From assembly GCA_029251165.1 (NCBI GenBank), contig JAQXDW010000074.1, forward strand, positions 248,001 through 312,000: DNA of 64,000 nt, given 5' to 3'. Numbering within the stretch: position 1 is the stretch's first letter; every line of letters starts with the position of its first letter. Below the pieces are notes generated by a model, which was not told the DNA's origin, ran no database searches, and saw nothing but the letters and a program-made list of their open reading frames with translations. The position numbers and the translations under genes are program-made. This document shows positions 1-64,000 of the stretch, piece after piece. Source of the stretch: Myxococcota bacterium (GTDB lineage: Bacteria > Myxococcota_A > UBA796).

Positions 1-968
1 TCCAAGCCGTAGTGATCCTCGCTGAGGACCGCTGCGGCTTCCTGGAGGGTGGCGTTGTCTTCGGAGCGCGCTGTCCAGGGCATCGAAGAGAGCCACTCCA
101 GCCAGGTCCGAGCGACGTTGTACTCCGCAGCATCTGGGTGCATTCGACGCATCCGGTTCAGCTCGCGAAGGGCCTCCTCCAGGGCCTCCTCGGGCATGCC
201 GGTTTCGCGAAGCTTCTCCTCCATGAGCGCGGCCTCGTCTTTGTCTGCTGGAAGCTCTCCAAGCTCCTGTCGCATGACCCGGATGCGCTCGCGGAGGTAG
301 TAGTCCCGCTGCTGCTTGTCCATGGTGGACTGGACACGCTTGCTCAGCTCGGACTCCATCTCCCGGAAGCCTTCCTCCCGGGCCAGCAGCAGCAGCACCG
401 CATCGACCCGGACATCGACCACCCGCTCGGCGAGCAGGGCGAGACGCTCGAAGCGAGGAATGACGAGGTTGCTGATGATCTGGTCAGCCAGTCGTCCTGG
501 GGCGACGTCGAGGGTCGCGAGCTTCTGGAGTGCGGGTGGGAGGCCGGTGTCCTTTGCGATGAGGGCAGCGAGGTGCTGCCGGAGCTGCTCGGTGCGGTTG
601 GCGACGAAGTCTTCGTCCTGGACGACGGGGCTGAGCAGCCTGACCGATGCCGTGTAGCCCCCGGTGGGATCCAGGCGGATGCCGTTGCCTTGTGCGCGCT
701 GTAGCCCCTCGAGGAGGACTCGGATGGTTCCATCTCCCAGGCGGACAGCCTTGAGGACCCGTGCCGTGCAGCCGACCTCGTGAAAGTTTTCTGGAAGTGG
801 CTGCTCGAGCTCTGGAATCTGAAGCGGAAGCGCAAGAAGGGGACGGCCAGAGCTGAGGTGAAGCTCGACGGCGGCGGTCTCTGAGGGCCGCATGATGTGT
901 AGGCGAGCGATCATTCCGGGGAGGAGGACCGTCTCGTGGATGGGAAGGGTCGGCAGGAGGGTGGGCAT
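1..968 (-). CDS. lon: Lon-type ATP-dependent protease, N-terminal part (cut by window edge)
   Basis: Reading the minus strand from an ATG at 966-968 gives about 322 residues before the window ends. The start, MPTLLPTLPIHETVLLPGM, matches the Lon substrate-binding (LON) domain. The following helical region carries the family signature around 'DKQQRDYYLRERIRVMRQEL' and then 'RMHPDAAEYNVARTWLEWL' just before the AAA+ module, which lies outside the window. Lon is a cytoplasmic hexameric AAA+ serine protease that degrades misfolded and regulatory proteins. No ATG, GTG or TTG lies close upstream in the same frame, which supports this start. The gene diverges from the large kinase gene with 75 bp between start codons, so both promoters must sit there. 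Long open frames on the plus strand here are codon-bias shadows. Confidence 0.9.
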   Translation of the reverse strand, partial: MPTLLPTLPIHETVLLPGMIARLHIMRPSETAAVELHLSSGRPLLALPLQIPELEQPLPENFHEVGCTARVLKAVRLGDGTIRVLLEGLQRAQGNGIRLDPTGGYTASVRLLSPVVQDEDFVANRTEQLRQHLAALIAKDTGLPPALQKLATLDVAPGRLADQIISNLVIPRFERLALLAERVVDVRVDAVLLLLAREEGFREMESELSKRVQSTMDKQQRDYYLRERIRVMRQELGELPADKDEAALMEEKLRETGMPEEALEEALRELNRMRRMHPDAAEYNVARTWLEWLSSMPWTARSEDNATLQEAAAVLSEDHYGL

Positions 969-1043
969 CAGGGCGTGCTCGGTCTCGGGATTGCTGTAGC
1001 CAGATTGGGTTTTGCAGTATCCTGTGCGGCAGACGGAGGCCGG

Positions 1044-4000
1044 ATGGATCTGCCGCGCCGGTTTGGCCGGTATGAGCTTCTTGAGCACATCGCGTCTGGC
1101 GGGATGGCCGAGGTTTTTCTGGCCCGTAGCTTCGGGCTTGAGGGCTTCCAGAAACAGCTCGTTATCAAGCGAATCTTACCGGCGCTCGCCAGAGAGCCCA
1201 GGTTCGTCGCGATGTTTATCAAGGAAGCGAAGATCACAGCGGGGCTGACCCACCCCAACATCGTGCAGATCTTTGAGCTTGGAAAGACCGGCTCCGATCA
1301 CTACATCGCCATGGAGTACCTTCATGGCCGTGATTTGGCGCGAATTAACCGATCTCTACGGCGAACTGGGGAGCGCATGCCGATGCCGCTGGCGGTCTAC
1401 GTCACCGCCATCCTTCTGCGCGGCCTCGCCTATGCCCACTCCTTGACCGATGCGACTGGCGCACCACTCAACCTCGTCCACCGTGACGTCTCTCCGCACA
1501 ATGTTCTCGTCAGCTTTCTGGGAGACGTAAAGCTGCTGGACTTTGGCATCGCGCGACTGACCAGTGCCGAAGAGCAGCGCAAGACCGGACAGGTCGGTGG
1601 CGGTAAATTTGCCTACATGTCGCCTGAGCAAGCCAGCGGCACCCCCCTTGACCATCGCTCGGACATCTTCTCGGCCGGCATCGTCCTCTACGAGATGCTC
1701 ATCGGCGGTCGGCTGTTCCAGCATCCGGATCCCGAAGAGAAGCTGCGGCTTGTTCGAGAAGCGGTCGTTCCAGACCCTCGCGACAAGAATCCAGACATCC
1801 CTGAGGCGCTCTGGAGAATCCTGAAGCGCATGCTCGCTGCGGATCGGGCGGATCGCTATGACCGGGCTGAGGCGGTGGAAGAAGACCTCTGGGCGTTCCT
1901 GTTCTCGCAGGGAAAGCGTGCCGGAGCCTCCGCGATGGTCAACTTCATGACGAGCCTGTTTCCGGACAACGCACGTCGTCGTGCGAGCGTTGACCTTGTC
2001 GGACTCGCTGAGGATGTCGCCAAGCTGGGCCGAGATGATGTCACTGCTGTCAGCGGAATGAACACCGTCTCGCGCCTCGAAGACAGCGCGAGCCTGCAGT
2101 CCGTACAGAGCCGCTCGGAACTCAGCCGGACAGACGGCTCTGCGATGCGTGAGCTTCGCCCCGGCCAGCGCCGCATCGTCACGGTGCTTGTTGCGGAGAT
2201 CACTGGCTTTACGAGCCTCTCAGAGCGTGCTGATCCGGCCGAAATCGTGCGCAAGCACTACCAGATTCTACGGCGAATCAGGCGAATCGTGGATGCCTAC
2301 GGCGGCATTCTGGACTCCTTTCGAGACGACACCTTCGTCATCTTCTTTGGCATGTCCCGTGCTCGCGAGGATGACCTGGAGCGGGCGCTGACCTGTGCAC
2401 TCAGTCTCCAGCGTCTCACCCACAAGCTGAAGCGTCAGGGGATCAGCATTCGCCTGGCCGTCGGCATCCACCTCGGTGAGATAACCATCGGCCACCAGTC
2501 CGATCGCAGGGTCCGCTACCTTGCTCGGGGCAACACCATGAAGCTGGCCCGCCGGCTGTCCATGGAGGCCGACGTCGGAGAGATCCTCATCAGCGACGGC
2601 GCTGCGGACCTCACACGCGGGCACTATCGTCTCTCGGAAGGTCCGGCGTTTCGGCTCAAGGGACACCAAAGCACCAGCATCAGCCACCGCCTCATTCGCC
2701 GTGCGGGCTCCCTTGTGGACAGCGGGCGTTGGTTTGTCCGCGGCAACGAGCTGGTCCAGCTCCAGCAGGCCCTCCGTGCGCTCTCCGAGGGGCAGGGCGG
2801 CTTGATGTCGATTACCGGTGAGGCGGGACTGGGGAAGTCCCAGTTCCTCCGAGAGATCGCTCGGCTGGCTCGAAAGCATGGGGTGCCCTGCTTTGCCAGC
2901 CGTGCCCTTCCGTTTGGCGGGGACTCTCCGCTCGCACCGATCCGGGATCTCATCGCCGGCGTCATCGGGCTTGAGCACGATGACAGCGAGGACATCCTCC
3001 GCACCCGGCTCTCCCGGCTCAACCAGCTCCGAATCGATGACAGCGATCTGGAGCTGATCGCGGCCTTGTTCGGGATTCGTCTTCACCGTCGCCGCCGCCG
3101 CCCTGCCGCTCGGCCCGAAGACATGCTCCGAGCGGCTGCGATCCTGGTCCGTCGGCTGGCGGAGGACAAGCCCCTCATCCTCGCACTGGACAGCGTACAC
3201 AACCTCGCGCCGCTGGCGCGGAACCTGGTCAGCCATGTCATTCGCTCTGCAGCTGGCGCACCGGTCCTGTTCCTGATGACCTCTCAGCGGACCCTCCCGG
3301 CGGACTTCGGGACGCCAACCTGGCGGATCAAATTCAGTCCGCTGTCTCGCGAGCTGCAGGCTGATCTGGCCGCAGAGCTGATGGGGGCTGAGTGCCTCGA
3401 TCCGGATCTCACCAGCCTCATCACCGCAACGGCTCAGGGCAACCCGCTGCACATCGAGCTTCTCGCCAAGGCGCTGACCAACCAGATCATCATCATCAAT
3501 GGTGAGGCTGAGCTGACCGAGGACCTCCCCAACCTTCCGCCTGGAATGGACGGCCTGATTGTTGCCCGGCTCGACGCCCTGGATGAGGAGTCCCGGCGGA
3601 TGCTTCAGGTGGCCGCGACCATCGGGGCATCGTTCTCCATCCCCCTGGTGCTCGCTGCTGCAGGCATCGCAGCTGGAGAGTCCGTGCTGGAGGATGTCAC
3701 CCGGCAGGGCTTCATCGAGCAAGAGTCCTCGACCTCCTGCACCTTCACCAGTCCGCTCATCTGGCAGGTGGTCCGAAGCTCGATCGTTGGCGCCCGGCTG
3801 GTCCAGCACCACCAGATGGTCATCGAGGGGATGGAGGAGCTCTATGGCTCCCACATCGAGGTTCATCGCGTCTCGTTTGCCATACACCATGCCGCAGCAG
3901 AGCGGTACCTCGAGGCAGCCCATCACGCCCTGCTCGCCAGCCGCCGCCTCCTTGAGCAGAACCTCAACCGTCCCGCTGCCGACATCTCTGGCAAGGGGGT

Positions 4001-5120
4001 CCGCTGGGCTGAAGAGGCCCTCCTTCGTGGTGAGAATCCCTCCCGCTGCCGCGCGCTCTGCTCTCGTCTCCTCCTCCAGTCGGGGTCGATCCAGGGCCTC
4101 CTCGGTGAGTACAGCGCCGCAGAGGGCGCCCTGGTGATGGCACAGGACATGGCCGCAGAAGTCGGCGACGCTGAGATCGAGGCCTGCTCGGCCCTCGAGC
4201 TGGGCCGGATGTATCGGTCGCTGGGCCGGACGGCGGTGGCCGCTGCGATGCTTGAGGCGGCCCTAACCTCCAGCAGTGCGGGGACCATGGTGCCGCAGAC
4301 ATCGGATGGTGTCTCGCTGTCGGACGCGGTGGCCTGGCGCCGTCAGGTGTCGGTCGAGGCTCTGGAGCTGACGGGAATGCTCGCGCTGGATGCTGGCAAC
4401 TACGCGGAAGCCCAGCAGCGCTTTCAGCTCGCCCTGACCATGGCCGGCTCCGACAATGCGCTGGCCGCACGGGCGCTCCTCGGGCTCGCCTCTGGTCCCA
4501 TCCGGGCGGGAGCCTCCACGGAGGCCCTGCGCATCCTCGAGGAGGCTGCCGAGAAGGCTGCGCTGTCTGCCGACCGCATCCTCATGGGCCGAATCGCCAA
4601 CAACACGGGCATCGTCTACTACAACGCCCGCCGCTACGAGCAGGCGCTGGAGCACTTCCGACGCTCCGTTTCGCTGCGGCAGGGACTCGGCTATCGCATC
4701 GGAGTCATGGCGAACTACCACAACATCGGCGACACCTACCTCCGCATGGGAGACATGGGGCGTGCATGGGCAGCGTTTCAGCGCAGCCGGGATCTCGCCA
4801 AGCAGGTCGGCAAAGACAACGATGTGGCGCGGAACCAGATGTTCATCGCATTCATCGAGGGACACCCACGATCTGAAGAAGCCCCAGGGGAAGACCCGAT
4901 CGGTCGAATGGAGCAGGCCGCAGAGCGGCTCACGCGCCACCCGGACGTCGAGCTGAGCATCTCTGCGCAGTGGCTGATGGGACGCCTGTTGGCTGCACGC
5001 GGGGAGGGTGATCGGGCGGAGCGTGTCCTGCAGAGCACCCTGACACGTGCGCAGGAGATTGATGTCAAGCCGCTCATCCGAGACATCGAGGAGTCTCTCA
5101 GCGAGCTGACGGCGTCCTGA
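1044..5120 (+). CDS. Ser/Thr protein kinase with cyclase-like, AAA ATPase and TPR domains
   Basis: A 1358-residue signalling protein. The kinase domain (about 8-290) has K42, E61, HRD 146-148 with N153, DFG 166-168 and an APE-like SPEQ. The usual Lys after HRD is Ser, as often seen in myxobacterial-type kinases. A class III nucleotidyl cyclase-like domain follows (about 373-530) with 'GFTSLSERADP'. The first metal position is Glu385 instead of Asp; the second, Asp429, is kept. Next is a STAND/AAA ATPase module with Walker A 'GEAGLGKS' near 592 and Walker B 'LILALDS', then C-terminal TPR-like helices ('GIVYYNARRYEQALEHF'). ATG 1044 was chosen because 'acggagg' lies 6 nt upstream; an in-frame start at 936 would overlap the divergent lon. 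No membrane segment is seen, so it is probably cytoplasmic. Substrates are unknown. Confidence 0.9.
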   Translation: MDLPRRFGRYELLEHIASGGMAEVFLARSFGLEGFQKQLVIKRILPALAREPRFVAMFIKEAKITAGLTHPNIVQIFELGKTGSDHYIAMEYLHGRDLARINRSLRRTGERMPMPLAVYVTAILLRGLAYAHSLTDATGAPLNLVHRDVSPHNVLVSFLGDVKLLDFGIARLTSAEEQRKTGQVGGGKFAYMSPEQASGTPLDHRSDIFSAGIVLYEMLIGGRLFQHPDPEEKLRLVREAVVPDPRDKNPDIPEALWRILKRMLAADRADRYDRAEAVEEDLWAFLFSQGKRAGASAMVNFMTSLFPDNARRRASVDLVGLAEDVAKLGRDDVTAVSGMNTVSRLEDSASLQSVQSRSELSRTDGSAMRELRPGQRRIVTVLVAEITGFTSLSERADPAEIVRKHYQILRRIRRIVDAYGGILDSFRDDTFVIFFGMSRAREDDLERALTCALSLQRLTHKLKRQGISIRLAVGIHLGEITIGHQSDRRVRYLARGNTMKLARRLSMEADVGEILISDGAADLTRGHYRLSEGPAFRLKGHQSTSISHRLIRRAGSLVDSGRWFVRGNELVQLQQALRALSEGQGGLMSITGEAGLGKSQFLREIARLARKHGVPCFASRALPFGGDSPLAPIRDLIAGVIGLEHDDSEDILRTRLSRLNQLRIDDSDLELIAALFGIRLHRRRRRPAARPEDMLRAAAILVRRLAEDKPLILALDSVHNLAPLARNLVSHVIRSAAGAPVLFLMTSQRTLPADFGTPTWRIKFSPLSRELQADLAAELMGAECLDPDLTSLITATAQGNPLHIELLAKALTNQIIIINGEAELTEDLPNLPPGMDGLIVARLDALDEESRRMLQVAATIGASFSIPLVLAAAGIAAGESVLEDVTRQGFIEQESSTSCTFTSPLIWQVVRSSIVGARLVQHHQMVIEGMEELYGSHIEVHRVSFAIHHAAAERYLEAAHHALLASRRLLEQNLNRPAADISGKGVRWAEEALLRGENPSRCRALCSRLLLQSGSIQGLLGEYSAAEGALVMAQDMAAEVGDAEIEACSALELGRMYRSLGRTAVAAAMLEAALTSSSAGTMVPQTSDGVSLSDAVAWRRQVSVEALELTGMLALDAGNYAEAQQRFQLALTMAGSDNALAARALLGLASGPIRAGASTEALRILEEAAEKAALSADRILMGRIANNTGIVYYNARRYEQALEHFRRSVSLRQGLGYRIGVMANYHNIGDTYLRMGDMGRAWAAFQRSRDLAKQVGKDNDVARNQMFIAFIEGHPRSEEAPGEDPIGRMEQAAERLTRHPDVELSISAQWLMGRLLAARGEGDRAERVLQSTLTRAQEIDVKPLIRDIEESLSELTAS

Positions 5121-5174
5121 CCGACTTTACGGTTCAATGTCGATTGTAGTAGAAGGCAGCGGCAAGGAGGCCCT

Positions 5175-6764
5175 ATGTCGCGGCTGCTGTGGGTTCTGGT
5201 TGGATTGATGCTCTCGATGCCTGCGTGGGCGCAGGAAGAGGGCGAGTCGATACCGCTCTATGAGCAGGTCCTCAACGCAATGGATGCAGCGTTTGGAGAG
5301 TGGTTCGTCGGTCCGCTGGCGGCCCTGCTGTTCTGGGATGTCGCGGTCTGGACAGATGCGTACTCGATCCCGTTCATCGTGCTCTGGCTGGTGATCGGTG
5401 CGACCTTCTTCACGCTCCGAATGGGCTTCATCAACCTCCGGGGCTTCGGTCACGCCATCGCGGTGACCATGGGGCGCTACGACAACCCCGAAGAGACCGG
5501 CGAGGTCAGCCACTTCCAGGCCCTCTCCAGCGCGCTGTCCGCGACGGTCGGCCTCGGCAACATCGCCGGCGTGGCGATTGCGGTGAGCGTGGGCGGTCCG
5601 GGAGCGGTCTTCTGGATGGTGATGGCCGGCTTCTTGGGAATGTCCTCCAAGTTCACGGAGTGCACCCTCGGGCAGATGTACCGACTGGTGGACTCTCGCG
5701 GGAACATCTCCGGCGGGCCAATGCGGTACCTGGAGCTTGGCCTCAAGGAGGTCGGCGATGAGCTGAATGCGCGCGAGATCCAGCTGGGCAGCCCGACCGG
5801 TGTGAGCACCCTGGGCCGCTTCCTCGCGGTGCTGTTCGCCTTGATGTGCATCGGCGGCAGCTTCGGCGGCGGCAACATGTTCCAGGCCAACCAGTCCGCT
5901 GCGCAGCTCGGCAGCATGATCGGCTTCTTCGGCACTGACCTCGGGCGTCTCATCTATGGAATCGTCCTCGCAGTGCTCGTCGGTGTCGTCATCATCGGCG
6001 GCATCAAGCGCATCGGCTCTGCGGCAGAGAAGATCGTTCCGTTCATGTGCGGCATCTATGTGCTGGCTGGTCTGGGCATCCTGGCGTTCAACTTCTCTGC
6101 GATTCCCGCAGCGTTTGAGACCATCTTCACCGAGGCCTTTACCCCCACGGGTGTGGCGGGTGGGTTCATCGGCGTGCTCATCCAGGGCTTCCGTCGTGCC
6201 GCATTCTCCAACGAGGCCGGCGTCGGCTCTGCGAGCATCGCGCACTCCGCGGCAGCCACTGAGGAGCCGGTCCGCGAGGGGATCGTTGCCCTGCTTGAGC
6301 CGTTCATCGACACCATCCTCGTCTGCACCATGACGGGACTGGTGGTGGTCATCACCGGGGCCTACCAGATGGACTTCGCTGGTGCTGACGGAAACCCGGG
6401 TGTCCTGATGACTGCTGCAGCCTTCCGAAGCGTCTTCCCCTGGTTCGACATCATTCTCTCCGTCGCGGTCATCCTGTTTGCCTTCTCCACGATGATCTCC
6501 TGGAGCTACTACGGCGAGCGATGCTGGACCTTCCTGTTCGGAAACGGAACGATCATGGCCTACCGGGTCTGCTTCCTGCTTGCGGTGGTGTTCGGCTCCG
6601 TGTTCAAGCTCGGCAACGTGCTCGACTTCTCGGACCTGATGGTCCTCGGCATGGCCTTCCCGAACATCCTGGGAATGTTCTTGCTCTCCGGCAAGGTCAA
6701 GGCTGCGCTGGATGACTACTGGGGCCGGTATCGCTCCGGGAAGATGCCGGTGGTGTCGAAGTAG
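5175..6764 (+). CDS. AGCS-family sodium:alanine/amino acid symporter
   Basis: The 529-residue polytopic protein matches the alanine-or-glycine:cation symporter family. It has 'ATVGLGNIAGVAIAV', the 'GPGAVFWM' loop, and 'AAFSNEAGVGSASIAHSAA', the family hallmark between the central membrane segments. It should import Ala/Gly or a related amino acid with Na+. The N-terminus starts with a cleavable-looking signal (MSRLLWVLVGLMLSMPAWAQ) before the family fold, which gives it a short extracytoplasmic tail. A Shine-Dalgarno 'caaggagg' precedes the ATG. It follows the giant kinase gene by 54 bp on the same strand, and its last 68 nt overlap the 3' end of the convergent nhaC-type gene. Confidence 0.93.
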   Translation: MSRLLWVLVGLMLSMPAWAQEEGESIPLYEQVLNAMDAAFGEWFVGPLAALLFWDVAVWTDAYSIPFIVLWLVIGATFFTLRMGFINLRGFGHAIAVTMGRYDNPEETGEVSHFQALSSALSATVGLGNIAGVAIAVSVGGPGAVFWMVMAGFLGMSSKFTECTLGQMYRLVDSRGNISGGPMRYLELGLKEVGDELNAREIQLGSPTGVSTLGRFLAVLFALMCIGGSFGGGNMFQANQSAAQLGSMIGFFGTDLGRLIYGIVLAVLVGVVIIGGIKRIGSAAEKIVPFMCGIYVLAGLGILAFNFSAIPAAFETIFTEAFTPTGVAGGFIGVLIQGFRRAAFSNEAGVGSASIAHSAAATEEPVREGIVALLEPFIDTILVCTMTGLVVVITGAYQMDFAGADGNPGVLMTAAAFRSVFPWFDIILSVAVILFAFSTMISWSYYGERCWTFLFGNGTIMAYRVCFLLAVVFGSVFKLGNVLDFSDLMVLGMAFPNILGMFLLSGKVKAALDDYWGRYRSGKMPVVSK

Positions 6765-8274
6765 CGGTCGGGGGGCGGCCGACGCCCCAGACCACTCCCG
6801 CGCAGCCGAGGATGCCCAGGGGCAGCAGGATGAACCAGGGCGCACCGAGGCCGGCCGGAAGGGTGCCCATCAGGACCGCGATGATGCCCACCACGAGTGC
6901 GTAGGGCATCTGGGTCTTGACGTGCGCGTCGTGATCGCAGCCCGTTCCGGTTGAGGAGAGGACGGTGGTGTCTGAGATCGGCGAGCAGTGATCGCCCCAG
7001 ACTGCCCCCGACAGCACGCTGGCAGAAGTCGCGAGGGCGATGACCCCCGGGGGGCTCTCCATGCCCATCGCCATCGGTAGTGCCAGCGGCATCAGCACGG
7101 TCATGGTTCCAAACGAGGTTCCAGTGGCGAACGCGATCGCAGCGGCGAGGATGAAGGTGATCGAGGGCAGGGACCACGCCGGGATGCGCTCTCCCATTGC
7201 CCCGAGCAGGAAGTCTGCTGCGCCGAGGTCTCCGATCGCGCTGCCCAGCGCCCAGGCCAGCATCAGCACCGCCAGCGCCTCGAACAGCTCGGTCATGCCG
7301 GAGATGAGCGCGGTGTTGGTCTCTGACATCGTCAGGCGGCGGCTGCCGACCGCCAGCAAGACGCTCAGCAGCAGCGAGACCACCGAGCCATGCAGCATGG
7401 CGTCGTAGCCATCGGCGGCTCCGATGACCTCAAACAGTGCCGCCCCTGCTGGTGCTGCTGCGCTGCCCTGGGTCCACAGCGACAGGCCGGTGACGACCAC
7501 CAGCGCAGCGATGGGGAGGATGGCGAGGAGGGCCTGTCGCGCGGGCGGTGCGGGCGGGGCGACCACCTCGGGGCGCGCGAGGGTTCGAGACTCTGCGGCC
7601 GCCATCGGGCCGAAGTCTCTCCCGGAGAGGGCGATGAAGAAGCCAAATGCGAGCGCGAGCAGGGGGTAGAACCGGTAGGGCAGTCCCTCCAGGAAGAAGG
7701 CGTAGGCGTTGATCTCCAGCCCGGCGTTTGTGAACGCATCATCCATCAGGCCGACCTCGAAGCCGACCCAGGTGCTGATCAGCGCGACCGTTGCGACCGG
7801 CGCTGCAGTCGAGTCGACGAGGTAGGCGAGCTTCTCACGGGAGATGCGCAGCCGATCGGCGACCGGCCGCATCGACGAGCCGACAACCAGGCAATTGGCG
7901 TAGTCGTCGAAGAACACCACCTGACCCGCCGCCCAGGTCGCGACCATGCCGCTTCGTCGGGTGGTGGCGTGTCGGGTGATGAGCGAGACGAGCGCCTCGG
8001 TGCCGCCGCTCCGGCTGCTGACGGCGATGGTCGCTGCGACGAGCAGCGAGAACAGGGTGACCTTCATGTGGTCCCGATCCGCCAGGGCATCCAGCAGCCA
8101 GGGATCGACGGTGTGCAGGAGGGCTGCCCACGGGGTGCCGCCGTGGACCAGCAGCGCAGCAGCGAGCAGTCCGCTGAACAGCGACAGCAGCACCTGCCGG
8201 GTGAGCAGGGCGAGGCCGATGGCGACCACGATGGGCAGTAGGGAGAGCAGTCCGGGTTCCATGACCTGAATCAT
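6697..8274 (-). CDS. NhaC-family Na+/H+ antiporter
   Basis: The 525-residue membrane protein matches NhaC/arginine-ornithine antiporter-like carriers. 'FFDDYANCLVVGSSMRPV' sits in the first half, and the strongly conserved 'GAVWGDHCSPISDTTVLSS' is followed by 'HVKTQMPYA' near the C-terminus. It likely exchanges Na+ (or an organic ion) for protons across the inner membrane. The start may be ATG 8274 or ATG 8262; neither has a strong Shine-Dalgarno. The C-terminal 26 residues are Pro/Ser/Thr rich and run antisense into the 3' end of the AGCS symporter gene. The lipoprotein gene upstream ends only 20 bp away, so the two may be cotranscribed. Confidence 0.9.
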   Translation of the reverse strand: MIQVMEPGLLSLLPIVVAIGLALLTRQVLLSLFSGLLAAALLVHGGTPWAALLHTVDPWLLDALADRDHMKVTLFSLLVAATIAVSSRSGGTEALVSLITRHATTRRSGMVATWAAGQVVFFDDYANCLVVGSSMRPVADRLRISREKLAYLVDSTAAPVATVALISTWVGFEVGLMDDAFTNAGLEINAYAFFLEGLPYRFYPLLALAFGFFIALSGRDFGPMAAAESRTLARPEVVAPPAPPARQALLAILPIAALVVVTGLSLWTQGSAAAPAGAALFEVIGAADGYDAMLHGSVVSLLLSVLLAVGSRRLTMSETNTALISGMTELFEALAVLMLAWALGSAIGDLGAADFLLGAMGERIPAWSLPSITFILAAAIAFATGTSFGTMTVLMPLALPMAMGMESPPGVIALATSASVLSGAVWGDHCSPISDTTVLSSTGTGCDHDAHVKTQMPYALVVGIIAVLMGTLPAGLGAPWFILLPLGILGCAGVVWGVGRPPTATSTPPASSRSDTGPSSHPAQP

Positions 8275-8294
8275 AGATCACTGCTGCGGGCGGC

Positions 8295-9260
8295 TTACTC
8301 CAGCGGATCGGTGCGCATCTTCTCCAGCAGTCCTGAGGAGCAGTCTGCCTCGTGCGCTCGCCCCAGCCCGCCGCAGAAGGGCTGATCTGCCCAGATGCGC
8401 TCTCCGGTCATCCCGAATTCGGCGAGGTCGTCTGCCAGCGGGTGGGCTTCCTCTCCTGCGTTGAGCGCATGCGCTCCCAGGACACTGTAGCGAGCCTTGT
8501 CGGAGACCCCGTCTGGTGCGCAGTCTTCCTCCAGGCAGGGAATGATGCTGACTTCCTCGCAGTGCTCGGTGGAAGCGTAGGTGGCGTGCTTGCCCTCAGA
8601 GGCGTAGACCAGCCAGCGCGGCTCGCCGGTCGTGGGGTCTGTGGTGGTCTCCATCTGGCGGATGTCTTCACCGGCATAGAGGGTGCTCTGGTCGTTCAGC
8701 TCGCCCTCGTGTGCGGCGGTGTAGGCCTCTGTGACCCATGCGGAGCCGCTGTGGAGGGTGAGGGTGAGGGCGACCCGCTCGCTGTCTCCAGGGTGGGCCG
8801 TCAGCCCGCAGCGTCCGTAGTCTTCGCTGTAAGCCAGCACGATCATGACCCGGACCTCTTCCGCGGTGATCGGCCAGATCCGCGCGACGTGGATGAGCAG
8901 GCCGCCAGGGTCCACCAGCAACGGCTCGTCCTCGTCCAGCATCACCAGCGGACGCAGTCGCTCCAGGACGACGCCCTCCCAGGCATCGACCAGGCCGTCG
9001 CTGTCCAGATCGGCGCAGGGGGCATCTCGGAGGAGGGCGCAGTCTCCTGGGGCTGGCGGGAGGTTGGTGTAGAGCTGCAGCCCGGGGCTCGTGTCTTCTG
9101 TCCAGGCCTCCAGCATGAACGGATCCCGAGTGTCCTCCGGCTCGCTGGTGTCCGCTCCGTGCTCCTCAGCGTCTGCGCTGGTGTCTGCGGTCTGTGGGGA
9201 CTCTGCGGGGACGCCAGTGTCCGCTGGGGTGGACTGACAAGAGAGCAAGAACAGCAGCAT
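8295..9260 (-). CDS. Lipoprotein with Vps62/DUF946-like domain
   Basis: The 321-residue product begins MLLFLLSC, a very short lipoprotein signal (lipobox LLSC, Cys8). An Asp/Glu/Thr-rich linker of about 40 residues follows, so it is probably anchored in the outer membrane. An EF-hand-like 'DLDSDGLVDAWE' comes next. The rest resembles the Vps62 (PF06101) fold: 'HPGDSERVALTLTL' corresponds to the HxGDxE element, and 'YASEGKHATYAS' to the SxGxHAxY element. Several Cys pairs suggest disulfides. Function is unknown; Vps62-like proteins in bacteria are uncharacterised. It lies upstream of the nhaC-type gene on the same strand. The assignment rests on motif resemblance only. Confidence 0.7.
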   Translation of the reverse strand: MLLFLLSCQSTPADTGVPAESPQTADTSADAEEHGADTSEPEDTRDPFMLEAWTEDTSPGLQLYTNLPPAPGDCALLRDAPCADLDSDGLVDAWEGVVLERLRPLVMLDEDEPLLVDPGGLLIHVARIWPITAEEVRVMIVLAYSEDYGRCGLTAHPGDSERVALTLTLHSGSAWVTEAYTAAHEGELNDQSTLYAGEDIRQMETTTDPTTGEPRWLVYASEGKHATYASTEHCEEVSIIPCLEEDCAPDGVSDKARYSVLGAHALNAGEEAHPLADDLAEFGMTGERIWADQPFCGGLGRAHEADCSSGLLEKMRTDPLE

Positions 9261-9321
9261 TCATGCATCCTGCCACAGCGCCTCTCCGACCGGCACAAGG
9301 AATCAACGGTAGACTGTCGTC

Positions 9322-10536
9322 ATGAAGGCCATCCGCATCGTCTGCGGCAAACCCATCCCCCCGTTCCTCGACCCGACCGGTGAGGTTCCTGTCCTCAACG
9401 TTCCGCTGGCGAAGGCTCAAGAGGCTGCGCTGGATGCTGCTGGCGTGACCCTGGTCAGCGCACCGCCGTCTGGAGAGCCGTACCTGCTCTTCTCGGATCG
9501 GACCTGGTTTACCCGACGCGCGATCGACGCGCTGGTCGCGGCAGGTCCAGGTCAAATGAAGATCGACGATGTGGCCTGGTGGGCTGCCAACGGTGCGCTT
9601 CAGGAGCTTGGTGCAGACGGGCTGATGGAGCTTGCCGTTGTACCAGCAGATGCACCGCCGATGTTCTCCGGGCTGACGCCGGTTGTGGTGGACCTCGGCC
9701 TGCGCGATGTCGATCCCCCCGACCTCCATCCTGCGATGCGTCACGCGATGCGGCCGATGCGGCTCGGCGGTGCGATGGTTCATCAAGTTGATCACTGGAC
9801 CCACATCCTCCGCATCAACCAGCTCGCCCTCGCTGCCCGAGCAGAGAACGCCCGGCTGGGCTGGGAAGAGATGGGCTGGCTGTCTCGGATCTGGTTCGTG
9901 CTTGTGCTGCTGCTCCGGGTGCGCTCGACGAAGAAGGCGCGCATCCTCGCTGCGCTGAGCGAGCGAAAGGGAAAGGCGGACATCCATCCCACCGCAGTCG
10001 TCGAGCTGTGTGTGATCGGCGAGGGGGTCAAGATCGGTCCCCATGCGGTGGTTCGGGCCTCAGTCCTCGCAGACGGTGCCACTGTAGAGGAGCACGCGAC
10101 GGTCAACTTCTCCTCGCTGGGGGAGGGGGCGACGGTGGGGCGCTACGGGATGCTCAACCTCTCGGTGCTCTACCCCAGCGCGATGACCTCTTCGGGCGGC
10201 GGCTTCCAGGCCAGCGTGTTCGGCACGGAGTCGTTCGTGGCCTGGGGGGCGACCATCCTCGACCTGTCTTTTGGTCGCTCCATTCCGGTCAGCCGCTGCG
10301 GCGCGCGCGTGGACAGCGGACAGCATTTTCTCGGCGCGGCCATCGGGCATCGGGCGAAGATCGGCAACAGCGTTCGCCTGACCTACGGCCTCGATGTACC
10401 CAACGATGCCTTCCTCGTTGCCCCCGCCGGTGACCTCGTCCGAGACACCACCAGCGTCCAGCCTGGGGTGGCATGTCGGGCGGTCGATGGTCGAGCGACT
10501 CCGATCAAGAAGCCGACGCCCACAGAGAAGACCTGA
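9322..10536 (+). CDS. Left-handed beta-helix (hexapeptide-repeat) protein of unknown function
   Basis: The 404-residue protein has an N-terminal alpha/beta half (about 1-170) of no recognised family. It contains 'LLFSDRTWFTRRAIDALV', somewhat like sugar-nucleotidyltransferase-like proteins that lack the catalytic signature. From about residue 225 come hexapeptide repeats typical of LbH acyltransferases ('IHPTAVVELCVIGEGVKIG', 'VVRASVLADGATVEEHATV', 'SLGEGATVGRYGMLNLSVL'). These point to a trimeric beta-helix of the GlmU or carbonic-anhydrase-like type. A hydrophobic patch 'IWFVLVLLLRV' near 195 could touch membrane. An acyl- or nucleotidyl-transfer role is possible but unproven. It is convergent with mtnA, with a shared terminator between them. 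Confidence 0.75.
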   Translation: MKAIRIVCGKPIPPFLDPTGEVPVLNVPLAKAQEAALDAAGVTLVSAPPSGEPYLLFSDRTWFTRRAIDALVAAGPGQMKIDDVAWWAANGALQELGADGLMELAVVPADAPPMFSGLTPVVVDLGLRDVDPPDLHPAMRHAMRPMRLGGAMVHQVDHWTHILRINQLALAARAENARLGWEEMGWLSRIWFVLVLLLRVRSTKKARILAALSERKGKADIHPTAVVELCVIGEGVKIGPHAVVRASVLADGATVEEHATVNFSSLGEGATVGRYGMLNLSVLYPSAMTSSGGGFQASVFGTESFVAWGATILDLSFGRSIPVSRCGARVDSGQHFLGAAIGHRAKIGNSVRLTYGLDVPNDAFLVAPAGDLVRDTTSVQPGVACRAVDGRATPIKKPTPTEKT

Positions 10537-10552
10537 GGACGCCGGAAGCCCG

Positions 10553-10586
10553 CCGTCGTGTGGCCTCTATAGTGGACCCACGACGG
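10553..10586. terminator. Bidirectional hairpin terminator candidate between convergent genes
   Basis: A perfect 8-bp inverted repeat, CCGTCGTG (10553-10560) and CACGACGG (10579-10586), flanks an 18-nt loop in the 63-bp gap between the convergent beta-helix gene and mtnA. There is no clear U tract. Placement rather than sequence is the main argument. Confidence 0.5.
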
Positions 10587-10599
10587 AAGCAGCGGCGGC

Positions 10600-11670
10600 C
10601 TACAGCGTCCGGGCCACGCTGGCGATGCCCTCCGGGGAGGCCTCGATGATGCCCTTCTCGGTGATGATGCCCGCGATCAGTGCAGCAGGAGTCACGTCGA
10701 AGGCCGGGTTGCGGGCCGGAGAGCCATCCGGGACGGTCCGAATGCGGATGAACTCACCGGCATCCGACCAGCCCCAGGTGAAGCGGACCTCATCGCCGCT
10801 GCGCTCCTCGATCGGGATGTCGTCGCCGCTGGGGCAGTCGGGGTCGATGGTGGTGGTCGGGGCCGCGACGTAGAACGGAATCCCGGCAGCCTTCGCCGCA
10901 AGGGCGGAGGTGTAGGTGCCGATCTTGTTTGCGACATCGCCGTTGGCTGCGATGCGGTCGGAGCCGACGATGACCATGTTGATCTCGCCAGTGCGCATGT
11001 AGTGACCGGCGGCATTGTCGGCGATGACGGCGTGCGGCACCCCCTCCTGGCCGAGCTCCCAGGCGGTCAGCCGGGCACCCTGGCTGCGGGGGCGGGTCTC
11101 GTCGACGAAGACAAAGACGTCCTTGCCGGAGCGGTGTGCGACGTACAGCGGCGAGATCGCGCTGCCCCAGTCGACGAACGCCAGCCAGCCGGCGTTGCAG
11201 TGGGTGGAGACCCGGGCGACGTCCGGGACGACCGCGGCGCCGTGGCGACCGATGGCCTCACAGCACGCCGCGTCGTCGTCGGCGACGGCCTGAGCAGCCG
11301 TGACGGCCGCCGCGCGCGCGGCAGCGATGTCGTCGCCGGCACCCTCGATGGCCTTGAGCACGTACTTGATGCCGTAGAACAGGTTCTGTGCGGTGGGCCG
11401 GGTCTTGCTCATGGTGTCTGCGGCTGCGGCCATGTAGGCATGGAAGCCGTCCTCCGGCGCCTCCAGTGCAGCCTGCGCGATGCCGTACGCTCCGGTCGCG
11501 CCGATGGCCCCAGCGCCTCGAACGATCATCGTTGAGATGGACTTCGCGGTGTCGGTGTGGTGGGGAAGATCAACGATCCGAAACTCATGGGGGAGGCGGG
11601 GCTGGTCGATCATCTTGACCACGCCGTCTTCCATCCAGACCGTGCGCGTGTGAACGCCGTTGACAAGCAT
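10600..11670 (-). CDS. mtnA: S-methyl-5-thioribose-1-phosphate isomerase
   Basis: The 356-residue protein matches MtnA of the methionine salvage pathway, which converts methylthioribose-1-phosphate to methylthioribulose-1-phosphate in the cytoplasm. Signatures include 'RGAGAIGATGAYG' near the N-terminus, the catalytic Cys in 'STHCNAG', 'DETRPRSQGARLTAWEL' and the catalytic Asp in 'VGSDRIAANGDVANKIGT'. 'PFYVAAPTTTID' follows as usual. Length is normal for the family. The ATG is preceded by 'caggag' at good spacing. It lies 32 bp downstream of the metallophosphoesterase gene on the same strand. No other methionine-salvage gene is nearby. Confidence 0.94.
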   Translation of the reverse strand: MLVNGVHTRTVWMEDGVVKMIDQPRLPHEFRIVDLPHHTDTAKSISTMIVRGAGAIGATGAYGIAQAALEAPEDGFHAYMAAAADTMSKTRPTAQNLFYGIKYVLKAIEGAGDDIAAARAAAVTAAQAVADDDAACCEAIGRHGAAVVPDVARVSTHCNAGWLAFVDWGSAISPLYVAHRSGKDVFVFVDETRPRSQGARLTAWELGQEGVPHAVIADNAAGHYMRTGEINMVIVGSDRIAANGDVANKIGTYTSALAAKAAGIPFYVAAPTTTIDPDCPSGDDIPIEERSGDEVRFTWGWSDAGEFIRIRTVPDGSPARNPAFDVTPAALIAGIITEKGIIEASPEGIASVARTL

Positions 11671-11702
11671 GTTGAGAGACTCCTGTAGATATTTCTGCGA
11701 AA

Positions 11703-12761
11703 TTAACGAATGCTGACTGGGATTCGGCCTTCTTCACCGACCCGGAACCGCAGCCAGCCCATGTAATTTTCCCGCCACCAGGCGAGGAACGTGAGGTGGT
11801 GGTAGCGGCGCTCAAAGAGGGGAACGTAGGCGGCGTCTCCGTAGACTCGCCCGCTGATCCAGTCCTGTACCGTGAAGTCCTCGCCGTCCCAGAGGGCGTA
11901 CTGGGCTGAGGAGAAGGTCCACGAGCCGGTGTTGACGTAGTAGCGATCGGGCAGCACCTCGATGATACCGGGCAGGTGAGAGTGCCCGGCCACGACGTAG
12001 CGGTGAGGACCAGTGGCGAGGGTCTCTCGGATGCTCTCGCACAGGCAGCCGGGATCGCCGATCTGGTTCATCGACCAGTACTGAATCACATCGCGCGCAC
12101 CGCCTGGCTTGATGCCCACCTTCTCAAAGAAGCGATCCTTGAGGTTGATGCCCAGGGCGAGCTTGTGGAACAGCCAGAACGCCACCCGGTTTGCCGGGGT
12201 GTAGAAATTCTCCAGCGGCAGCCGGATCCAGGTGTCCAGCAGCCGCTCGATGAGGTGGTGGACCCGTGTGGCTACGTGGGTCTGGTCGAGGTTGGGGCCG
12301 ATGAATGGGTCATACTCATAGCCGTGGCGGACCAGCGCGACGTCTCCGATCTCCAGGGTGGAGCAGACCTCAAGTCGGAAGAGATCTTTGAACAGCGAGA
12401 TGTCGTAGTCGTGGTTGCCCCAGATGTAGATGACCCGGAGCGGCTCTTCGTCTGCTGCGGACTCACCGGCCCGATCCGCCAGACGGGAGATCTCTCCGAA
12501 CAGGCGAGCGTGGGCGCGAAGCACCCGGCTGATCGCCCATGCCTGGTGGAAGTCGATGGCGTCTCCGGCAATGACGAGGTGCGCCTTTTCTTTGCGCACC
12601 TGCTCAAGAAGCGCGATCAGCTCGCGATCCTTTCCGAGGAAGGCATCGGAGCGGGTCCCGTCGCCGAGGTGGAGGTCCGAGATCAAATAGATCCGGGCAT
12701 CCGCCGGCAGGCGCTTGACGATGTTGAGGGGGGTGGGCCGCGCCCAGGAGAAGATCGGCAT
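11703..12761 (-). CDS. Calcineurin-like metallophosphoesterase
   Basis: The 352-residue protein carries the full set of metallophosphoesterase metal-binding motifs: 'ISDLHLGD' (DxH), 'IAGDAIDFH' (GDxxD), 'IWGNHDYD' (GNHD) and 'VVAGHSHLPG' (GHxH). It resembles LpxH-like and uncharacterised cytoplasmic phosphoesterases, but I cannot assign the substrate. The frame is open up to 12977, but that would run into the divergent engB gene. I chose ATG 12761 because 'agagag' sits just upstream; a GTG at 12779 is the alternative. It is transcribed divergently from engB and probably together with mtnA. Confidence 0.88.
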   Translation of the reverse strand: MPIFSWARPTPLNIVKRLPADARIYLISDLHLGDGTRSDAFLGKDRELIALLEQVRKEKAHLVIAGDAIDFHQAWAISRVLRAHARLFGEISRLADRAGESAADEEPLRVIYIWGNHDYDISLFKDLFRLEVCSTLEIGDVALVRHGYEYDPFIGPNLDQTHVATRVHHLIERLLDTWIRLPLENFYTPANRVAFWLFHKLALGINLKDRFFEKVGIKPGGARDVIQYWSMNQIGDPGCLCESIRETLATGPHRYVVAGHSHLPGIIEVLPDRYYVNTGSWTFSSAQYALWDGEDFTVQDWISGRVYGDAAYVPLFERRYHHLTFLAWWRENYMGWLRFRVGEEGRIPVSIR

Positions 12762-12831
12762 CAGCTCTCTCTTGCTCACTGCTGTATCACGCCGACGTGA
12801 CGGATTCGTCCCGAGGAGATAGCGACCGGGG

Positions 12832-13422
12832 ATGAGTGAGGTCAGAAACATCGGCCGAGTGGCGTTTCTTGGGAGCTTCCCGAAGAACCTACCCAGCACC
12901 GGACTGCCGGAGGTCGCATTCGCCGGGCGATCCAATGTCGGCAAGTCCAGCGCGATCAACACGCTGCTCAACCGCAAGAAAGCGGCGAGGGTCTCTGGAA
13001 CGCCAGGACGGACTCAGCTCATCAACCTGTTCCGGGTTGACGACAGGCTCTGCTTTGCGGACCTGCCCGGCTACGGCTTCGCCAAGGTCCCTGAGCCGGT
13101 CCGGGTGAAGTGGAAGAGCATGATCGAGCGCTACCTCTCGGACCGGGAGGAGCTGAAGCTCGTCGTGATCTTGGTTGATTCTTCCATCGCAGCCCGAGAG
13201 ATGGACGCGGAGCTGATCGCGGCGCTCCAGGAGGCAGGCTTACCGGTCCTCATCGTGGCGACCAAGATCGATCGCATCGGGAAGTCCCGCCGAAAGTCTC
13301 GGCTGGCAAAGCTGGCCGCTGGACTCGGGGTCCCCGCCGTCGATGTTCTGCCGTTCTCCTCTCCGAAGAAGCTTGGTATTCAGCGTGTTTGGCGTCGGAT
13401 CGATGCTGCGGTGAAGGCCTGA
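12832..13422 (+). CDS. engB: Ribosome biogenesis GTP-binding protein EngB/YsxC
   Basis: The 196-residue small GTPase has the EngB pattern: P-loop 'GRSNVGKSS' (residues 32-40), 'GTPGRTQLIN' as the G2 region, 'DLPGYGFAKVP' as G3, 'TKID' as G4 and 'FSS' as G5. It assists late assembly of the large ribosomal subunit. Length is normal. It is followed after 2 nt by rlmE, another 50S maturation factor, so the pair makes sense as an operon. The promoter should lie in the 70-bp divergent space shared with the phosphoesterase gene. Confidence 0.94.
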   Translation: MSEVRNIGRVAFLGSFPKNLPSTGLPEVAFAGRSNVGKSSAINTLLNRKKAARVSGTPGRTQLINLFRVDDRLCFADLPGYGFAKVPEPVRVKWKSMIERYLSDREELKLVVILVDSSIAAREMDAELIAALQEAGLPVLIVATKIDRIGKSRRKSRLAKLAAGLGVPAVDVLPFSSPKKLGIQRVWRRIDAAVKA

Positions 13423-13424
13423 TC

Positions 13425-14051
13425 ATGGGTGGAAATCGACGGCGCTCTGACCACTGGACAAAGAAAGCAAAGGCAGCGGGCTTCTCGGCCCGCAGTGTCT
13501 ACAAGCTCGAGGAGATCCAGCGCCGAGAAAAGATGCTCCCCCGGAAGGGACGGGTGGTCGATCTGGGCTGCTGTCCTGGGAGCTGGTCGCAGTACCTTCG
13601 CCGGCTCGCTGGCGGCAAGCTGAGCCTGGTCGGCATCGATCTGACCGACACCCCGGACTACCCCGGAACCTTTCTCCAGGGGTCTGCGCTGACCATCCCC
13701 AGCGCCCGCATTGTGGAGGCCCTCGGCGGGCCGACCGCTGATCTGCTGATGTCCGACATGGCGCCCAACACCATGGGAGATCGGTTCACCGATCACATTC
13801 GGCAGATCGAGCTCGCGAGAGCCGCCCTGCGCATCTCCCGGGCTGTGCTGCGCCCCGGAGGGGACTTCATCGTCAAGGTCTTCGATGGTGAGGAGGCTCC
13901 AGACTTTGTCAACGAGGTTCGGCCCCACTTCCGAAAGACGCGACGAATAAAGCCGGAGGCGACGCGGCGCGAGAGCGTCGAGTTCTTCATTGTGGCGCGT
14001 GGATTCAAGGCGGAGAGCCGCGACAGCCTTGAGCCGCCAATTTCAGGCTAA
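13425..14051 (+). CDS. rlmE: 23S rRNA 2'-O-ribose methyltransferase RlmE (FtsJ/RrmJ)
   Basis: The 208-residue SAM-dependent methyltransferase should methylate the 2'-O of U2552 (E. coli numbering) in 23S rRNA. The K-D-K-E catalytic tetrad is visible: K27 in 'SVYKLEE', D in 'MSDMAPNTMGD', K in 'FIVKVFDGEE' and E in 'RRESVEFFIVA'. The SAM site is 'VVDLGCCPGSWSQYL'. ATG 13425 is the natural start, 2 nt after the engB stop; an upstream in-frame start at 13389 would overlap engB. No terminator is evident in the 61 bp before the next kinase gene. Confidence 0.94.
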   Translation: MGGNRRRSDHWTKKAKAAGFSARSVYKLEEIQRREKMLPRKGRVVDLGCCPGSWSQYLRRLAGGKLSLVGIDLTDTPDYPGTFLQGSALTIPSARIVEALGGPTADLLMSDMAPNTMGDRFTDHIRQIELARAALRISRAVLRPGGDFIVKVFDGEEAPDFVNEVRPHFRKTRRIKPEATRRESVEFFIVARGFKAESRDSLEPPISG

Positions 14052-14112
14052 GCTTCTAAGATGGAAGTGTCTTCTATAAGCCCACCTCACCTGTCCACCG
14101 CTCGCTGAGCTC

Positions 14113-15738
14113 ATGCCTGAGAGTGCCAGTACAGCACCCAGTCCCCGGTCGAGCAGGCACACTGGTCGGGTCTTGGCCGGACGCTACGCCCTCGGAGAGC
14201 GGCTCGGTGAGGGTGCTGCGGCGGAAGTCTACGCCGCTGTGGATCAGACCCTGGAGATCCCCCGGGCGGTCAAGCTGCTCGCTGGTGGTGGTGGGGCGCG
14301 AAAGCGACTCCGAGACCGGCTGAAGGCGGAGGCAAGGGGCATGGCTCAGCTCGACCACCCCAACATCCTGCCGATCTACGACGTGGGTGCAGAAGGGGCG
14401 CTGGACTATGTGGTCATGAAGCTGGCCGCCGGCGGCAGCCTCCAGGATCAACTCAGCAGTCAAGAAGGACTGCCCCCAGATCGCGCCTGTGGGTTCGTCG
14501 TGCAGCTGCTCTCGGCACTCGATGCGGCGCACTCTGCTGGAATCGTCCACCGCGACGTCAAGCCTCAGAACATTCTCCTCGATGGCGGCGGGCATGTCCT
14601 CTTGTCTGACTTCGGCATCGCGCTGTGGCAGCAGAACCGGTCGACTCAGACCGGGATGGCGATGGGCTCGCTTCCCTACATGGCCCCTGAGCAGCGTCTG
14701 GATGCCAGCCGAGTGGGGCCCGCTGCGGACCTCTACGCGGCCGGTGCGACCCTCTACCACCTCCTGACCTCGGCCAACCCGGTCGATCTGTTTGCTTCCC
14801 CCGACTTCTCACCGCGCTGGGAGGAGGTGCCCCTCCCGCTGCGGCCGTTCATTCGCCGCGCCACCAGCTACGAGGTCTCTGACCGGTTCCCGGATGCTGC
14901 GGTGATGGCACAGGCGCTCCTGGCAGCAATGCCGGACGTCGTCGCGGTGATTCGAGCGCCTGTGCCCTCCGCTGTCTCGGAGAACAGCGCGTGGTCGGCA
15001 CCGACCATCACGGCAGTCGGCCTGCTACTCGGCGAGGAGCCCACAGCCCTCCGGGTCGACTCCTGGGTCCGCTCGATGGCTCCCCCGCCCACCATGCCGC
15101 TGCTCATGCAGCCGGAGGGCTTCCATCCCAGCCGAACGGTCGCTGCGATCTTGCTGCTCCTGGTCAGCGGGCTGAGCACCTTCTTTGCCTGGCCCGAGCT
15201 TCTTGAGGTGCCTCCAGAGAGAGCCGAGGTGGTGGCTGAGGGGCTCCTGAAGCCCGAGGTACTCTCAGCGCCTGAGGGGCTGCTGGAGGCGGTTGGAGTC
15301 ATCACAGAGCAGGATGACGCCGAGCTCTTGGAGCCGACGCCGCGTCCGGTCAGCACTCGCTCCGCTCCTCCGCTGGCTCCAGACATCCCAGCGGAGATCT
15401 CGCTGCCGCTGCCGGACACCATCCAGCCGGTGATCGCCGGCATCTGGGTCGGAGATGTCAACACAATCCCAAAGGTGGTCAAGATCCAGTCCAGCGGTGG
15501 GGACATCTGGAGCCTGTGGCGCTCTGACACTGGCGGAGAGCAGGCCCCGACGGTCTCGGTGGGTGACTTTGATCCATCGACCGGCCGCCTCAGCCTTCAG
15601 GAGCAGGACGGCGTCGAGCAGCAGGGGCGATACGAATTTACCTTAGACAAGAACGGGGATCTCGTCGGTCGGCGCTTCATGGGCTCTACTGGACGGTCCT
15701 TCCATCGGGTCGTCCTACAGCGCGCGAGGAGAGAGTGA
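14113..15738 (+). CDS. Transmembrane Ser/Thr protein kinase
   Basis: The 541-residue kinase has an intact catalytic core: G-loop 'GEGAAAEV' (32-39), K54, HRD 146-148 followed by K150 and N153, DFG 166-168, and 'MAPEQRLD'. A hydrophobic helix near 341-360 ('VAAILLLLVSGLSTFFAW') should span the inner membrane. That leaves a C-terminal extracytoplasmic part of about 180 residues: a Pro/Glu-rich linker and then a compact beta-rich domain ending 'RFMGSTGRSFHRVVLQ'. This is the PknB-like layout of an envelope sensor. It heads a cluster with a barrel/OmpA-like protein (4-nt overlap), a LysM-FecR protein and an FHA protein, the usual reader of phospho-Thr. The ligand is unknown. Confidence 0.92.
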   Translation: MPESASTAPSPRSSRHTGRVLAGRYALGERLGEGAAAEVYAAVDQTLEIPRAVKLLAGGGGARKRLRDRLKAEARGMAQLDHPNILPIYDVGAEGALDYVVMKLAAGGSLQDQLSSQEGLPPDRACGFVVQLLSALDAAHSAGIVHRDVKPQNILLDGGGHVLLSDFGIALWQQNRSTQTGMAMGSLPYMAPEQRLDASRVGPAADLYAAGATLYHLLTSANPVDLFASPDFSPRWEEVPLPLRPFIRRATSYEVSDRFPDAAVMAQALLAAMPDVVAVIRAPVPSAVSENSAWSAPTITAVGLLLGEEPTALRVDSWVRSMAPPPTMPLLMQPEGFHPSRTVAAILLLLVSGLSTFFAWPELLEVPPERAEVVAEGLLKPEVLSAPEGLLEAVGVITEQDDAELLEPTPRPVSTRSAPPLAPDIPAEISLPLPDTIQPVIAGIWVGDVNTIPKVVKIQSSGGDIWSLWRSDTGGEQAPTVSVGDFDPSTGRLSLQEQDGVEQQGRYEFTLDKNGDLVGRRFMGSTGRSFHRVVLQRARRE

Positions 15739-16931
15739 TCCTCCTGCTGACCATGGCGGCGCAGGCCGGCGGGCTTGTGACCTCTGCTGGTGGAGCCGCC
15801 ACTCTGGGAAGTCAGGAGGGCCCAGGCCTGGAGGTGCGCTTCGGACGTTTCTTCTCGGAGACTCTTCAGGTGGAGCTCGAGGGCGGTGTCTACCCTGGCG
15901 GAGTGCTCCTCTCACGGGGAAACCTGCAGATCACCAGCGCACGAGCATCGGTGGTTCGTCCGACCTTCGGTGGAGGCGGCGGCCTGCTCATCTCAGACAC
16001 CATCGTCCCGCTCGCCCATATCGGTCCGGGACTCACCGTTGGGCTCTCTGAGCGCCTCGCGCTCCATGCGGACGCTCGCTACCTCCTGAAGCTTGGGGCG
16101 GGAACGATGGCAGAGCAATCGGCAGGAGAGCTGACCGTCGGTCTGACCTGGCGCTGGCTGCGCGCGGAGCCTCCAGAGCTCGTCCCAGCGGCCGAGGTCG
16201 CAGTGACTCCGGTGGTCTCTCTCAGGGTCCAGCCACCACATGCGCGAGTCTGGATGCCCCCTCCGGAGAACGCGTGGCTGTCGGTTTCGGACTTCGAGCG
16301 GGTGGGCCTCCGCGTTGAGCCTGGAGTGCGGCTGCGGGTCGCTGCTGACGGCTACCTGCCCACAGAGATTACCTACGAGCCTGACATGTCGGTTGTGCTG
16401 GTGGAAGCTCCGGCGCAGGGAACCCTGGTGGTCGTGAGCTCACTGGGCGACACCTTGATGTTGAACAATCATGCGCTGTCGGTCGATGCCGATGGAGTCG
16501 CGGTCATCAGCACAGAGGCCGGACGAGTGCACCTCACGGTCTCTGGTGGCGGGCGAGAAGTGGAGTACCGACCCATGATTTCCAACGGGCATGTCACCTG
16601 GCTGCGCGTGCGACCTCCGACCCCAACACGGATCACCTTTGAGCTGGACTCCAGCACGGTGTCCGAAGAAGACATCGTCCGTCTCCAGGGGCTGGCAGCA
16701 GGGCTTGGCGACTACAGCCTCATCCTCCAGGGAGCTCACTCACCGGAGGGGGCCGGCGAGCACAACCTCGAGCTTGCCCAGCAGCGGGCGGAGTCTGTCG
16801 CGTCCATCTTGCTGTCCGCTGGGGTTCCCGAGGAGCGCCTTCAATACCAGGAGCCGGCAGATACACACACCGATGTTCCACTCCACAAGCAGCGATATGT
16901 CATGATTGAGCCAACGGGAGCCACCCCATGA
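15735..16931 (+). CDS. Secreted outer-membrane barrel protein with OmpA-like C-terminal domain
   Basis: The 398-residue protein starts at a GTG that overlaps the kinase stop (GTGA). The signal peptide is tiny, MILLLTMAAQA, with no Lys/Arg. Residues about 15-150 alternate as in a small outer-membrane barrel ('LEVRFGRFFSETLQVELEGG', 'GELTVGLTWRWLR'). A middle region resembles PEGA-type beta modules ('VRVAADGYLPTEITYE'-like). The last 110 residues resemble an OmpA domain: 'ITFELDSSTVSEEDIVRLQG', 'LQGAHSPEGAGEHNLELAQQ', 'RAESVASILLSAGV'. The canonical peptidoglycan-binding NxxLSxxRA is altered to NLELAQQRA. It may link the outer membrane or cell wall to the kinase. No experimental relative is recognised. 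Confidence 0.72.
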   Translation: MILLLTMAAQAGGLVTSAGGAATLGSQEGPGLEVRFGRFFSETLQVELEGGVYPGGVLLSRGNLQITSARASVVRPTFGGGGGLLISDTIVPLAHIGPGLTVGLSERLALHADARYLLKLGAGTMAEQSAGELTVGLTWRWLRAEPPELVPAAEVAVTPVVSLRVQPPHARVWMPPPENAWLSVSDFERVGLRVEPGVRLRVAADGYLPTEITYEPDMSVVLVEAPAQGTLVVVSSLGDTLMLNNHALSVDADGVAVISTEAGRVHLTVSGGGREVEYRPMISNGHVTWLRVRPPTPTRITFELDSSTVSEEDIVRLQGLAAGLGDYSLILQGAHSPEGAGEHNLELAQQRAESVASILLSAGVPEERLQYQEPADTHTDVPLHKQRYVMIEPTGATP

Positions 16932-17926
16932 TTGCATTACTGATGTCCATCAGCGCTTCTGCCAGCGGCCTGAAGGTTGTTCGCACTGGGGACTCTGTGG
17001 AGTCCATCGCTGATGCCCTCGGTGATCCGACCCTCGCGCCCGTTCTTCGTCAGCTCAACGCGCTCGACAGCATCCAGCAGCCCGACATCGGAGATGTCTT
17101 GATCCTCCCGACGTTGGAGGGACAGGTTGAGCTGAGCGGAGTCTTGCTGTCGCTGTGGGGGCACGGTGAGCTGATTCCCGCTGGCGGGATACCTGCCGCA
17201 TTGACGGAGGGCATGCACCTCCCGGTCGGCAGCGTGGTCTGTACCGATACCGACAGCTATGCCACCATCCAGCTCGCGGTCTCCAACGATCAGCACGACG
17301 AGATCACCCTCCTCGGGAGCTCTTGCATCACCCTGGAGTCTGTGAGCATGCGCCAGGCCAGCAGACGCTCTGTTGTCTCCCTGACCCGAGGCGGACTTAC
17401 CATCCGCTCTGCGGACGCTGCTGGGGCGGTGACGGTGCTCACGGAGAGCGGTCTGGCGACCGGAGACGGGGGGGGCTTCAGGGTCTCACTTGAGGACACC
17501 GCGGTCCGTGCAGAGGCTCTCTATGCGGGTGTTACCGTGTTTGGTGCTGGCGAAGAGGTTGCTGTTGATGCGGGCTTTGGCAGCCGGGTCATCACTGGAG
17601 AGCCTCCCTCCGTTCCCTCCCGCTTGCTCGCCCCAGAGGCCCTGCTGACTCCAGAAGATGGGGCGCCTCTCCGGCGGCCAGACTTCACCTGGACACCGGT
17701 GGCACGGGCCCCGATGTACCTCATTGAGGTGGCGACAAATCCAGAGTTTAGCCAGATCATCCGTGCGGTTGAGGTCGTCCAGCCGGAGTGGAGTCCGGAA
17801 GTGCTCTTGTCTCCATACCGCGTCGAGGGGCTCTGGTGGCGAGTCTCTCCGATTGACCGGATCGGATTTGTCGGACAGTCAAGCGTTGCATATAAACTGT
17901 CTTTTCCGGTGGGTACAGGTCTGTAG
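16928..17926 (+). CDS. Secreted LysM plus FecR-domain protein
   Basis: The 332-residue protein overlaps the previous gene by 4 nt (ATGA). The signal MIALLMSISASA is short and uncharged. A LysM-like module ('VVRTGDSVESIADALGD', then 'LNALDSIQQPDIGDVLILP') should bind peptidoglycan. A FecR-like beta domain follows: 'LPVGSVVCTDTDSYATIQL', 'SVVSLTRGGLTIRS', 'VTVLTESGLATGDGGGFRVS', the pattern seen in FecR and related envelope proteins. The C-terminal part ('RRPDFTWTPVARAPMYLIEV') resembles a fibronectin-like beta sandwich. LysM-FecR proteins are common in delta-type bacteria but mostly uncharacterised. It most likely works with its coupled neighbours in the periplasm. Confidence 0.75.
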   Translation: MIALLMSISASASGLKVVRTGDSVESIADALGDPTLAPVLRQLNALDSIQQPDIGDVLILPTLEGQVELSGVLLSLWGHGELIPAGGIPAALTEGMHLPVGSVVCTDTDSYATIQLAVSNDQHDEITLLGSSCITLESVSMRQASRRSVVSLTRGGLTIRSADAAGAVTVLTESGLATGDGGGFRVSLEDTAVRAEALYAGVTVFGAGEEVAVDAGFGSRVITGEPPSVPSRLLAPEALLTPEDGAPLRRPDFTWTPVARAPMYLIEVATNPEFSQIIRAVEVVQPEWSPEVLLSPYRVEGLWWRVSPIDRIGFVGQSSVAYKLSFPVGTGL

Positions 17927-17984
17927 TACCGTCTGAACGGTCCGTCATGCTATGAACATACCCGACTTAGAGGGAGTGTTACGG

Positions 17985-18959
17985 ATGGACAGCAAGACCG
18001 CAACGGCTGTGTTGCACGTCATGCAAGATGGAATGGTGATCCATACATTCCCCACTCCAATCAGCGAGCCGCTTCTTATCGGACGGGCTCCTGGCAATGG
18101 TCTGGTGCTGACCTCTGAGCACATCTCTTGGCATCACGCGATGCTCTGGGTTGAGGGCGCGCGTCTCTGGATCAAAGACATCGGCAGCAGCAACGGAACC
18201 TTCATCGATGACAAGCGAGTCCTCAAGCCCTCCCCGGTTGAGCCGAGCAGCACCATCCGCCTTGGAACTGACGTCACAATTCGGTTTCAGGACAACAAGC
18301 GTGTCGCGCTTCACGACTTGTTCATTGAAGAGGTCGACAAGCCTGGTGTCACACCGATCGCCTCCAACCGACTGTACATCGGGACCGCCGAAGACTCTGA
18401 TGTGATGCTTGACAGCGGACCCGAGCGGGCCGCGACCCTCCAGATCCACAGCGACGGTGAGATCTGGATCGGCACCAGCGATGGCGAGCATGCCCTCGAG
18501 ATCGGAGAGCACTTTGAGGTCGCCGGCCGACAGTTTCGAATCTGTCAGAAAGTCCAGCGTACACCGACTATGCTCGCCATGGACATGCGGTACCCCTACC
18601 ACCTCAGCGTGAATCTTCAGGGTGCCATTGGCCCGAGGGCGCAGCTGCGAGACCTGAAGACCGGCAAGGTCTTTGAGATCCAGTCGAACAATCGGGTGGT
18701 TCTCCTGTACATCCTCGCGCGCCGTCTGGCCGAAGATCGGGAGAGCACCCAGAGCAAAGATGCCGAGGGCTGGTGTAAAGATGAGGAGGTCTCCTCAGGC
18801 ATCTGGGGGCGGAACTGGCAGGAGCACTCCGCAGGACACCTCCATGTCCTCGTCCATCGGCTGCGCAATCAGATTAAGACGGGTGGCTTCGATCCTTGGT
18901 TTATTGAAAAGAAGCGCCGACATGTTCGGCTGTGTCTGCCCGAAGTCGAGGTCCTCTGA
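17985..18959 (+). CDS. FHA-domain protein with C-terminal winged-helix-like domain
   Basis: The 324-residue cytoplasmic protein has a classic FHA domain (about 8-100): 'LLIGRAPGNGLVLTSEHISW', then 'HHAML' and 'IGSSNGTFIDD', which carry the phospho-Thr-binding Arg, Ser, His and Asn. A second, degenerate FHA-like segment follows ('RLYIGTAEDSDVMLDSGPER'). The C-terminal region ('LHVLVHRLRNQIKTGGFDPW', 'FIEKKRRHVRL') resembles the winged helix of OmpR/PhoB-type regulators. The protein could therefore read a phosphorylated partner and bind DNA. ATG 17985 is preferred over ATG 17952 because 'gggag' lies 8 nt upstream. It is the last gene of the kinase cluster and precedes a hairpin terminator. Confidence 0.82.
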   Translation: MDSKTATAVLHVMQDGMVIHTFPTPISEPLLIGRAPGNGLVLTSEHISWHHAMLWVEGARLWIKDIGSSNGTFIDDKRVLKPSPVEPSSTIRLGTDVTIRFQDNKRVALHDLFIEEVDKPGVTPIASNRLYIGTAEDSDVMLDSGPERAATLQIHSDGEIWIGTSDGEHALEIGEHFEVAGRQFRICQKVQRTPTMLAMDMRYPYHLSVNLQGAIGPRAQLRDLKTGKVFEIQSNNRVVLLYILARRLAEDRESTQSKDAEGWCKDEEVSSGIWGRNWQEHSAGHLHVLVHRLRNQIKTGGFDPWFIEKKRRHVRLCLPEVEVL

Positions 18960-19003
18960 GGGCGCTCATCTGCTCCGCCGGGTCGTGTTCGAGGCTCAAC
19001 GAG

Positions 19004-19032
19004 AGAGGCCCCAGCGATTTGCTGAGGCCTCT
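19004..19032. terminator. Bidirectional hairpin terminator
   Basis: AGAGGCC-C-CAGC and GCTG-A-GGCCTCT form an 11-bp stem with one mismatch around a 5-nt loop. On the plus strand it is followed by 'tctgcgttcttg'. It sits in the 98-bp gap between the convergent FHA gene and pepA and should serve both. Confidence 0.7.
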
Positions 19033-19057
19033 TCTGCGTTCTTGTCTGGTCTCGTGA

Positions 19058-20497
19058 TCAGTCGGTCAGCCAGCGGGTGATGGTCGAGACCATCGCGCCG
19101 GTACCGCCAGCGGCGAAGTCTCGGAAGGGCTTGTCGAGGAAGGTCGGTCCAGCCACATCGCAGTGTGCCCAGGAGATCTCGTCATCGACAAACGCGCTGA
19201 GGAACAGCGCGGCAGTGGTGGCCCCGGCAGCACGTCCGCCGACGTTCTTGATGTCGCCCCACTCTGCCTTGAGCTTCTCCTTGTAGAAGATCGGCAGCGG
19301 CATGCGCCAGAGCCCCTCGCCAGCATCATCGGCGGAGGTGAGCAGCTGCCCGGCGAGGGCATCATCGTGGGTGAACAGCCCGGAGTAGTACTCGCCCAGC
19401 GCGACCACGACCGCGCCGGTGAGGGTCGCGAAGTCGAGGATGGTATCTGGCTTGAGCTCGCTGGCGTACGAGAGGCAGTCCGCCAGAACCAGCCGCCCTT
19501 CAGCGTCGGTGTTGTGGACCTCGACGGTCTTGCCGTTGCGCATCTTGAGGATGTCGCCGAGCTTGTAAGAGTTCGCGGCACACATGTTCTCGACCGCACC
19601 GATGATGCCATGGATCTCGACATCGGGCTGGATGGCGGCGATGGCCTTGAGGACACCGACGACCACTGCGGAGCCGCCCATGTCACAGCGCATGGTCATC
19701 ATCGAGCCGGACGGCTTGAGAGACAGGCCGCCGGAGTCGAAGGTCACACCCTTGCCGACCAGCGCGATGCTGCGGGTGGGAGTGCCCTCGGGGCGGTAGT
19801 GGATGTGGATGAACCGGGGGGGGCGGCTGCTGCCCTGGCCGACGCCGATGATGCCGCCCATGTTCTCAGCCAGGATCTTCTCCTCGTCCCAGACCGTGAC
19901 CGTGATTCGATCATCCGAGAGGCTGGAGGCGACAGCGGCGAGGGACTCGGGGTAGATCTCAGCGGCCGGCTCGTTGACGAGATCACGGGCGAGGCTCTGA
20001 CCGGCGAGGATTGCGGTGGCGCTGGAGAATCCAGACTCGCAGGCTCCGCCGAGGAGGCTCAGGCAGCCGGCAGCGGCCTTGCGGTCACCCGCAGCCTTGT
20101 ACTTGTCGAACTTGTAGTTGCCAGCACCGAAGCCTTCGATGACGGCCTGAGTCTGGCTGTGTGACAGGGCTCCGAAGCTGAGGCCGACGTGGTCGATGCC
20201 CTTTCCGCGCGCAGCCCGTCCGACCGCGCGTGCTGCACGGCGGAGTTCATCATCCGAGCCGTCCCCGAGTCCGACAAGGGCCACACGGGGCGCCTTGAGC
20301 TGTCCGAAGGAGTGGTAGATGACGACGGAGGCGGTGGCGCCAGAGAAATCATCCGCGCCGGCAGCAGCGGCCAGTGCAGCACCGAACTCACCAAGGTGGG
20401 CAAGTGCGTCGGTCAGATCAGCAGACTTGGCAACGCCAAGCGCGAGGAGATCAACGTCTACGGCAGGAGGCGAGGCGCTGGAGAGCGTAATGTTCAT
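19058..20497 (-). CDS. pepA: Leucyl aminopeptidase (M17)
   Basis: The 479-residue protein matches family M17 cytosol aminopeptidases. The metal and catalytic residues appear in 'ALVGKGVTFDSGGLSLKP', 'MRCDMGGSAVV' and the signature 'NTDAEGRLVLADCL'. The N-terminal macro-like domain is present, so the length is normal. It releases N-terminal Leu and other residues from peptides in the cytoplasm, as a hexamer with two metal ions per subunit. Its start lies 23 bp after the stop of the pseudokinase gene on the same strand, so the two are probably cotranscribed. The functional reason for that pairing is unknown. Confidence 0.95.
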   Translation of the reverse strand: MNITLSSASPPAVDVDLLALGVAKSADLTDALAHLGEFGAALAAAAGADDFSGATASVVIYHSFGQLKAPRVALVGLGDGSDDELRRAARAVGRAARGKGIDHVGLSFGALSHSQTQAVIEGFGAGNYKFDKYKAAGDRKAAAGCLSLLGGACESGFSSATAILAGQSLARDLVNEPAAEIYPESLAAVASSLSDDRITVTVWDEEKILAENMGGIIGVGQGSSRPPRFIHIHYRPEGTPTRSIALVGKGVTFDSGGLSLKPSGSMMTMRCDMGGSAVVVGVLKAIAAIQPDVEIHGIIGAVENMCAANSYKLGDILKMRNGKTVEVHNTDAEGRLVLADCLSYASELKPDTILDFATLTGAVVVALGEYYSGLFTHDDALAGQLLTSADDAGEGLWRMPLPIFYKEKLKAEWGDIKNVGGRAAGATTAALFLSAFVDDEISWAHCDVAGPTFLDKPFRDFAAGGTGAMVSTITRWLTD

Positions 20498-20520
20498 GTC
20501 AGAAAGACCTCAGGGATGTC

Positions 20521-22494
20521 TCAATTCAGGGCAAAGAGCAGAATGATGAGCAGGATCATGATGACCGCAGCACCACCGATGAACATCACGTAGGCATCTC
20601 CGCGAAGGAGATCGAGGAAGCGCGTGATGGCCTCTCCGATCGGTCCGCTGTCGGCCTCGTAGTAGTCGTCGGTATCATCGTCTGGTGTCAGGGGAGGATA
20701 GAGGTCCTCACCGTCATCGCTGATGCCTGGAGTCGACCGTGGAACCGGAATCTCAGGGGACCAGCTGGCATTGTTCTCGATGACGGGCTGATCGTATTGC
20801 TCTGAGGAAGACTTCGGGCTGTTGCCCCGAGCGTCCGGCATGCGTCGAGGACTCCCCTCTGGCATCGTCATCGCGGCAGCTTTGGAGTCGGTCTGTCTTG
20901 CGGACCCGTCTGCGTTGGCGCTGTGCCCGGTGATGACGGGCACGACCCTGCGGGGGGTGGAGCTGCCACCAGTGACCGGGTCGACGCCCGGTGTCGCGAC
21001 CCGCGGCGGGGGCTGACGGACCGGCGGCGGGGGGATGCTGAGGGTCGGGCCTGCGCTTCCCGGAATGCCTGCGCTTCCGGGAGTGCCTGCGTTCTCGGGG
21101 GTAGGGGTCGTCGGCGCTGGCATCTGAATGCCGGGTGCTGTCCGATTCTGGGTGACCGGATCGGCCTCTGGGCGCTCCAGAGGAATGGGCTGGCGGGTCG
21201 GCTTGGGGCGGGGGGGCACGTAGCCGGGCGCAGCACGACGCTCAAAGCGGCCTTCTGCGACCTGAGGTTCAGCACTCGACTCGCGGATCTTGAACGCGAC
21301 CCGGATGGTGTAGCTGCCCGGTGCCAGATCTGAGAGCCGGAAGCCGAACCGGTGGCGACCGCTGGGGTGGCGATCGACGGTGTAGGCGCAGTTGAGGTCC
21401 CGGATGCGCTCGTCCTTCTCTCGGTCGAACACGGCGAGGCCGCAGGCGATCTCTTCGTGGGTCTCCACGCCGGCAGAGCAGCCGATGGTGCAGGAGAAGA
21501 CGACGTCCTCGTCGGTGGTGAACGAGTCGGACCCCGGGGGGCGATCGAGGAGGATCTTGCCGACGTGCTCGACGGATGGGTTCGTCAGCGCGCGGAGGTT
21601 CTCCAGACGGCTGTGGAACTCGGCGATGTCGAGAAACCGGTAAGGCGGTGAGGGGGCGGTCTTCTCTGAGAGCGCGCGGTTGAGGAACGCGGCCATCCGA
21701 TCGGAGAGCCGTGTGTGGAAGCGGGGATTTGCCCCCTCATCCTTCAGGCGGTTGTGGACCCGATCCTTGAGCGCGACGAGGCTTGCTTTGTCCAGACCGG
21801 AGAGCGGAGTCTCGGGAATCCGTGCGGGAACCTCACCGCTCGCGAGGGTGCCCCAGTAGAGGACCATTCCGACGGCGTAGGTGTCTGCTGCCGAGCCGGT
21901 CGCCACACCACCGCTGCGAACCTCTGGAGGGAGGTAGGCGAGGGCTGGACGGGCCTTGGACCCTGCTGCTGCGCGCAGATCTTGGATGTGCTTTGCGGCG
22001 AGCGGGGTGAGGGGATCCGACAACATGATCCGACCCTGCTCCGTCATCAAGACGTTGGTCGGTGTGAGGTTGCCGTGTCCCGAGAGCAGCCGGCCGAGAT
22101 CGCGAACGGCCTCGGCGAGATCCTGACAGAGATCCAGCAGCTCATCCATCGAGTAGCCGCCAGATAGGCGCCGCTCGAGGTTGAGGGGCTGGCGAGGCAT
22201 CAGCAGCCCCGGAGTCCCGTCGGTGGTGGTGATCAGGCTGTCGATGGGCAGGAGGAACGGGAGCCGATTGTCGGTCAGTAGACGCGCCTGCTCAAGCAGG
22301 ATTTCCTGGCACAGCGGCGCGAGGTGCGATGCGTGCTCTGGGAGGTCATCCTGACTCAGCGGGACCTTGAGCGCCCACTCTGGGCCATGCTCTTCCCGTA
22401 CTGAGTAAGTCTTGCCCCAGAGGCCACGACCGAGAATCTGACCGATCTGGAAGGCGCGTCCCTGATCGTCCCGGACAATGTCGCCGGTTTTCAT
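20521..22494 (-). CDS. Membrane-anchored pseudokinase (degenerate Ser/Thr kinase)
   Basis: The 657-residue protein has a Hanks-type fold in residues about 12-300 ('LGRGLWGKTYSV' G-loop, K43 in 'ALKVP', 'LAYLPPEVRSG' as the APE element). The catalytic loop reads HGNLTPTN (140-147): the catalytic Asp is Asn142 and the Lys is Thr144. DFG is D160-P-L. Phosphotransfer is therefore doubtful, although ATP binding may persist. A beta domain follows (about 310-420), then a roughly 200-residue Pro/Thr-rich linker. A C-terminal helix 'YVMFIGGAAVIMILLIILLF' makes it tail-anchored, with the kinase fold in the cytoplasm. It precedes pepA by 23 bp. Partner and ligand are unknown. Confidence 0.85.
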   Translation of the reverse strand: MKTGDIVRDDQGRAFQIGQILGRGLWGKTYSVREEHGPEWALKVPLSQDDLPEHASHLAPLCQEILLEQARLLTDNRLPFLLPIDSLITTTDGTPGLLMPRQPLNLERRLSGGYSMDELLDLCQDLAEAVRDLGRLLSGHGNLTPTNVLMTEQGRIMLSDPLTPLAAKHIQDLRAAAGSKARPALAYLPPEVRSGGVATGSAADTYAVGMVLYWGTLASGEVPARIPETPLSGLDKASLVALKDRVHNRLKDEGANPRFHTRLSDRMAAFLNRALSEKTAPSPPYRFLDIAEFHSRLENLRALTNPSVEHVGKILLDRPPGSDSFTTDEDVVFSCTIGCSAGVETHEEIACGLAVFDREKDERIRDLNCAYTVDRHPSGRHRFGFRLSDLAPGSYTIRVAFKIRESSAEPQVAEGRFERRAAPGYVPPRPKPTRQPIPLERPEADPVTQNRTAPGIQMPAPTTPTPENAGTPGSAGIPGSAGPTLSIPPPPVRQPPPRVATPGVDPVTGGSSTPRRVVPVITGHSANADGSARQTDSKAAAMTMPEGSPRRMPDARGNSPKSSSEQYDQPVIENNASWSPEIPVPRSTPGISDDGEDLYPPLTPDDDTDDYYEADSGPIGEAITRFLDLLRGDAYVMFIGGAAVIMILLIILLFALN

Positions 22495-22618
22495 GAGGTG
22501 ACAACCTCGATGCAGGGAGTGGTGAGAGTAATATTGATACGTCAGAATTGTCGTATGGGTGGACGTGGCAGGCTATCGTTTCGCCGTCCTCATGTCAACC
22601 GGAGGGGGCTGTAATCCG

Positions 22619-24247
22619 ATGCCTGATTTCACCCCTCAGCTCGGCCGTGATGGCAACGGACCGTACCGACTCCTGCGCGGCTTTGGTGATGCGCTCGTCC
22701 AGCGGTTCCTTGCGTCTCTACAGGAACCCCGTGCGGCTCAGGAGCGCCGGCTCGCTGCGATCCTGAGTCAGTCTCGAGATACGAAGCTTGCTACTGAATA
22801 TGGACTGTCTTCAGTTCGGACGCTCGATGCGTTTCGCGCTGCGGTTCCCGTTCGTACCTACAGGGAGATGGCGGACTGCTTTGAGGCGGTCAGCGCCGGA
22901 GAGCGGCGAGTCATGACGCACAGCCGGGTCACCCAGCTTCTGGAGACCTCAGGCACAACCGGCAGCCCCAAGCACCTTCCGGTGACGGCGTCGTGGGCCA
23001 AGGTCGTCTCCGAGGCTCAGCAGCTCTGGGTGATGGCGATGGTCCGCGACCACGAAGCCGCCAGCCGCGGCAAGGCGCTCACCCTGGTCTCGCCCGCCGC
23101 CCACCACACGAGCCCCGGCGGCCTCTCCATCGGCAGCAACACCGGGCGCATGCACCTCGCCCAGCCCTGGTGGGTGCGGCTTCGGTACCCGGTGCCGTAT
23201 GCCGCATTCTGTCTGACGGACTCCGATGCTCGGCTCTACACCATCCTTCGGTTTGCGCTGCAGTCCGACATCTCGACTCTCACCACCGCCAATCCCTCCA
23301 CTGTGCTGCTGCTGTGCCGACAGCTGCTGGCCTGGCAGGAGTCGCTCGCTGCTGACCTGAGAGATGGCACCCTGCGCCGCGGACCCGCCGCGAGGCTGGA
23401 TGGAAGAATCCGCAGGAAGTTGGAGCGGAAGCTGAAGAAGACCACTCCGCCGACGGACTGGCGGCCGGCGAAGATCTGGCCGCTGGCGGTGGTGAACTGT
23501 TGGAAAGGTGGACCGGCACGCTACTTCGTCCAGCGACTCCCCGACGCCCTCGGGGCACCAGTCCCGATCCGAGAGGTCGGGGTCACCGCAAGCGAAGGGT
23601 ACTTTGCGATCCCGCTGGGGGATGACTGGCCGGGGGGAGTGCTCTGGACGGAGGGGCACCTCCTGGAGTTCATCGACGATGCCGGGGGTGTTCGATGGGC
23701 CTGGGAGCTCGAGGTCGGTGCCCAGTATCGGATGATCATCTCCACGACTGCCGGCCTGTATCGCTACGATCTCCAGGACATCATCGAGGTGGTTGGCTTC
23801 TGTGAGAACACCCCGGTCATTCGATTCGTCAGCAAGGCCGGGCGCTTCCTCAACGCGCTCGGCGAGAAGGTCTCTGAGGAGCAGATATCCCTGGCGGTTC
23901 GAGACGCTGCGCTTTCGCTTGGTGTGGCTCCGGTGGGCTTCACCGCTCGCCTGATCATGGGAGACATCCCCCGGCTCGCGCTCGCTGTGGAGGGGGTGTC
24001 CGATCCTGTGGCGTTCGCGGCCGCCTTCGATGACCACCTCCGACGACACAACATCGAGTATGACTCCAAGCGTGGATCCGCTCGCCTCGCGTTCCCACGG
24101 GGCGAGGTGCTGCCAGCGGGGACCTATCTTCGATTTCGGCAGCAACGGGTGGCTGCGGGTGCGCCCGAGGGGCAGGTCAAGGATCCCATCGCAGCAATCT
24201 CCGGTGCAGAGTGGTCTCGGATCGAGGATGCTGCGAAGTCGGGATAG
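22619..24247 (+). CDS. GH3-family acyl-acid amido synthetase-like protein
   Basis: The 542-residue protein belongs to the GH3 branch of the adenylate-forming (ANL) superfamily. The ATP-binding signature is 'LLETSGTTGSPKHLPVT'. Other family blocks are 'STLTTANPSTVLLLCRQLL', 'VGVTASEGYFAIPLG' and 'YRYDLQDIIEVVGFCENTPV', followed by 'FLNALGEKVSEEQISLAV'. GH3 enzymes activate a carboxylic acid as the acyl-AMP and usually join it to an amino acid; the bacterial substrates are mostly unknown. I chose ATG 22619, with 'ggaggg' 12 nt upstream; the frame is open back to 22559. It diverges from the pseudokinase gene and is followed after 9 bp by the DUF255 gene. Confidence 0.85.
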   Translation: MPDFTPQLGRDGNGPYRLLRGFGDALVQRFLASLQEPRAAQERRLAAILSQSRDTKLATEYGLSSVRTLDAFRAAVPVRTYREMADCFEAVSAGERRVMTHSRVTQLLETSGTTGSPKHLPVTASWAKVVSEAQQLWVMAMVRDHEAASRGKALTLVSPAAHHTSPGGLSIGSNTGRMHLAQPWWVRLRYPVPYAAFCLTDSDARLYTILRFALQSDISTLTTANPSTVLLLCRQLLAWQESLAADLRDGTLRRGPAARLDGRIRRKLERKLKKTTPPTDWRPAKIWPLAVVNCWKGGPARYFVQRLPDALGAPVPIREVGVTASEGYFAIPLGDDWPGGVLWTEGHLLEFIDDAGGVRWAWELEVGAQYRMIISTTAGLYRYDLQDIIEVVGFCENTPVIRFVSKAGRFLNALGEKVSEEQISLAVRDAALSLGVAPVGFTARLIMGDIPRLALAVEGVSDPVAFAAAFDDHLRRHNIEYDSKRGSARLAFPRGEVLPAGTYLRFRQQRVAAGAPEGQVKDPIAAISGAEWSRIEDAAKSG

Positions 24248-24256
24248 CTGCCCTGC

Positions 24257-26272
24257 ATGCCTCCACAAGATCGCCTCCCAGAGGGCTACCGGGTCGCTGA
24301 TGGCACCCACACCGACGGTGTCTGGTGCAATCGCCTCGTGCTCCAGCGCAGTCCCTATCTCCTCCAGCACGCCGACAACCCTGTCGACTGGCATCCCTGG
24401 GGAGACACCGCTTTTCTGGAGGCAACCCGACGGGACGTTCCGATCTTTCTCTCGATCGGGTACGCAGCGTGTCACTGGTGCCATGTCATGGAGCACGAGA
24501 GCTTCGCAGATCCGACCACTGCTGCCCTGATGAACGATCGGTTCGTTAATGTGAAGGTAGATCGTGAGGAGCGGCCAGATGTCGATGCCTTCTTCATGGA
24601 GGTTCTCCTGAAGATGAACGGGGAGGCGGGCTGGCCGGCGAGCATCTGGCTGACTCCCGATGGACGGCCCTTCCAGGGTGGGACCTACTATCCGCCGTTC
24701 TTTCGGTACGGGGTACCGGCGTTCTCCCATGCGCTCAAGGGGGTCTCGGACTCTTGGAAGCACAGCCGCGAGCACTCGCTGAAGCGCGCTGCTGACCTGT
24801 GCGCGGAGCTGTCTCCTCCAGAAGCGGGTCCGCCACCGACACTTGCCGTGGTCGACACGGCCCTCGAAGCGATCCTGGAGTCTGCAGACGACCGCTACGG
24901 TGGCTGGGGCTATGGTGCGAAGTTCCCGATGGTTCCCAGGCTGCTGTTCCTGCTGGAGACACCAGGGGAGGAGAGCAAGACCTGTCTCCTTCGGGTTCTT
25001 GAGGCCATGGATCGGGGCGGCATCCATGACCATGTCGGCGGCGGCTTCCATCGCTATGCTGTCGACATGGAGTGGACCGTCCCCCACTTCGAGAAGATGC
25101 TCTACGACAACGCCCTGCTCGCAGGCCTGTACCTCAAGGCATGGGCGCAGCACGGAGAGAGCCGCCTGATGACGGTGGGCTGCGAGACCCTGGAGTACAT
25201 CCTCGACGACCTTCGCGGATCGGATGGGCTCATCGCGAGCAGCCGAGATGCCGATGATCCAGGCGGGGAGGGGGCGTTCTACACCTGGACGATGCCGGAG
25301 CTGACCGAAGCGATTGGCCGTGCTGCCGTACCCTTCTCGGCGGGCTGGTCGGTGACCTCGGGCGGCAACTTCGAGGGACGCAGCGTGCTCAACCGTGTCG
25401 GCTCACCAGAGATCCTCTCAGCGGTTCGTCGGCGCCTGCTGGCCTACCGCAGCCAGCGACCCGCCCCGGCCATTGACGACAAGCGCGTGCTCACCTGGAA
25501 CGCTCAGGCTGCGGCTGCGCTGGCGCTTGCTGGGCGGCTGCTTGGAGAGGATCGGTACACCACCATCGCCCAGGAGATCCTCGATGCATTGCTGGCCGCA
25601 CGTCGCGGTGGTGCGCTGCTGCGAGTGGTCGGCGGGGAGGCGCCAGCGGTCCTTGATGACTACGTCGCCCTCGCTGATGCCGCTGTGGCGCTGCACGAGG
25701 CGACTGGAGCGCACCGCTGGCTACAGGTCCTCTCGCAGCTTGCCGGTGAGATCCTTGAGCGGTTCTGGGACGGCGCAGTCCTCAGTCTCGCCCCGCTGGC
25801 GCACGACAGCTTGCCAGTGCGCCGAGCGCAGTGGATTGACTCTGCGGAGATTGCGTCAGCCAGCGAGGCGGTTCGCATCCTGCAGGTTGTCCATGCCCTC
25901 GGTGACTCACAGGTCACCCACGCCCTGCTCGACACCCTCCTCGGGACCGGAGCGGCCCTCATCGAGGCCCACCCCGACGCCACACCCACTGCGCTGCGGG
26001 CCCTGCGTCGGCAGCACTCGCCGCTGACCACGATGGTTCTCACCGGCAGCCCAACAGATCCGGAGCATGCTGCCCTGCGCGGTGTCCTGCGGCGGCTCTG
26101 GCGTCCAGACACCCTGATTGTTGAGGTCCACCCCGCCAGTCCGCTGCCGGAGCAGTTCTCGGCGCTGGCCGGCAAGGGAGAGGCCGCGCGGGTCTGGATC
26201 TGCGCAGGGACGTCCTGCCAGCTGCCGATCCGAACCCCAGAGGCCTTGCGCGCGGCGCTGGCTCAGGACTGA
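24257..26272 (+). CDS. DUF255 / thioredoxin-domain protein (YyaL/SPATA20 family)
   Basis: The 671-residue protein matches the YyaL family. It has an N-terminal thioredoxin-like domain with '[20 protein letters not shown]' and a redox-type C72-H-W-C75 motif in '[16 protein letters not shown]'. '[12 protein letters not shown]' and 'GGTYYPP' follow, then an alpha/alpha-toroid resembling N-acylglucosamine epimerase-type folds ('[14 protein letters not shown]', '[14 protein letters not shown]'). Length is typical. The biochemical role is unsettled in bacteria. It follows the GH3 gene by 9 bp and overlaps the 3' end of the convergent mscS gene by 10 bp. Confidence 0.92.
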
Positions 26273-27777
26273 CCGCGACCTGGCAGACTCTCGACGTACA
26301 CGCTCGTAGAGGGAAACGCGAAGTCGACACCGAGATCCTCTGCGATGCGCATGATCTCCAGGTACAGCATCTCCTTCTCATCGAGCTCGACGGCATAGCT
26401 GGGCACGTCGAGGAAGGCGTAGATCATGATATTCAGGGCGCTGTCTCCAAAGCCAGAGAATCGAACCTCACGGCTCCGGGCGGCGTAGACCTCCTTGCTG
26501 TCGAGGTAGGCTCGGATCTGATCTCGGAACGCCACGATGCGGTCTCGCGGGGTGTCGTAGCGCAGGCCGAGGTCAAACTTGACCCGCCGGAAGGTCCGCC
26601 GGCCGAAGTTGTCGACGGTTGAATTGGCGACGGTGGCATTGGGGACTGTGATCTGCGAGTCGGGAAAGGTTCGGATCCGAGTCGAGCGGAAGCCGACCTC
26701 CTCGACCACGCCCTCGATGCTGCCATCGATGACCACCCAGTCGCCGATCTGGAAGGGGCGGTCGGTGAAGATGGTCAGCGATCCGAAGAGGTTTGAGATG
26801 GTGTCCTGCGCCGCCAGCGCGACCGCAACACCACCGACCGACACGCCGGCCAGCAGTGCGGTGATCTCCACCCCGACGTTCTGGAGGATGAACACAAAGC
26901 CCAGCACCCACAGCGCGGCCTTCACGCCACGGGAGGCCAGCGGGATGACCTGGTCGTCGAGCTTGCTGTCAGTCTGCTCGGCTTGCTTGGCGAACAGGTC
27001 GGAGACCAGATCCACGATGCGGTTTGCGATCACCACCACCGACAGCGACAGCACCGTGGTCGCCAGGAACACAAGGAACAGCGTCAGCCGGACCCCGAAC
27101 TGAAGATCGGGCACGCCCCATCGAAAGATCAAGCCGATCACAAACCAGGTCAGCGGTGTCCGAATGCGCTTGAGGAGGGTGAGGTTCGGCAGCAGCCTGA
27201 ACCGGTTGGTTAGCCGAACGACCTGAGTGGTCAGGAGGTACTGGGCCAGCCTGCCGATGAGCCAGGATGTTGCGAGCAGGAGAAAGAAGTAGAGGTACTG
27301 CCACAGGTGGAGGCTGAACACGCGCGAGAAGAACACCGGCGGGAGCTGACGCTGAAGCTCCAAGAGCACGCGCGAGAAGGTCTGCTCGTAGAGGCTGGGG
27401 ACCGCGTTGAGGGTCGAGTCGCTGTACAGCCATCGATCGTCCTTCTTCTCCAGAACCAGGACCGAGAACTCGGGGAGGGGAAGGAGGCGATGCTCTCCGT
27501 AGTCGTCCGTATACTCGGGATCTACGGGGAGACTCTCGACCGGCACATACTGGGCACGGGCATCGAGGATCTGCTTGAGCTGGATGGCGAGACGTGGGGC
27601 TTCCTTGCTTCGGCTCTCTGGCAGGTCGAGACAGGTCGCGGCCTTCTGCGGATCCCAGGTGTCGGTCTGCAGCCAGTTCAGCAGCGAGGCTGCAGCGTCC
27701 CGAGGGGTGGCGCAGGAGGGGTCGGGGACCTGTGCGAAGGTCGTACCGGAGAAGATGAGCAGGATAAAAGCGAGCAT
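26263..27777 (-). CDS. MscS-family mechanosensitive channel with periplasmic N-domain
   Basis: The 504-residue protein has a signal ([16 protein letters not shown]), a secreted region of about 130 residues, then several membrane segments. The MscS core holds a pore helix '[20 protein letters not shown]' and then '[20 protein letters not shown]'. The beta domain contains '[19 protein letters not shown]' and '[13 protein letters not shown]', all typical. It should gate under membrane tension and release osmolytes. It is larger than E. coli MscS because of the N-terminal domain. Two inverted repeats lie directly upstream (27800-27827 and 27863-27876). It overlaps the DUF255 gene tail to tail. 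Confidence 0.92.
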
Positions 27778-27799
27778 GGCCGCGCATATAACGCACCCC

Positions 27800-27827
27800 T
27801 CAGAACATGACGTGTGGTGGGTTCTGA
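27800..27827. repeat. 7-bp inverted repeat upstream of mscS
   Basis: TCAGAAC (27800-27806) and GTTCTGA (27821-27827) form a perfect 7-bp inverted repeat with a 14-nt spacer, 23 bp upstream of the mscS start. It could be an operator or part of a promoter region. This is structure only, with no known consensus. Confidence 0.4.
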
Positions 27828-27862
27828 TGTATGGAAGGTGTTGATTTTAAATGGAATTATAT

Positions 27863-27876
27863 GCCTCAGCTGAGGC
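27863..27876. repeat. Perfect 14-bp palindrome in the mscS / small-protein intergenic region
   Basis: GCCTCAGCTGAGGC is an uninterrupted palindrome in the 219-bp divergent gap between mscS and the small His-tailed protein gene. The surrounding sequence is unusually AT-rich ('gattttaaatggaattat'), which fits a promoter region. It could be a dimeric-regulator site. Confidence 0.4.
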
Positions 27877-27996
27877 GTGAGGACCCAGTGGATTAGGCCC
27901 TTCACCCGACCCCACAAGCCCGGACAGCCGCTGCCGACATGCGACACTGCGGGCACGAATTCCGTTACTCTTTTCTCATTCCCCCTGGAGAGACCC

Positions 27997-28230
27997 ATGA
28001 GCCTTGCCTCTCGTTCCGTGAAGAAGCTGACCCAGCGGGTCTGGACCCGGCTGATGGATCGGGTCGGAGGGCGTCTGGTGTCTGGCATGGCGGACACCTC
28101 CGCCGATGCCCCGAACTCCTTTCACAAGCCCAAGAGAGACGTCTACCGCAAGATGAAGGCCGGAGAGGACGTCGGCAGCGAAGAGGCAGAGGTGTCTGCG
28201 GGCCATGATCATGATCACGATCACAGCTGA
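27997..28230 (+). CDS. Small basic protein with His/Asp-rich tail
   Basis: A 77-residue product starting at ATG 27997 with 'ctggagag' upstream. It is basic in the first half (MSLASRSVKKLTQRVWTRLM) and ends in GHDHDHDHS, a possible metal-binding tail. A middle motif, 'NSFHKPKRDVYRKMKAGEDV', has no family I recognise. There is no signal peptide or membrane helix. The frame is open further upstream to 27877, but that extension lacks a good ribosome-binding site. It is convergent with the RND gene, 51 bp away. Coding nature is supported by the start context and composition, not by homology. Confidence 0.55.
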   Translation: MSLASRSVKKLTQRVWTRLMDRVGGRLVSGMADTSADAPNSFHKPKRDVYRKMKAGEDVGSEEAEVSAGHDHDHDHS

Positions 28231-28281
28231 CCCCCGCCTCCCTGCTCAGGCTCTCTGAGGCTCTCGCCACACCGGCGTGCC

Positions 28282-31200
28282 TCAGCGGTAGTCACCCATT
28301 GAGGCGCGGACTTCGATGGCCGAGAGGTCTCGAACCATGCGCTCAGACAGCAGGCCGATCTCTGCCTGGATGAGCTGCAAGCGTGCCTGCTCAAGATCCA
28401 GCGTGGTGCTGCCGCCAGCCTCCTCACTGCGCTCGACGAGGGTGAGGCTCTCGCTGGCGAGGGCGACACGGGCCTCGGCAGCCTCCAGGCTGGCCTGGCT
28501 GCGCTCCAGCTTCTCCCAGGCGTTTCGGATGCTGTCCTTGGCGGAGTTGGAGGCCTGCTCGACCCTCAGCTGTGCTTGGCGTGCCTTGCTGTTCTCTTCT
28601 CGCTGACTCGCCACCCTCATTCCGCCGTCCCACAGCAGCCAGTCTGCCTGGAAGATGACCATCCAGGTGGTGTTCTCGTCGATGAAGCCAGGGTTGTCGG
28701 TGTAGGCGTAGCGAAAGGTTCCTGAGGCTGTCGGCAGCCAGCTCAGTCGATTGGCGGTTGCCGACAGCTCGGCAGCCCGCGCCTGGTTCTGAGTGGCGAG
28801 GACATCAGGGCGGGTGCTGGAGGCCGCCATTGCCTGTGTTAGGTCTACCGGAACAGCCAGCGGCTCTGGGGTGATGAGCTCGCTGTCTTCGGGAAGACCG
28901 GTCTGTCGAGAGAAGGCAATGGCGGACGCCACCTCCTGCTCGCGCGCGCTGAGCATGGCGCTCTGCGCCTCCGCCAGCGCGAGCTTCGCTGCAATCATCT
29001 CTCGCCGGCTGATGCTGCCGGAGGCGAGCTGCCGTGTGGCGAGCTCGACCTGCTGCTCGGCGATGAGCATCCCCTGCCGAGACAGCTTGAGGCCTTCTCG
29101 GCTCAGGGCGAGCTGGTAGTAGCTCGCCGCTACCCCAGCGCGGATCTGCTGACGGGTCCAGTCCTCCATCTGCTGGGCGGAGTCGACGGTTCGCTGCGCT
29201 CCCCACCACAGCACTGGGGTGCGGGCATTGAACAGGCTCTGGTTCAGCGTCAGGCTGCCTGCCGTGGCGGTCTTGGCCTGGATGATGATCGGATCGCCGG
29301 TATCGATTGTGGTCCCTCGGAGCTCATCGGCGTTGTCGAACCAGCCCTGACCGATGGCGGCAGCCGCCGGGTCAGACAAGGCGCTGAAGGAGCCCCCGAT
29401 GCCCTCAAAGAGGTCCGCCTGGGCATCGAGCTGCGCCTGGGGATCTCCGAACGTCGAGGGGTCCAGTGCGGTCTCGTACTGGTTGATGGTGTAGCTGCCG
29501 CCGAGCGAGAGGGTGGGGGAGAGCAGCGAGAGCGCCTTGCCCTTGAGGGTCTCGGCCTGGATGGTTCCCTCTCGGGCGATCGCCAGGTCGATGTTCTCCG
29601 CATCCGCAGCGCGCAGTGCGTCCTCGAGGGTCACCGGAGCGCCCTGCGCCATGGTCGGCATCAGGGCGATGGCGAGGGCGGTCGCCATCACGGTCACCTG
29701 AGTTTTTCCGACCTTGCCACCGGGCATCAAGCGCTTGAGATCGGTGATGATGGCGTACATCGTCGGCACCATGACCAGGGTCAGGAGCGTCGCGAAGGCG
29801 AGCCCGAAGATGACAGCGATGGCCATGGGGCCCCAGAACTCTGCGTTCTGGCCGCCGACCAGCAGCTTGAAGTTGGAGAAGTCGAAGCTCAGCCCCAGCG
29901 CCATCGGGACCAGTCCGAGGATCGTGGTGATCGCGGTGAGCATGACCGGGCGGAAGCGGGTCATCCCGGCCTGGATGAGTGCCTCATCGGAGTCGACGCC
30001 GCGATCCATGAGCTGCTCGACATAGTCCAGCAACACGATGGCATTGTTGACGACGACGCCGGCCAGCGAGATCACGCCGATGCCGGTCATGATGATCCCG
30101 AACGGGGTGCCGGTGATGATGAGGCCCCAGAGCACCCCGACCAGCGACAGCACCACGCTCGCCAGGATGACAATCGGAGTGGTGAAGCTGTTGAACTGGG
30201 TGACCAGGACCACGGCGATGAGGGAGATGGCGATGAGGAAGGCACGCCCCAGGAACTCCTGTGCGTCGCGCTGCTCGTCGTTGGCACCACCGAGTCGAAG
30301 GTCGTAGCCTGCCGGAACGATGCCTTCGCCCTTCATCCGCTCGATGGACGCGATGACATCTGCACGGACTGCGTTCTCGTTGTAGCCCTCTGCGATGTCC
30401 CCCTCGATGGTGACCACCAGCTCTTGGTCGATGTGACGAATGCCGCCGCTGCCGCCCACCATCTCGTAGGACGCGACTGAGGAGAGGGGAACGGAGAAGG
30501 TGTCAGGGCGGGTGTCCTCGCGGCCGGGGATGCGGAGGTTGAGGATGGCCTGGGCATCGGCGCTGAAGCGCGGATCGACCTCGACGACGATGTCGTACTC
30601 GTCCTTGCCGTCTCTCAGTGTGCTCGCAGTGGTCCCTGAGATCGCGGTGCGCACAGCATTTGCGACCCCGCTGGTCGAGGAGCCGACGCGCTTTGCCGCG
30701 CCCCGGTCGATCTGGAGCCGAAGCTCAGGCCGGCCGACCCGATAGTCGTCCTGGATGTCTGCGGTGCCCTCGATCTCTCGGATCTCACGGCGAATCTTTG
30801 CCGCGAGCTCACCGACAGAGTGGAAGTCCGGCCCCGAGACCTCGACGGAGATCGGCTTGCCGACTGGCGGACCGAGGTTCTCCTTCTCGACCTTGATCTC
30901 TGCACCCGGTATCTGGATGAGGGTCTCTCGCAGCCGGTCGATGGTGTCGCGGGTGTTCTCGATCCGGACCTGCTCGCCGGGCTTGGCGGAGTTGCGGTCA
31001 GGCAGGAAGTCCACCGTCATGCGCGCCTGATTGGCGTTGGCCTGTGAGCCGCCCATCGGACTTCCGCCGCCGCCGATGCCGGTCTCGGCGATGGTGACGT
31101 CGACGTTCTCCTGTGTGGCCAGGATCGACTCGATCTGGCGGACGATGCGATCGGTGGTCTCCAGGTCCGTGCCGTCAGGGGTCCGGACCGAGATGGTCGC

Positions 31201-32850
31201 CCGGTTCGGCTCCGTGTCCGGGAAGAACTCCGTCCCATGGTTCAAGGCACCGTAGGCCATGAAGCTGAAGACCAGGGTGCCGACTCCGATCGCCGCAGAG
31301 ATGTAGCGATGGCGAATGGAGACAACGAGCAGGCCACGGTAGCGCTGCATCAGCGGACTCGGAGCCTCCGCGACGGGAGCAGACGGCCCGGTCGTGCGCT
31401 TCATCATGCGAGAGGTCGCGACCGGCAGGATGGCGACCGCAACCACCAGCGAGGAGACAAGCACGATGATGACCGTCTTGGGCAGGTAGCCCATGAACTG
31501 TCCCATGATGCCCTCCCAGAAGACCATCGGCAGGAACGCCGCGACCGTGGTCGCAGTGCTCGCGGCGACCGCAACGGCGACCTCCTTTGTGCCGTCGACG
31601 GAGGCCTCCTTGAGTCCCTTGCCTTCCTCCATGTGGCGGTAGATGTTCTCCACGACCACGATCGCGTTGTCCACCAGCATGCCCAGCGCCAGGATGAGGC
31701 TGAACAGAACGATCATGTTCAGCGTCATCCCAAGGATCTGCACGATGATGAAGCTCATCAGCATCGACAGGGGAATCGCGATTCCGACGAACAGGCTGTT
31801 TCGAGCGCCCATGAAGAACAGCACCACACCAATCACCAGGAAGAGTGCGGTGAGGATGTTGTTCTGGAGGTCGGCGACCATGTTGCGGATCTGCGTAGAC
31901 TGGTCAGCGAGCAGTCGGTACTCGACGCCCTCCCAGCCCTGCGACTGCTCCGCAGCCAGAACCTTGACCGCATCTGCGATGTCGATGATGTTGGCACCAG
32001 ACCGCTTGGTGACCGCCAGCGAGACTGCTGGCTGCCCGTTCATCCGAGCGTAGGTCTCGGCCTCTGCATAGCTGTCGACGACCCGTGCGAGGTCGCGGAT
32101 GAAGATCGGCGCGCCCTCCTTTCGCTTGACCGCGACGTTCTCGATCTGCTCCACCGAGTCGAACTCACCCGGGACGCGGACCAGGAAGCTGGTGTCGCCC
32201 GCCGTGATGTCACCGCCAGGGATGTTGACGTTCTCTTCTCGGATCGAGTTGATGATGTCGTTCTGAGAAAAGCCGTAGTTGGACAGGCGCTGCGGATCGA
32301 ACTGAACGCGGATCTGACGGGTCCGTCCACCAGAGAGGGTGGCATCGAGGACACCAGGGATCCGCTTGATCAGATCCTCCATCTCCTCGCCGTACCCCTT
32401 GAGGACGTCCTGATCGACTTCACCAGCGAGGGTGACAATGAGGATCGGAAAGTCCGAGAAGCTGATCTCCTGAACGGCAGGCTCCTCAGCATCTCCTGGC
32501 AGGCTCACCTTGACCCGGTTGACCCGATCTCGGACCCGCTGGAGCGCATCCTCAATGACCACATCGGGCTCGAACTCCATCGAGATGACGCTGATTCCCT
32601 CGCCGGAGGTCGAGGAGAGCTTCTTGACGTCTTTGACGCCAGACAGCTCATTTTCCATCGGAATGGTGACCAGCGTCTCGATGTCTGCCGGTGAGACGCC
32701 GATGTAGGGCGTCGAGATCATGACTACGGGAATCTTGACGTCTGGAGAAGACTCTCGAGGAAGCGATGTGTAGCTCATCGTCCCGAAGACGACAATACAG
32801 AACACCGCCAGCAGCACCGTCGGGGCATAGCGGACGAATTTGGCAATCAT
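28282..32850 (-). CDS. RND efflux pump continuing in frame into a TolC-type outer-membrane protein
   Basis: One open frame of 1522 codons. Residues 1-1051 are a complete RND inner-membrane transporter: 'LPRESSPDVKIPVVMISTPY', transmembrane segment 4 'ALGMLVDNAIVVVENIYRHM' with D394-N395 where AcrB has Asp-Asp, and 'GVVVNNAIVLLDYVEQ'. It ends at the usual 'LVMVPTMYAIITDLKRL'. Residues 1052-1522 are a TolC/OEP family channel that begins with its own signal-like stretch (VTVMATALAIALMPTMAQG) and 'PVTLEDALRAADAENIDLAI'. No stop separates them. An A5 run (complement of 29703-29707) lies just before the junction. Dropping one A would end the pump at a TGA overlapping GTG 29697. It may be a true fusion, a slippage site or a sequencing error. 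Confidence 0.85.
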   Translation of the reverse strand: MIAKFVRYAPTVLLAVFCIVVFGTMSYTSLPRESSPDVKIPVVMISTPYIGVSPADIETLVTIPMENELSGVKDVKKLSSTSGEGISVISMEFEPDVVIEDALQRVRDRVNRVKVSLPGDAEEPAVQEISFSDFPILIVTLAGEVDQDVLKGYGEEMEDLIKRIPGVLDATLSGGRTRQIRVQFDPQRLSNYGFSQNDIINSIREENVNIPGGDITAGDTSFLVRVPGEFDSVEQIENVAVKRKEGAPIFIRDLARVVDSYAEAETYARMNGQPAVSLAVTKRSGANIIDIADAVKVLAAEQSQGWEGVEYRLLADQSTQIRNMVADLQNNILTALFLVIGVVLFFMGARNSLFVGIAIPLSMLMSFIIVQILGMTLNMIVLFSLILALGMLVDNAIVVVENIYRHMEEGKGLKEASVDGTKEVAVAVAASTATTVAAFLPMVFWEGIMGQFMGYLPKTVIIVLVSSLVVAVAILPVATSRMMKRTTGPSAPVAEAPSPLMQRYRGLLVVSIRHRYISAAIGVGTLVFSFMAYGALNHGTEFFPDTEPNRATISVRTPDGTDLETTDRIVRQIESILATQENVDVTIAETGIGGGGSPMGGSQANANQARMTVDFLPDRNSAKPGEQVRIENTRDTIDRLRETLIQIPGAEIKVEKENLGPPVGKPISVEVSGPDFHSVGELAAKIRREIREIEGTADIQDDYRVGRPELRLQIDRGAAKRVGSSTSGVANAVRTAISGTTASTLRDGKDEYDIVVEVDPRFSADAQAILNLRIPGREDTRPDTFSVPLSSVASYEMVGGSGGIRHIDQELVVTIEGDIAEGYNENAVRADVIASIERMKGEGIVPAGYDLRLGGANDEQRDAQEFLGRAFLIAISLIAVVLVTQFNSFTTPIVILASVVLSLVGVLWGLIITGTPFGIIMTGIGVISLAGVVVNNAIVLLDYVEQLMDRGVDSDEALIQAGMTRFRPVMLTAITTILGLVPMALGLSFDFSNFKLLVGGQNAEFWGPMAIAVIFGLAFATLLTLVMVPTMYAIITDLKRLMPGGKVGKTQVTVMATALAIALMPTMAQGAPVTLEDALRAADAENIDLAIAREGTIQAETLKGKALSLLSPTLSLGGSYTINQYETALDPSTFGDPQAQLDAQADLFEGIGGSFSALSDPAAAAIGQGWFDNADELRGTTIDTGDPIIIQAKTATAGSLTLNQSLFNARTPVLWWGAQRTVDSAQQMEDWTRQQIRAGVAASYYQLALSREGLKLSRQGMLIAEQQVELATRQLASGSISRREMIAAKLALAEAQSAMLSAREQEVASAIAFSRQTGLPEDSELITPEPLAVPVDLTQAMAASSTRPDVLATQNQARAAELSATANRLSWLPTASGTFRYAYTDNPGFIDENTTWMVIFQADWLLWDGGMRVASQREENSKARQAQLRVEQASNSAKDSIRNAWEKLERSQASLEAAEARVALASESLTLVERSEEAGGSTTLDLEQARLQLIQAEIGLLSERMVRDLSAIEVRASMGDYR

Positions 32851-33911
32851 CAGTACGTCACTCGGCCATTGGTGCAGCAGACGCCATCGCGTGTCTTGAG
32901 GAGCTTGTCTCCGTCAGCGAGGCCACGATGACCGGTGATCACCACTCGGTCGCCGACACCGACGCCTTCCTTGATGACGACCTGATCATGGATGACCCGA
33001 CCTGGAGTGACGTCCTTCCAGCGCGCGACGTTGTCGTCGTCGATGAAGACACCCACCCCATCGAGGCGTGTGACCAGCCAGTCCTGCGGGATGACCACGA
33101 CGTCAGAGGCGAGCTCACCGCTGATGTTGGCAGTGGCGATCATGCCCGGCAGCAGCCGACCGTCGGGGTTGTCCACGGTGATCTGCACCGTGAAGGAGCG
33201 GGTCTGAAGATCCGCTGCCGGGTCGATGTGGCTGACCGTTCCCGTAAAGACATCACCGATGGCTTCCGTCGTGATGGCAGCCTTCATGCCTGGCTTGAGA
33301 GAGACGACGTCCCGGTCAGAGACTGAGATCTCAACATGGATTGGATCGAGCTGGACGACGCGGACGAGCGGAGCGCCTGGAGTAGCAATCTCACCCTTGC
33401 TGGCGTTCATCTGACTGACGACACCAGAGAACGGCGCCCGGATGACCGACCGAGAGTGGCTGATGCGTGCAAGATCAGCGTTGGCCTCGGCGATGGAGAG
33501 CTGGGTGCGGACCTGATCGAGCTGAGCATCACTGGCAAGATCGCCGAGCGCCTCGGTCCGCTTGACAGTGGCCTCGGCGAGAGCAAGGTTTGCATCCGCC
33601 TGCTGGCGCTGGGCAGCAAAGACGGCTGTGTTGACCTGAATCAGTCCTTGGCCGCTGGAGACCGCGTCGCCTTCCTTGATGCTGACGCGCTCGATGAAGC
33701 CACCGGAGGCGGAGCCCAGCAGCGCATCATCTGCGCCGACGATCTCGCCGGGCAGGCTGATGTCGAGCTCTGCGGAGGATGGCTGGAGGGTGGCGACTTC
33801 GACACGCGTTCCCGTTGCCTGCGGAACGTCGAGTGCTGTGGTGTCGGATTGCTTCTGCGCTTCAGCCCCGCCGCAGCCAGCGAGGAGAGCGGACAACAAA
33901 ATTGTGGTCAT
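32850..33911 (-). CDS. RND periplasmic adaptor (membrane fusion) lipoprotein
   Basis: The 353-residue HlyD/AcrA-type adaptor has a lipobox in MTTILLSALLAGC (Cys13), so it is probably tethered to the inner membrane. A split lipoyl domain ('FIERVSIKEGDAVSSGQGLI' and 'VIRAPFSGVVSQMNASKGEI') flanks a short alpha-helical hairpin. Beta-barrel and membrane-proximal domains follow ('DVVVIPQDWLVTRLDGVGVF'). It should couple the pump encoded just downstream (1-nt overlap) to its outer-membrane channel. It overlaps tetR by 4 nt. The pump class cannot be fixed from sequence alone. Confidence 0.93.
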   Translation of the reverse strand: MTTILLSALLAGCGGAEAQKQSDTTALDVPQATGTRVEVATLQPSSAELDISLPGEIVGADDALLGSASGGFIERVSIKEGDAVSSGQGLIQVNTAVFAAQRQQADANLALAEATVKRTEALGDLASDAQLDQVRTQLSIAEANADLARISHSRSVIRAPFSGVVSQMNASKGEIATPGAPLVRVVQLDPIHVEISVSDRDVVSLKPGMKAAITTEAIGDVFTGTVSHIDPAADLQTRSFTVQITVDNPDGRLLPGMIATANISGELASDVVVIPQDWLVTRLDGVGVFIDDDNVARWKDVTPGRVIHDQVVIKEGVGVGDRVVITGHRGLADGDKLLKTRDGVCCTNGRVTY

Positions 33912-34474
33912 GGTGAGACCCCATTGAAGAAGATGTCGAGAATTTGATCAGGGAGATTTTCAGGGAGCGGCAAGCCGTGTAGGCAAATCAAGCTCCAGAT
34001 GTTGACGAGGCCAACGAGGTTGATGGCCAGCGTGTCGAGGTTCAGATCGTCGCGAATCTCGCCTCGTTTGACGCCATTTTCGAGGAGCTGAGCGAGCAGC
34101 AGGGTGTTCTCTTGGTGCATCGAGAGGAGATCGATCTCTGGGACTCCTTTCTCTGGTCGGTGCTCCGCAGTCAGCAGCAGCTTCATGACCTCAGGCTGCT
34201 GACGGACTCGGTCGAGATGGGTCTGAAGTGTGCAGGCCAGTCGCTCTCGGAGTGAGCCAGGCTTATCGAGCGCGGTGAGGATGTCTTGCCGGTGGCGATC
34301 CATGTGGGTGTGGATCGCTGCAAGGAACAAAGCCTCTTTGCTGCTGAAGTGATAGTAGAGGGCAGGCTTGGTCAGCCCTACGGCCGCTGCAAGCTCGCGC
34401 ATTGATGCCGCAGAGTATCCTTTCTTGGCGAACAACCTGGTGGCTTCTTCGATGATTCGGCTGCGGGTAGGCAC
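33908..34474 (-). CDS. TetR-family repressor of the efflux operon
   Basis: The 188-residue protein has the TetR N-terminal helix-turn-helix ('IIEEATRLFAKKGYSAASMR', 'ELAAAVGLTKPALYYHFSSK'), followed by an all-helical ligand domain. The start is a GTG at 34474. It is the first gene of the tetR-adaptor-pump operon, so it most likely autoregulates the operon and responds to a pump substrate. A near-perfect inverted repeat 7 bp upstream of the start is the obvious operator candidate. Confidence 0.93.
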   Translation of the reverse strand: MPTRSRIIEEATRLFAKKGYSAASMRELAAAVGLTKPALYYHFSSKEALFLAAIHTHMDRHRQDILTALDKPGSLRERLACTLQTHLDRVRQQPEVMKLLLTAEHRPEKGVPEIDLLSMHQENTLLLAQLLENGVKRGEIRDDLNLDTLAINLVGLVNIWSLICLHGLPLPENLPDQILDIFFNGVSP

Positions 34475-34480
34475 GGCTTA

Positions 34481-34496
34481 CTTACCGGTCGGTAGG
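34481..34496. promoter_or_regulatory. Candidate TetR operator
   Basis: CTTACCG-gt-CGGTAGG is an imperfect inverted repeat (6 of 7 pairs) 7-22 bp upstream of the tetR GTG, in the divergent gap to the Hsp70-like gene. Position and symmetry fit an autoregulatory TetR site. It has not been compared with known motifs. Confidence 0.5.
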
Positions 34497-34675
34497 TTGG
34501 GACGATTTCCTAACCACACCCTCCTGATGGTCAATTGGCGTGTCTAAAGTTGACATCGCGATCCGCTGTCAGGTGCCATGGCTCACAAGCGAGTCTCGAA
34601 ACTGTCACGCAGTTGGACAGACGCCCCTTCGAGTCTGTGATAGTGGGCCTGCTCACAGAAAATAAGAGAAAGCTC

Positions 34676-36193
34676 ATGCGACTCGGAATCGACTTCGGCA
34701 CCACCCGCACGGTGGTCTCGCTCTGCGACGACGGCAACCACCCTGTGGTCGAATTTGAAGACAGCGAGGGCGTCCTTCATGGCGGCTTTCCCTCGGTCAT
34801 TGCAGCCTCTGGAGATGTGCTCTGCTTCGGCCTGGATGCCGTCGCGCGGCTGGGCGATCCCGCCTGGGCTGTCCTGCCGTCTTTCAAGCGACTTCTCTCC
34901 GGCGCTGTCGAGTCTGTTCGCCTCGGTGAGCACACCTGCCTGCCGGCCGATCTCCTCTCCGGATATCTCCGCGCCCTCCGGTCTGCGCTGCTGACGGGGT
35001 CGACCCTCTCTGAGCACTACGCAGCCGATGAGGTCATCGAGGTGATCATTGCCACGCCGGCCTATGCTTCATCCTCCCAGCGGTTCGCCACGATGGAGGC
35101 CTTCCGGCATGCTGGGTTTGAAGTCATCGGCCTGATGAGCGAGCCGGCGGCAGCCGGTGTGGAGTACGCCAGCCGCTACCAGCGGACCTTCAATTCTCGA
35201 CGACAGACCGTGCTGATCTACGATCTCGGTGGCGGCACCTTCGATGCCTCCGTCGTCTCGATGACTGGTGATGCCCATGATGTGACCGCTACCGCAGGCC
35301 TGCCACGGGTTGGTGGTGATGACTTTGACTCGGTGCTTGCGCAGCTCGCGCTTGCTGCTGTTGGGATTGCACCCGACTCGCTGAGTGCAGCAGAGCGCAC
35401 CTGGCTTCAGCTGCACTGTCGGGATCAGAAGGAGCAGCTGCACAACAATTCTCGTCGGGTGACCGTCGAGCTTGGCGGCATCGCTTGTCTGCCCGAGGAT
35501 GCCTATGCCACCATCCCGGTTGCGGACTTCTACGCGGGCTGCCAGCCGCTCATTGAGCAGACGCTCGCCGTGCTCAAGCCGCTGCTCTCCAGCGGTGACG
35601 ATGCCCTCGCCGGGATCGCTGGCGTGTACGTCGTCGGTGGTGCCAGCGCCCTGCCAGCGGTCAGTCGTGCCCTGAAGGCTGCGTTCGGGCGTCGGGTCCA
35701 TCGCGCGCTGGCACCTGCTGCCGCCACTGCCGTCGGGCTCGCTCATGCCTTCACCACTGTCGCTGCGTTCTCTGAGCCTCTCTCTCGCAGCTTTGGGGTG
35801 TTCCGAGAGTCTGACAGCGGTCGCGCGGTCCGGTTCGATCTCATCTTCGACGCCAGCGTGACGATCCCCGCCAGCGGCCATGTCCAGCAGGTCCGCACGT
35901 ACCGCCCTGCGCACAACATCGGTCACTTTCGGTACATCGAGTGTACCGGCATGGACGACGGCGGCGTTCCCGGCGGTGACATCTCTCCGCTCGCGGACAT
36001 TCGCTTCCCTTACGACGCTGCGCTCAGGGGGGACGATGCCGATCTTGAGGAGGTCTCTGTTCAGCGACTCGCTGAGAAGTTGCCGGTGATCGAGGAGCGG
36101 TACACCATCGATGCCTCAGGCATCATCGAGTTCTCCATCACCGATCTGGACAGCGGATTCACTCACCAGCATCGCTTTGTGCCGCTGACCTGA
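34676..36193 (+). CDS. Hsp70/actin-fold ATPase-like protein
   Basis: The 505-residue protein starts MRLGIDFGTTRTVVSLCDDG, the phosphate-1 motif of the Hsp70/actin superfamily. Phosphate-2 is 'IYDLGGGTFDASVVSM' and the adenosine motif is 'VYVVGGASALPAVSRAL'. After the nucleotide-binding domain (to about residue 370) only about 130 residues remain, with no full DnaK substrate-binding domain or lid. It is therefore one of the short DnaK-like proteins of unknown client. ATG 34676 is chosen because the fold begins there; the frame is open to 34535. It has no DnaJ or GrpE neighbour. A 10-bp inverted repeat begins at its stop codon. Confidence 0.85.
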   Translation: MRLGIDFGTTRTVVSLCDDGNHPVVEFEDSEGVLHGGFPSVIAASGDVLCFGLDAVARLGDPAWAVLPSFKRLLSGAVESVRLGEHTCLPADLLSGYLRALRSALLTGSTLSEHYAADEVIEVIIATPAYASSSQRFATMEAFRHAGFEVIGLMSEPAAAGVEYASRYQRTFNSRRQTVLIYDLGGGTFDASVVSMTGDAHDVTATAGLPRVGGDDFDSVLAQLALAAVGIAPDSLSAAERTWLQLHCRDQKEQLHNNSRRVTVELGGIACLPEDAYATIPVADFYAGCQPLIEQTLAVLKPLLSSGDDALAGIAGVYVVGGASALPAVSRALKAAFGRRVHRALAPAAATAVGLAHAFTTVAAFSEPLSRSFGVFRESDSGRAVRFDLIFDASVTIPASGHVQQVRTYRPAHNIGHFRYIECTGMDDGGVPGGDISPLADIRFPYDAALRGDDADLEEVSVQRLAEKLPVIEERYTIDASGIIEFSITDLDSGFTHQHRFVPLT

Positions 36194-36262
36194 TGCACGC
36201 CAGCGCGGCGCCCTGCTGCTGCATGCTGCGAGGGCACGCGGATGGACTCTGCGGCGTGCATC
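36192..36262. repeat. Long inverted repeat at the 3' end of the Hsp70-like gene
   Basis: GATGCACGCC (36192-36201, overlapping the stop codon) and GGCGTGCATC (36253-36262) are perfect 10-bp complements with 51 nt between. It may fold as a 3' stem that stabilises or ends the transcript. The intervening GC-rich segment could form smaller hairpins. Confidence 0.4.
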
Positions 36263-36691
36263 GAGCCGCAGCATCTACCATCCAGGTGGTGGCGGGTGGT
36301 CCCTCTGCTCGGAACCATCGCACATCGCGGATGGAGCGGCACGGTGACGTCTGGCCTTCTCCTCGGTCCCGCTGCCCCGATTGTTGTGCTGGCTTGTGGT
36401 CTCGACGTGAGCACTCTAACATCTAAGTCTGCACAGTCGCGGTGGAGATCGTGAGACGGAAATCGCCAGCCCGGGCCGCCTCGTTTACGTTACTGCCGAC
36501 GTCTGGAAGCGGCGGCTGAGGACCGGATCACTGTCACCATCCGTTCTGCTATTGGACGTTGTCGAGAGGCGGAGCCTGTGCGCCAAGCAACCGATTAACC
36601 TGGATACTCAGCAGTGATGTGAACTGCGCTTGAGGCTCTGCAGGTGAAATCTCGGTAAAGCGCGAGTATGTTAAGCCAAGTTGGGGACGGC
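36263..36691. other. Gene-free stretch before flhA
   Basis: No convincing gene is seen here. Short open frames exist on both strands but have poor starts, odd composition and no recognisable motif. A 59-codon open stretch around 36430-36610 has no start codon and could be a gene remnant. 'accgatta' near 36590 resembles a sigma-28 -10 element but lacks the -35 TAAA at 15 nt. The flhA promoter should lie here. Confidence 0.4.
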
Positions 36692-38836
36692 ATGGCAACG
36701 AGACCAAAGAAAAAAAACGCAAAGAGCACAGTCGCCAAGCTGAGAGAGCAAGGTGATATTGCGATAACAGGCGCTCTTCTTGCGTTCTTGGTTATTATGA
36801 TCGCCCCGATGCCGCCGGCGGTGATGGATCTGCTCATCGCGGCGTCCATCGCGCTGAGTCTGCTCATCCTGCTGGTGACATTCTACGTTGAGAAGCCGGT
36901 TCAGTTCTCGATCTTCCCGCTGCTCTTGCTCGGCACGACTTTGTTTCGGCTGTCGCTAAACGTCGCCTCAACCCGCCTCATTCTCTTGCATGGCGCAGAA
37001 GGGGAGGGGGCAGCAGGGAGCATCATTCAGACGTTCGGTCAGGTCGTCGTCGGCGGCAGCTATCTGGTCGGTATGGTGGTCTTCACCATCCTGGTGATCA
37101 TCAATTTTATGGTTGTCACCAAGGGTGCCGGCCGTGTGGCAGAGGTCGCTGCGCGGTTCACCCTTGATGCGATGCCAGGCAAGCAGATGGCGATCGATGC
37201 GGAGCTGGGCGCGCGCCTCATCGATGAAGCGACCGCCCGTCGGCGACGGGGTGAGATCAGCCGCGAGGCCGATTTCTATGGTGCGATGGACGGCGCGAGT
37301 AAGTTCATTCGCGGCGATGCCATCGCCGGAATCCTCATCACCGTCGTCAACATCATCGCCGGTCTCATCATCGGCGTGGTCCAGGGTGGCCTCGGTGTGG
37401 GTGATGCCCTCGAGATCTACACCGTCCTGACCATCGGAGACGGGCTCATCGGGCAGATTCCGGCCCTGATCATCTCTGCGGCGGCCGGTATGCTGGTCAC
37501 CCGAGTCAGCAATGATGAGGCGGAGGATGGCCTCCACAGCCAGCTCTCTGACCAGCTCTTCTCCGACCGACGTCCCCTCGCTCTCCTGACAGTGACCCTG
37601 CTCGGCTTCGTGCTCGTCCCGGGACTGCGGCTGCCGTTCTTCGTGCTCGGCGGTGCCGCGGGCTTTGCGGCCTGGAGTGCGCGCGGCAAGGCCGTGAAGA
37701 CTGAGGGCGGTGGCGCTGTGGAGATCCCCGGCGAGGAAGCTGAGCCTGGCAAGCCGCGCGAGCTACCCGTCGAGATGTTGCTGCGGATTGAGCCACTGGC
37801 GATTGAGCTTGGCATCGAGCTGCTGTCCCTGGTCGATGAAGGCAAGGGCGGCGATCTGGTCGAGCGTCTCCAGCGCATCCGCCGTCAGGTCGTGACCGAC
37901 CTCGGGCTCCTTGTTCCGGCGGTCCACCTCAGAGACAACCTGCGCCTGAAGAACGGCGAGTACCGCATCCTGATGCGGGGTGAAGAGATCGGCCGCGGAA
38001 ACGTCTTTCCCCGCAAGGTCCTCGCGATCAACCCCGGCGATGCCACCGGTCGCATGAAAGGCATCGAGACCACCGATCCGGTCTTTGGCCTCCCCGCGTT
38101 CTGGATTCAGGACAAGCAGCGTCTTCGCGCACAGGCTCGTGGCTACACCGTTGTGGACATTCCCACGGTCATCACCACTCACCTGACCGAGCTGCTTCAG
38201 TCCAACGGGCACGAGCTGTATGGCCGCCAGCAGCTCGCCGTAACACTCGAGCGTGTTGCTCACGATAACCCGCGACTTATTGATGATCTCATCCCTGAGC
38301 TGCTCTCTCGAAGCTCGGTTCTGCGTGTCTTCCGCAACCTCCTCCGAGAGGGCGTCAGCGTTCGGGATGCCCAGACGATCTTCGAGGCGCTCGCGGACAA
38401 TGCCGGCCGTGTGAAGGAGCCGGATCTTCTCACTGAGTTTGTCCGTCAGCGTCTCTCGCGGCACATCACTCGTCGCTACGCCAATGCTGAGGGTGTCATC
38501 AACTACATCGGGCTCGCACCAGACGCAGAAGATGCGCTGACACGTGGGCTGCGCTCAGAGCAGAGCGGGCAGGTCAACCTCAACCTCGGTCCTGAGGAGG
38601 CCCGGCTGCTCTTGACCGGTCTGCGCGATGCCGCTGAGGGATGGACCGGTGACGGAACGGTGGTCATCTTGTGTCCCCCCCTCGCTCGCGGTCCCCTCCG
38701 GCGGCTTGCTGAGAAGATTATCCCCCGTATTCCCATCCTGTCTCCAGGTGAGCTGCTCCCCACCGTCCGGCTTCAGCGTGTTGTGGCGGTCTCTCTTCGC
38801 CCGACGGGTGCCCGACGGCCCCGAAGCTCCAACTGA
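36692..38836 (+). CDS. flhA: Flagellar export gate protein FlhA
   Basis: The 714-residue protein has eight predicted N-terminal membrane segments, including 'IAPMPPAVMDLLIAASIALS' and the conserved 'LLLLGTTLFRLSLNVASTRL'. The FHIPEP loop follows ('RFTLDAMPGKQMAIDAELGA'), and then the large cytoplasmic domain that docks export substrates. It forms the nonameric ring of the flagellar type III export apparatus. ATG 36692 is preferred ('ggggac' upstream) over 36668. A virulence-type SctV is excluded by the flagellar context. It is followed immediately by fliA; flhF and flhG, which often stand between them, are absent. The flhB gene is not in this window. Confidence 0.95.
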   Translation: MATRPKKKNAKSTVAKLREQGDIAITGALLAFLVIMIAPMPPAVMDLLIAASIALSLLILLVTFYVEKPVQFSIFPLLLLGTTLFRLSLNVASTRLILLHGAEGEGAAGSIIQTFGQVVVGGSYLVGMVVFTILVIINFMVVTKGAGRVAEVAARFTLDAMPGKQMAIDAELGARLIDEATARRRRGEISREADFYGAMDGASKFIRGDAIAGILITVVNIIAGLIIGVVQGGLGVGDALEIYTVLTIGDGLIGQIPALIISAAAGMLVTRVSNDEAEDGLHSQLSDQLFSDRRPLALLTVTLLGFVLVPGLRLPFFVLGGAAGFAAWSARGKAVKTEGGGAVEIPGEEAEPGKPRELPVEMLLRIEPLAIELGIELLSLVDEGKGGDLVERLQRIRRQVVTDLGLLVPAVHLRDNLRLKNGEYRILMRGEEIGRGNVFPRKVLAINPGDATGRMKGIETTDPVFGLPAFWIQDKQRLRAQARGYTVVDIPTVITTHLTELLQSNGHELYGRQQLAVTLERVAHDNPRLIDDLIPELLSRSSVLRVFRNLLREGVSVRDAQTIFEALADNAGRVKEPDLLTEFVRQRLSRHITRRYANAEGVINYIGLAPDAEDALTRGLRSEQSGQVNLNLGPEEARLLLTGLRDAAEGWTGDGTVVILCPPLARGPLRRLAEKIIPRIPILSPGELLPTVRLQRVVAVSLRPTGARRPRSSN

Positions 38837-38851
38837 ATGAGGTCTCCATCC

Positions 38852-39649
38852 ATGCTCAGTCAGCACAGCTACCCCGATGCACCGGACAACCACACCGTGC
38901 TCATCGACGGCATGAACCGTGTGCAGATCTGTCAGCGCTTCCAGGGCCGGGTGATGCTGCTTGCCCGTCGCCTCTCTGCCCGACTGCCCTCGGGCTCTGA
39001 GCTCAACCGTGACGACCTCGCCAGCCATGGTGCCATCGGACTGCTCGAGGCGATCGATCGGTTCGACGAGACGCGAAACATTCAGTTCTCCACCTATGCC
39101 GAGTACCGCATCCGAGGCGCGATGATGGATGCTCTTAGGGCCTGTGACACCTTCAGTCGCCACCGCCGCCAGATGTCACGCAACCTCAAGCAGACCGCTC
39201 GGGGGCTGGAGATGCGACTCGGCCGACCGGCGACACCGGCTGAGGTTGCCGACAAGCTCAACGTCTCACTCGAGGAGTACTGGGACCTCCAGGACCGGGT
39301 CGCTCCGGTCTCGTATGTCAGCATCGACAGCACCGACAGCCCCGATGGAGAGGAGGATGGCCGTGCCCTGTCGGAGTCGATGCCCGGGACGGATGGAGAC
39401 CTTGCCTTCCGGGCGCTGCTTCAGGAGGAAGGTCGGGAGCAGATAAAAGCTGCAATCGGGAACCTCTCCGAGAGAAAGCGCACCTGTGTTATGCTCTACT
39501 ATGGTCGCGACATGTCTCTTGCTGAGATCGCCGCGGTCTTCAAAGTGACCCCCTCCCGCATCTGCCAGATCCTCTCCGGCGCTCGCTCCGAGCTCCGACG
39601 GAGCCTCGGCGAAGCAGTCCGCCCCGACGACTTTCGGAGTATCGAGTGA
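38852..39649 (+). CDS. fliA: Flagellar sigma factor FliA (sigma-28)
   Basis: The 265-residue sigma-70 family factor has region 2 ('LASHGAIGLLEAIDRFDETR', 'IQFSTYAEYRIRGAMMDAL'), region 3 and region 4 ('MSLAEIAAVFKVTPSRICQI'), with the small-sigma layout of FliA. It should direct late flagellar genes from TAAA-N15-GCCGATAA-like promoters, and candidates appear at 62748 and 55968. ATG 38852, with 'gagg' 9 nt upstream, is preferred; ATG 38837, directly after the flhA stop, is possible. Its 3' end overlaps flgF by 4 nt. An anti-sigma FlgM was not found. Confidence 0.93.
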   Translation: MLSQHSYPDAPDNHTVLIDGMNRVQICQRFQGRVMLLARRLSARLPSGSELNRDDLASHGAIGLLEAIDRFDETRNIQFSTYAEYRIRGAMMDALRACDTFSRHRRQMSRNLKQTARGLEMRLGRPATPAEVADKLNVSLEEYWDLQDRVAPVSYVSIDSTDSPDGEEDGRALSESMPGTDGDLAFRALLQEEGREQIKAAIGNLSERKRTCVMLYYGRDMSLAEIAAVFKVTPSRICQILSGARSELRRSLGEAVRPDDFRSIE

Positions 39650-40332
39650 GCCACGACATCTACCCATCGCTCTCTGGAGCGTCTGCAGCCTGGCGACACC
39701 TGGAGGTAATCTCCAACAACATCGCCAACACCTCGACCACGGGCTTCAAGGAGCAGCGACTGACCTTCGAGAGCGCCCTCGTCGGTGAGGGACCGCTCGG
39801 TGAGGGGTATGTCCAGGTCGCACCCATGGAGCAAGACTTCTCCGACGGCATCATCGTCGCCGACGGGGTCGACACCCACTTCGCGCTTCGCGGGCGTGGG
39901 TTCTTTCAGCTCGAGGACGGCAGCCTCTCCAGGTCCGGCGCCTTTACCATGGACCGCAACGGCTTCCTGGTCACGATGGAAGGCGAGAAGGTCATGGGGA
40001 ACAGCGGGGCGATTCGGCTGGAGCGCGGCGAGCGGATGAGCGTCGGGATCGACGGTCGTGTCCTCGTGGATGGTGCAGAGATCGACAGCCTTGCCTTGGT
40101 CGATGCGGAGGATCTGGAGCCGATGGGCGGCAGCCGCTGGCAAGCAAACAGCGAGGTCTATCCCGCCAACGTCGACGTTGTTCAGGGTGCACTGGAGGGC
40201 AGCAACGCTGACCCAATGCGCTTGATGACCGACCTCATCCAGACCACACGCTACTTCGAGATCTACCGCTCTGCGATGCAAGCCTCCAATGAGCTTGACC
40301 GCACCAACATCGCCATCGTTAGGGAGGCGTAA
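39646..40332 (+). CDS. flgF: Flagellar proximal rod protein FlgF
   Basis: The 228-residue rod protein starts at a GTG overlapping the fliA stop. The N-terminal rod signature is 'WRHLEVISNNIANTSTTGFK' and the C-terminal heptad region is 'VVQGALEGSNADPMRLMTDL'. The central domain contains 'FALRGRGFFQLEDGSLSRSG'. It is a structural part of the periplasmic drive shaft and is exported by the flagellar type III system. It overlaps flgG by 1 nt. Shorter than FlgG, as expected, which supports F rather than G. Confidence 0.92.
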   Translation: MSHDIYPSLSGASAAWRHLEVISNNIANTSTTGFKEQRLTFESALVGEGPLGEGYVQVAPMEQDFSDGIIVADGVDTHFALRGRGFFQLEDGSLSRSGAFTMDRNGFLVTMEGEKVMGNSGAIRLERGERMSVGIDGRVLVDGAEIDSLALVDAEDLEPMGGSRWQANSEVYPANVDVVQGALEGSNADPMRLMTDLIQTTRYFEIYRSAMQASNELDRTNIAIVREA

Positions 40333-41105
40333 TGCGCGCGCTATACACGGCTGCGACCGGCATGACTGCACAGCAGCTTCGGATCGACAACATCGCCAAT
40401 AACCTCGCCAACGTCTCCACCACCGGCTTCAAGAAGTCGCGCGGAAGCTTCGAGGATCTCCTGTACGAGACGATCCCGACGGGAGCCGCACGAGGGCAGA
40501 CCGGTCGCCCCACTGAGCTGCAGGTCGGCTCGGGTACCCGCATGGTTGGCATGAACCGGGACTTCACGCCAGGCCGCGTTGTGGCGACCGGAAACACGTT
40601 TGACATGGCGATCACCGGCCGCGGCTTCTTCGTGGTGGAGGATGTCAACGGTCAGGAGTTCTACACACGAGATGGGAACTTCATCCTCAACAACGAGGGC
40701 GACCTGGTTAACCACAGCGGCATGAGACTCTCACCGGGAATCTCGGTTCCACTGGACGCTTCCGAGGTGAGTATCTCCGCGGACGGCGATGTCGTCGCGA
40801 CCTTCGAGGGGTCCACCGATGAGGTCGTGCTCGGCACCATCCGAGTGGTTGACTTCACCAACCCGGGCGGCCTGGAAGCCATCGGCGGGAACCTCTATGT
40901 TCCCACACCGGCCAGCGGCATGCCCGATGAGATGTACCCCGAGGACGGCCTCCAGATCATGCAGGCATACCTCGAGGGGTCCAATGTCGATGTCGCGGAA
41001 GAGCTTGTCGACATGATCGTCGCTCAGCGGGCCTATGAGCTGACCAGCAAGGTCGTCCAGTCCGCAGACGAGGCCCTCCAGATCGTCACCAACCTCAAGC
41101 GGTGA
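40332..41105 (+). CDS. flgG: Flagellar distal rod protein FlgG
   Basis: The 257-residue protein is close to canonical FlgG in length and sequence. It begins MRALYTAATGMTAQQLRIDN, then 'IANNLANVSTTGFKKSRGSF' and 'EDLLYETI', and carries the conserved tail 'EGSNVDVAEELVDMIVAQRA'. It builds the distal rod that passes through the P and L rings. It overlaps both neighbours by 1-4 nt and is followed by the ring genes flgA, flgH and flgI. Confidence 0.96.
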   Translation: MRALYTAATGMTAQQLRIDNIANNLANVSTTGFKKSRGSFEDLLYETIPTGAARGQTGRPTELQVGSGTRMVGMNRDFTPGRVVATGNTFDMAITGRGFFVVEDVNGQEFYTRDGNFILNNEGDLVNHSGMRLSPGISVPLDASEVSISADGDVVATFEGSTDEVVLGTIRVVDFTNPGGLEAIGGNLYVPTPASGMPDEMYPEDGLQIMQAYLEGSNVDVAEELVDMIVAQRAYELTSKVVQSADEALQIVTNLKR

Positions 41106-41755
41106 TCCTCCTGCTCACCATCGGTGCAGCCTCTGCAGACACCGCAGAACGGCTCACCGCGGCGATCACCACGCACGTTGCCCAGGCAACCGCGACCCCA
41201 GCAGCCGACGTCGAGGTTCTTCACCTTGGCGCGACCTGGGAGAGCTGCGCGCAGCCCGAGCGGGAGACCCTCCAGGTTGTGGCCCGAGCAGGCGAAGACT
41301 ATCTCGGTCCCACAGACCTGAGGGTCACGGTGCTTGATGGTGAGCAGATCTGCGCCAGCCACAGCGTCAAGCCACGCCTGGCGCGGTGGGTGAGCCTCCC
41401 CGTCGCTGCCGAGTCCGCTGCACCTGGGTCGCTCATCGAAGCGACCACGAAGCGCACCCGGCTTGATGCCACTGGGTCGCCTCCCGTTCGCTTGGAAGAT
41501 GGACCGTTCATTGCCTTGACCACGCTGCGGTCTGGTGAGCTCATCACCACTGCCCGTGCCCGACCCCAGCCCGATGCCGACGGTGGTCGACCGATCCTCG
41601 TCGAGATCCGCAAGGGAACCATGACCATCCGATGCGACGGTGTCCTCGTCGGAGATGCCACCATCGGGCAGCCGGCGCGCGCACGCTGCTCCACGACCGG
41701 TCGGGTCGTCCTCGGGACCCTGACGACTCCTGACCATCTCGTCTCTGGAGGCTGA
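41102..41755 (+). CDS. flgA: P-ring assembly chaperone FlgA
   Basis: The 217-residue periplasmic protein starts at a GTG overlapping the flgG stop. The signal peptide MILLLTIGAASA is very short and has no positive charge. The C-terminal SAF-like domain ('ALTTLRSGELITTARARPQP', 'VEIRKGTMTIRCDGVLVGDA', 'GRVVLGTL') is typical of FlgA, which assists FlgI polymerisation into the P ring. Position between flgG and flgH supports the call. Sequence identity in this family is always low, so the confidence rests on domain pattern and context. Confidence 0.86.
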   Translation: MILLLTIGAASADTAERLTAAITTHVAQATATPAADVEVLHLGATWESCAQPERETLQVVARAGEDYLGPTDLRVTVLDGEQICASHSVKPRLARWVSLPVAAESAAPGSLIEATTKRTRLDATGSPPVRLEDGPFIALTTLRSGELITTARARPQPDADGGRPILVEIRKGTMTIRCDGVLVGDATIGQPARARCSTTGRVVLGTLTTPDHLVSGG

Positions 41756-41756
41756 C

Positions 41757-42371
41757 ATGCCCCTTCTCTCTGTCCTCGCGCTGCTCTCAGGACCCGCCCA
41801 AGCACAGGATGGTGGGAGCCTCTGGAATGAAGATCAGGCCTGGCTGCTGATCGGTCAGTCTGGCACCGGCCGCAATGTCGGTGACCTGGTGACGGTCGTT
41901 ATCGTCGAGTCTTCCTCCTCCATGCTCTCTGCTGGCACCTCGGCGAACCGAGACAGCAACAACGAAGCCGGCGTCACTTCGATCTTTGGCCTCAAGAAGC
42001 GCATCACCGGCCGACACCCAGACATGGACGGGGCGATCAGCCTCGGCACCACCAGCGATACGAGCTTCAGCGGTGATGGTGCGACCTCGCGCGGAGGAGA
42101 GCTGCAGGGGCTGCTGACGTGCACGGTCACTGAGGTGCTTGAGAACGGCAACCTCCGCATCCAGGGGCGCAAGGAAGTTCGCTCTGGACTTGAGATTCAG
42201 TACATCGATCTCATCGGAACCGTTCGCCCTCAGGACATCCAGGCGAACAATACCGTCGAGAGCTATCTGCTGGCAGATCCCAGCATTCAGTTCACTGGCA
42301 GCGGTGCCATCGAGGATGTGCAGCGGCCTGGGCTCGGGACCCGACTCTTTAATCGGATCTGGCCCTTCTGA
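41757..42371 (+). CDS. flgH: Flagellar L-ring protein FlgH
   Basis: The 204-residue protein has FlgH hallmarks: 'GSLWNEDQAWLLIGQSGTGR', 'NVGDLVTVVIVESSSSMLSA', 'LLTCTVTEVLENGNLRIQG', and 'GTVRPQDIQANNTVESYLLA'. It forms the ring in the outer membrane around the rod. The signal MPLLSVLALLSGPAQAQ ends in an AQA-type site, and there is no lipobox Cys, although FlgH is normally a lipoprotein. An upstream start does not restore one. It follows flgA by 1 nt and is separated from flgI by an antisense gene. Confidence 0.93.
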   Translation: MPLLSVLALLSGPAQAQDGGSLWNEDQAWLLIGQSGTGRNVGDLVTVVIVESSSSMLSAGTSANRDSNNEAGVTSIFGLKKRITGRHPDMDGAISLGTTSDTSFSGDGATSRGGELQGLLTCTVTEVLENGNLRIQGRKEVRSGLEIQYIDLIGTVRPQDIQANNTVESYLLADPSIQFTGSGAIEDVQRPGLGTRLFNRIWPF

Positions 42372-42374
42372 TGC

Positions 42375-42773
42375 TCACCCGAGCGCCTTGAGATCTGCGA
42401 GGACCTCCGGCGGAATCGGAACGAGCTTCTGGTCGCGGTTGACACAGGCGAGGTGGACCTCCCCCTCGACCAGCGCACGCTTCCCGTCTGGCCGCCACAC
42501 GCTCTGGTCGAAGACGATCCGGTACGCGCTCGCGACCTCTGCGACGGTACGGACCTCCAGACGGTCACCGTGGACAGCACCCTCACGAAAGGTGGCCTCC
42601 ACTTTGTAGACGACAAAGCCCACCCCGGTCTCTTGGTACAACGAGACCAGCCGCTCAACACCGAGCATGTGCTCTCTCGCACGCTCGAAGTACTTCAGAT
42701 AGTTCGCATGGTACACGACGCCTGAGAAATCGGTGTCTTCATAGTAGATCTGTACGCCGTGGACATGTATCAT
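42375..42773 (-). CDS. YbgC/FadM-type acyl-CoA thioesterase
   Basis: The 133-residue hotdog-fold protein has the family motif 'YYEDTDFSGVVYHANYLKYF', followed by 'ERAREHML'; the Asp of EDTD is the catalytic residue of 4-hydroxybenzoyl-CoA thioesterase-like enzymes. It should hydrolyse short acyl-CoAs. ATG 42773 gives the normal family N-terminus; ATG 42818 (with 'ggggag' upstream) would add 15 residues. It lies on the opposite strand inside the flagellar operon, between flgH and flgI. It has no tol-pal neighbours, unlike ybgC in Proteobacteria. Confidence 0.88.
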   Translation of the reverse strand: MIHVHGVQIYYEDTDFSGVVYHANYLKYFERAREHMLGVERLVSLYQETGVGFVVYKVEATFREGAVHGDRLEVRTVAEVASAYRIVFDQSVWRPDGKRALVEGEVHLACVNRDQKLVPIPPEVLADLKALG

Positions 42774-42844
42774 CGGGCTAAAGTGCCACCCTCTGCAGAA
42801 CGATGGGGACTCGAGCATAACACTCCCCACTGGATCCTCCCTTC

Positions 42845-43930
42845 ATGAGCCTCTTCCTCCTTCTCCTCTGTCAACTGCCCCGCAGCGCCGATGCTGCACG
42901 GGTCAAAGACATCGCTGAGATCTACGGCGTTCGAGACCACATGATCTCAGGCATTGGGCTGGTCACTGGTCTGAATCGGACCGGCGACAGCATCCAGAGC
43001 GAGGTCACCATCCAGATGCTCATGCAGCGTCTCCAGGGGCAGGGAATCTCCGTTCCCGTTGAGGCTTTTCGCTCCCGCAACGTGGCTGTCGTGATGGTCA
43101 ATGCCAAGATGCCCTCCACCTCGCGCCCCGGTCAGCGTCTGGAGGTCGAGGTCAGCTCTACTGGGGATGCCACGAGCCTCTCCGGTGGGGTCCTCCAGCC
43201 GACCATGATGCTTGCCTTCGATGGCAGGGTCTATGCCATGGCTCAGGGGCCGCTTGTGGTCGGAGGATACAACATCGAGCAGAGCGGCAACATCGCCCGT
43301 CGCAACCACACCACGGTCGGTCGTGTTCCCTCCGGAGCGACCATCGAGCGCGAGACGCCCCATCGGATCGACTTCACCGAGACCGCCTCGCTGGACTGGC
43401 TGCTCAAGCAGCCAGACTTCACGACTGCACGCCGGTTTGCAGAGGTCGTCAACACTGAGCTTGGCAGTGGCCTGGCGGTACCGATTGATGCGGGTGCCGT
43501 TCGTGTCACCATCCCGTCCGAATACCAGGGGCGCGCCATCGACTTCATCGCTGCCGTCGAGGGGCTCACGGTCTCTCCGGATGTTGGTGCCCGAGTGGTC
43601 ATCAACGAGCGCACTGGGACTGTGGTGATGGGAGACTCTGTCCGCATCTCACCGGTCGCGGTTGCACACGGTGGGATGTCCATCGAGATTCGTCGCGATG
43701 TGGATGCAAGCCAGCCGGGCGCTTTGTCTGGCGGACAGACTGCTGTAGTCGCAAACGACACCATCGAGATCTCTGAAGAAGACGGCGAGCTTCGCATGAT
43801 CGAGGGGGTCACGGTTGGTGACCTGGTCGCATCACTCAACCAGATGGGCGTTCAACCCCGTGACCTGGTGCAGATCCTTGTCTCGATCCAGGCTGCGGGT
43901 GCACTGCATGCTGAGCTGGTGGTGAACTGA
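42845..43930 (+). CDS. flgI: Flagellar P-ring protein FlgI
   Basis: The 361-residue protein is a full-length FlgI with signal MSLFLLLLCQLPRSADA. Family blocks are 'RVKDIAEIYGVRDHMISGIG', 'LVTGLNRTGDS', 'NVAVVMVNAKMP' and 'VVINERTGTVVMGDSVRISP'. It forms the ring in the peptidoglycan layer, helped by FlgA. Its start region is only 71 bp from the start of the antisense thioesterase gene, so it may have its own promoter or depend on read-through. It overlaps the next gene by 1 nt. Confidence 0.95.
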   Translation: MSLFLLLLCQLPRSADAARVKDIAEIYGVRDHMISGIGLVTGLNRTGDSIQSEVTIQMLMQRLQGQGISVPVEAFRSRNVAVVMVNAKMPSTSRPGQRLEVEVSSTGDATSLSGGVLQPTMMLAFDGRVYAMAQGPLVVGGYNIEQSGNIARRNHTTVGRVPSGATIERETPHRIDFTETASLDWLLKQPDFTTARRFAEVVNTELGSGLAVPIDAGAVRVTIPSEYQGRAIDFIAAVEGLTVSPDVGARVVINERTGTVVMGDSVRISPVAVAHGGMSIEIRRDVDASQPGALSGGQTAVVANDTIEISEEDGELRMIEGVTVGDLVASLNQMGVQPRDLVQILVSIQAAGALHAELVVN

Positions 43931-44697
43931 TGGGACCAATCGACACGACACTCGCGCCCCAGCTCATGGCCCAAGAGCGTGCGGACAGCGCGACGTCTTC
44001 TGCATCGACTTCTGCCAAGGATGCTGGAGAAGCCTTCGAGGGCTACATGATCGAGATGATGGTCCGCGAGATGCGCAAGACCATCCCTGAGGGCATCTTC
44101 TCGAACAACGCGATGGAGATGTTCTCTGGAATGCTCGACCAAGAGCTCGCGAAGCGCATCGGTGAGAGCGGTGGACTTGGGCTCGGCAGCCTCATCGCAC
44201 ACGACGTCATTCATGGTGTGGCGCCCCCGATCAGCGGTGTCGCACCCAAGCCCGCGACCCCTCCTCGGCGCCAAAGTGGCTCACCTCCCATGCGTCAGGG
44301 AGGCTTGCTGTCCGGTGCGAAGCTTCCGGTCGCCGGCCGCATCAGCTCTCGCTTCGGACATCGCTCAGACCCCATCCACGGCGGCAAGCGCCTTCACCGT
44401 GGACTGGACATCGCAGCACCCCGAGGGACAGCCATTCGCCCGGTACGGAGTGGAGAGGTTGTCTTTGCAGGGGAGCGTGGCGGCTTCGGGAACGCGGTTA
44501 TCATCGACCACGGCGGAGGGTGGCGCACAACCTACGCGCACTGCGATCGGCTCGACGTGAAGCCCGGCCAGCAGGTCGGTCCCGACACCATCATCGGCGC
44601 GGTCGGCTCGACGGGGCGCAGCACAGGCCCCCACCTCCACCTTGAGGTACACCGCGATGGCGAGGCTGTTGATCCGGCCGAGGTTCTGGGACTGTGA
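43930..44697 (+). CDS. flgJ: FlgJ-type rod-binding domain fused to M23 peptidase
   Basis: The 255-residue protein has an N-terminal rod-capping domain (about 30-95: 'AFEGYMIEMMVREMRKTIPE', 'GIFSNNAMEMFSGMLDQELA'). A Pro-rich linker leads to a LytM/M23 endopeptidase domain (about 130-255). The zinc and catalytic residues are visible: H156 and D160 in HRGLD, H204 in TYAH, and H235 and H237 in HLHLE. In enteric bacteria FlgJ carries a GH73 glucosaminidase instead. Here a metallopeptidase that cuts peptide cross-links should open the wall for the rod. There is no signal peptide, as expected for export through the flagellar channel. Confidence 0.9.
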   Translation: MGPIDTTLAPQLMAQERADSATSSASTSAKDAGEAFEGYMIEMMVREMRKTIPEGIFSNNAMEMFSGMLDQELAKRIGESGGLGLGSLIAHDVIHGVAPPISGVAPKPATPPRRQSGSPPMRQGGLLSGAKLPVAGRISSRFGHRSDPIHGGKRLHRGLDIAAPRGTAIRPVRSGEVVFAGERGGFGNAVIIDHGGGWRTTYAHCDRLDVKPGQQVGPDTIIGAVGSTGRSTGPHLHLEVHRDGEAVDPAEVLGL

Positions 44698-45034
44698 TGG
44701 TCCTGACGTCTCTGGATACCGCGCGCGATCCTGATCACGCGACGTGGCGGCACCGAAGTCGCGGCCAAGCGGGCCGGTACTCCACTTTCGCGGCACAGCA
44801 GTCGAGTCGCCCGCACACAGGTGCTTCGCAGCAAAGCAGTGGTGTTCCTGACCAACGTCCGCACAACAATGTCGACAAGCCAAGGCGTCTGAGCCCGTAT
44901 CGTTGGGCAGAAGCGCTTAGATCTGGATACTGTGTTGTTCGGCACCGGCGACGCGCTTCAGCGTACAGTAGATGCACGGCTGTTCGAGCTTTGATTCTGC
45001 CTTCTTCTGAGGCGTTACCACCAGAGGAGCAACC
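44698..45034. other. Gene-free stretch between flgJ and flgN-like gene
   Basis: A flgM gene would be expected near here, but none is recognisable. A plus-strand frame from 44694 to 45038 is open, but its sequence is rich in Arg, Ser and Pro and looks non-coding. A second frame reads protein-like in two pieces ('LRSKAVVFLTNVRTTMSTSQ' and 'RIVGQKRLDLDTVLFGTGDA') split by a TGA, so a decayed gene is possible. The promoter for flgN-flgK-flgL may lie here. Confidence 0.4.
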
Positions 45035-45346
45035 ATGAATGCCCATACACAGGCACTGTTGGTTGAGATGCGTGACAGCGCAGTCGCGCAGCTTGAGGCC
45101 GCCTGTCAGCTGGACGCAGCTGCGCTCGATGCCGCTACAGAGCGTCGCCATGCTGCGGCGGTCGCGCTCTCTGCAGGTGTCCGTCCCGATCCCGATGCCA
45201 TTCGCGAGCAGGTCGAAGAGATCCGCCAGCTGGACATACGACTCACTCGAATCTTAAAAGCCGGGGAGCGTACCCTATCGAGGGTGCTTATCACCCCGCA
45301 GCAGACCTACGACCGTACGGGTCGGATGACCACCGGAAGGGCATAG
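45035..45346 (+). CDS. FlgN-like export chaperone
   Basis: The 103-residue helical protein is directly upstream of flgK, with which it overlaps by 1 nt, the usual place for flgN. Composition (Ala/Glu/Arg-rich helices) and the tail 'LDIRLTRILKAGERTLSRVL' plus 'TYDRTGRMTTGRA' fit the FlgN family, which holds FlgK and FlgL before export. Sequence conservation in FlgN is weak, so the call depends mainly on position. 'agaggagc' precedes the ATG. Confidence 0.68.
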   Translation: MNAHTQALLVEMRDSAVAQLEAACQLDAAALDAATERRHAAAVALSAGVRPDPDAIREQVEEIRQLDIRLTRILKAGERTLSRVLITPQQTYDRTGRMTTGRA

Positions 45347-46692
45347 TGGGTATTCTTTCTACACTCAACGTCGGCAGCACTGGCCTCCAGGTCGCCGCAG
45401 ACGCCATCCAGATTGTTGGTCACAACGCCACCAACGCTGCGACTGAGGGCTACTCTCGTCAGCTGATATCCACTGGCAGCGCCTCTCCAATTCTCCAGGC
45501 CGGTTTCTGGATGGGGCAGGGGGTTGGAGTCACGGACATCGGGCGGGCCACCAACCTGTTCGTGGCTGAGCGGGCGATCTCTGCTCAAGGAGATGCCTCC
45601 AGCGCCGAGACCGCGCTGAGCGCACACCAGTTCATCGAGACATCTGTCGCTTCTGAGTCGGGGCCTCCCGGACAGCTCTCTGCGTTCTTCGATGCCCTTG
45701 AAGAGCTCGCAAACGACCCGTCCTCAGACAGCTACCGCTCCGTTGCGCTCTCTGCAGCAGAGTCCCTCACGGACTCCATTCGGACAGTCGCCAGCGATAT
45801 GTCAGCCCTTCAGACCACGCTGGCGGACGAAGTCGAGGCCACCGTCGATGGCGTGAACGACTCGCTCTCTCGGATCGCTCAGCTCAACGGACTCATCGGC
45901 CAAGGTGGAAGTCCGGACCTCATGGATGAGCGCGATGCCATCATCACCGATCTCGCCGCGACCCTCGGGGCGACTGTGGACTACGCCGCTGATGGCGGCG
46001 CGACGGTGTTCATCGGCGGACATGCAGCGGTCATGGACAGCTCCGCACGAGAGGTCTCTGTAGTGATCGGCTCGAATGGGTTTCCTGCGATCAAGCTCTC
46101 TGTCGACAACGCCACCGTCACGGTCACCGATGATGTCGGCGGCGCCGTCGGGGGGGCGCTGGAGGGCTGGCAGGCTGCCCAGACCACTCTTGACTCGATG
46201 GACACCTTCGTCACTGAGTTCGCCACAGCCTTCAACACCCAGCACGCCGCCGGCTTTGACGCCACAGCGACTGCTGGAGGCGATGTGTTCTCGTTCAGCG
46301 CGACGGACCCCGCCGCCAGCTTCACCCTGGTACTGACCGACATCGATGGCTTCGCTGCGGCCGCAGACCCGAGCGCTCCGGCAGGAGATCGTGGCAACCT
46401 CGATCTGCTGATTGAGCTGAAGGATCTTGGCGCGGTGAGCGGGCAGGGGGCTTCAGACTTCATGACGGATGTTGTGCAGCAGATCGCCAGCGCAGTCTCT
46501 TCTGCCGAGCTGAGTCTGGAGACCGACACTGCAGCGCTCGATGATGCCGCGGCGCTGATGACGAGCATCTCCGGAGTCGACCTCGATGCCGAGGCCGCCG
46601 ACCTTCTCGCCTGGCAGGCCGCTTACCAGGCCGCTGCCCGTGTCATAACAGTCACCGACGAGATGCTCGGTGAGCTGATGAACCTCGTCTGA
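45346..46692 (+). CDS. flgK: Hook-filament junction protein FlgK (HAP1)
   Basis: The 448-residue protein starts at a GTG overlapping the upstream stop. It shows the FlgK N-terminus 'GSTGLQVAADAIQIVGHNAT' with 'NAATEGYSRQ', the block 'FFDALEELANDPSSDSYRSV', and the C-terminal helix 'DLLAWQAAYQAAARVITVTD' with 'EMLGELMNLV'. It caps the hook and joins it to the filament. It is shorter than the enteric form (about 550), from a reduced middle domain. It is followed by flgL after 13 bp. Confidence 0.93.
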   Translation: MGILSTLNVGSTGLQVAADAIQIVGHNATNAATEGYSRQLISTGSASPILQAGFWMGQGVGVTDIGRATNLFVAERAISAQGDASSAETALSAHQFIETSVASESGPPGQLSAFFDALEELANDPSSDSYRSVALSAAESLTDSIRTVASDMSALQTTLADEVEATVDGVNDSLSRIAQLNGLIGQGGSPDLMDERDAIITDLAATLGATVDYAADGGATVFIGGHAAVMDSSAREVSVVIGSNGFPAIKLSVDNATVTVTDDVGGAVGGALEGWQAAQTTLDSMDTFVTEFATAFNTQHAAGFDATATAGGDVFSFSATDPAASFTLVLTDIDGFAAAADPSAPAGDRGNLDLLIELKDLGAVSGQGASDFMTDVVQQIASAVSSAELSLETDTAALDDAAALMTSISGVDLDAEAADLLAWQAAYQAAARVITVTDEMLGELMNLV

Positions 46693-46705
46693 TGGGAGCA
46701 CGATT

Positions 46706-47578
46706 ATGATCGTCGGAACCAACCTCTTCTCACGCCTCAAAGGCCTCTCTCAGCAGACGAGCAAGATCTCAGACGCACTTGCAGAGGCAAGCGCGGTTGC
46801 TACAACCGGTCTCAAGATCAACACTCCCTCCGATTCGCCAGAGATGGTGAACAGGATTCGAGACCTCACGGCTGCCATCAGCGACAACCAGCGCTATGCC
46901 GAGTCGGCTGGGACCGCAGAGACCATGCTCAGCTTGGCCGACACGACCCTCTCCAGTCTCGCCGATGTTCTCTCCGCATCCCATGAGCTCGCGGTGCAGC
47001 TCAGCTCGGAAACGTTCAACTCGGACACGAGAATCGACGCGGCGATAACGGCTGAGGGGTTTCTTGAGGAAGCCTTGGCCTTGATCAACACCGACATCTC
47101 TGGGCGCGCCTTGTTTGCGGGCACCGCCTACGACGGGGATGCATTTGACAGCACCCTGACCTATGTCGGCAACACCGAAGAGTCTGTCCTCGATGTGGGT
47201 GATGCGGTCTCTGTGACAGTCGGCTTCGACGGAAGTGCCCTCGGTCTCGGAGACGCCCTCACGGCGATTGCTGGACTTGAGACGGCTCTGGCTGCGGATG
47301 ACATTCCTGGAGTTCAAGCATCTTTAGATACGCTCGAGAGCGCGCTCAACAGTCTCTCTCAAGTCCAGGCAACGATTGGCGCCGAGCTGACCACCGCCGA
47401 TGACTTTGCCTCGTTCTCGGAGTCGATGGAGTTCGAGCTGGCCAGTCAGCTCGCCAACGTCCAAGAAGTGGATCCCATTGAGGCGCTCGTGCGCTTCAAT
47501 GAACTCCAGACGATGTACGAGACGGCGCTGAGCGTGACCGCCAGCTCAAACACCGGCAGCCTGTTCGATCGGATCTGA
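46706..47578 (+). CDS. flgL: Hook-filament junction protein FlgL (HAP3)
   Basis: The 290-residue flagellin-like protein begins MIVGTNLFSRLKGLSQQTSK and has the FlgL-type helix 'LAEASAVATTGLKINTPSDS'. The terminal region contains 'PIEALVRFNELQTMYETALS'. It forms the second junction zone next to FlgK. A strong hairpin terminator lies 27 nt past the stop, so the flgK-flgL transcript probably ends there, before the AT-rich flagellin leader. Confidence 0.92.
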   Translation: MIVGTNLFSRLKGLSQQTSKISDALAEASAVATTGLKINTPSDSPEMVNRIRDLTAAISDNQRYAESAGTAETMLSLADTTLSSLADVLSASHELAVQLSSETFNSDTRIDAAITAEGFLEEALALINTDISGRALFAGTAYDGDAFDSTLTYVGNTEESVLDVGDAVSVTVGFDGSALGLGDALTAIAGLETALAADDIPGVQASLDTLESALNSLSQVQATIGAELTTADDFASFSESMEFELASQLANVQEVDPIEALVRFNELQTMYETALSVTASSNTGSLFDRI

Positions 47579-47605
47579 TCGTCAGCAGGAATGTTCTTCG
47601 GTACA

Positions 47606-47626
47606 AGAGGCCCCTACGGGGCCTCT
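47606..47626 (+). terminator. Hairpin terminator after flgL
   Basis: AGAGGCCCC-tac-GGGGCCTCT is a perfect 9-bp GC-rich stem with a 3-nt loop, followed by 'acatgcttctgg', 27 nt downstream of the flgL stop. It has no long U run but is otherwise a strong intrinsic-type hairpin. Confidence 0.75.
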
Positions 47627-47683
47627 ACATGCTTCTGGAGTGAAGAAGCGTATACGCCTCATCTTGGTCTGAAGAGGAGGGTC

Positions 47684-47713
47684 ATGGTGACCGACAAGGA
47701 CAACGTTTTTTGA
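47684..47713 (+). CDS. Possible 9-codon leader ORF in the flagellin upstream region
   Basis: ATG 47684 is preceded by a strong ribosome-binding site ('gaggaggg') and encodes MVTDKDNVF before a TGA. It overlaps a hairpin (GACCGAC 47689-47695 with GTCGGTC 47716-47722). It could be a leader peptide, or the ribosome site could belong to a decayed gene. Evidence is limited to the start context. Confidence 0.3.
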   Translation: MVTDKDNVF

Positions 47714-47722
47714 GAGTCGGTC
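47689..47722 (+). promoter_or_regulatory. Hairpin overlapping the leader ORF
   Basis: GACCGAC and GTCGGTC are perfect 7-bp complements with a 20-nt loop that contains a T6 run. GTGA and TTCAC around the stem may extend it with a small bulge. The T run lies inside the loop, so it is not a standard terminator; an RNA regulatory element is possible. Confidence 0.35.
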
Positions 47723-48153
47723 TTCACTTCTTCTGTCATCGGAAGAAAATATTTCCATATTGCTCAGCGGAGCAGGAATTGCCTTCAGATATCACACGCC
47801 ACGCTCAATTGATTTCTGTGTTTATTCGTCAATAGTTAGTGTTTGAGGATGTTAATTTGTGCATGATTTATGTGGCTCGGCAGTGCTTGTTGAGTGTTGG
47901 ATGAGTTGATTTTTAGTTCATTCTGGAATATTCGATTTTATTTTGATTGATTTGGTGATTTATCATGCTTTACTGCAGGTTATTGAGGTGTGAAGGCTGG
48001 TCAGATTGGTGAAGTGTGTAGGGTAAACAGTGTGTTTGTGGTTTTAAGGTGCCAATGTGATTGCTTGTTGAGTTTCAATTGATCCATTACAGTTTAGTTG
48101 AAAATGAGTTCTTCAATGCACTCATGCGTGCATGCTTCCATGGAGGGATCCTG

Positions 48154-48978
48154 ATGGCCCTGACCGTTCTCACCAACCTCACTGCGCTAAAAGCAACAAA
48201 TACCCTGAACAAGACCCAGGGACAGCTCTCGAGCACTCTGGGTCGGATCTCTTCGGGACTTCGCGTCAACAGTGCCTCAGACGATGCCGCTGGACTTGGT
48301 GTCGCTACGACGCTCAACACCGAAGCGAACAGCATGGAGCAGGCGATGCGGAATGCCAACGACGGCATCTCCATCATCCAGACTGCTGAGGGCGCCACCA
48401 CTGAGGCCACCAACATCCTCAACCGGATGCGTGAGCTCGCGGTCCAGAGCGCCTCGGAGACCCTCGCGGACACCGAGCGCGGGTACATCAATGAAGAGTA
48501 CGACCAGCTCAACCAGGAGCTTGGTCGCATCGCTTCGGTCACCGAGTTCAACGGTGTGCAGCTCTCCGACGGTACCACCACCCAGATCAACGCTCAGGTC
48601 GGTATCGACAACGCCACCACCAGCCAGATCACCATCGAGCTGGGTGACCTGACCTCGACGACTCTCGGTGTCAACTCTCTTGACCTGACCACCTCGACGA
48701 ACTCACTGGGCGCCATCGACCGGATCGACACCGCTCTGGATCTGGTCAGCTCTCAGCGCTCGACCCTCGGTGCTGTTCAGAACCGCCTTGACTCCTCGCT
48801 CTCAAACTCGACGAGCCAGCTGGAGTCCATGCGTGCCGCTGAGAGCCAGATCATGGACGCTGACTTCGCCAAGGAGTCGACCGAGATGACCAAGCTTCAG
48901 ATCATGCAGCAGGCTGGTGTCGCTTCTCTGGCACAGGCGAAGAACATCAACCAGGCTGTTCTCTCTCTGCTCTCCTAA
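48154..48978 (+). CDS. fliC: Flagellin
   Basis: The 274-residue flagellin begins MALTVLTNLTALKATNTLNK and has the D0/D1 signature 'LGRISSGLRVNSASDDAAGL'. The C-terminus is 'QIMDADFAKESTEMTKLQIM' and then 'QQAGVASLAQAKNINQAVLS'. It is a minimal flagellin made of D0/D1 with almost no variable D2/D3 insert, so the filament surface should be smooth and thin. ATG 48154 follows 'ggaggg' at good spacing; the open frame runs back to 48061 without support. It is monocistronic, between the AT-rich leader and a terminator. Only one flagellin gene is in the window. Confidence 0.97.
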   Translation: MALTVLTNLTALKATNTLNKTQGQLSSTLGRISSGLRVNSASDDAAGLGVATTLNTEANSMEQAMRNANDGISIIQTAEGATTEATNILNRMRELAVQSASETLADTERGYINEEYDQLNQELGRIASVTEFNGVQLSDGTTTQINAQVGIDNATTSQITIELGDLTSTTLGVNSLDLTTSTNSLGAIDRIDTALDLVSSQRSTLGAVQNRLDSSLSNSTSQLESMRAAESQIMDADFAKESTEMTKLQIMQQAGVASLAQAKNINQAVLSLLS

Positions 48979-48995
48979 TGACGCTCTCGTGGCGT

Positions 48996-49019
48996 GACGC
49001 CGGGCCTGTGCCCGGGTCA
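48996..49019 (+). terminator. Hairpin terminator after flagellin
   Basis: TGAC-CCGGGC pairs with GCCCGG-GTCA around a CTGT loop, with one bulged G on the 5' side. It lies 17 nt after the fliC stop. The U tract is weak. Confidence 0.65.
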
Positions 49020-49106
49020 TGCTGCGAGTAGTTGAGTTGACCATATAGATTCGACTGCGGTAATCCGTTGTACCGTTAAGTAGCATCGGCACTAACAGGA
49101 GCTCGC

Positions 49107-50450
49107 ATGGCTATCTCAGTCGACGGCATCGTTTCAGGCATCGACACGACATCACTGATCAGTGAGCTGTCTGCTTCCTACTCTGCGCCGAAAACTCTTC
49201 TGGAAGAAGACATTGTCGAGGCCGAGGCTCTTCAGTCCGGTATGACGGCACTCTCGGGTCTTCTCAGTGATTTGTCCGAGTCTCTGGAAAACATCCAAGA
49301 CGTCGAAGACCTGCGCGCGTATACGGTTTCCTATCCTGAGACCGATGCACTGATTGCGGAGGCCGATGGTGAAGCCATCGCCGGTGTCTACAGCGTGGAG
49401 ATCACTGCGCTCGCGAGCTCAGAGCTGGAGGTCTCCGAGGGGTTTGCGGACCAATCTTCTACTGGCGTCATCGCGACGGGAACATTGTCTGTTACCTACG
49501 CCGGAACAACGACTGACATCACCGTCGATGCGACCAACAGCTCCCTCGTTGAGCTGGCGTCAGACATTGATGGTATTGATGGCATCAGCGCCTATGTGAT
49601 GGACACTGGTGACGCCTCGACGCCCTATCGTCTCGTCATTCAGGGTGAGGATACCGGTGACAGCAACACCATCACCATGGATACCTCGGGACTGACGGGT
49701 GCGGGTACGGTGCCGACGTTCACCGAGCAGACTACAGCAGCAAATGCAGAGCTCAGCATCAACGGCATCGACGTCACCTCAGAGAGCAACACGGTCAACG
49801 ACTCAATCGCTGGACTGAGTCTTGACCTGACGGCTGTCACCACCGACCCAATCGATGTCACCATCTCCTTAGATGCTGACGGCATGGAAGAAAAAGTCGA
49901 GTCCTTTGTGACCGCCTACAATGCCGTCATCGACTACATCGATACGAACAGCGCCGGCGCAGACTCCACTGAGGGCACTGCTGCTGGCGTGTTTAATGGC
50001 AACAGCTCCATACGCTGGATATCCCAGACGCTCACTCAGAGTCTCTCAACGAGCTACACTGACAATGACCTCAACAGTCTTGGCCTAATGGGGATTGGCA
50101 CGGATGGCACCGGGCGTTTAGAGCTGGACAGCGACGACTTCCAAGACGCACTGTCGGACTATCGTGGCGACGTAGAGAAAATGTTCACTGCGGATGATGG
50201 CTTCGGAGCGGCACTCGTTGCAAGCCTGGATGTCTTCATCGATCCCATTGATGGTGTCATCAAAGAGCGCAACTCATCACTTGAGTCAAGCATCGATGAT
50301 CTTGAGGATCAGGTCGCTACATGGGAAACTCGCATCGAGCGGTATGAGGATCGCCTTCGCAGCAGCTTCACGACGTTCGAGAGCACAGTCGGTGTGCTTC
50401 AAGGTGTCTCTGACTTCCTTACTGCGTTCTTCTTCACAGAGGATAGCTGA
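49107..50450 (+). CDS. fliD: Filament cap protein FliD (HAP2)
   Basis: The 447-residue protein begins MAISVDGIVSGIDTTSLISE, the FliD N-terminal motif. The C-terminal domain includes 'VESFVTAYNAVIDYIDTNS', 'LGLMGIGTDGTGRLELDSDD' and 'RIERYEDRLRSSFTTFESTV'. It caps the growing filament and helps flagellin fold. 'aggagc' precedes the ATG. A possible promoter, TTGACC with TAATCC 18 nt downstream, lies in the 87-bp gap after the flagellin terminator. It overlaps fliS by 1 nt. Confidence 0.94.
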   Translation: MAISVDGIVSGIDTTSLISELSASYSAPKTLLEEDIVEAEALQSGMTALSGLLSDLSESLENIQDVEDLRAYTVSYPETDALIAEADGEAIAGVYSVEITALASSELEVSEGFADQSSTGVIATGTLSVTYAGTTTDITVDATNSSLVELASDIDGIDGISAYVMDTGDASTPYRLVIQGEDTGDSNTITMDTSGLTGAGTVPTFTEQTTAANAELSINGIDVTSESNTVNDSIAGLSLDLTAVTTDPIDVTISLDADGMEEKVESFVTAYNAVIDYIDTNSAGADSTEGTAAGVFNGNSSIRWISQTLTQSLSTSYTDNDLNSLGLMGIGTDGTGRLELDSDDFQDALSDYRGDVEKMFTADDGFGAALVASLDVFIDPIDGVIKERNSSLESSIDDLEDQVATWETRIERYEDRLRSSFTTFESTVGVLQGVSDFLTAFFFTEDS

Positions 50451-50809
50451 TGAGCGGCTTGTCCAGCTACAATGATGTGTCCCAGCAGTCTGCATCCAAC
50501 GAGCAGCTGATAATCCTGCTCTATGAGCGTGCGATCCGCGGCCAGATCATCGCGATCGACTTCCTTGAGGATGGAGATCGGGAAAGCGCAACGTTTGAGC
50601 TACGGCGCTGCCGAGAGATCTTTATCGCTCTGGCAGGAGCACTTGATCATGAGGTGGCGCCTGAGCTCGCTGCCAACCTTCATCAGCTTTATCTCTGGGC
50701 TGTGCGGGAGCTGGTGCAGGCCGAGAACAACTGTTCACCAGGTCCTGTTGAGAACACTCTGGAGATGTCACAGACCCTCTACTGGGCGATGAAGGAGGCG
50801 ATGGGATGA
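50450..50809 (+). CDS. fliS: Flagellin chaperone FliS
   Basis: The 119-residue helical protein has the FliS pattern: 'NDVSQQSASNEQLIILLYER', 'AIRGQIIAIDFLE' and 'LAANLHQLYLWAVRELVQAE'. It binds the C-terminus of flagellin in the cytoplasm and prevents early polymerisation. The position between fliD and a fliT-like gene is standard. It overlaps the next gene by 4 nt. Confidence 0.92.
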   Translation: MSGLSSYNDVSQQSASNEQLIILLYERAIRGQIIAIDFLEDGDRESATFELRRCREIFIALAGALDHEVAPELAANLHQLYLWAVRELVQAENNCSPGPVENTLEMSQTLYWAMKEAMG

Positions 50810-51108
50810 AGGCGGCCTTGGAGCAACTTCTCCAGCAGGTCAGAGACGCGATTCAAGAGGGTTCACCTGTTGATCACGATGCCATCATGGCCATCAGCCG
50901 CAAAATCACATCAACTCCAGAGACGATACCTCGCCACGAGGCCGCAGAGGTGATTCGTATCGTCGATGCCCTGGTCTCTGAGCTCAAGGTTGCTCAACAA
51001 GCGGTGGGGCAGGCAATGCAGGATACCCGTCGTGGACGCGCAGCCCTTCAAGGCTACAACCACTTGCGACCGGCTTCGGCAGCGCAAAAAGTACGCCGAA
51101 AGGTCTGA
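50806..51108 (+). CDS. Small helical protein, FliT-like by position
   Basis: The 100-residue protein has no firm family match. It is helical ('ALEQLLQQVRDAIQEGSPVD', 'VIRIVDALVSELKVAQQAVG') and ends in a basic tail, 'GRAALQGYNHLRPASAAQKV'. A location directly after fliS and a small helical make-up fit a FliT or FlgN-type export chaperone, probably for FliD. No other function is suggested. It ends the fliD transcript unit or continues into the next genes 54 bp away. Confidence 0.5.
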   Translation: MKAALEQLLQQVRDAIQEGSPVDHDAIMAISRKITSTPETIPRHEAAEVIRIVDALVSELKVAQQAVGQAMQDTRRGRAALQGYNHLRPASAAQKVRRKV

Positions 51109-51129
51109 GCCGTTAAACCTCATCATAGG

Positions 51130-51143
51130 CTGACCGCGGTCAG
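51130..51143. promoter_or_regulatory. Perfect 14-bp palindrome upstream of the barrel/TPR pair
   Basis: CTGACCGCGGTCAG is an uninterrupted palindrome 19 bp upstream of the ATG at 51163, in the only sizeable gap between fliS and flgB. It may be an operator controlling the barrel/TPR pair. No known consensus is claimed. Confidence 0.45.
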
Positions 51144-51162
51144 ACGCTTTCCTGGAGGTTGT

Positions 51163-51717
51163 ATGACCGTGATGCTGGCTGTGATGTTCTCCAGCATAGC
51201 CCAGGCCGATGACACCACACTTCTCCTCGGAGGCCGCGCGGTTGCAGAGGTGTGGCAAGACCCCAATATCGCCACTGTGTACCGGTCTGCTGGCTTGGGT
51301 GTTGAGGGTGCTTTCTCCTGGCGACCCCATTCGTGGCTGTCTCTCGACGGTGATGCCGGAGTGATTCGGATGACCGGTGAAGCGGAGCAAGCCATCGAGC
51401 TCATCCCGATGTCTCTGGGAGTCTTTGCACGCTCACAGAGAGAAGACTCGGAGCTGTTCTTTGGTGTCGGCGCAGCCCTGGTGCCGTTCTCCGATCAGGG
51501 GATCGCGGTGATCACGGGCTCCAAGCTGGGACTCGATGTTCAGATGGGCGTCCGGCTGGCGACAGACCTGATCAACCCCTCGCTCTCCTCTACCTCACCT
51601 GTGCAGCGCGCTGACTGGGAAATCACCGTGGGTCGTAGGCAGCACATGACAGGAGAGATTCCGGGACTCGATCTGTCAGCCTGGCGGATCGGTGTCGGGC
51701 TGGTCGTGCGACTGTGA
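51163..51717 (+). CDS. Small secreted beta-rich (barrel-like) protein in the flagellar operon
   Basis: The 184-residue protein has a short, uncharged signal MTVMLAVMFSSIAQA. The rest alternates polar and hydrophobic residues in strands ending in aromatic or hydrophobic positions ('GLGVEGAFSWRPHSWLSLDG', 'MSLGVFARSQREDSELFFGV', final 'AWRIGVGLVVRL'). This suggests an 8-stranded outer-membrane barrel. It matches no known flagellar family. It is coupled by 4 nt to the secreted TPR gene and flanked by flagellar genes on both sides, so a motor or envelope accessory role is a reasonable hypothesis. 'ctggagg' precedes the ATG. Confidence 0.65.
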   Translation: MTVMLAVMFSSIAQADDTTLLLGGRAVAEVWQDPNIATVYRSAGLGVEGAFSWRPHSWLSLDGDAGVIRMTGEAEQAIELIPMSLGVFARSQREDSELFFGVGAALVPFSDQGIAVITGSKLGLDVQMGVRLATDLINPSLSSTSPVQRADWEITVGRRQHMTGEIPGLDLSAWRIGVGLVVRL

Positions 51718-53828
51718 TCCTGCTGCTGCTGAGCTTCCTGGCAAGCGCACAGCCTGAGCTGTCGATTGGAGTCGGAGAGCATGCCTCCATCTCACGGATG
51801 CCAACGATCCATCCGGGGCTCGCTGAGCTGTCGCTGCGTGGCGCCGATGGCGATCTCAACCTGCTCCAGGGCCGGCGTACTCCGAGCATCAAGAACATCG
51901 AGGTTCTCTATCGTGGTGGAGGAGACTGGTTTCTGCGGATTCGGCTCGTCTCTGATCGCACCCGAGTTCAGGGCAGCATCGATCAGGGGCAGCTGAGCCT
52001 CTCGGTCCTAAACGGTGCCCATCCGGCCCGGGCGCCCATTGGCGATGTCCCCACGCTCGAGGAGCTTCTCTACGAAGACCTTCCCGACGAGCCCGGAGAT
52101 GTCTTGCCGGAGCCGTTCTTTCTGCATGGTGATGCCCTTGCTGTTCGAATGCCCATCACCGAATACGCCCTCGGATTTACCACTCCTGGCTGGCTCTGGG
52201 GTGGCACACGCGCTGATCTCGACACGGCTCGAAAACGTATGCTCGAGGCGCGCACCTGCGGCAGGTCCTGCTCAGATGCTCTGGGTGATGCGATCTATGA
52301 GGTTGGCTGGCGCTATATGGGGCTTGGTTGGTCTCGCGAGGGCTTTCATTACCTCAATAGGCTCACAAAGCATCCTGGAACCATCCCTGCTGATCAGATC
52401 CTGATCTCTCAGGCTCAGGCCGCCATCGCCACCCGGCAGTTCGACATTGCTCGACAGTGGCTGACTGAGGCTGCCGATGCAGGAGCGCCCGAATTGGCGG
52501 TAGTTGAAGGGTTGGCTGCTATCAGCTTGGTGACTGGCGATCCTGCTCGAGCACCGACCGCTCGCAAGCTCGCCAGCCTCACGGCTGATCCAAAAACGAT
52601 GCTCCTCGTCGGTGAGATGCTACAGCTCGAAGACCGCTTCTCAGAGTCGGTGCCCTATCTGAAGAAGGGGCTCGTCGGCGCTGAGGATGACGTGCTGGCC
52701 CGGACGTCCTTGCGGCTGGGAGATGCTGCGCTCGTTGCAGGTGATCTCGACACTGCCTGGGGATGGTGGGGGGAGGGGCCCAAGACCCTGTCGACATATC
52801 GAGAGATCTATGGAGAGCTCTATCGCCTTGGCGCCTCTGCCTGGACTGCCATCGAGCCGCAGCTGAACCAGCTTACCGCTGAGCAGGGGCAGGTCGCCGC
52901 AGAAGCAACGTACCTGCTCGCCCGCATCGATGGCCAGCTCGGAATCGATACCGACGCCATTGCCAACCTCACTCAACTCTTGGACCGCCATCCCCGCATC
53001 GGGCTAGCCTCTGACGCGCCCGAGAGACTGTGGGCGATCTATACGGGGCGGGTCCGGCGTCTGCATCAGGAAGAGTCCTGGTATCGACTCGCTGCACTTC
53101 ATGAGTCAGCCTGGCGACCGGTGCTGAAAGATCACATCGACGATCCGTTGGTCCTCTGGAAGGTTGCAGATGCCTACGAAGCCTTGGGGTTGATTCGACC
53201 TGCGATTGATGTCCTCACGCTAGGACTGGAGTATGTGCTCGCCTCCAACGGAAGCCAGCCTGAGATGACCCTCCACCTCGCTCGCTTGTATGAAGACTCG
53301 GGCTCGTGCGCTGACGGCTTGAAGACGCTGAACTTTCTAAAGGGAAGTGATGCTGCCCTGCCCACAGGTGAGATCGCACTGCTGACCGGAGACATGTTGG
53401 TCTCCTGTGACCGTCCCAAGGAAGCCGTCGCTTATCTCCAGCGTGCCTTGAGTACGCCTGGAGTTGCTGACGACGCACGAGCCGTTCTCGCGCAACTCGA
53501 TGCGCGCGCCGGTCGGTGCCCTGCAGCGATTCCGGTTCTCCGTCGGCACTTTGTCCGTGATGATGTGAGCCCAGATTCCGATGCCGGACTGCTTCTGGCC
53601 CGCTGCCTTGCTGAAGAGGGGGCTCTGGAAGAGGCCGCTGAGGTCGCTACAGCGGTCGCCGCCAAGTCTCCTTCAGAAGAGATTACTCGCTATGCAAGTT
53701 ACCTATCGAGTCTCTACAGAGGCTCTCCCGAGGACCTTGAGGCTGGTGAGGATATATGGGGAAGCATTGCTGCAGAGCGAGTTGCAGCAGAGAGCCTCGA
53801 CGAGGTCTTGAAAGCCCGTCAGAAGTAA
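51714..53828 (+). CDS. Secreted TPR-repeat protein in the flagellar operon
   Basis: The 704-residue protein starts at a GTG overlapping the previous stop, with signal MILLLLSFLASA. The first 170 residues are beta-rich ('NIEVLYRGGGDWFLRIRLVS', 'QGSIDQGQLSLSVLNG'). From about 180 to the end it is helical with TPR/SEL1-like repeats ('AIATRQFDIARQWLTEAADA', 'EMLQLEDRFSESVPYLKKGL', 'RPKEAVAYLQRALSTPGVAD'). A periplasmic scaffold is likely. The layout, a beta domain followed by a TPR solenoid, recalls PflA of Campylobacter motors, but I cannot claim homology. It lies immediately before flgB. Confidence 0.7.
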   Translation: MILLLLSFLASAQPELSIGVGEHASISRMPTIHPGLAELSLRGADGDLNLLQGRRTPSIKNIEVLYRGGGDWFLRIRLVSDRTRVQGSIDQGQLSLSVLNGAHPARAPIGDVPTLEELLYEDLPDEPGDVLPEPFFLHGDALAVRMPITEYALGFTTPGWLWGGTRADLDTARKRMLEARTCGRSCSDALGDAIYEVGWRYMGLGWSREGFHYLNRLTKHPGTIPADQILISQAQAAIATRQFDIARQWLTEAADAGAPELAVVEGLAAISLVTGDPARAPTARKLASLTADPKTMLLVGEMLQLEDRFSESVPYLKKGLVGAEDDVLARTSLRLGDAALVAGDLDTAWGWWGEGPKTLSTYREIYGELYRLGASAWTAIEPQLNQLTAEQGQVAAEATYLLARIDGQLGIDTDAIANLTQLLDRHPRIGLASDAPERLWAIYTGRVRRLHQEESWYRLAALHESAWRPVLKDHIDDPLVLWKVADAYEALGLIRPAIDVLTLGLEYVLASNGSQPEMTLHLARLYEDSGSCADGLKTLNFLKGSDAALPTGEIALLTGDMLVSCDRPKEAVAYLQRALSTPGVADDARAVLAQLDARAGRCPAAIPVLRRHFVRDDVSPDSDAGLLLARCLAEEGALEEAAEVATAVAAKSPSEEITRYASYLSSLYRGSPEDLEAGEDIWGSIAAERVAAESLDEVLKARQK

Positions 53829-53880
53829 AACAACTCCACTCTACTCCTCCTCTGCCGTACAATGTGGTCGTGAGGTCTTC

Positions 53881-54294
53881 GTGAGCAACATGCTATTCGA
53901 CAATTTCCATACTGGTCTCGGACAGGTATTGGACCTGCGGACAGCTCAGCATGCTCTGACAACCGCCAACTTGGCGAACTCAGATACGCCTGAGTACCGT
54001 GCAAAGTTCATTCCGTTCGACCGCCTCCTGAGCGAAGTTGTCGATCGGTCAGAGCATCCGAAGATGCGGCAGACGCATGCCCGTCACCTTCCTGGACTCT
54101 CCGGAGACAGCAAGAGGCCGGATGTTGAAGAGATAGAGGCTCCCGCCTGGTCTGCAGACGGCAATTCCGTCCAGCTGGAGCGTGAGACCGTTCGACTCAC
54201 CGAGAACGCGATGATGTTCGAGGCCGTCTCGACCGGCTTGAGCAGGCGACTGGCGATGCTCCGCTTCGCTGCCTCAGATGGCCGAAGCGGCTGA
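53881..54294 (+). CDS. flgB: Flagellar proximal rod protein FlgB
   Basis: The 137-residue rod protein has the typical N-terminus 'LGQVLDLRTAQHALTTANLA' followed by 'NSDTPEYRAKFIPFDRLL', and a C-terminal 'LTENAMMFEAVSTGLSRRLA'. It forms the base of the rod next to FliE. The start is GTG 53881 (or ATG 53890). A possible -10 'tacaat' lies in the 52-bp gap upstream. It is followed by flgC after 13 bp. Confidence 0.93.
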   Translation: MSNMLFDNFHTGLGQVLDLRTAQHALTTANLANSDTPEYRAKFIPFDRLLSEVVDRSEHPKMRQTHARHLPGLSGDSKRPDVEEIEAPAWSADGNSVQLERETVRLTENAMMFEAVSTGLSRRLAMLRFAASDGRSG

Positions 54295-54307
54295 TCAGGG
54301 AGATACC

Positions 54308-54730
54308 ATGGATATTCTTGACACCCTCCGAATCTCAGCCAGTGGCATGACCGCCCAGCGGGTCCGCCTCCAGAGCGTCGCCTCCAACATGGCGAATGCC
54401 CGGACCACGCGCACCGAGGACGGAGGCCCTTACCAGCGCCAGATGCCGGTGTTCTCAGCCACGAGCACGGACAAGTTTGGCGACATGGTTGAGAGAAACC
54501 TTGCAAGGGTTGATGTCGTGGACATCGAGACCTCCGATGCGCCGGGGACTTCGGTCTACGATCCCGGACATCCCGATGCGGACGAGGACGGCTACGTGCT
54601 CTACCCCAACGTTGACATCCTCACTGAGATGGTCGACATGATGACGACTTCACGCTCCTATGAGGCCAACGCCCAGGCTGTGACCACCACCTATGAGATG
54701 GCCCGTCAGGCACTTGGGATTGGCCGATGA
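54308..54730 (+). CDS. flgC: Flagellar proximal rod protein FlgC
   Basis: The 140-residue protein shows the FlgC pattern: MDILDTLRISASGMTAQRVR, then 'LQSVASNMANARTTRTEDGG' and 'PYQRQMPVF', and the tail 'YVLYPNVDILTEMVDMMTTS' with 'RSYEANAQAV'. ATG 54308 follows 'aggga' and replaces a longer open frame from 54278. It overlaps fliE by 4 nt. Confidence 0.95.
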   Translation: MDILDTLRISASGMTAQRVRLQSVASNMANARTTRTEDGGPYQRQMPVFSATSTDKFGDMVERNLARVDVVDIETSDAPGTSVYDPGHPDADEDGYVLYPNVDILTEMVDMMTTSRSYEANAQAVTTTYEMARQALGIGR

Positions 54731-55023
54731 CCATCGACCAGCTCATCTCCACCGGCGCGGTCAACACGGCGCTCCCAAACCCTACCGGCGCTGCCCCTGC
54801 CGGTCCCGCGTTCTCCGATAGACTCAAGAGCGCGATTCAGACTGTGGACGCCAAGCAGATCCAGGCCGACGACAAGCTCCAGGCCGTCGCTGCAGGTAAA
54901 GACGTTGATCTGCACAGCACCATGATTGCCCTTCAGGAAGCTGACATTACCCTTCGGGCAATGGTCTCTGTCCGTGACAAGGTCGTCGACGCTTACCAGC
55001 AGGTCATGAACATGTCGATTTAG
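54727..55023 (+). CDS. fliE: Hook-basal body complex protein FliE
   Basis: The 98-residue protein has the conserved C-terminal half 'GKDVDLHSTMIALQEADITL' and 'RAMVSVRDKVVDAYQQVMNM'. It joins the MS ring (FliF) to the rod. Normally fliF follows directly; here an antisense gene intervenes. Its stop is 14 nt from the convergent protease stop. Confidence 0.94.
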   Translation: MTIDQLISTGAVNTALPNPTGAAPAGPAFSDRLKSAIQTVDAKQIQADDKLQAVAAGKDVDLHSTMIALQEADITLRAMVSVRDKVVDAYQQVMNMSI

Positions 55024-55036
55024 TCGATTGCTGGGC

Positions 55037-55903
55037 TCAGAAATTCCGAATTGCATACCCGAGAAGATTGATCGAGCCGAGTTGGAAGCTGTGAAGCAGA
55101 AAGATCGGCACGAACGAGCGCGCGCGAAGGCAGAAGTACCCAGCAAAGAGCCCCCCAGGCAGCGACAGCATCAGCTCGATTCCCGGCTTGTGGGAATGCA
55201 GCAGGAAAAACGGGATGACCTGCAGCCAGATCGCGACTTTGTAGTCTCCGCGTCTGGCGATACCAAACAGCAGAAAGCCTCTGAACAGCATTTCCCAGCC
55301 TGCAAGGTCCACAATGTGGGCCAGCACCTTGACTCCCAGCATGACTGGATCGGTCTGAGCAGGCTTGTACGATGGGTAGTAGCTCGCCATCTCTGGACTC
55401 AGCAGCATCGCAGGGATGACCCAGGCGAGCACGATGACGCTGAGCACTCCAGCACGGGGTACCCACCAGCGCCAGTCCCCCATCGTCAACCCCCAACGCC
55501 CCAACGTCTCCCGGCTCCGTGAGAGAACCACCAGAGCCAGTACAAGCCCGGCAAAACCTGGAAGGTAGAGAGCAGGGCTGTCTCTGAAGACCATCTCGTC
55601 CCCAAAGACTCTGATGAGGAGAGTCGCCAAGCAAAGGAGAGAGGCTGTGCCCGCCCCCAGTCGTGAACCGCCCCGTGAGAACGCTGACCAGCTTGCCAGG
55701 CCGGCGAGGGGAACCCCGGCGAACATCAGCATTCGCCAGACGGCGTTGTACAGTGGTCCTCCACGTGCAGCCAGTCCATCGGCAAAGTAGAATGCCATAC
55801 ATGCGGTGGTACCGATGACCAGCAGCAGCACATTGTCTCGCTCAGGCTCGGGACACTCAGAGAGCCCGCCCAGCATGTTTGTCCAAAAATGCTTCAGGAA
55901 CAC
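55037..55903 (-). CDS. CPBP-family intramembrane metalloprotease
   Basis: The 288-residue polytopic protein resembles the CAAX protease/bacteriocin-processing (CPBP) family. Motif 1 reads 'LAGWEMLFRGFLLFG', where the usual EExxxR has Trp for the first Glu, so only WExxxR remains. Motif 2 is 'IPFFLLHSHKPG' (FxxxH) and motif 3 'FLLHSFQLGSIN' (HxxxN). The altered motif 1 may weaken catalysis. The start is a GTG with an excellent 'aggagg' 8 nt upstream. It lies antisense inside the flagellar operon between fliE and fliF and diverges from fliF. No substrate is suggested. Confidence 0.82.
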   Translation of the reverse strand: MFLKHFWTNMLGGLSECPEPERDNVLLLVIGTTACMAFYFADGLAARGGPLYNAVWRMLMFAGVPLAGLASWSAFSRGGSRLGAGTASLLCLATLLIRVFGDEMVFRDSPALYLPGFAGLVLALVVLSRSRETLGRWGLTMGDWRWWVPRAGVLSVIVLAWVIPAMLLSPEMASYYPSYKPAQTDPVMLGVKVLAHIVDLAGWEMLFRGFLLFGIARRGDYKVAIWLQVIPFFLLHSHKPGIELMLSLPGGLFAGYFCLRARSFVPIFLLHSFQLGSINLLGYAIRNF

Positions 55904-55940
55904 CTTCCAAACCTCCTGTAGATGTGGTGGTATCTCCCCA

Positions 55941-55957
55941 TCGATACGAAATATCGA
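55941..55957. repeat. 6-bp inverted repeat in the protease/fliF divergent region
   Basis: TCGATA-cgaaa-TATCGA is a perfect inverted repeat with a 5-nt spacer, located between the divergent CPBP protease and fliF genes. It could be a regulator site for either gene. Confidence 0.4.
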
Positions 55958-55967
55958 AAACCCTACT

Positions 55968-55993
55968 TAAAGTCTGCTGACTCCAACCGATAG
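55968..55993 (+). promoter_or_regulatory. Possible sigma-28 (FliA) promoter before fliF
   Basis: TAAA (55968-55971), 14 nt, then ACCGATAG (55986-55993) compares with the consensus TAAA-N15-GCCGATAA: six of eight -10 bases match and the spacer is one short. It overlaps a strong inverted repeat. fliF is usually an early gene, so this assignment is uncertain. Confidence 0.4.
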
Positions 55994-56006
55994 GAGGGAG
56001 CAGACT
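55971..56006. repeat. Strong interrupted hairpin in the fliF leader
   Basis: AGTCTGCT-ga-CTCC pairs with GGAG-gg-AGCAGACT around the loop AACCGATA, giving 12 paired bases with a 2x2 internal mismatch. The 3' arm contains the only Shine-Dalgarno-like sequence (GGAGGGAG) before the fliF GTG, about 25 nt away. As DNA it could be an operator; as RNA it could hide or present a ribosome site. Confidence 0.6.
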
Positions 56007-56025
56007 CAACTCATCGGACTCCCGT

Positions 56026-57576
56026 GTGAACGAGATTTTTAGCCAGATTAAAGCTTTCTATGAGGGCTTAGATCCTTCCAGACGGCGTATCTTGCTCGTT
56101 GCTGTCGCTCTGAGCATTTTGGGGCTGATAGGGGTCGGACTCTGGTCGAGTCAGGAGCGGTATGGCACGGTCTATACCTCCGCAGACCCTCGAGAGGTCC
56201 AGGCAACGACCGGAGCCCTGGAAGCCGCCGGCATTGAATACCGAGTCTCACGAGACGGCACGCGCCTTGAGGTCCCGATTGCGGACATCGGCGCAGCGCG
56301 TCTCCAAGCTGCTGCTGCGGGCCAGTTCAACGGACTCGACATCATCGGGGCCATCGAGCTTGGTACTTCTCCATCTAATGAGAGGATGTACCAGAACTAT
56401 GCTCTTCAGAAAGAGATCGAGCGGACCGTCAACAGCATCGACGCCGTAACCGGAAGCCGGGTCCACATTGTCCAGCCGGATCGGGTGAACTTTTTCTCTC
56501 GCGACACCGTTGCAACCGCCAGCGTCATGCTCGATCTCATGCCGGGTACGACATTGAGCCGAGAGCAGATCGCCGGCATCGCTGGCTTGGTCTCTGGTGC
56601 GGTCCATGGTCTCGAGAGCTCCGATGTCTCTCTCATCGACAACTATGGAACCCTTCTCCATCCCAGTACCGAAGGCAGCAGCGGCATCATCGCCACGGTC
56701 TCCGAGCGCGCCTCGGTCGAGGAAGGAGCGATGCAGGGGAAGATCCTCCAGGCGCTCCTTCCGATGCTCGGTCACCCCCGGCACGTAGCCGCAGCAGTGA
56801 CCGTCGAGCTTGAGACCAGCGCGATTACCCGCAACGAGATGGCTTTCGATCCGGAGTCTGGTGTTCTCGTCTCCAGTGATCTGCTTGAGGAGCAGAGCTC
56901 TGATGGAGCCCCTGCGCGTGGCGTACCGGGTGCAGAGAGTAACCTCCCAGAGCAGGCCGCTGCGACTGGCGGGAGCGAGACCTCGGTGCTCCAAGAGCAG
57001 TCCAACTACGAGTACTCTCAGACAAACACCGTCGAGACGCTCCCTGCTGGTCGCCTGAAGCGTGTCAGCACCTCGGTCACCGTTGATGCTCGTGCGCTCC
57101 AGCGGCTCATCGAGACCTCAGATGGAGCCGAAGAGCGCGAAGCTTTAGAGCAAAAAGTCGAGGAGCTCATCCGAGGAGCGGTCGGCTACAGGGCGGATCG
57201 CGGCGACACCATCGAGGTTGCGTTCATCCCGTTTGTCGAGCCCCAGGTCGAGGAGACATCTGACCTAACTGCAGCAACCTGGCACATTCGACAGCTTCTC
57301 CCTTCCATTATTGTTGGCCTCTCTGTGCTGATGTTCTTCTTGTTCGTCGCGAAGCCGCTGGTCGCGAAGATGATCGAGCCGACCCGGCCTCGGCCTGGCG
57401 AAGACGACTACAGCAAGGAGACCTCTGAGAGAGAGAGCACCACGGATCTTCTCGAGCGAATGAGAGGGCTGGCCGCGGGAGCTGAAGTCATCGACTCCTC
57501 AGAGCTGAACCAACTGATTACCAGTCACGAGGGACCCGCAGCTGCGGTTCTTCGGCGCTGGATCAAGGCCACTTAG
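56026..57576 (+). CDS. fliF: Flagellar MS-ring protein FliF
   Basis: The 516-residue protein has an N-terminal membrane helix ('ILLVAVALSILGLIGVGLW') and ring-building motifs ('YGTVYTSADPREVQATTGAL', 'NERMYQNYALQKEIERTVNS', 'SRVHIVQPDRVNFFSRD'). A second membrane helix follows ('SIIVGLSVLMFFLFVAKPL') and then a cytoplasmic FliG-binding tail. It forms the MS ring that nucleates the basal body. The start is GTG 56026 without a well-placed Shine-Dalgarno. fliG follows after 10 bp. Confidence 0.95.
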   Translation: MNEIFSQIKAFYEGLDPSRRRILLVAVALSILGLIGVGLWSSQERYGTVYTSADPREVQATTGALEAAGIEYRVSRDGTRLEVPIADIGAARLQAAAAGQFNGLDIIGAIELGTSPSNERMYQNYALQKEIERTVNSIDAVTGSRVHIVQPDRVNFFSRDTVATASVMLDLMPGTTLSREQIAGIAGLVSGAVHGLESSDVSLIDNYGTLLHPSTEGSSGIIATVSERASVEEGAMQGKILQALLPMLGHPRHVAAAVTVELETSAITRNEMAFDPESGVLVSSDLLEEQSSDGAPARGVPGAESNLPEQAAATGGSETSVLQEQSNYEYSQTNTVETLPAGRLKRVSTSVTVDARALQRLIETSDGAEEREALEQKVEELIRGAVGYRADRGDTIEVAFIPFVEPQVEETSDLTAATWHIRQLLPSIIVGLSVLMFFLFVAKPLVAKMIEPTRPRPGEDDYSKETSERESTTDLLERMRGLAAGAEVIDSSELNQLITSHEGPAAAVLRRWIKAT

Positions 57577-57586
57577 GAGCCTGACG

Positions 57587-58594
57587 ATGACAGACTCAGA
57601 ACTCAGCGGCACTCAGCGTGCCGCGATCATGATCATGGTTCTGGATCCGGAAGTGGCAAAAGGGCTGCTTCGTCAGATGACGGATCAGGAGATCCAGTCG
57701 ATCGGCATGGCGATTTCAGAGATCGATCGCGTCCCTCCGGCGCTCATCGAGGATGTCGTCCGTGAGTTCGTTGTTGAACTCTCCGAGAGCCTCATGGTGC
57801 CTCAGGCGGGACCGGAGTTCGTCGATCAGGTGCTCCCTGATCTCATCGATCCAGATCGACAGGGCAACATCATCCCGATGCTTCGTCGGCGTGTGGATCG
57901 AAGCTTCGAGCGCTTCATCTCGCAGCGAGATGCTGCCGCGGTCGCTGCACTGCTTCGCGACGAACGCCCCCAGGCGCAAGCGGTCGCGCTCTCTCTGATG
58001 GGTCCAGACAATGCCGCTCGCATCCTCAAGCGGTTCGCCGCTCCGGAGCAGCGAGAAGTCGTGATGCGCATGGCGCGCCTCAAGCGCATCCCTGGTGAGC
58101 TGGCTGATGACGTCACGGGTGCACTTCGTGCGGCGCTTGGCAGCAGCGATGACCAGCTCCAGCTTGGCGGTGTCGATGCGACTGCGCGTGTCCTCGGTCA
58201 GATGCGCCGCAAGGACAACGAGAGCATCCTCCAGGACATTCAGGACGAAAACTTTGACATGGCTGATAAGCTCCGGCGTCGGATGGTGGTCTTCGAGGAC
58301 CTCACCCAGCTCAACAGCCGTGCCGTTCAGGCCCTCATCAAGAACGTCGATCGAGAGGTCTTGCTGGTCGCCCTTCAGGGAGCCGAGGCCGAGCTGATTG
58401 ATCTGTTCTTCGATAATGTCTCTACAAACGCCGCGAAGGACATGCGAGAGCAGATGGAGTACATGGAGCAGCCTCCGCGTACCAAGATTCGCGAGGCGCG
58501 CGAGACCATCACCGCTGCTGCGCTGCGGCTCGCTGAGGAAGGGGTCATCAATCTCCAGCTCGGTGCTGAGGATGACGACGAGGACGGCGGATGA
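57587..58594 (+). CDS. fliG: Flagellar motor switch protein FliG
   Basis: The 335-residue protein has the three FliG domains: N-terminal 'MIMVLDPEVAKGLLRQMTDQ', middle 'RDERPQAQAVALSLMGPDNA' and 'ARILKRFAAPEQREVVMRMA', and the C-terminal torque helix region 'MADKLRRRMVVFEDLTQLNS' and 'RAVQALIKNVDREVLLVALQ'. It transmits torque between MotA and the C ring. Length is standard. It overlaps fliH by 4 nt. Confidence 0.96.
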   Translation: MTDSELSGTQRAAIMIMVLDPEVAKGLLRQMTDQEIQSIGMAISEIDRVPPALIEDVVREFVVELSESLMVPQAGPEFVDQVLPDLIDPDRQGNIIPMLRRRVDRSFERFISQRDAAAVAALLRDERPQAQAVALSLMGPDNAARILKRFAAPEQREVVMRMARLKRIPGELADDVTGALRAALGSSDDQLQLGGVDATARVLGQMRRKDNESILQDIQDENFDMADKLRRRMVVFEDLTQLNSRAVQALIKNVDREVLLVALQGAEAELIDLFFDNVSTNAAKDMREQMEYMEQPPRTKIREARETITAAALRLAEEGVINLQLGAEDDDEDGG

Positions 58595-59220
58595 GCTTCG
58601 TTCCGCTCCAGTCTGGCCCGACCAGCTTCTCAGACTCACTGCTGCCACCAGAGTCTGAGCCCACCGCTGATGTCAACCCCACTCGGGATGACGCTGACAG
58701 CGGCGAGCCCTCTGGTCCGAGCCCTGCCGAGATCGAGGCCCTCATTGCCGCTGCCGAGGTGCGGGGAGCGGCACAAGTCCACGCCGAGGTCGCGGAGGAA
58801 CGAGCGCAGCTCACCGCACGTGCCTCTGAGCTGGAGGCGCTCCTTGTTCATGTCGAGGAAACCCGTCGTTCTGATCGCAGCGAGACCCGGCAGCTCATCG
58901 GCAGCCTCATTATCTCCTCGATGCGTCGGCTCATTGGTGAGCACCCGCTCCTCCGGGAGGCTGCCCTTCGCCATGCATTTGCGCAGGCGGTCGCCAGCAT
59001 GGTGGGCGATCGCGACGTTGTGCTGTGGGTCGCCCCAGGGCAGGAGGCCATCGCTCGAGAGCTGATCGATGAGCGAGAGGGCTGGAGCGTGCGAGTCAGC
59101 ACGGAGCTTCATGCAGGGATGCAGGTCGTCGGCCCGCGCGGTCGACTGGACAGCTCACTGATGACCGCCATCATTGCGATGGAGTCTGCAGTAGACGCTT
59201 GGCTGGAGGAGCGGCCGTGA
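58591..59220 (+). CDS. fliH: Flagellar export ATPase regulator FliH
   Basis: The 209-residue protein lies between fliG and fliI. It has an acidic, disordered start, a coiled-coil middle ('AEVRGAAQVHAEVAEERAQL') and a C-terminal domain ('LRHAFAQAVASMVGDRDVVL', 'GMQVVGPRGRLDSSLMTAII') like FliH/HrpE proteins. It binds and restrains the FliI ATPase. Sequence conservation in the family is low, but position and layout are clear. It overlaps fliI by 4 nt (GTGA). Confidence 0.88.
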   Translation: MSFVPLQSGPTSFSDSLLPPESEPTADVNPTRDDADSGEPSGPSPAEIEALIAAAEVRGAAQVHAEVAEERAQLTARASELEALLVHVEETRRSDRSETRQLIGSLIISSMRRLIGEHPLLREAALRHAFAQAVASMVGDRDVVLWVAPGQEAIARELIDEREGWSVRVSTELHAGMQVVGPRGRLDSSLMTAIIAMESAVDAWLEERP

Positions 59221-60542
59221 GTCTCGGGCTTGAGGCGCTCCAGCGTCGACTCTCCGCCACGACACTCACTCTCCAGCGTGGCCGCGTCACCAAGGTCGTC
59301 GGCAATGTTGTCGAGGCGCAGCTTCCGGCTGCAACGGTCGGTGCCTCTGCCACCATCGGTGACGTGCCGGCAGAAGTCATCGGCTTCAAGGATCAACGCG
59401 CCCTGCTGATGCCGCTAGATCGCCTCGGCGGTGTCTCCTATGGCACGACCGTTACCCTTCGCCCTGAGCCGCTGTCGATCCCCGTCGGTGAGGGCATGCT
59501 CGGTCGTGTCCTTGATCCGCTGGGACGCCCCATGGATGGGGAGCCGCTGCTGAATTGTCCGGATCGACGTCCCCTGACGGGCTCTGCTCCAGATCCACTT
59601 CAGCGGACTCGAATCACTGAGATGATGGAGACTGGAGTCTCTGCGATTGACGGCATGCTCACTTTGGGAGTGGGGCAGCGTATTGCAATTATGGCCGGAT
59701 CCGGTGTGGGAAAGAGTACCCTGCTGGGGATGCTGGCCCGATACTCTGACGCCGACATCAACGTGGTTGCCCTGGTCGGAGAGCGAGGCCGGGAGGTCCG
59801 AGAATTCGTAGAGCGTGAGCTCGGTGATGAGGGCATGGCAAGGAGCGTACTCATTGTCTCAACCTCCGACAGCTCTCCGATCATGCAGATCAAGTGTGTC
59901 GAGTCTGCGCTTGCCGTTGCTGAGCATTTTCGCGACCAGGGACGGCAGGTCCTCCTGATGGTCGACAGCCTCACCCGCACCGCGATGGCTCAGCGTCAGA
60001 TCGGTCTTGCTGCAGGTGAGCCTCCGACCACCCGTGGCTACACTCCCTCTGTCTTCACCTTGCTGCCGCAGCTCTTGGAGCGAGCCGGGCAGGGAGCCGA
60101 AGGGGGCATCACGGCAGTCTGTACGGTACTTGTCGAGGGAGATGACATGACGGATCCCGTCGCAGACACCGTGCGTGGAATCGTCGATGGGCACATCGTT
60201 CTGTCTCGAGAGCTCGCCAGCCATGGTCACTATCCTGCGATCGATGTCCTGGAGAGTCTCAGCCGCACGATGCCGTGGACCATCGAACCTGAGCAGCTGG
60301 CGCAGGCTCAGCAGATCAGAGCGAGCATCGCGACCTGGAAAGAGAACCATGAGATCATCCGGCTTGGGGCCTATCGACGCGGCTCAGATGCTCGGGTTGA
60401 CGAAGCGATCATGCTCAAGCCTCGTATCGATGACCTCCTGACCCAGCCCCTCGGCGTGCGGGTCCCGCTCGCACAGACACGGCAGAAGATGGCGGCGATC
60501 TGCGTGCCACAGCCTCGTCGAAAACGTCCAGAGCGGACGTGA
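59217..60542 (+). CDS. fliI: Flagellum-specific export ATPase FliI
   Basis: The 441-residue ATPase resembles F1-beta. The Walker A is 'IMAGSGVGKSTLLGMLARYS', Walker B 'QVLLMVDSLTRTAMAQRQIG', and 'GERGREVREFVERELGDEG' and 'GYTPSVFTLLPQLLERAG' are present. It energises delivery of export substrates. GTG 59217 overlaps the fliH stop and has 'ggaggag' upstream. An in-frame TTG at 59199 is less likely. Confidence 0.96.
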   Translation: MSLGLEALQRRLSATTLTLQRGRVTKVVGNVVEAQLPAATVGASATIGDVPAEVIGFKDQRALLMPLDRLGGVSYGTTVTLRPEPLSIPVGEGMLGRVLDPLGRPMDGEPLLNCPDRRPLTGSAPDPLQRTRITEMMETGVSAIDGMLTLGVGQRIAIMAGSGVGKSTLLGMLARYSDADINVVALVGERGREVREFVERELGDEGMARSVLIVSTSDSSPIMQIKCVESALAVAEHFRDQGRQVLLMVDSLTRTAMAQRQIGLAAGEPPTTRGYTPSVFTLLPQLLERAGQGAEGGITAVCTVLVEGDDMTDPVADTVRGIVDGHIVLSRELASHGHYPAIDVLESLSRTMPWTIEPEQLAQAQQIRASIATWKENHEIIRLGAYRRGSDARVDEAIMLKPRIDDLLTQPLGVRVPLAQTRQKMAAICVPQPRRKRPERT

Positions 60543-60628
60543 GCTCTTGGTCGCTTGTTCCCACATGGTCGGTGCATGAAGTCTATGGGTTTCCAGGTAT
60601 TTGGTGTACGATGCTCCCGAGGTGTCCG

Positions 60629-61051
60629 ATGAAGGGTGTGCTGTCCCGACTCCAGAGCATTCGTGAGCTTAAAAAAAAGCAGGCGTGGCTGGAGTTGATC
60701 GAGTCCGAGCGACTCCGCGAGGAGCAGTACACGCACCTGACCGCCTTGGAGGCAGAGGTTGCTGCCGTGCGGACTGTGGCAGACATTGAAGAGGCGGGCT
60801 GGGCTGCTTATCGCCACAGCTGGTGCCTCCAGATGGAGATGCGTCGGCGCCGTGCTGAGGAGTCTCTTGCAGAGCGGACCAAAAAGCGAGAGGACGATCG
60901 CGTTCTTCTTGAGTCTGCGCGTAGAGAGGCTCGCACCATCGGGCTGGTCTTAGAGCGAATCGAGAGAGACGAAGCCATCGAGGCTCGCCGAGAAGAAGGT
61001 CGCAGAAACGACGAGATTGGAACCATGAGTTGGTGGAGAGTGAGCGGATGA
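60629..61051 (+). CDS. fliJ: Flagellar export protein FliJ
   Basis: The 140-residue, highly charged coiled-coil protein begins MKGVLSRLQSIRELKKKQAW and continues as one long helical hairpin. It lies between fliI and motE, the standard place for FliJ, which sits in the FliI hexamer as a rotor-like stalk. The frame is open from GTG 60539, which overlaps the fliI stop, but the extra 30 residues do not look like FliJ. ATG 60629, with 'gagg' upstream, is preferred. Confidence 0.85.
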   Translation: MKGVLSRLQSIRELKKKQAWLELIESERLREEQYTHLTALEAEVAAVRTVADIEEAGWAAYRHSWCLQMEMRRRRAEESLAERTKKREDDRVLLESARREARTIGLVLERIERDEAIEARREEGRRNDEIGTMSWWRVSG

Positions 61052-61569
61052 GGTTGTTCTTGTTCTTTGCCGGCTGCCTGTTCGGCGGCATGGCCTCGTC
61101 CTTCGCAGCCAATCAGGACGGCTTTACCAGCTCTGAGGAGCTCGGACGACCTGCTCTGGATGGTGAAACGAACGTTGCAACACGCCTCTCAGACCGTGCC
61201 GCTGCGCTCGCTGCATTGGAGAAGTCTCTGGATGCTCAGGGGCAGGATCTCGCCGTAGAGCGAGAGCGTATCCGCGCTGACATCGCTCGTAACGAAGCCA
61301 TTCGCCAAGAACTCAGTGACCTGATTGCAGATCTCGATGCCCGAAATGCTGAGCAGGTGCTCGGCCAGGTGAAGGTCTACGAGAAGATGCGTGGTGCGCA
61401 GGCAGCAGCGGTGCTGGAGCTGACGGACCAGGAGATTGCTCTTGCCATCATCCAGGGAATGCGACCAGACAAGAGCGCTCGGGTGCTCAGCGCCATGAAC
61501 CCAGAGATTGCAGCTCGACTGACTGAGGAACTCAGCGCCCATCCTCTCTCTGAGGTAGAGCTGCCGTGA
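61048..61569 (+). CDS. MotE-like periplasmic flagellar protein (MgtE-N domain)
   Basis: The 173-residue protein has an N-terminal hydrophobic segment ('MRLFLFFAGCLFGGMASSFA'), a long coiled coil ('AALEKSLDAQGQDLAVERER'), and a C-terminal MgtE-N-like helical domain ('VKVYEKMRGAQAAAVLELTD', 'GMRPDKSARVLSAMNPEIAA'). This is the pattern of MotE, a motility protein that chaperones stator-associated MotC in Sinorhizobium and is common between fliJ and fliK. It overlaps both neighbours by 4 nt. Confidence 0.82.
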   Translation: MRLFLFFAGCLFGGMASSFAANQDGFTSSEELGRPALDGETNVATRLSDRAAALAALEKSLDAQGQDLAVERERIRADIARNEAIRQELSDLIADLDARNAEQVLGQVKVYEKMRGAQAAAVLELTDQEIALAIIQGMRPDKSARVLSAMNPEIAARLTEELSAHPLSEVELP

Positions 61570-62726
61570 TCTCTGGACTTCCCATCTTGCCCCAGCTGCT
61601 GCCGACAGAGCCCGCCGCGACCCCGCAGCCGACTGCTCCTGACGACTTCAACTCGTTGCTCCAGCAGGGGCCTGCAGCAATCGAGGGCGATGAGGCAATG
61701 GTCTCGGCTCTTCCTGCCGATGCTCTTGCCGCTTCTTCCGGCTTCACCGCGCTGCTCCAGGGAGAGGCTGCACCACTCGAGGCCGCACTACTTGAAGCCA
61801 GTGAGGCGATGGTGCCGGATTTTTCAGATCCAGCGTCAACGGTCTCTGGCGACATGATCGAATTGCTGGAGCGAGGGCCTGCAGACCTTGAGGTGGCTGG
61901 CGCTCCGGTGATGGACCCTGTCCTCTCCATAGAGCCGCTTCCTGTCCTCAGCGAGGTCAGCAGTCTTCAGCAGCGAGAGACTGTTCAGTCTGAAAGCGAC
62001 GAAGCCTCAATTCCTGAGACCACACCCGTCGAGCTGCTGAGCATCCCCGGCCTCCATCCACTGGATATCTCGACTGTCGCCGCGGCCTCTCTTCCGGTCG
62101 CAGAGGGACTCTCTGCTCTGACCCGTGTCTTGCCGACGCCGACACCGGATGGTGATGAGGCGGCTGATGCCCCAGAGTCCACTGGAGACTCCGCGGCCCC
62201 AGCGAGCGAGCCGATGATACTGGAGATAGCGGAGCTCACGCAGCCCCCGGTGGTCTCCACAGAGAGCGTCGAGATGCCTCTTGTCGAGGTCATTGCGGAG
62301 ACCAGTCGCGCCGCTTCAGAGACGAGGGCTGCGCTTCCTCCTCCCGAGCCGCTCGATGTTGTCCGTGCCGCCCCACCCGACGACACCCACCTGCGCTTCC
62401 AGCGTCTCACCCACGATCAGCTCACGCTGCGGATTGAAGATGCGGACGGCGCAATGGATGTGGAGGTCTCTCGCGAGCAGGCCGCACTCCAAGTACGGAT
62501 CGTCGCTCCTGTTGAGGCCATTCCAGAGCTTATGGGTCTCGAAAGCGCCATCGAAGGAGCGCTGCTTGCCCTCGGGCTTGAGCTGGGCTCGTACACCACT
62601 GCCAGCCGAGACGACGAGTCACTCGAGACAGAGCATGCAGATGATGACGGTGAGGGTGAAGTGAGCGAGACGGAGACCGAAGGCCGCTCGGCTGGCCCGA
62701 ACCGTCTCCTGGATATGGTCGTCTGA
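61566..62726 (+). CDS. fliK: Hook-length control protein FliK
   Basis: The 386-residue protein starts at GTG 61566. The first 260 residues are low-complexity, acidic and Pro/Ala/Thr-rich, like the molecular-ruler part of FliK. The C-terminal domain ('LTHDQLTLRIEDADGAMDVE', 'VSREQAALQVRIVAPVEAIP') matches the Flg_hook domain that triggers the export switch. The tail is very acidic. Position after motE and before flgD supports the call. The transcript may end here, since flgD has its own promoter candidate. Confidence 0.85.
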   Translation: MISGLPILPQLLPTEPAATPQPTAPDDFNSLLQQGPAAIEGDEAMVSALPADALAASSGFTALLQGEAAPLEAALLEASEAMVPDFSDPASTVSGDMIELLERGPADLEVAGAPVMDPVLSIEPLPVLSEVSSLQQRETVQSESDEASIPETTPVELLSIPGLHPLDISTVAAASLPVAEGLSALTRVLPTPTPDGDEAADAPESTGDSAAPASEPMILEIAELTQPPVVSTESVEMPLVEVIAETSRAASETRAALPPPEPLDVVRAAPPDDTHLRFQRLTHDQLTLRIEDADGAMDVEVSREQAALQVRIVAPVEAIPELMGLESAIEGALLALGLELGSYTTASRDDESLETEHADDDGEGEVSETETEGRSAGPNRLLDMVV

Positions 62727-62747
62727 TTTTTATGGTGTTTATTTCTA

Positions 62748-62774
62748 TAAATCTTGAGCTTGCTGGGTCGATAA
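62748..62774 (+). promoter_or_regulatory. Sigma-28 (FliA) promoter candidate before flgD
   Basis: TAAA (62748-62751), exactly 15 nt, then GTCGATAA (62767-62774) matches the FliA consensus TAAA-N15-GCCGATAA with one mismatch. It lies 46 bp upstream of the flgD ATG in an AT-rich 93-bp gap. This is the best sigma-28 box I found, and FliA is encoded in the window. Confidence 0.6.
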
Positions 62775-62819
62775 TGGTCGCGGAGCAGCCAAAGCACATT
62801 CTGATGAACTGGAGGTCTG

Positions 62820-63503
62820 ATGAACGTCACCCTTGATGGGGTCAGCCAGCTATCTGCGGCGACCACTGCCAGCACTACTGGGAGCTCGGATCTCGGTGAG
62901 GAGAACTTCATGAAGCTCCTCGTCACCCAACTCCAGAACCAGGATCCGCTCAATCCCCAATCCAACGAAGAGTTCGTCGCGCAGCTCGCGACCTTCAGCT
63001 CACTTGAGCAGCTCGTCTCCCTCAACTCTGGTGTCGACGCGCTGTACCTGGCGAGTGCTTCGATGAACAACGCGACGATGACCCAGCTTCTGGGCAACGA
63101 TGTTGTCGCTTGGTCGAACGAGTTCAACTACGACGCCTCTGGTGCTGTCGAGCTGAACTTCGATTCTGAGACGGCCACCAGCTCCGCGACCATGACCATC
63201 TCCAATGCCGATGGCGACGTCATCTGGTCTGGAGAGATGGGTGCGCTGGAGTCCGGTGAGGGGAGCTGGACCTGGGACGGCCTTGACGCCGATGGCAATG
63301 CTGTAGAAGCGGGCCTCTACAGCTTCGACATCGACGCCAGCACAGAGACAGGTGATGACGTGACGGTCTCTGGTCAGATCCACGGTACTGTCGATGGAAT
63401 GTCGTACGAAGATGGCAGCCCGGTGCCCTCCGTCGGCGACGTTGAATTCACCCTGGGCGACATTCTTCGCGTTGAATCTTCCCCAACTGATCAGGAGGAC
63501 TGA
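62820..63503 (+). CDS. flgD: Hook-capping protein FlgD
   Basis: The 227-residue protein has the FlgD N-terminal block 'EENFMKLLVTQLQNQDPLNP' and 'NEEFVAQLATFSSLEQLVSL'. The C-terminal Ig-like/FlgD domain holds 'SWTWDGLDADGNAVEAGLYS'. It caps the growing hook and is exported by the flagellar system. 'ctggagg' precedes the ATG. It overlaps flgE by 1 nt, so both are probably read from the sigma-28-like promoter upstream. Confidence 0.95.
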   Translation: MNVTLDGVSQLSAATTASTTGSSDLGEENFMKLLVTQLQNQDPLNPQSNEEFVAQLATFSSLEQLVSLNSGVDALYLASASMNNATMTQLLGNDVVAWSNEFNYDASGAVELNFDSETATSSATMTISNADGDVIWSGEMGALESGEGSWTWDGLDADGNAVEAGLYSFDIDASTETGDDVTVSGQIHGTVDGMSYEDGSPVPSVGDVEFTLGDILRVESSPTDQED

Positions 63504-64000
63504 TGTCACTGCTCAACAACCTCAACACCGCCAGCTCTGGGCTGGGGGTCTCTTCGACCTCTATGAGTGTCATCGGCGACAACATCGCCAACATCAACAC
63601 CGTTGGCTACAAGGGCAGCGAGACCAATTTTGCTGATCTGATACCCAATCAGGTCGGTGGGCTTGCGGGAGTCTCGGCCATCGGTACTGGTGCAGCCACC
63701 AACACGGTCGCGACGGTCTTTGGGCAGGGTTCTTTAGAATCCTCCACGAATTCCCTGGACATGGGAATCAGCGGCTCTGGCTTCTTCATGGTGGGGGATG
63801 GCGAAGAGACCCTCTACACGCGTGCAGGGCAGTTCTACCTTGATGAGGAAGGCTTCATCACAACGGCCTCAGGGCTGCGGCTCCAGGGCTATACCGCTGA
63901 GGACGCCGTGGTTGGAATCACCATCGGCGATCTGCAGATCAGCGACAGCATGCTCGATCCGAACATGACCACTGAGCTGAACGTCGAGGCCAACCTGGAC
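63503..64000 (+). CDS. flgE: Flagellar hook protein FlgE (cut by window end)
   Basis: The first 166 codons begin MSLLNNLNTASSGLGVSSTS, then 'MSVIGDNIANINTVGYKGSE' and 'TNFADLI', and the D1 region 'SLDMGISGSGFFMVGDGEET' with 'LYTRAGQFYLDEEGFI'. These are typical of FlgE. It polymerises into the hook, the universal joint. The rest of the gene lies beyond the window. 'aggagg' precedes the ATG. Confidence 0.94.
   Translation, partial: MSLLNNLNTASSGLGVSSTSMSVIGDNIANINTVGYKGSETNFADLIPNQVGGLAGVSAIGTGAATNTVATVFGQGSLESSTNSLDMGISGSGFFMVGDGEETLYTRAGQFYLDEEGFITTASGLRLQGYTAEDAVVGITIGDLQISDSMLDPNMTTELNVEANLD

Follow-up and report, generated by a model that had tools for sequence, protein, structure and literature searches.

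A putative envelope-sensing gene cluster with a Hanks-type Ser/Thr kinase, a barrel/OmpA-like protein, a LysM-FecR protein and an FHA/winged-helix regulator in uncultured Myxococcota

Closest described systems

Burkholderia has an operon in which a LysM-FecR gene occurs together with genes for a sensor kinase and an OmpR-type regulator (PMC5192318). In this BiofilmReg operon, described from Burkholderia contaminans and its relatives, the LysM-FecR gene has an overlapping start and lies beside a Trans_reg_C regulator, a membrane sensor kinase is encoded alongside, and the operon is tied to biofilm formation. The locus studied here, in a stretch of 64,000 nucleotides (the window), also has a LysM-FecR gene in an operon; neither a CHASE2 histidine kinase nor a REC regulator was found with it. 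BiofilmReg encodes a CHASE2 and PAS histidine kinase, a REC receiver and a DUF4136 protein, whereas the window has a Hanks Ser/Thr kinase, an FHA domain and a barrel/OmpA-like protein in their place.

The pair PknH/EmbR of Mycobacterium tuberculosis (PMC4601284; PDB 2FEZ/2FF4) likewise combines a membrane Ser/Thr kinase with a regulator carrying an OmpR-type winged helix and an FHA domain, and phosphorylation of EmbR by the sensor kinase PknH requires the FHA domain of EmbR. The portion of the source considered describes no LysM-FecR or OmpA partner for this pair. In the SARP EmbR the domain order is winged helix, BTA and FHA, whereas the window regulator has FHA first, followed by a beta domain; no BTA domain was found in it by Pfam or in the model, which sets it apart from the EmbR/SARP type.

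Within the Myxococcota, other families (loci L178, L185, L186 and L188) have operons in which OmpA, LysM-FecR and Hanks kinase genes are tightly packed with a cyclase. They differ from the window in a separate dCache-HAMP-cyclase sensor protein (Pfam was run on L185 only), in that no FHA regulator was seen, and in that the OmpA Asp is kept where readable. Next to L185, a gene for a REC-winged-helix regulator runs in the divergent direction, and L178 has a similar ORF as its neighbour. In Myxococcus xanthus, proteins with LysM-fibronectin and FecR domains (MXAN_2062/2063) adjoin the signalling gene pmxA; this gene is c-di-GMP-related, and the part of the source considered gives no kinase or FHA regulator at the locus (PMC8844925).

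On these comparisons, the cluster is best read as a Ser/Thr counterpart of the Burkholderia LysM-FecR/CHASE2-histidine-kinase/OmpR operon, with an EmbR/PknH-like output. The combination was not found described in a literature search by title and start of abstract, a search with most subscription journals and preprints outside its coverage. The logic is known from other bacteria, and the combination of parts looks new. New elements are the conserved linker threonine of the regulator and an OmpA-like domain without the usual peptidoglycan-binding Asp.

Gene content and conservation of the cluster

Four genes on the + strand occupy positions 14113-18959: a kinase (STK), a barrel/OmpA-like protein (OMP), a LysM-FecR-type protein (LYS) and an FHA regulator (Table 1). 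This make-up, proposed in the initial annotation, was confirmed by Pfam matches, family-level profiles and structure models. The 4-nt overlaps that it had reported for STK/OMP and OMP/LYS are real by the ORF coordinates, and LYS is separated from the FHA gene by 25 nt.

Table 1. Positions of genes, domains and sites of the cluster in the window.
Feature	Position	Strand	Remarks
STK, transmembrane Hanks-type Ser/Thr kinase	14113..15738	+	541 aa, Pkinase match
Kinase domain	14185..14937	+	residues about 25-275, end approximate
Predicted single transmembrane segment	15136..15189	+	residues 342-359, hydropathy script
Small extracytoplasmic domain, STK C-terminus	15412..15735	+	predicted beta from sequence pattern
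OMP, outer-membrane barrel/OmpA-like protein	15735..16931	+	398 aa, GTG start
Predicted 8-stranded barrel	15771..16157	+	residues 13-141, AlphaFold2 model, pLDDT mostly >90
OmpA-like C-terminal domain without canonical Asp	16635..16928	+	OmpA match
LYS, LysM-FecR-type periplasmic protein	16928..17926	+	332 aa
LysM domain	16976..17110	+	residues 17-61; weak alone, profile 3.4e-9
FecR-like region	17243..17521	+	residues 106-198; weak in window protein
FHA/winged-helix regulator gene	17952..18959	+	335 aa; second ATG at 17985
FHA domain	18075..18266	+	residues 42-105
Second all-beta domain	18312..18545	+	residues about 121-198, structure model
Codon of Thr206, linker threonine, candidate phosphosite	18567..18569	+	conservation
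OmpR/PhoB-type winged-helix DNA-binding domain	18597..18953	+	residues about 216-334, model

Conservation was assessed on 26 fetched loci from the host group, an order of uncultured Myxococcota. The gene set is present in 24 of the 63 genomes of the order, across many genera. The order kinase-OMP-LYS was found in all 19 loci with enough contig, and OMP lies directly upstream of LYS in 22/26, with an overlap of 4 nt in 18 of these 22 and of 1 nt in three more. The FHA gene is within the cluster in 17/26 loci, and five others stop at a contig edge. Its placement varies, with five different positions among the 17 clusters, so that the association has survived rearrangement and is more than a fixed gene order. 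The commonest arrangement is FHA-kinase-OmpA-LysM/FecR, with the FHA gene immediately preceding that of the kinase (9 loci). Synteny, for which the initial annotation had called, is therefore borne out, and its remark that no system of exactly this order had been described holds in part: the combination looks new, but the order of the window, with the FHA gene downstream of LysM-FecR, is rare (3 loci, with MAG records the only ones seen for it) and parallels in logic exist.

The flanking genes YihA, FtsJ, LAP, MtnA and GH3, used as queries, were found in 0/26 fetched loci. That the four genes are chance neighbours with no functional link is hardly credible and was ruled out, being contradicted by the synteny, with the gene set in 24/63 genomes and non-conserved flanks.

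Loci of the FHA family were also searched for; the single-protein contig scan gave 0 and the alignment-based scan 34, many of them not independent of the earlier loci. A kinase gene lies within about 0.8 kb in 8/20 further FHA loci with LysM-FecR not in view, two of the eight being contig-end pieces of the same cluster. One further kinase-FHA pair comes from another family of the class (L212, one of three loci looked at). No FHA gene lies within the fetched flanks in 4/26 clusters, the second copy of the window genome included, and this is a point against the operon reading.

In a test that is weak on such diverged sequence, the signal for PhoB-like direct repeats in the upstream regions of 20 clusters averaged 5.75, compared with 5.90 after shuffling; autoregulation through such repeats was rejected as a candidate, and the lack of this signal also counts against the operon reading. 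A scan for sigma-70 promoters found 0 against 0.5 expected, and terminator-like sites numbered 6 against 2.8 expected, none of them readily interpretable.

These data bear on an alternative in which the cluster consists of two modules: OMP and LysM-FecR would be structural envelope proteins, not a sensor, with their expression controlled by the kinase/FHA pair in a loop of envelope homeostasis. Consistent with it, the OMP/LysM-FecR overlap is the tightest link of the set, other families have OmpA-FecR pairs without a recognised kinase (L170, L175, L176 and L177), and kinase-FHA pairs occur without LysM-FecR. However, the kinase is the third constant member (19/19), its conserved extracytoplasmic domain is unneeded by a purely cytoplasmic loop, and no shared upstream repeat was seen. 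We consider this arrangement unlikely.

Features of the four proteins

The kinase gave a Pkinase match of 131.4 bits (E 5e-38) and has the VAIK Lys, alpha-C Glu, HRD Asp, Asn and DFG Asp of the Hanks-type fold; Lys54, Glu73, Asp148, Asn153 and Asp166 are invariant in every homologue with letters there. The active site is intact and catalytic activity is predicted. Hydropathy places a transmembrane segment in 21/22 homologues; only a truncated ORF lacks it. The extracytoplasmic domain is alignable in 18 homologues (four of the 22 rows, L047, L061, L062 and L063, were dropped), yet only 15-25% identical to that of the window. The earlier description as a transmembrane Ser/Thr kinase with an extracytoplasmic domain is thus upheld, the beta nature of this domain being predicted from pattern. 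A juxtamembrane PT[ILVM] motif, picked after the sequences had been viewed, is present in 13/21 kinases, some of them near-duplicates (shuffle mean 3.8, maximum 9 in 500). Of the other kinases in the window genome, 2 of the 10 whose segment could be used have it as well (23/29 kinase loci read), and as a shared phosphosite motif it is only a lead.

The model of OMP has eight long strands, for which Foldseek gave the N-terminal barrel of OprF (TM 0.80) and NspA (0.64), both on target, and the N-terminus is accordingly predicted to be an 8-stranded outer-membrane barrel. The C-terminus is of the OmpA-like fold (31.9 bits, cut-off 27.2). In OmpA-like domains, Asp and Arg hold diaminopimelate; in this family (alignment with fragment L048 dropped) the Arg is kept in 21/21 members, and the Asp is replaced by Ser or Ala in 21/21. 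This absence, another point against the operon reading, makes a peptidoglycan link through the OmpA-like part doubtful, and contact with peptidoglycan probably rests on LysM instead.

The window LYS alone remained below the cut-offs for LysM (18.9 bits, cut-off 20.9) and FecR (13.8 bits, cut-off 24). A profile of 26 homologues compared with solved structures matched LysM at 3.4e-9 (4uz2), and matches at E<=0.01 among the 26 members were obtained for LysM in 9 and for FecR in 5. Some family members have no LysM, or none that can be recognised, which likewise speaks against the operon reading. The protein has a C-terminal Trp-rich domain and also two invariant Cys (residues 105 and 133).

The FHA match of the regulator was 56.3 bits (cut-off 20.7). 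Arg45, Ser59, His62, Asn81 and Gly82, which we take to be the phospho-Thr pocket from the roles of these residues, are invariant in 32/32 homologues; the pocket is intact and phospho-Thr reading is predicted. EmbR is the PDB entry closest in sequence to the FHA part, and VIA-align with the EmbR FHA gave Z 16.7 and rmsd 2.0 over 98 aligned residues, the matches covering the FHA part only. A compact paralogue encoded by the same genome seems to lack the second beta domain. In the linker, Thr206 is a candidate phosphosite: the position is Thr in 30/32 homologues, and no other residue at alignment positions 187-201 (first-row numbering) is above 18/32. The ten-residue block that holds it has a model pLDDT of 52. 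The wide FHA alignment (A5) left out four of the 20 further loci, namely L131 (start cut), L134 and L143 (wrong frame taken) and L139 (judged close to L136), as well as the fragment L054.

The C-terminus is modelled as three helices with strands on either side. Trans_reg_C remained below its cut-off of 26.2 in the window (16.4 bits for the whole protein, 19.3 for the C-terminus alone) and was recognised in 24/26 family C-termini (alignment A6, a part of the C-termini available; best 5.4e-9). The C-terminal profile matched the DNA-binding domain of SaeR in the PDB at 1.5e-5, and 18/18 matches were of OmpR/PhoB type, so that the PhoB-like DNA-binding end expected in the initial annotation is well founded. 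No REC was found in the window regulator by Pfam; with FHA and a beta domain instead, it is not a two-component response regulator.

Each genome has several FHA/winged-helix paralogues, and the window genome has 92 kinase matches, roughly one per 87 kb; a linked FHA gene therefore need not be the partner of the kinase beside it. The FHA protein might be a hub for several kinases, or the partner of another, with adjacency reflecting co-expression only. The four clusters without a nearby FHA gene agree with this, as does EmbR, given as the substrate of three kinases in the part of the source considered (PMC4601284). On the other hand, kinases are neighbours in 17 clusters and in 8/20 further loci, far above the background density, and we regard a hub as quite improbable.

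Proposed pathway and its significance

The reading favoured here, and judged fairly probable, is that of an operon for envelope sensing by Ser/Thr phosphorylation, from the outer membrane and cell wall to DNA. The periplasmic sensing side would be formed by the outer-membrane barrel/OmpA-like protein and by the LysM-FecR protein located at the peptidoglycan. Both would respond to an envelope signal by acting, through predicted contacts, on the extracytoplasmic part of the Hanks kinase, and the kinase would carry the signal across the inner membrane. The active kinase would phosphorylate the FHA regulator, most likely at Thr206 of the linker, and the FHA domain would read phospho-Thr carried by the kinase, by the regulator's own linker or by another copy. 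This reading would change DNA binding by the winged helix, in either direction, at the presumed target genes. We infer such a single pathway from envelope to DNA, as had the initial annotation, as the best-supported reading, but its link to peptidoglycan through the OmpA part is doubtful.

To our knowledge, few bacterial Hanks kinases have had a dedicated regulator assigned to them. The cluster offers a Hanks kinase and LysM-FecR together with a candidate substrate, one particular residue (Thr206) and a proposed periplasmic input that can be tested. More tentatively, and with rather less confidence than in the pathway itself, it may represent a class of phospho-threonine 'two-component systems', in which Hanks kinases would each be dedicated to a linked FHA/winged-helix regulator, with the conserved linker threonine as receiver site. 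These would be plugged into the outer-membrane/LysM-FecR cassette to which histidine kinases or cyclases are coupled in other systems, the output chemistry being interchangeable and the envelope sensor constant. The comparison points to a single envelope-sensing cassette that was connected in turn to His-Asp, cyclic-nucleotide and Ser/Thr signalling.

Gene layout and envelope proteins

The genome that holds the window (G000) comprises 8.0 Mb in 152 contigs, is 90.75% complete with 7.75% contamination, and carries the window on contig C125, at positions 248001-312000. Open reading frames were found at all four places where the initial annotation had put plus-strand genes, namely those of a kinase, a barrel/OmpA-like protein (OMP), a LysM-FecR-type protein (LYS) and an FHA/winged-helix regulator (FHA); the 4-nt overlaps claimed for kinase/OMP and OMP/LYS were both present, and LYS and FHA lie 25 nt apart.

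Features of the cluster and its vicinity (window coordinates)
Feature	Position	Strand	Type
Kinase	14113-15738	+	ORF
OMP	15735-16931	+	ORF
LYS	16928-17926	+	ORF
FHA	17952-18959	+	ORF
Kinase-like protein	20521-22494	-	

Among the window proteins, Pkinase (131.4 bits), OmpA (31.9) and FHA (56.3) exceeded their Pfam cut-offs. LysM (18.9 bits), FecR (13.8) and Trans_reg_C (16.4) fell below theirs, and these three labels of the initial annotation therefore needed family-level support.

Kinase residues Lys54, Glu73, Asp148, Asn153 and Asp166 were invariant in all homologues with letters at these positions. All but one of 22 homologues had a single hydrophobic segment, and the 153-242 residues beyond it end in a domain alignable across homologues. 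The LYS profile, built from 26 homologues, matched LysM structures (4uz2, 3.4e-9); taken singly at E<=0.01, nine of the 26 members matched LysM and five matched FecR. The LysM part is absent from some members (L053, L057, L060), and Cys 105 and Cys 133 were invariant in 26/26.

The predicted OMP model (pLDDT 88.4, pTM 0.51) had eight long strands at residues 13-141 and an OmpA-like end. Its barrel matched OprF (4rlc; TM 0.80 on target, rmsd 3.3, 144 columns) and also NspA, and its C-terminal end matched Pal (4g4w, TM 0.74). An OmpA match was obtained for 21/21 members. OmpA-like domains hold diaminopimelate through an Asp and an Arg; the Arg was kept in all 21 members and the Asp was replaced by Ser or Ala in every one. 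In the comparison set outside the order, 11 OmpA proteins adjoining FecR genes, the Asp was kept in the 10/10 readable by pattern. Judging from these residues, the OmpA-like part in the order is probably no longer anchored to peptidoglycan in the usual way, so that the peptidoglycan link proposed for the cluster is doubtful for this part and rests on LysM.

Both OMP and LYS have unusually short hydrophobic leaders, of ~12 residues and without basic residues, which are common to many homologues. The kinase-like protein 1.6 kb from the cluster has HGN for HRD and DPL for DFG, scores below the Pkinase cut-off and carries a hydrophobic segment at its C-terminus; by its motifs it is a probable pseudokinase. 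In total, 92 protein-kinase matches were present in this 8-Mb genome, grouped in places, for example on contigs C142 and C101.

Conservation of the cluster

LYS homologues above 300 bits were present in 24 of the 63 genomes of the uncultured Myxococcota order to which the window genome belongs, at 26 loci. The next match within the order scored 105 bits (genome G036), and the best outside it 110 bits, in a search of 282 phylum genomes that scored up to seven candidates per genome and may miss weak matches. DNA was fetched around all 26 loci and the 105-bit locus (L064), and the four genes were located in it; L064 gave no match to any of the queries.

OMP lay immediately upstream of LYS in 22 of the 26 loci. 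The others were L055, which ends at a contig edge, and L061-L063, where OMP was unrecognised; the OMP position in L062 is occupied by an ORF of 353 aa, likewise unrecognised, which resembles a secreted protein and has a 4-nt overlap with LYS. The kinase was immediately upstream of OMP in 19 of these 22, and the other three (L048, L059, L060) had <500 bases of contig remaining. The OMP/LYS junction (n=22) was a 4-nt overlap in 18 loci, a 1-nt overlap in three and a 4-nt gap in one; apparent longer overlaps in L044 and L053 are probably due to script-chosen starts that are too far upstream.

The FHA gene was inside the cluster in 17/26 loci: directly upstream of the kinase (nine), divergent upstream (two), downstream of LYS (three, with a distance of 640 nt in one locus), convergent downstream (one, 843 nt) or between kinase and LYS (two). 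It was not in the fetched flanks of four loci (both G015 copies, L051 and the G033 locus), and five loci end at contig edges with the gene not in view. Five genes flanking the window cluster and used as queries (YihA, FtsJ, LAP, MtnA and GH3) were found in 0/26 fetched loci. The four genes have thus stayed together in changing genomic surroundings, in agreement with their initial annotation as one cluster. L051 (G000:C6:73300-92300) is a second kinase-OMP-LYS copy of the window genome.

FHA regulator

The FHA pocket residues were invariant in 32/32 homologues. The PhoB-like DNA-binding end assigned to this protein was borne out by a Trans_reg_C match at the C-terminus in 24/26 members (best 5.4e-9), by comparison with solved structures, where 18/18 matches at E<=1 were either regulators of OmpR/PhoB type or DNA-binding domains of that type (SaeR the best, at 1.5e-5), and by the predicted model (pLDDT 89.3, pTM 0.53), whose residues 205-323 form strands, three helices and a hairpin at the C-terminal end. 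The linker joining the second beta domain to the winged helix has a model pLDDT of 52. Its Thr206 (numbering of the window protein) is kept in 30/32 homologues, and other residues at positions 187-201 of the alignment's first row in at most 18/32; being conserved in a predicted flexible, otherwise free linker, it is a candidate phosphosite.

The order is rich in full-length FHA/winged-helix homologues, and many genomes hold several. Among 20 FHA loci outside LYS clusters, eight had a kinase within ~0.8 kb (L130, L134, L135, L139, L140, L141, L146 and L148), L134 and L141 being contig-end pieces of FHA-kinase-OMP clusters. The pair also occurs at L212, which belongs to a different family within the class; two more loci from that family, L213 and L214, lack it. 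At ~1 kinase per 87 kb in the window genome, this proximity is far above expectation. A compact paralogue (L189 ~7895-8560, G000:C33; open frame of 228 aa) is apparently without the middle beta domain. Family members also occur in records titled Bifidobacterium breve (L121) and Rhodobacterales (L098), which are probably mislabelled MAGs.

Proposed mechanism and related operons

The cluster is real, conserved and functionally coherent. In the mechanism that we infer, OMP and the LysM-FecR protein would read envelope state, which would set kinase activity via the extracytoplasmic domain of the kinase; this would phosphorylate Thr206, the FHA domain would engage the phospho-Thr, and the winged helix would then alter DNA binding. 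For EmbR, the FHA domain is described as required for phosphorylation by PknH, and promoter binding as stimulated by phosphorylation (PMC4601284).

OmpA-FecR neighbours recur among 19 loci of other Myxococcota families, taken as the best-scoring FecR matches and not as a random sample. L178, L185, L186 and L188 carry OmpA, membrane-protein, kinase and LysM-FecR genes in tight order. By Pfam, L185 encodes OmpA, dCache-HAMP-cyclase, Pkinase and LysM-FecR with a divergent REC-Trans_reg_C regulator; among these four loci the cyclase identity comes from L185. An ORF resembling such a regulator lies alongside in L178, and none was seen beside the L186 operon. The genes of L171 encode OmpA, FecR, a histidine kinase with CHASE2 and a kinase fused to REC; at L171:5450-9052, behind the OmpA-FecR pair, the histidine kinase adjoins the Hanks kinase with its C-terminal receiver domain, a possible His-Asp to Ser/Thr junction.

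The Burkholderia BiofilmReg operon comprises a REC-Trans_reg_C regulator, LysM-FecR, a CHASE2 histidine kinase and a DUF4136 protein (PMC5192318). Compared with that operon, the window operon adds the barrel/OmpA protein and has FHA where BiofilmReg has REC. Taken with the OmpA-FecR operons elsewhere in the phylum, this analogy presents the window operon as a Ser/Thr edition of a recurrent theme.

Follow-up and report, generated by a model that had tools for sequence, protein, structure and literature searches.

A single-frame fusion of an RND pump and a TolC-type channel with a predicted internal signal peptide in Myxococcota

In the textbook view, tripartite efflux pumps are encoded by several genes, the pump and the channel being separate proteins residing in separate membranes. 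RND permeases, their inner-membrane pumps, have a cytosolic C-terminus. FbcH of Bradyrhizobium shows that an inner-membrane protein and an exported partner can nonetheless share one precursor: cytochromes b and c1 are made from one gene, whose product is split at the cytochrome c1 signal sequence in its interior. Here, we describe a comparable arrangement in a 64,000-nucleotide stretch of a Myxococcota genome (contig JAQXDW010000074.1, hereafter the window), where an RND permease is followed in the same frame by a TolC-type channel. FbcH belongs to an inner-membrane respiratory complex and involves no outer-membrane protein, whereas the window gene does. AcrAB-TolC and MexAB-OprM resemble the window system in their RND permease, lipoprotein-like adaptor and TolC-fold channel but make pump and channel as separate polypeptides; their 3:6:3 assembly (PMC4754349) is expected for the window system too.

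The most similar single-frame genes are CusA/CzcA pumps of Bacteroidota (Flammeovirga, Algoriphagus, Reichenbachiella and Anaerophaga), with frames of 1445–1495 aa in which Pfam found both ACR_tran and OEP in the two that were tested. Like the window gene, they encode an RND part, an internal signal-peptide-like segment and a TolC part, and their junctions contain AXA-like sites (SKAQ, AAAQ, SYAQ and VNAQ). However, they belong to another phylum and to another RND branch, scoring above the TIGR00914 cut-off. Since the window pump lies far below that cut-off, the two sets of fusions most likely arose separately. A Cytophagales MAG offers a further variant (L159), a 1418-aa frame (355–4608, minus strand) in which a CusA-type RND is fused to a CusB/HlyD-type adaptor. 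Its junction carries an internal lipobox (LSSAC/TKN), which suggests signal peptidase II and a repeat of the design with a lipoprotein as the partner. A pump-channel fusion as such is thus, as judged from these reading frames, not unique to the window gene.

The window locus comprises the following features, all on the minus strand:
33908..34474, minus strand: TetR-type regulator, the first gene of the putative operon, whose stop overlaps the adaptor start as ATGA
32850..33911, minus strand: periplasmic adaptor (MFP/HlyD_D23), TIGR01730 above cut-off, with a lipoprotein-like N-terminus (ALLAGC)
29737..32850, minus strand: RND permease half, residues 1–1038 (ACR_tran), ending in the cytosol past the last TM helix
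29698..29736, minus strand: basic linker KRLMPGGKVGKTQ, residues 1039–1051, holding the A5 run 29703–29707; proposed n-region of the internal signal peptide
29662..29697, minus strand: hydrophobic h-region VTVMATALAIAL, residues 1052–1063, mean Kyte-Doolittle 2.35
29641..29661, minus strand: c-region MPTMAQG, residues 1064–1070, with a predicted signal peptidase I site at TMA/QG or AQG/AP
28285..29640, minus strand: predicted mature chain of the TolC-type outer-membrane channel, residues 1071–1522 (Pfam OEP, AlphaFold2, Foldseek)

The ORF list gives 28282..32850 (minus strand) as one ATG-initiated frame of 1522 aa. The original prediction, that a single frame joins an RND transporter to a TolC-type protein, is borne out by Pfam: ACR_tran (PF00873) covers residues 3–1035 almost end to end (profile positions 3–1020 of 1021; 693.5 bits, E=5.7e-208) and the same frame carries OEP in two stretches, the best at 1343–1505. 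When residues 1033–1522 were modelled by AlphaFold2 with 34 orthologues, the result was a confident TolC fold (mean pLDDT 88.6) that begins at residue 1075, with residues 1033–1072 poorly defined (pLDDT ~50–64). Foldseek matched this half to TolC, OprM, SilC and CusC (E down to 3.5e-19, probability 1.00; best TM-scores 0.64–0.83). The c-region MPTMAQG sits immediately ahead of the mature TolC start.

Neither half falls into a curated subfamily. The closest solved structures to the RND half are MexK and MdtB, and it scores below the HAE1/HME cut-offs (RND_permease_2, 595 bits vs 1250; TIGR00914, 398.9 vs 701.45); by these profile scores, the pump is an RND permease that falls in none of the named subfamilies. 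The TolC half is likewise below the TolC/NodT cut-offs (TIGR01844, 100 bits vs 225; TIGR01845, 47 vs 210). In AcrB, the proton relay consists of two Asp in TM4 (D407/D408) and a Lys in TM10 (K940). The regions of the window pump that we take to correspond to these differ from AcrB in both cases: TM4 (residues 390–402, 31645–31683, minus strand) reads GMLVDNAIVVVEN, with one Asp, D394, and TM10 (residues 931–942, 30025–30060, minus strand) reads GVVVNNAIVLLD, without Lys. The window genome has eight ACR_tran matches in about seven pumps, and this is the only one with a frame long enough for a fusion.

The fused gene is the last of three, in the order TetR, adaptor, pump-channel fusion. As had been claimed for gene pairs at this locus, stops and starts overlap, as ATGA at 33911–33908 (TetR/adaptor) and as TGATG at 32852–32848 (adaptor/pump). 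The overlaps suggest that the three genes are co-transcribed as one operon. The N-terminus of the adaptor, MTTILLSALLAGC, is lipoprotein-like. Divergent from the TetR gene lies an Hsp70/DnaK-like ORF at 34535–36193 (plus strand; LGIDFGTTRTVVSLC...).

How widely is the fusion conserved? Within the order, class and phylum of the window genome, orthologues at 39–68% identity have the same stop-free fused frame at 46 distinct loci. In the window genome and 57 related ones, nearly all of the genomes compared being drafts or MAGs, orthologues are one open frame, mostly of 1476–1632 aa, with a few shortened by contig ends. Within the class, an orthologue was found in 29 of 71 genomes, at 48–68% identity besides the window's own copy, and every junction that lies on a contig is fused (the orthologue in G030 is truncated at the edge of its contig). 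At the level of the phylum, 47 of 189 genomes have an orthologue at E < 1e-160; two further groups, f16 and f13, are fused at 39–48% identity and others are tandem or pump-alone. In a search of plasmids, the matches listed did not exceed 41% identity, and no match spanned 80% of the query. Two apparent adaptor-RND fusions (L048 and L073) were rejected, as their extra ~360 residues contain no domain and likely represent a chance frame in GC-rich DNA.

Scored by script and the -3/-1 rule, the fused junctions follow the n-h-c layout of a signal peptide, small residues occupying positions -3 and -1. A hydrophobic 12-mer with a mean hydropathy of at least 2.0 is found at all 46 fused junctions, and [AGSTV]xA follows the hydrophobic segment at 44 of them. 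By simple counting, the charge ahead of the h-region is net positive in most fused orthologues, the exceptions being L023, L039, L113, L138, L142, L145 and L146. In the window clade, the elements occur in a set order (last membrane helix, basic tail, hydrophobic segment, small-x-small motif and a conserved TolC start, VTLExA), and linker length and junction letters differ between orthologues. To provide a null, the letters of each linker were shuffled in 2000 draws across 28 window-clade junctions: (i) AxA within 9 residues of the TolC start occurs at 20 of the 28 vs 7.1 ± 2.2 after shuffling (maximum 15); (ii) [AGSTV]xA occurs at 27 vs 14.8 ± 2.5 (maximum 22); and (iii) the hydrophobic peak reaches 2.39 vs 1.61 ± 0.07. 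Because the 28 rows are related, these values show motif conservation and not independent events. In the textbook rule for signal peptidase I, the cut follows A-x-A (PMC13067283), a motif that a plain linker would have no reason for keeping. The motif is not uniform: the window's own predicted site, with TMA or AQG instead of AxA, is a poorer match than most, and of the fused relatives further away, L122 shows no clear motif and L037 offers LNA only. In the f16 clade (L119–L127 and L139–L146), an acidic stretch of up to 70–80 residues separates the signal-peptide site from TolC.

We therefore consider it very likely that the gene encodes a pump-channel polyprotein that signal peptidase I would split at an internal signal peptide, with 1:1 synthesis of its two parts. 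As the frame and its conservation show, the ribosome makes the RND half and continues without a stop; by the known RND topology, the C-terminus of this half remains cytosolic. The basic tail and the hydrophobic segment, given their conserved grammar, would then act as an internal signal peptide with which export resumes. Signal peptidase I would cut after the A-x-A-like motif and free the mature TolC chain for insertion into the outer membrane, and the pump would keep one extra short membrane helix. Pump and channel would be made 1:1, matching the 3:6:3 complex.

Could the channel also be made separately? Initiation within the junction (at GTG 29697, GTG 29691 or ATG 29688) would add a separate TolC to the one released from the polyprotein, with which it is compatible. 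Such in-frame starts have weak Shine-Dalgarno-like matches in the window and in some orthologues, as with AGGTGA upstream of ATG 29688, but start positions are not conserved and the shorter signal peptides made from them in the window would carry no basic residue. Moreover, 6 of 24 orthologues have a linker without any in-frame start codon, so that TolC there is obtainable from the fused frame alone. We thus regard internal initiation as an unlikely addition.

Alternatively, the fusion could stay uncleaved, the hydrophobic segment serving as a 13th membrane helix and TolC being tethered to the pump. A single frame would be expected in this case as well, and the hydrophobic helix could equally serve as an anchor. 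The geometry of assembled pumps bears on this point. TolC-type channels have helix H1 in their equatorial domain, at mid-height of the 100 Å periplasmic barrel (PMC8277102), and assembled pumps span 23 nm from membrane to membrane, composed of 7 nm of RND, a gap of ~6 nm and 10 nm of channel (PMC4754349). A tether would thus need to cover ~18 nm (RND 7 nm, gap ~6 nm and half of the 10 nm channel), but in the window clade the predicted stretch from the hydrophobic helix to TolC helix 1 is ~11 residues (<4 nm). With so few residues for this distance, cleavage looks structurally required in the window clade. The 70–80-residue linkers of the f16 clade could cross the periplasm, and the argument for cleavage there is the motif itself. 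Since signal peptidase I motifs are kept above chance and a tether would need to withstand outer-membrane insertion, we find an uncleaved fusion improbable.

The junction DNA was described correctly in the original prediction: it reads AAG GTC GGA AAA ACT CAG GTG, with A5 at 29703–29707 and GTG at 29697–29695, and one A fewer would give GGA AAA CTC AGG TGA, the stop overlapping GTG 29697. Three readings had been offered on this basis, of which a fusion with internal processing is supported here, and slippage at A5 and a 1-nt error are not. Programmed slippage would make both a fused and a separate pump, and the window gene does have an A5 run after which the shifted frame meets a stop/start overlap. 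However, among 24 orthologues whose linker DNA was examined, the A5 run occurs in the window gene only (0 of the 23 others; L006 has AAAA and the remaining linkers have G/C runs or none), and the fusion is kept without it, leaving slippage very improbable. The overlap itself is weak evidence, because an in-frame start codon overlapping a shifted-frame stop is found in the linkers of 6 of the 24 fused orthologues, the window's included. A sequencing or assembly error, with a true A4 junction and two separate overlapping genes, would fit the neat GTGA overlap, which resembles those of the neighbouring pairs, and the draft status of the window genome (7.75% estimated contamination), but it is almost certainly not the explanation, as such overlaps are common by coincidence, a TolC started separately at GTG 29697 would lack K/R in its signal peptide, and the fusion is in frame in all covered class orthologues and in further clades with differing DNA and linker lengths. 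The comparison of junctions in related genomes that had been proposed as a check therefore returned the same in-frame fusion, with differing junction DNA, in dozens of independently assembled genomes, and the relatives with two separate genes that would mark an artefact did not appear within the class, where every on-contig junction is fused. As judged by these junctions, the fusion is neither a 1-nt error nor a product of A5 slippage.

What is the origin of the fusion? Most unfused outgroups have the gene order TolC-adaptor-RND. Tandem RND-TolC pairs with an ATGA overlap occur at L135 and L147, and in a set of distant RND-TolC pairs the pump stop codon abuts an in-frame ATG of TolC (TAG at L027, L030, L170, L171 and L172, TGA at L179); L170 lies in the window genome itself (G000:C6:203300-208300). 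A pair of the latter type would need one substitution to fuse. Loss of the pump stop in a tandem pump-channel pair, either abutting or overlapping, is the probable origin of the fusion. TolC has a very short signal sequence free of basic residues at L027, L030, L170, L171 and L172, which makes read-through or re-initiation a candidate at these pairs.

In a quick IQ-TREE analysis of 72 RND domains, the fused label changes five times, a count that pools gain and loss, and at least four of these changes are forced by starred branches (49 of 69 inner branches are starred). Nested in the fused clade is an unfused group from other families and classes (L115–L118, L128–L131, L032 and L033) whose genes end soon after the final membrane helix; downstream there is either no related TolC or a weakly similar one (L117/L130). 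This group is an apparent secondary loss of the TolC half. Its genes are pump-alone or a pump with a different TolC, and not the A4 form of the window junction. L032 and L033 were also considered as a split version of the fused gene, which was rejected: they have no TolC downstream and form part of a small unfused group within the fused clade.

In the open-access literature searched, we found no relevant paper on RND-TolC fusions and no published account of their internal signal peptide. What is informative is that the fusion is conserved here, that it has been gained or lost repeatedly, and that its internal signal is predicted to be cleavable. Together with the Bacteroidota frames, these point, with rather less confidence than we place in the polyprotein itself, to a recurrent strategy: inner-membrane transporters with a cytosolic C-terminus may repeatedly have been fused to an exported partner (TolC or, once, a lipoprotein adaptor), with the basic tail becoming an n-region, signal peptidase I or II serving as the maturation protease and setting the pump:channel stoichiometry, and the fusion itself arising by simple loss of a stop codon. 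Annotators should bear in mind that a 1500-aa "RND transporter" can represent a pair of proteins located in different membranes, and should not handle such fusions as frameshifts. If the single-gene precursor is correct, the ratio of pump to channel would be fixed at synthesis and their placement may be coupled. It would then represent a natural, repeatedly evolved bacterial membrane polyprotein that is matured by a housekeeping signal peptidase.
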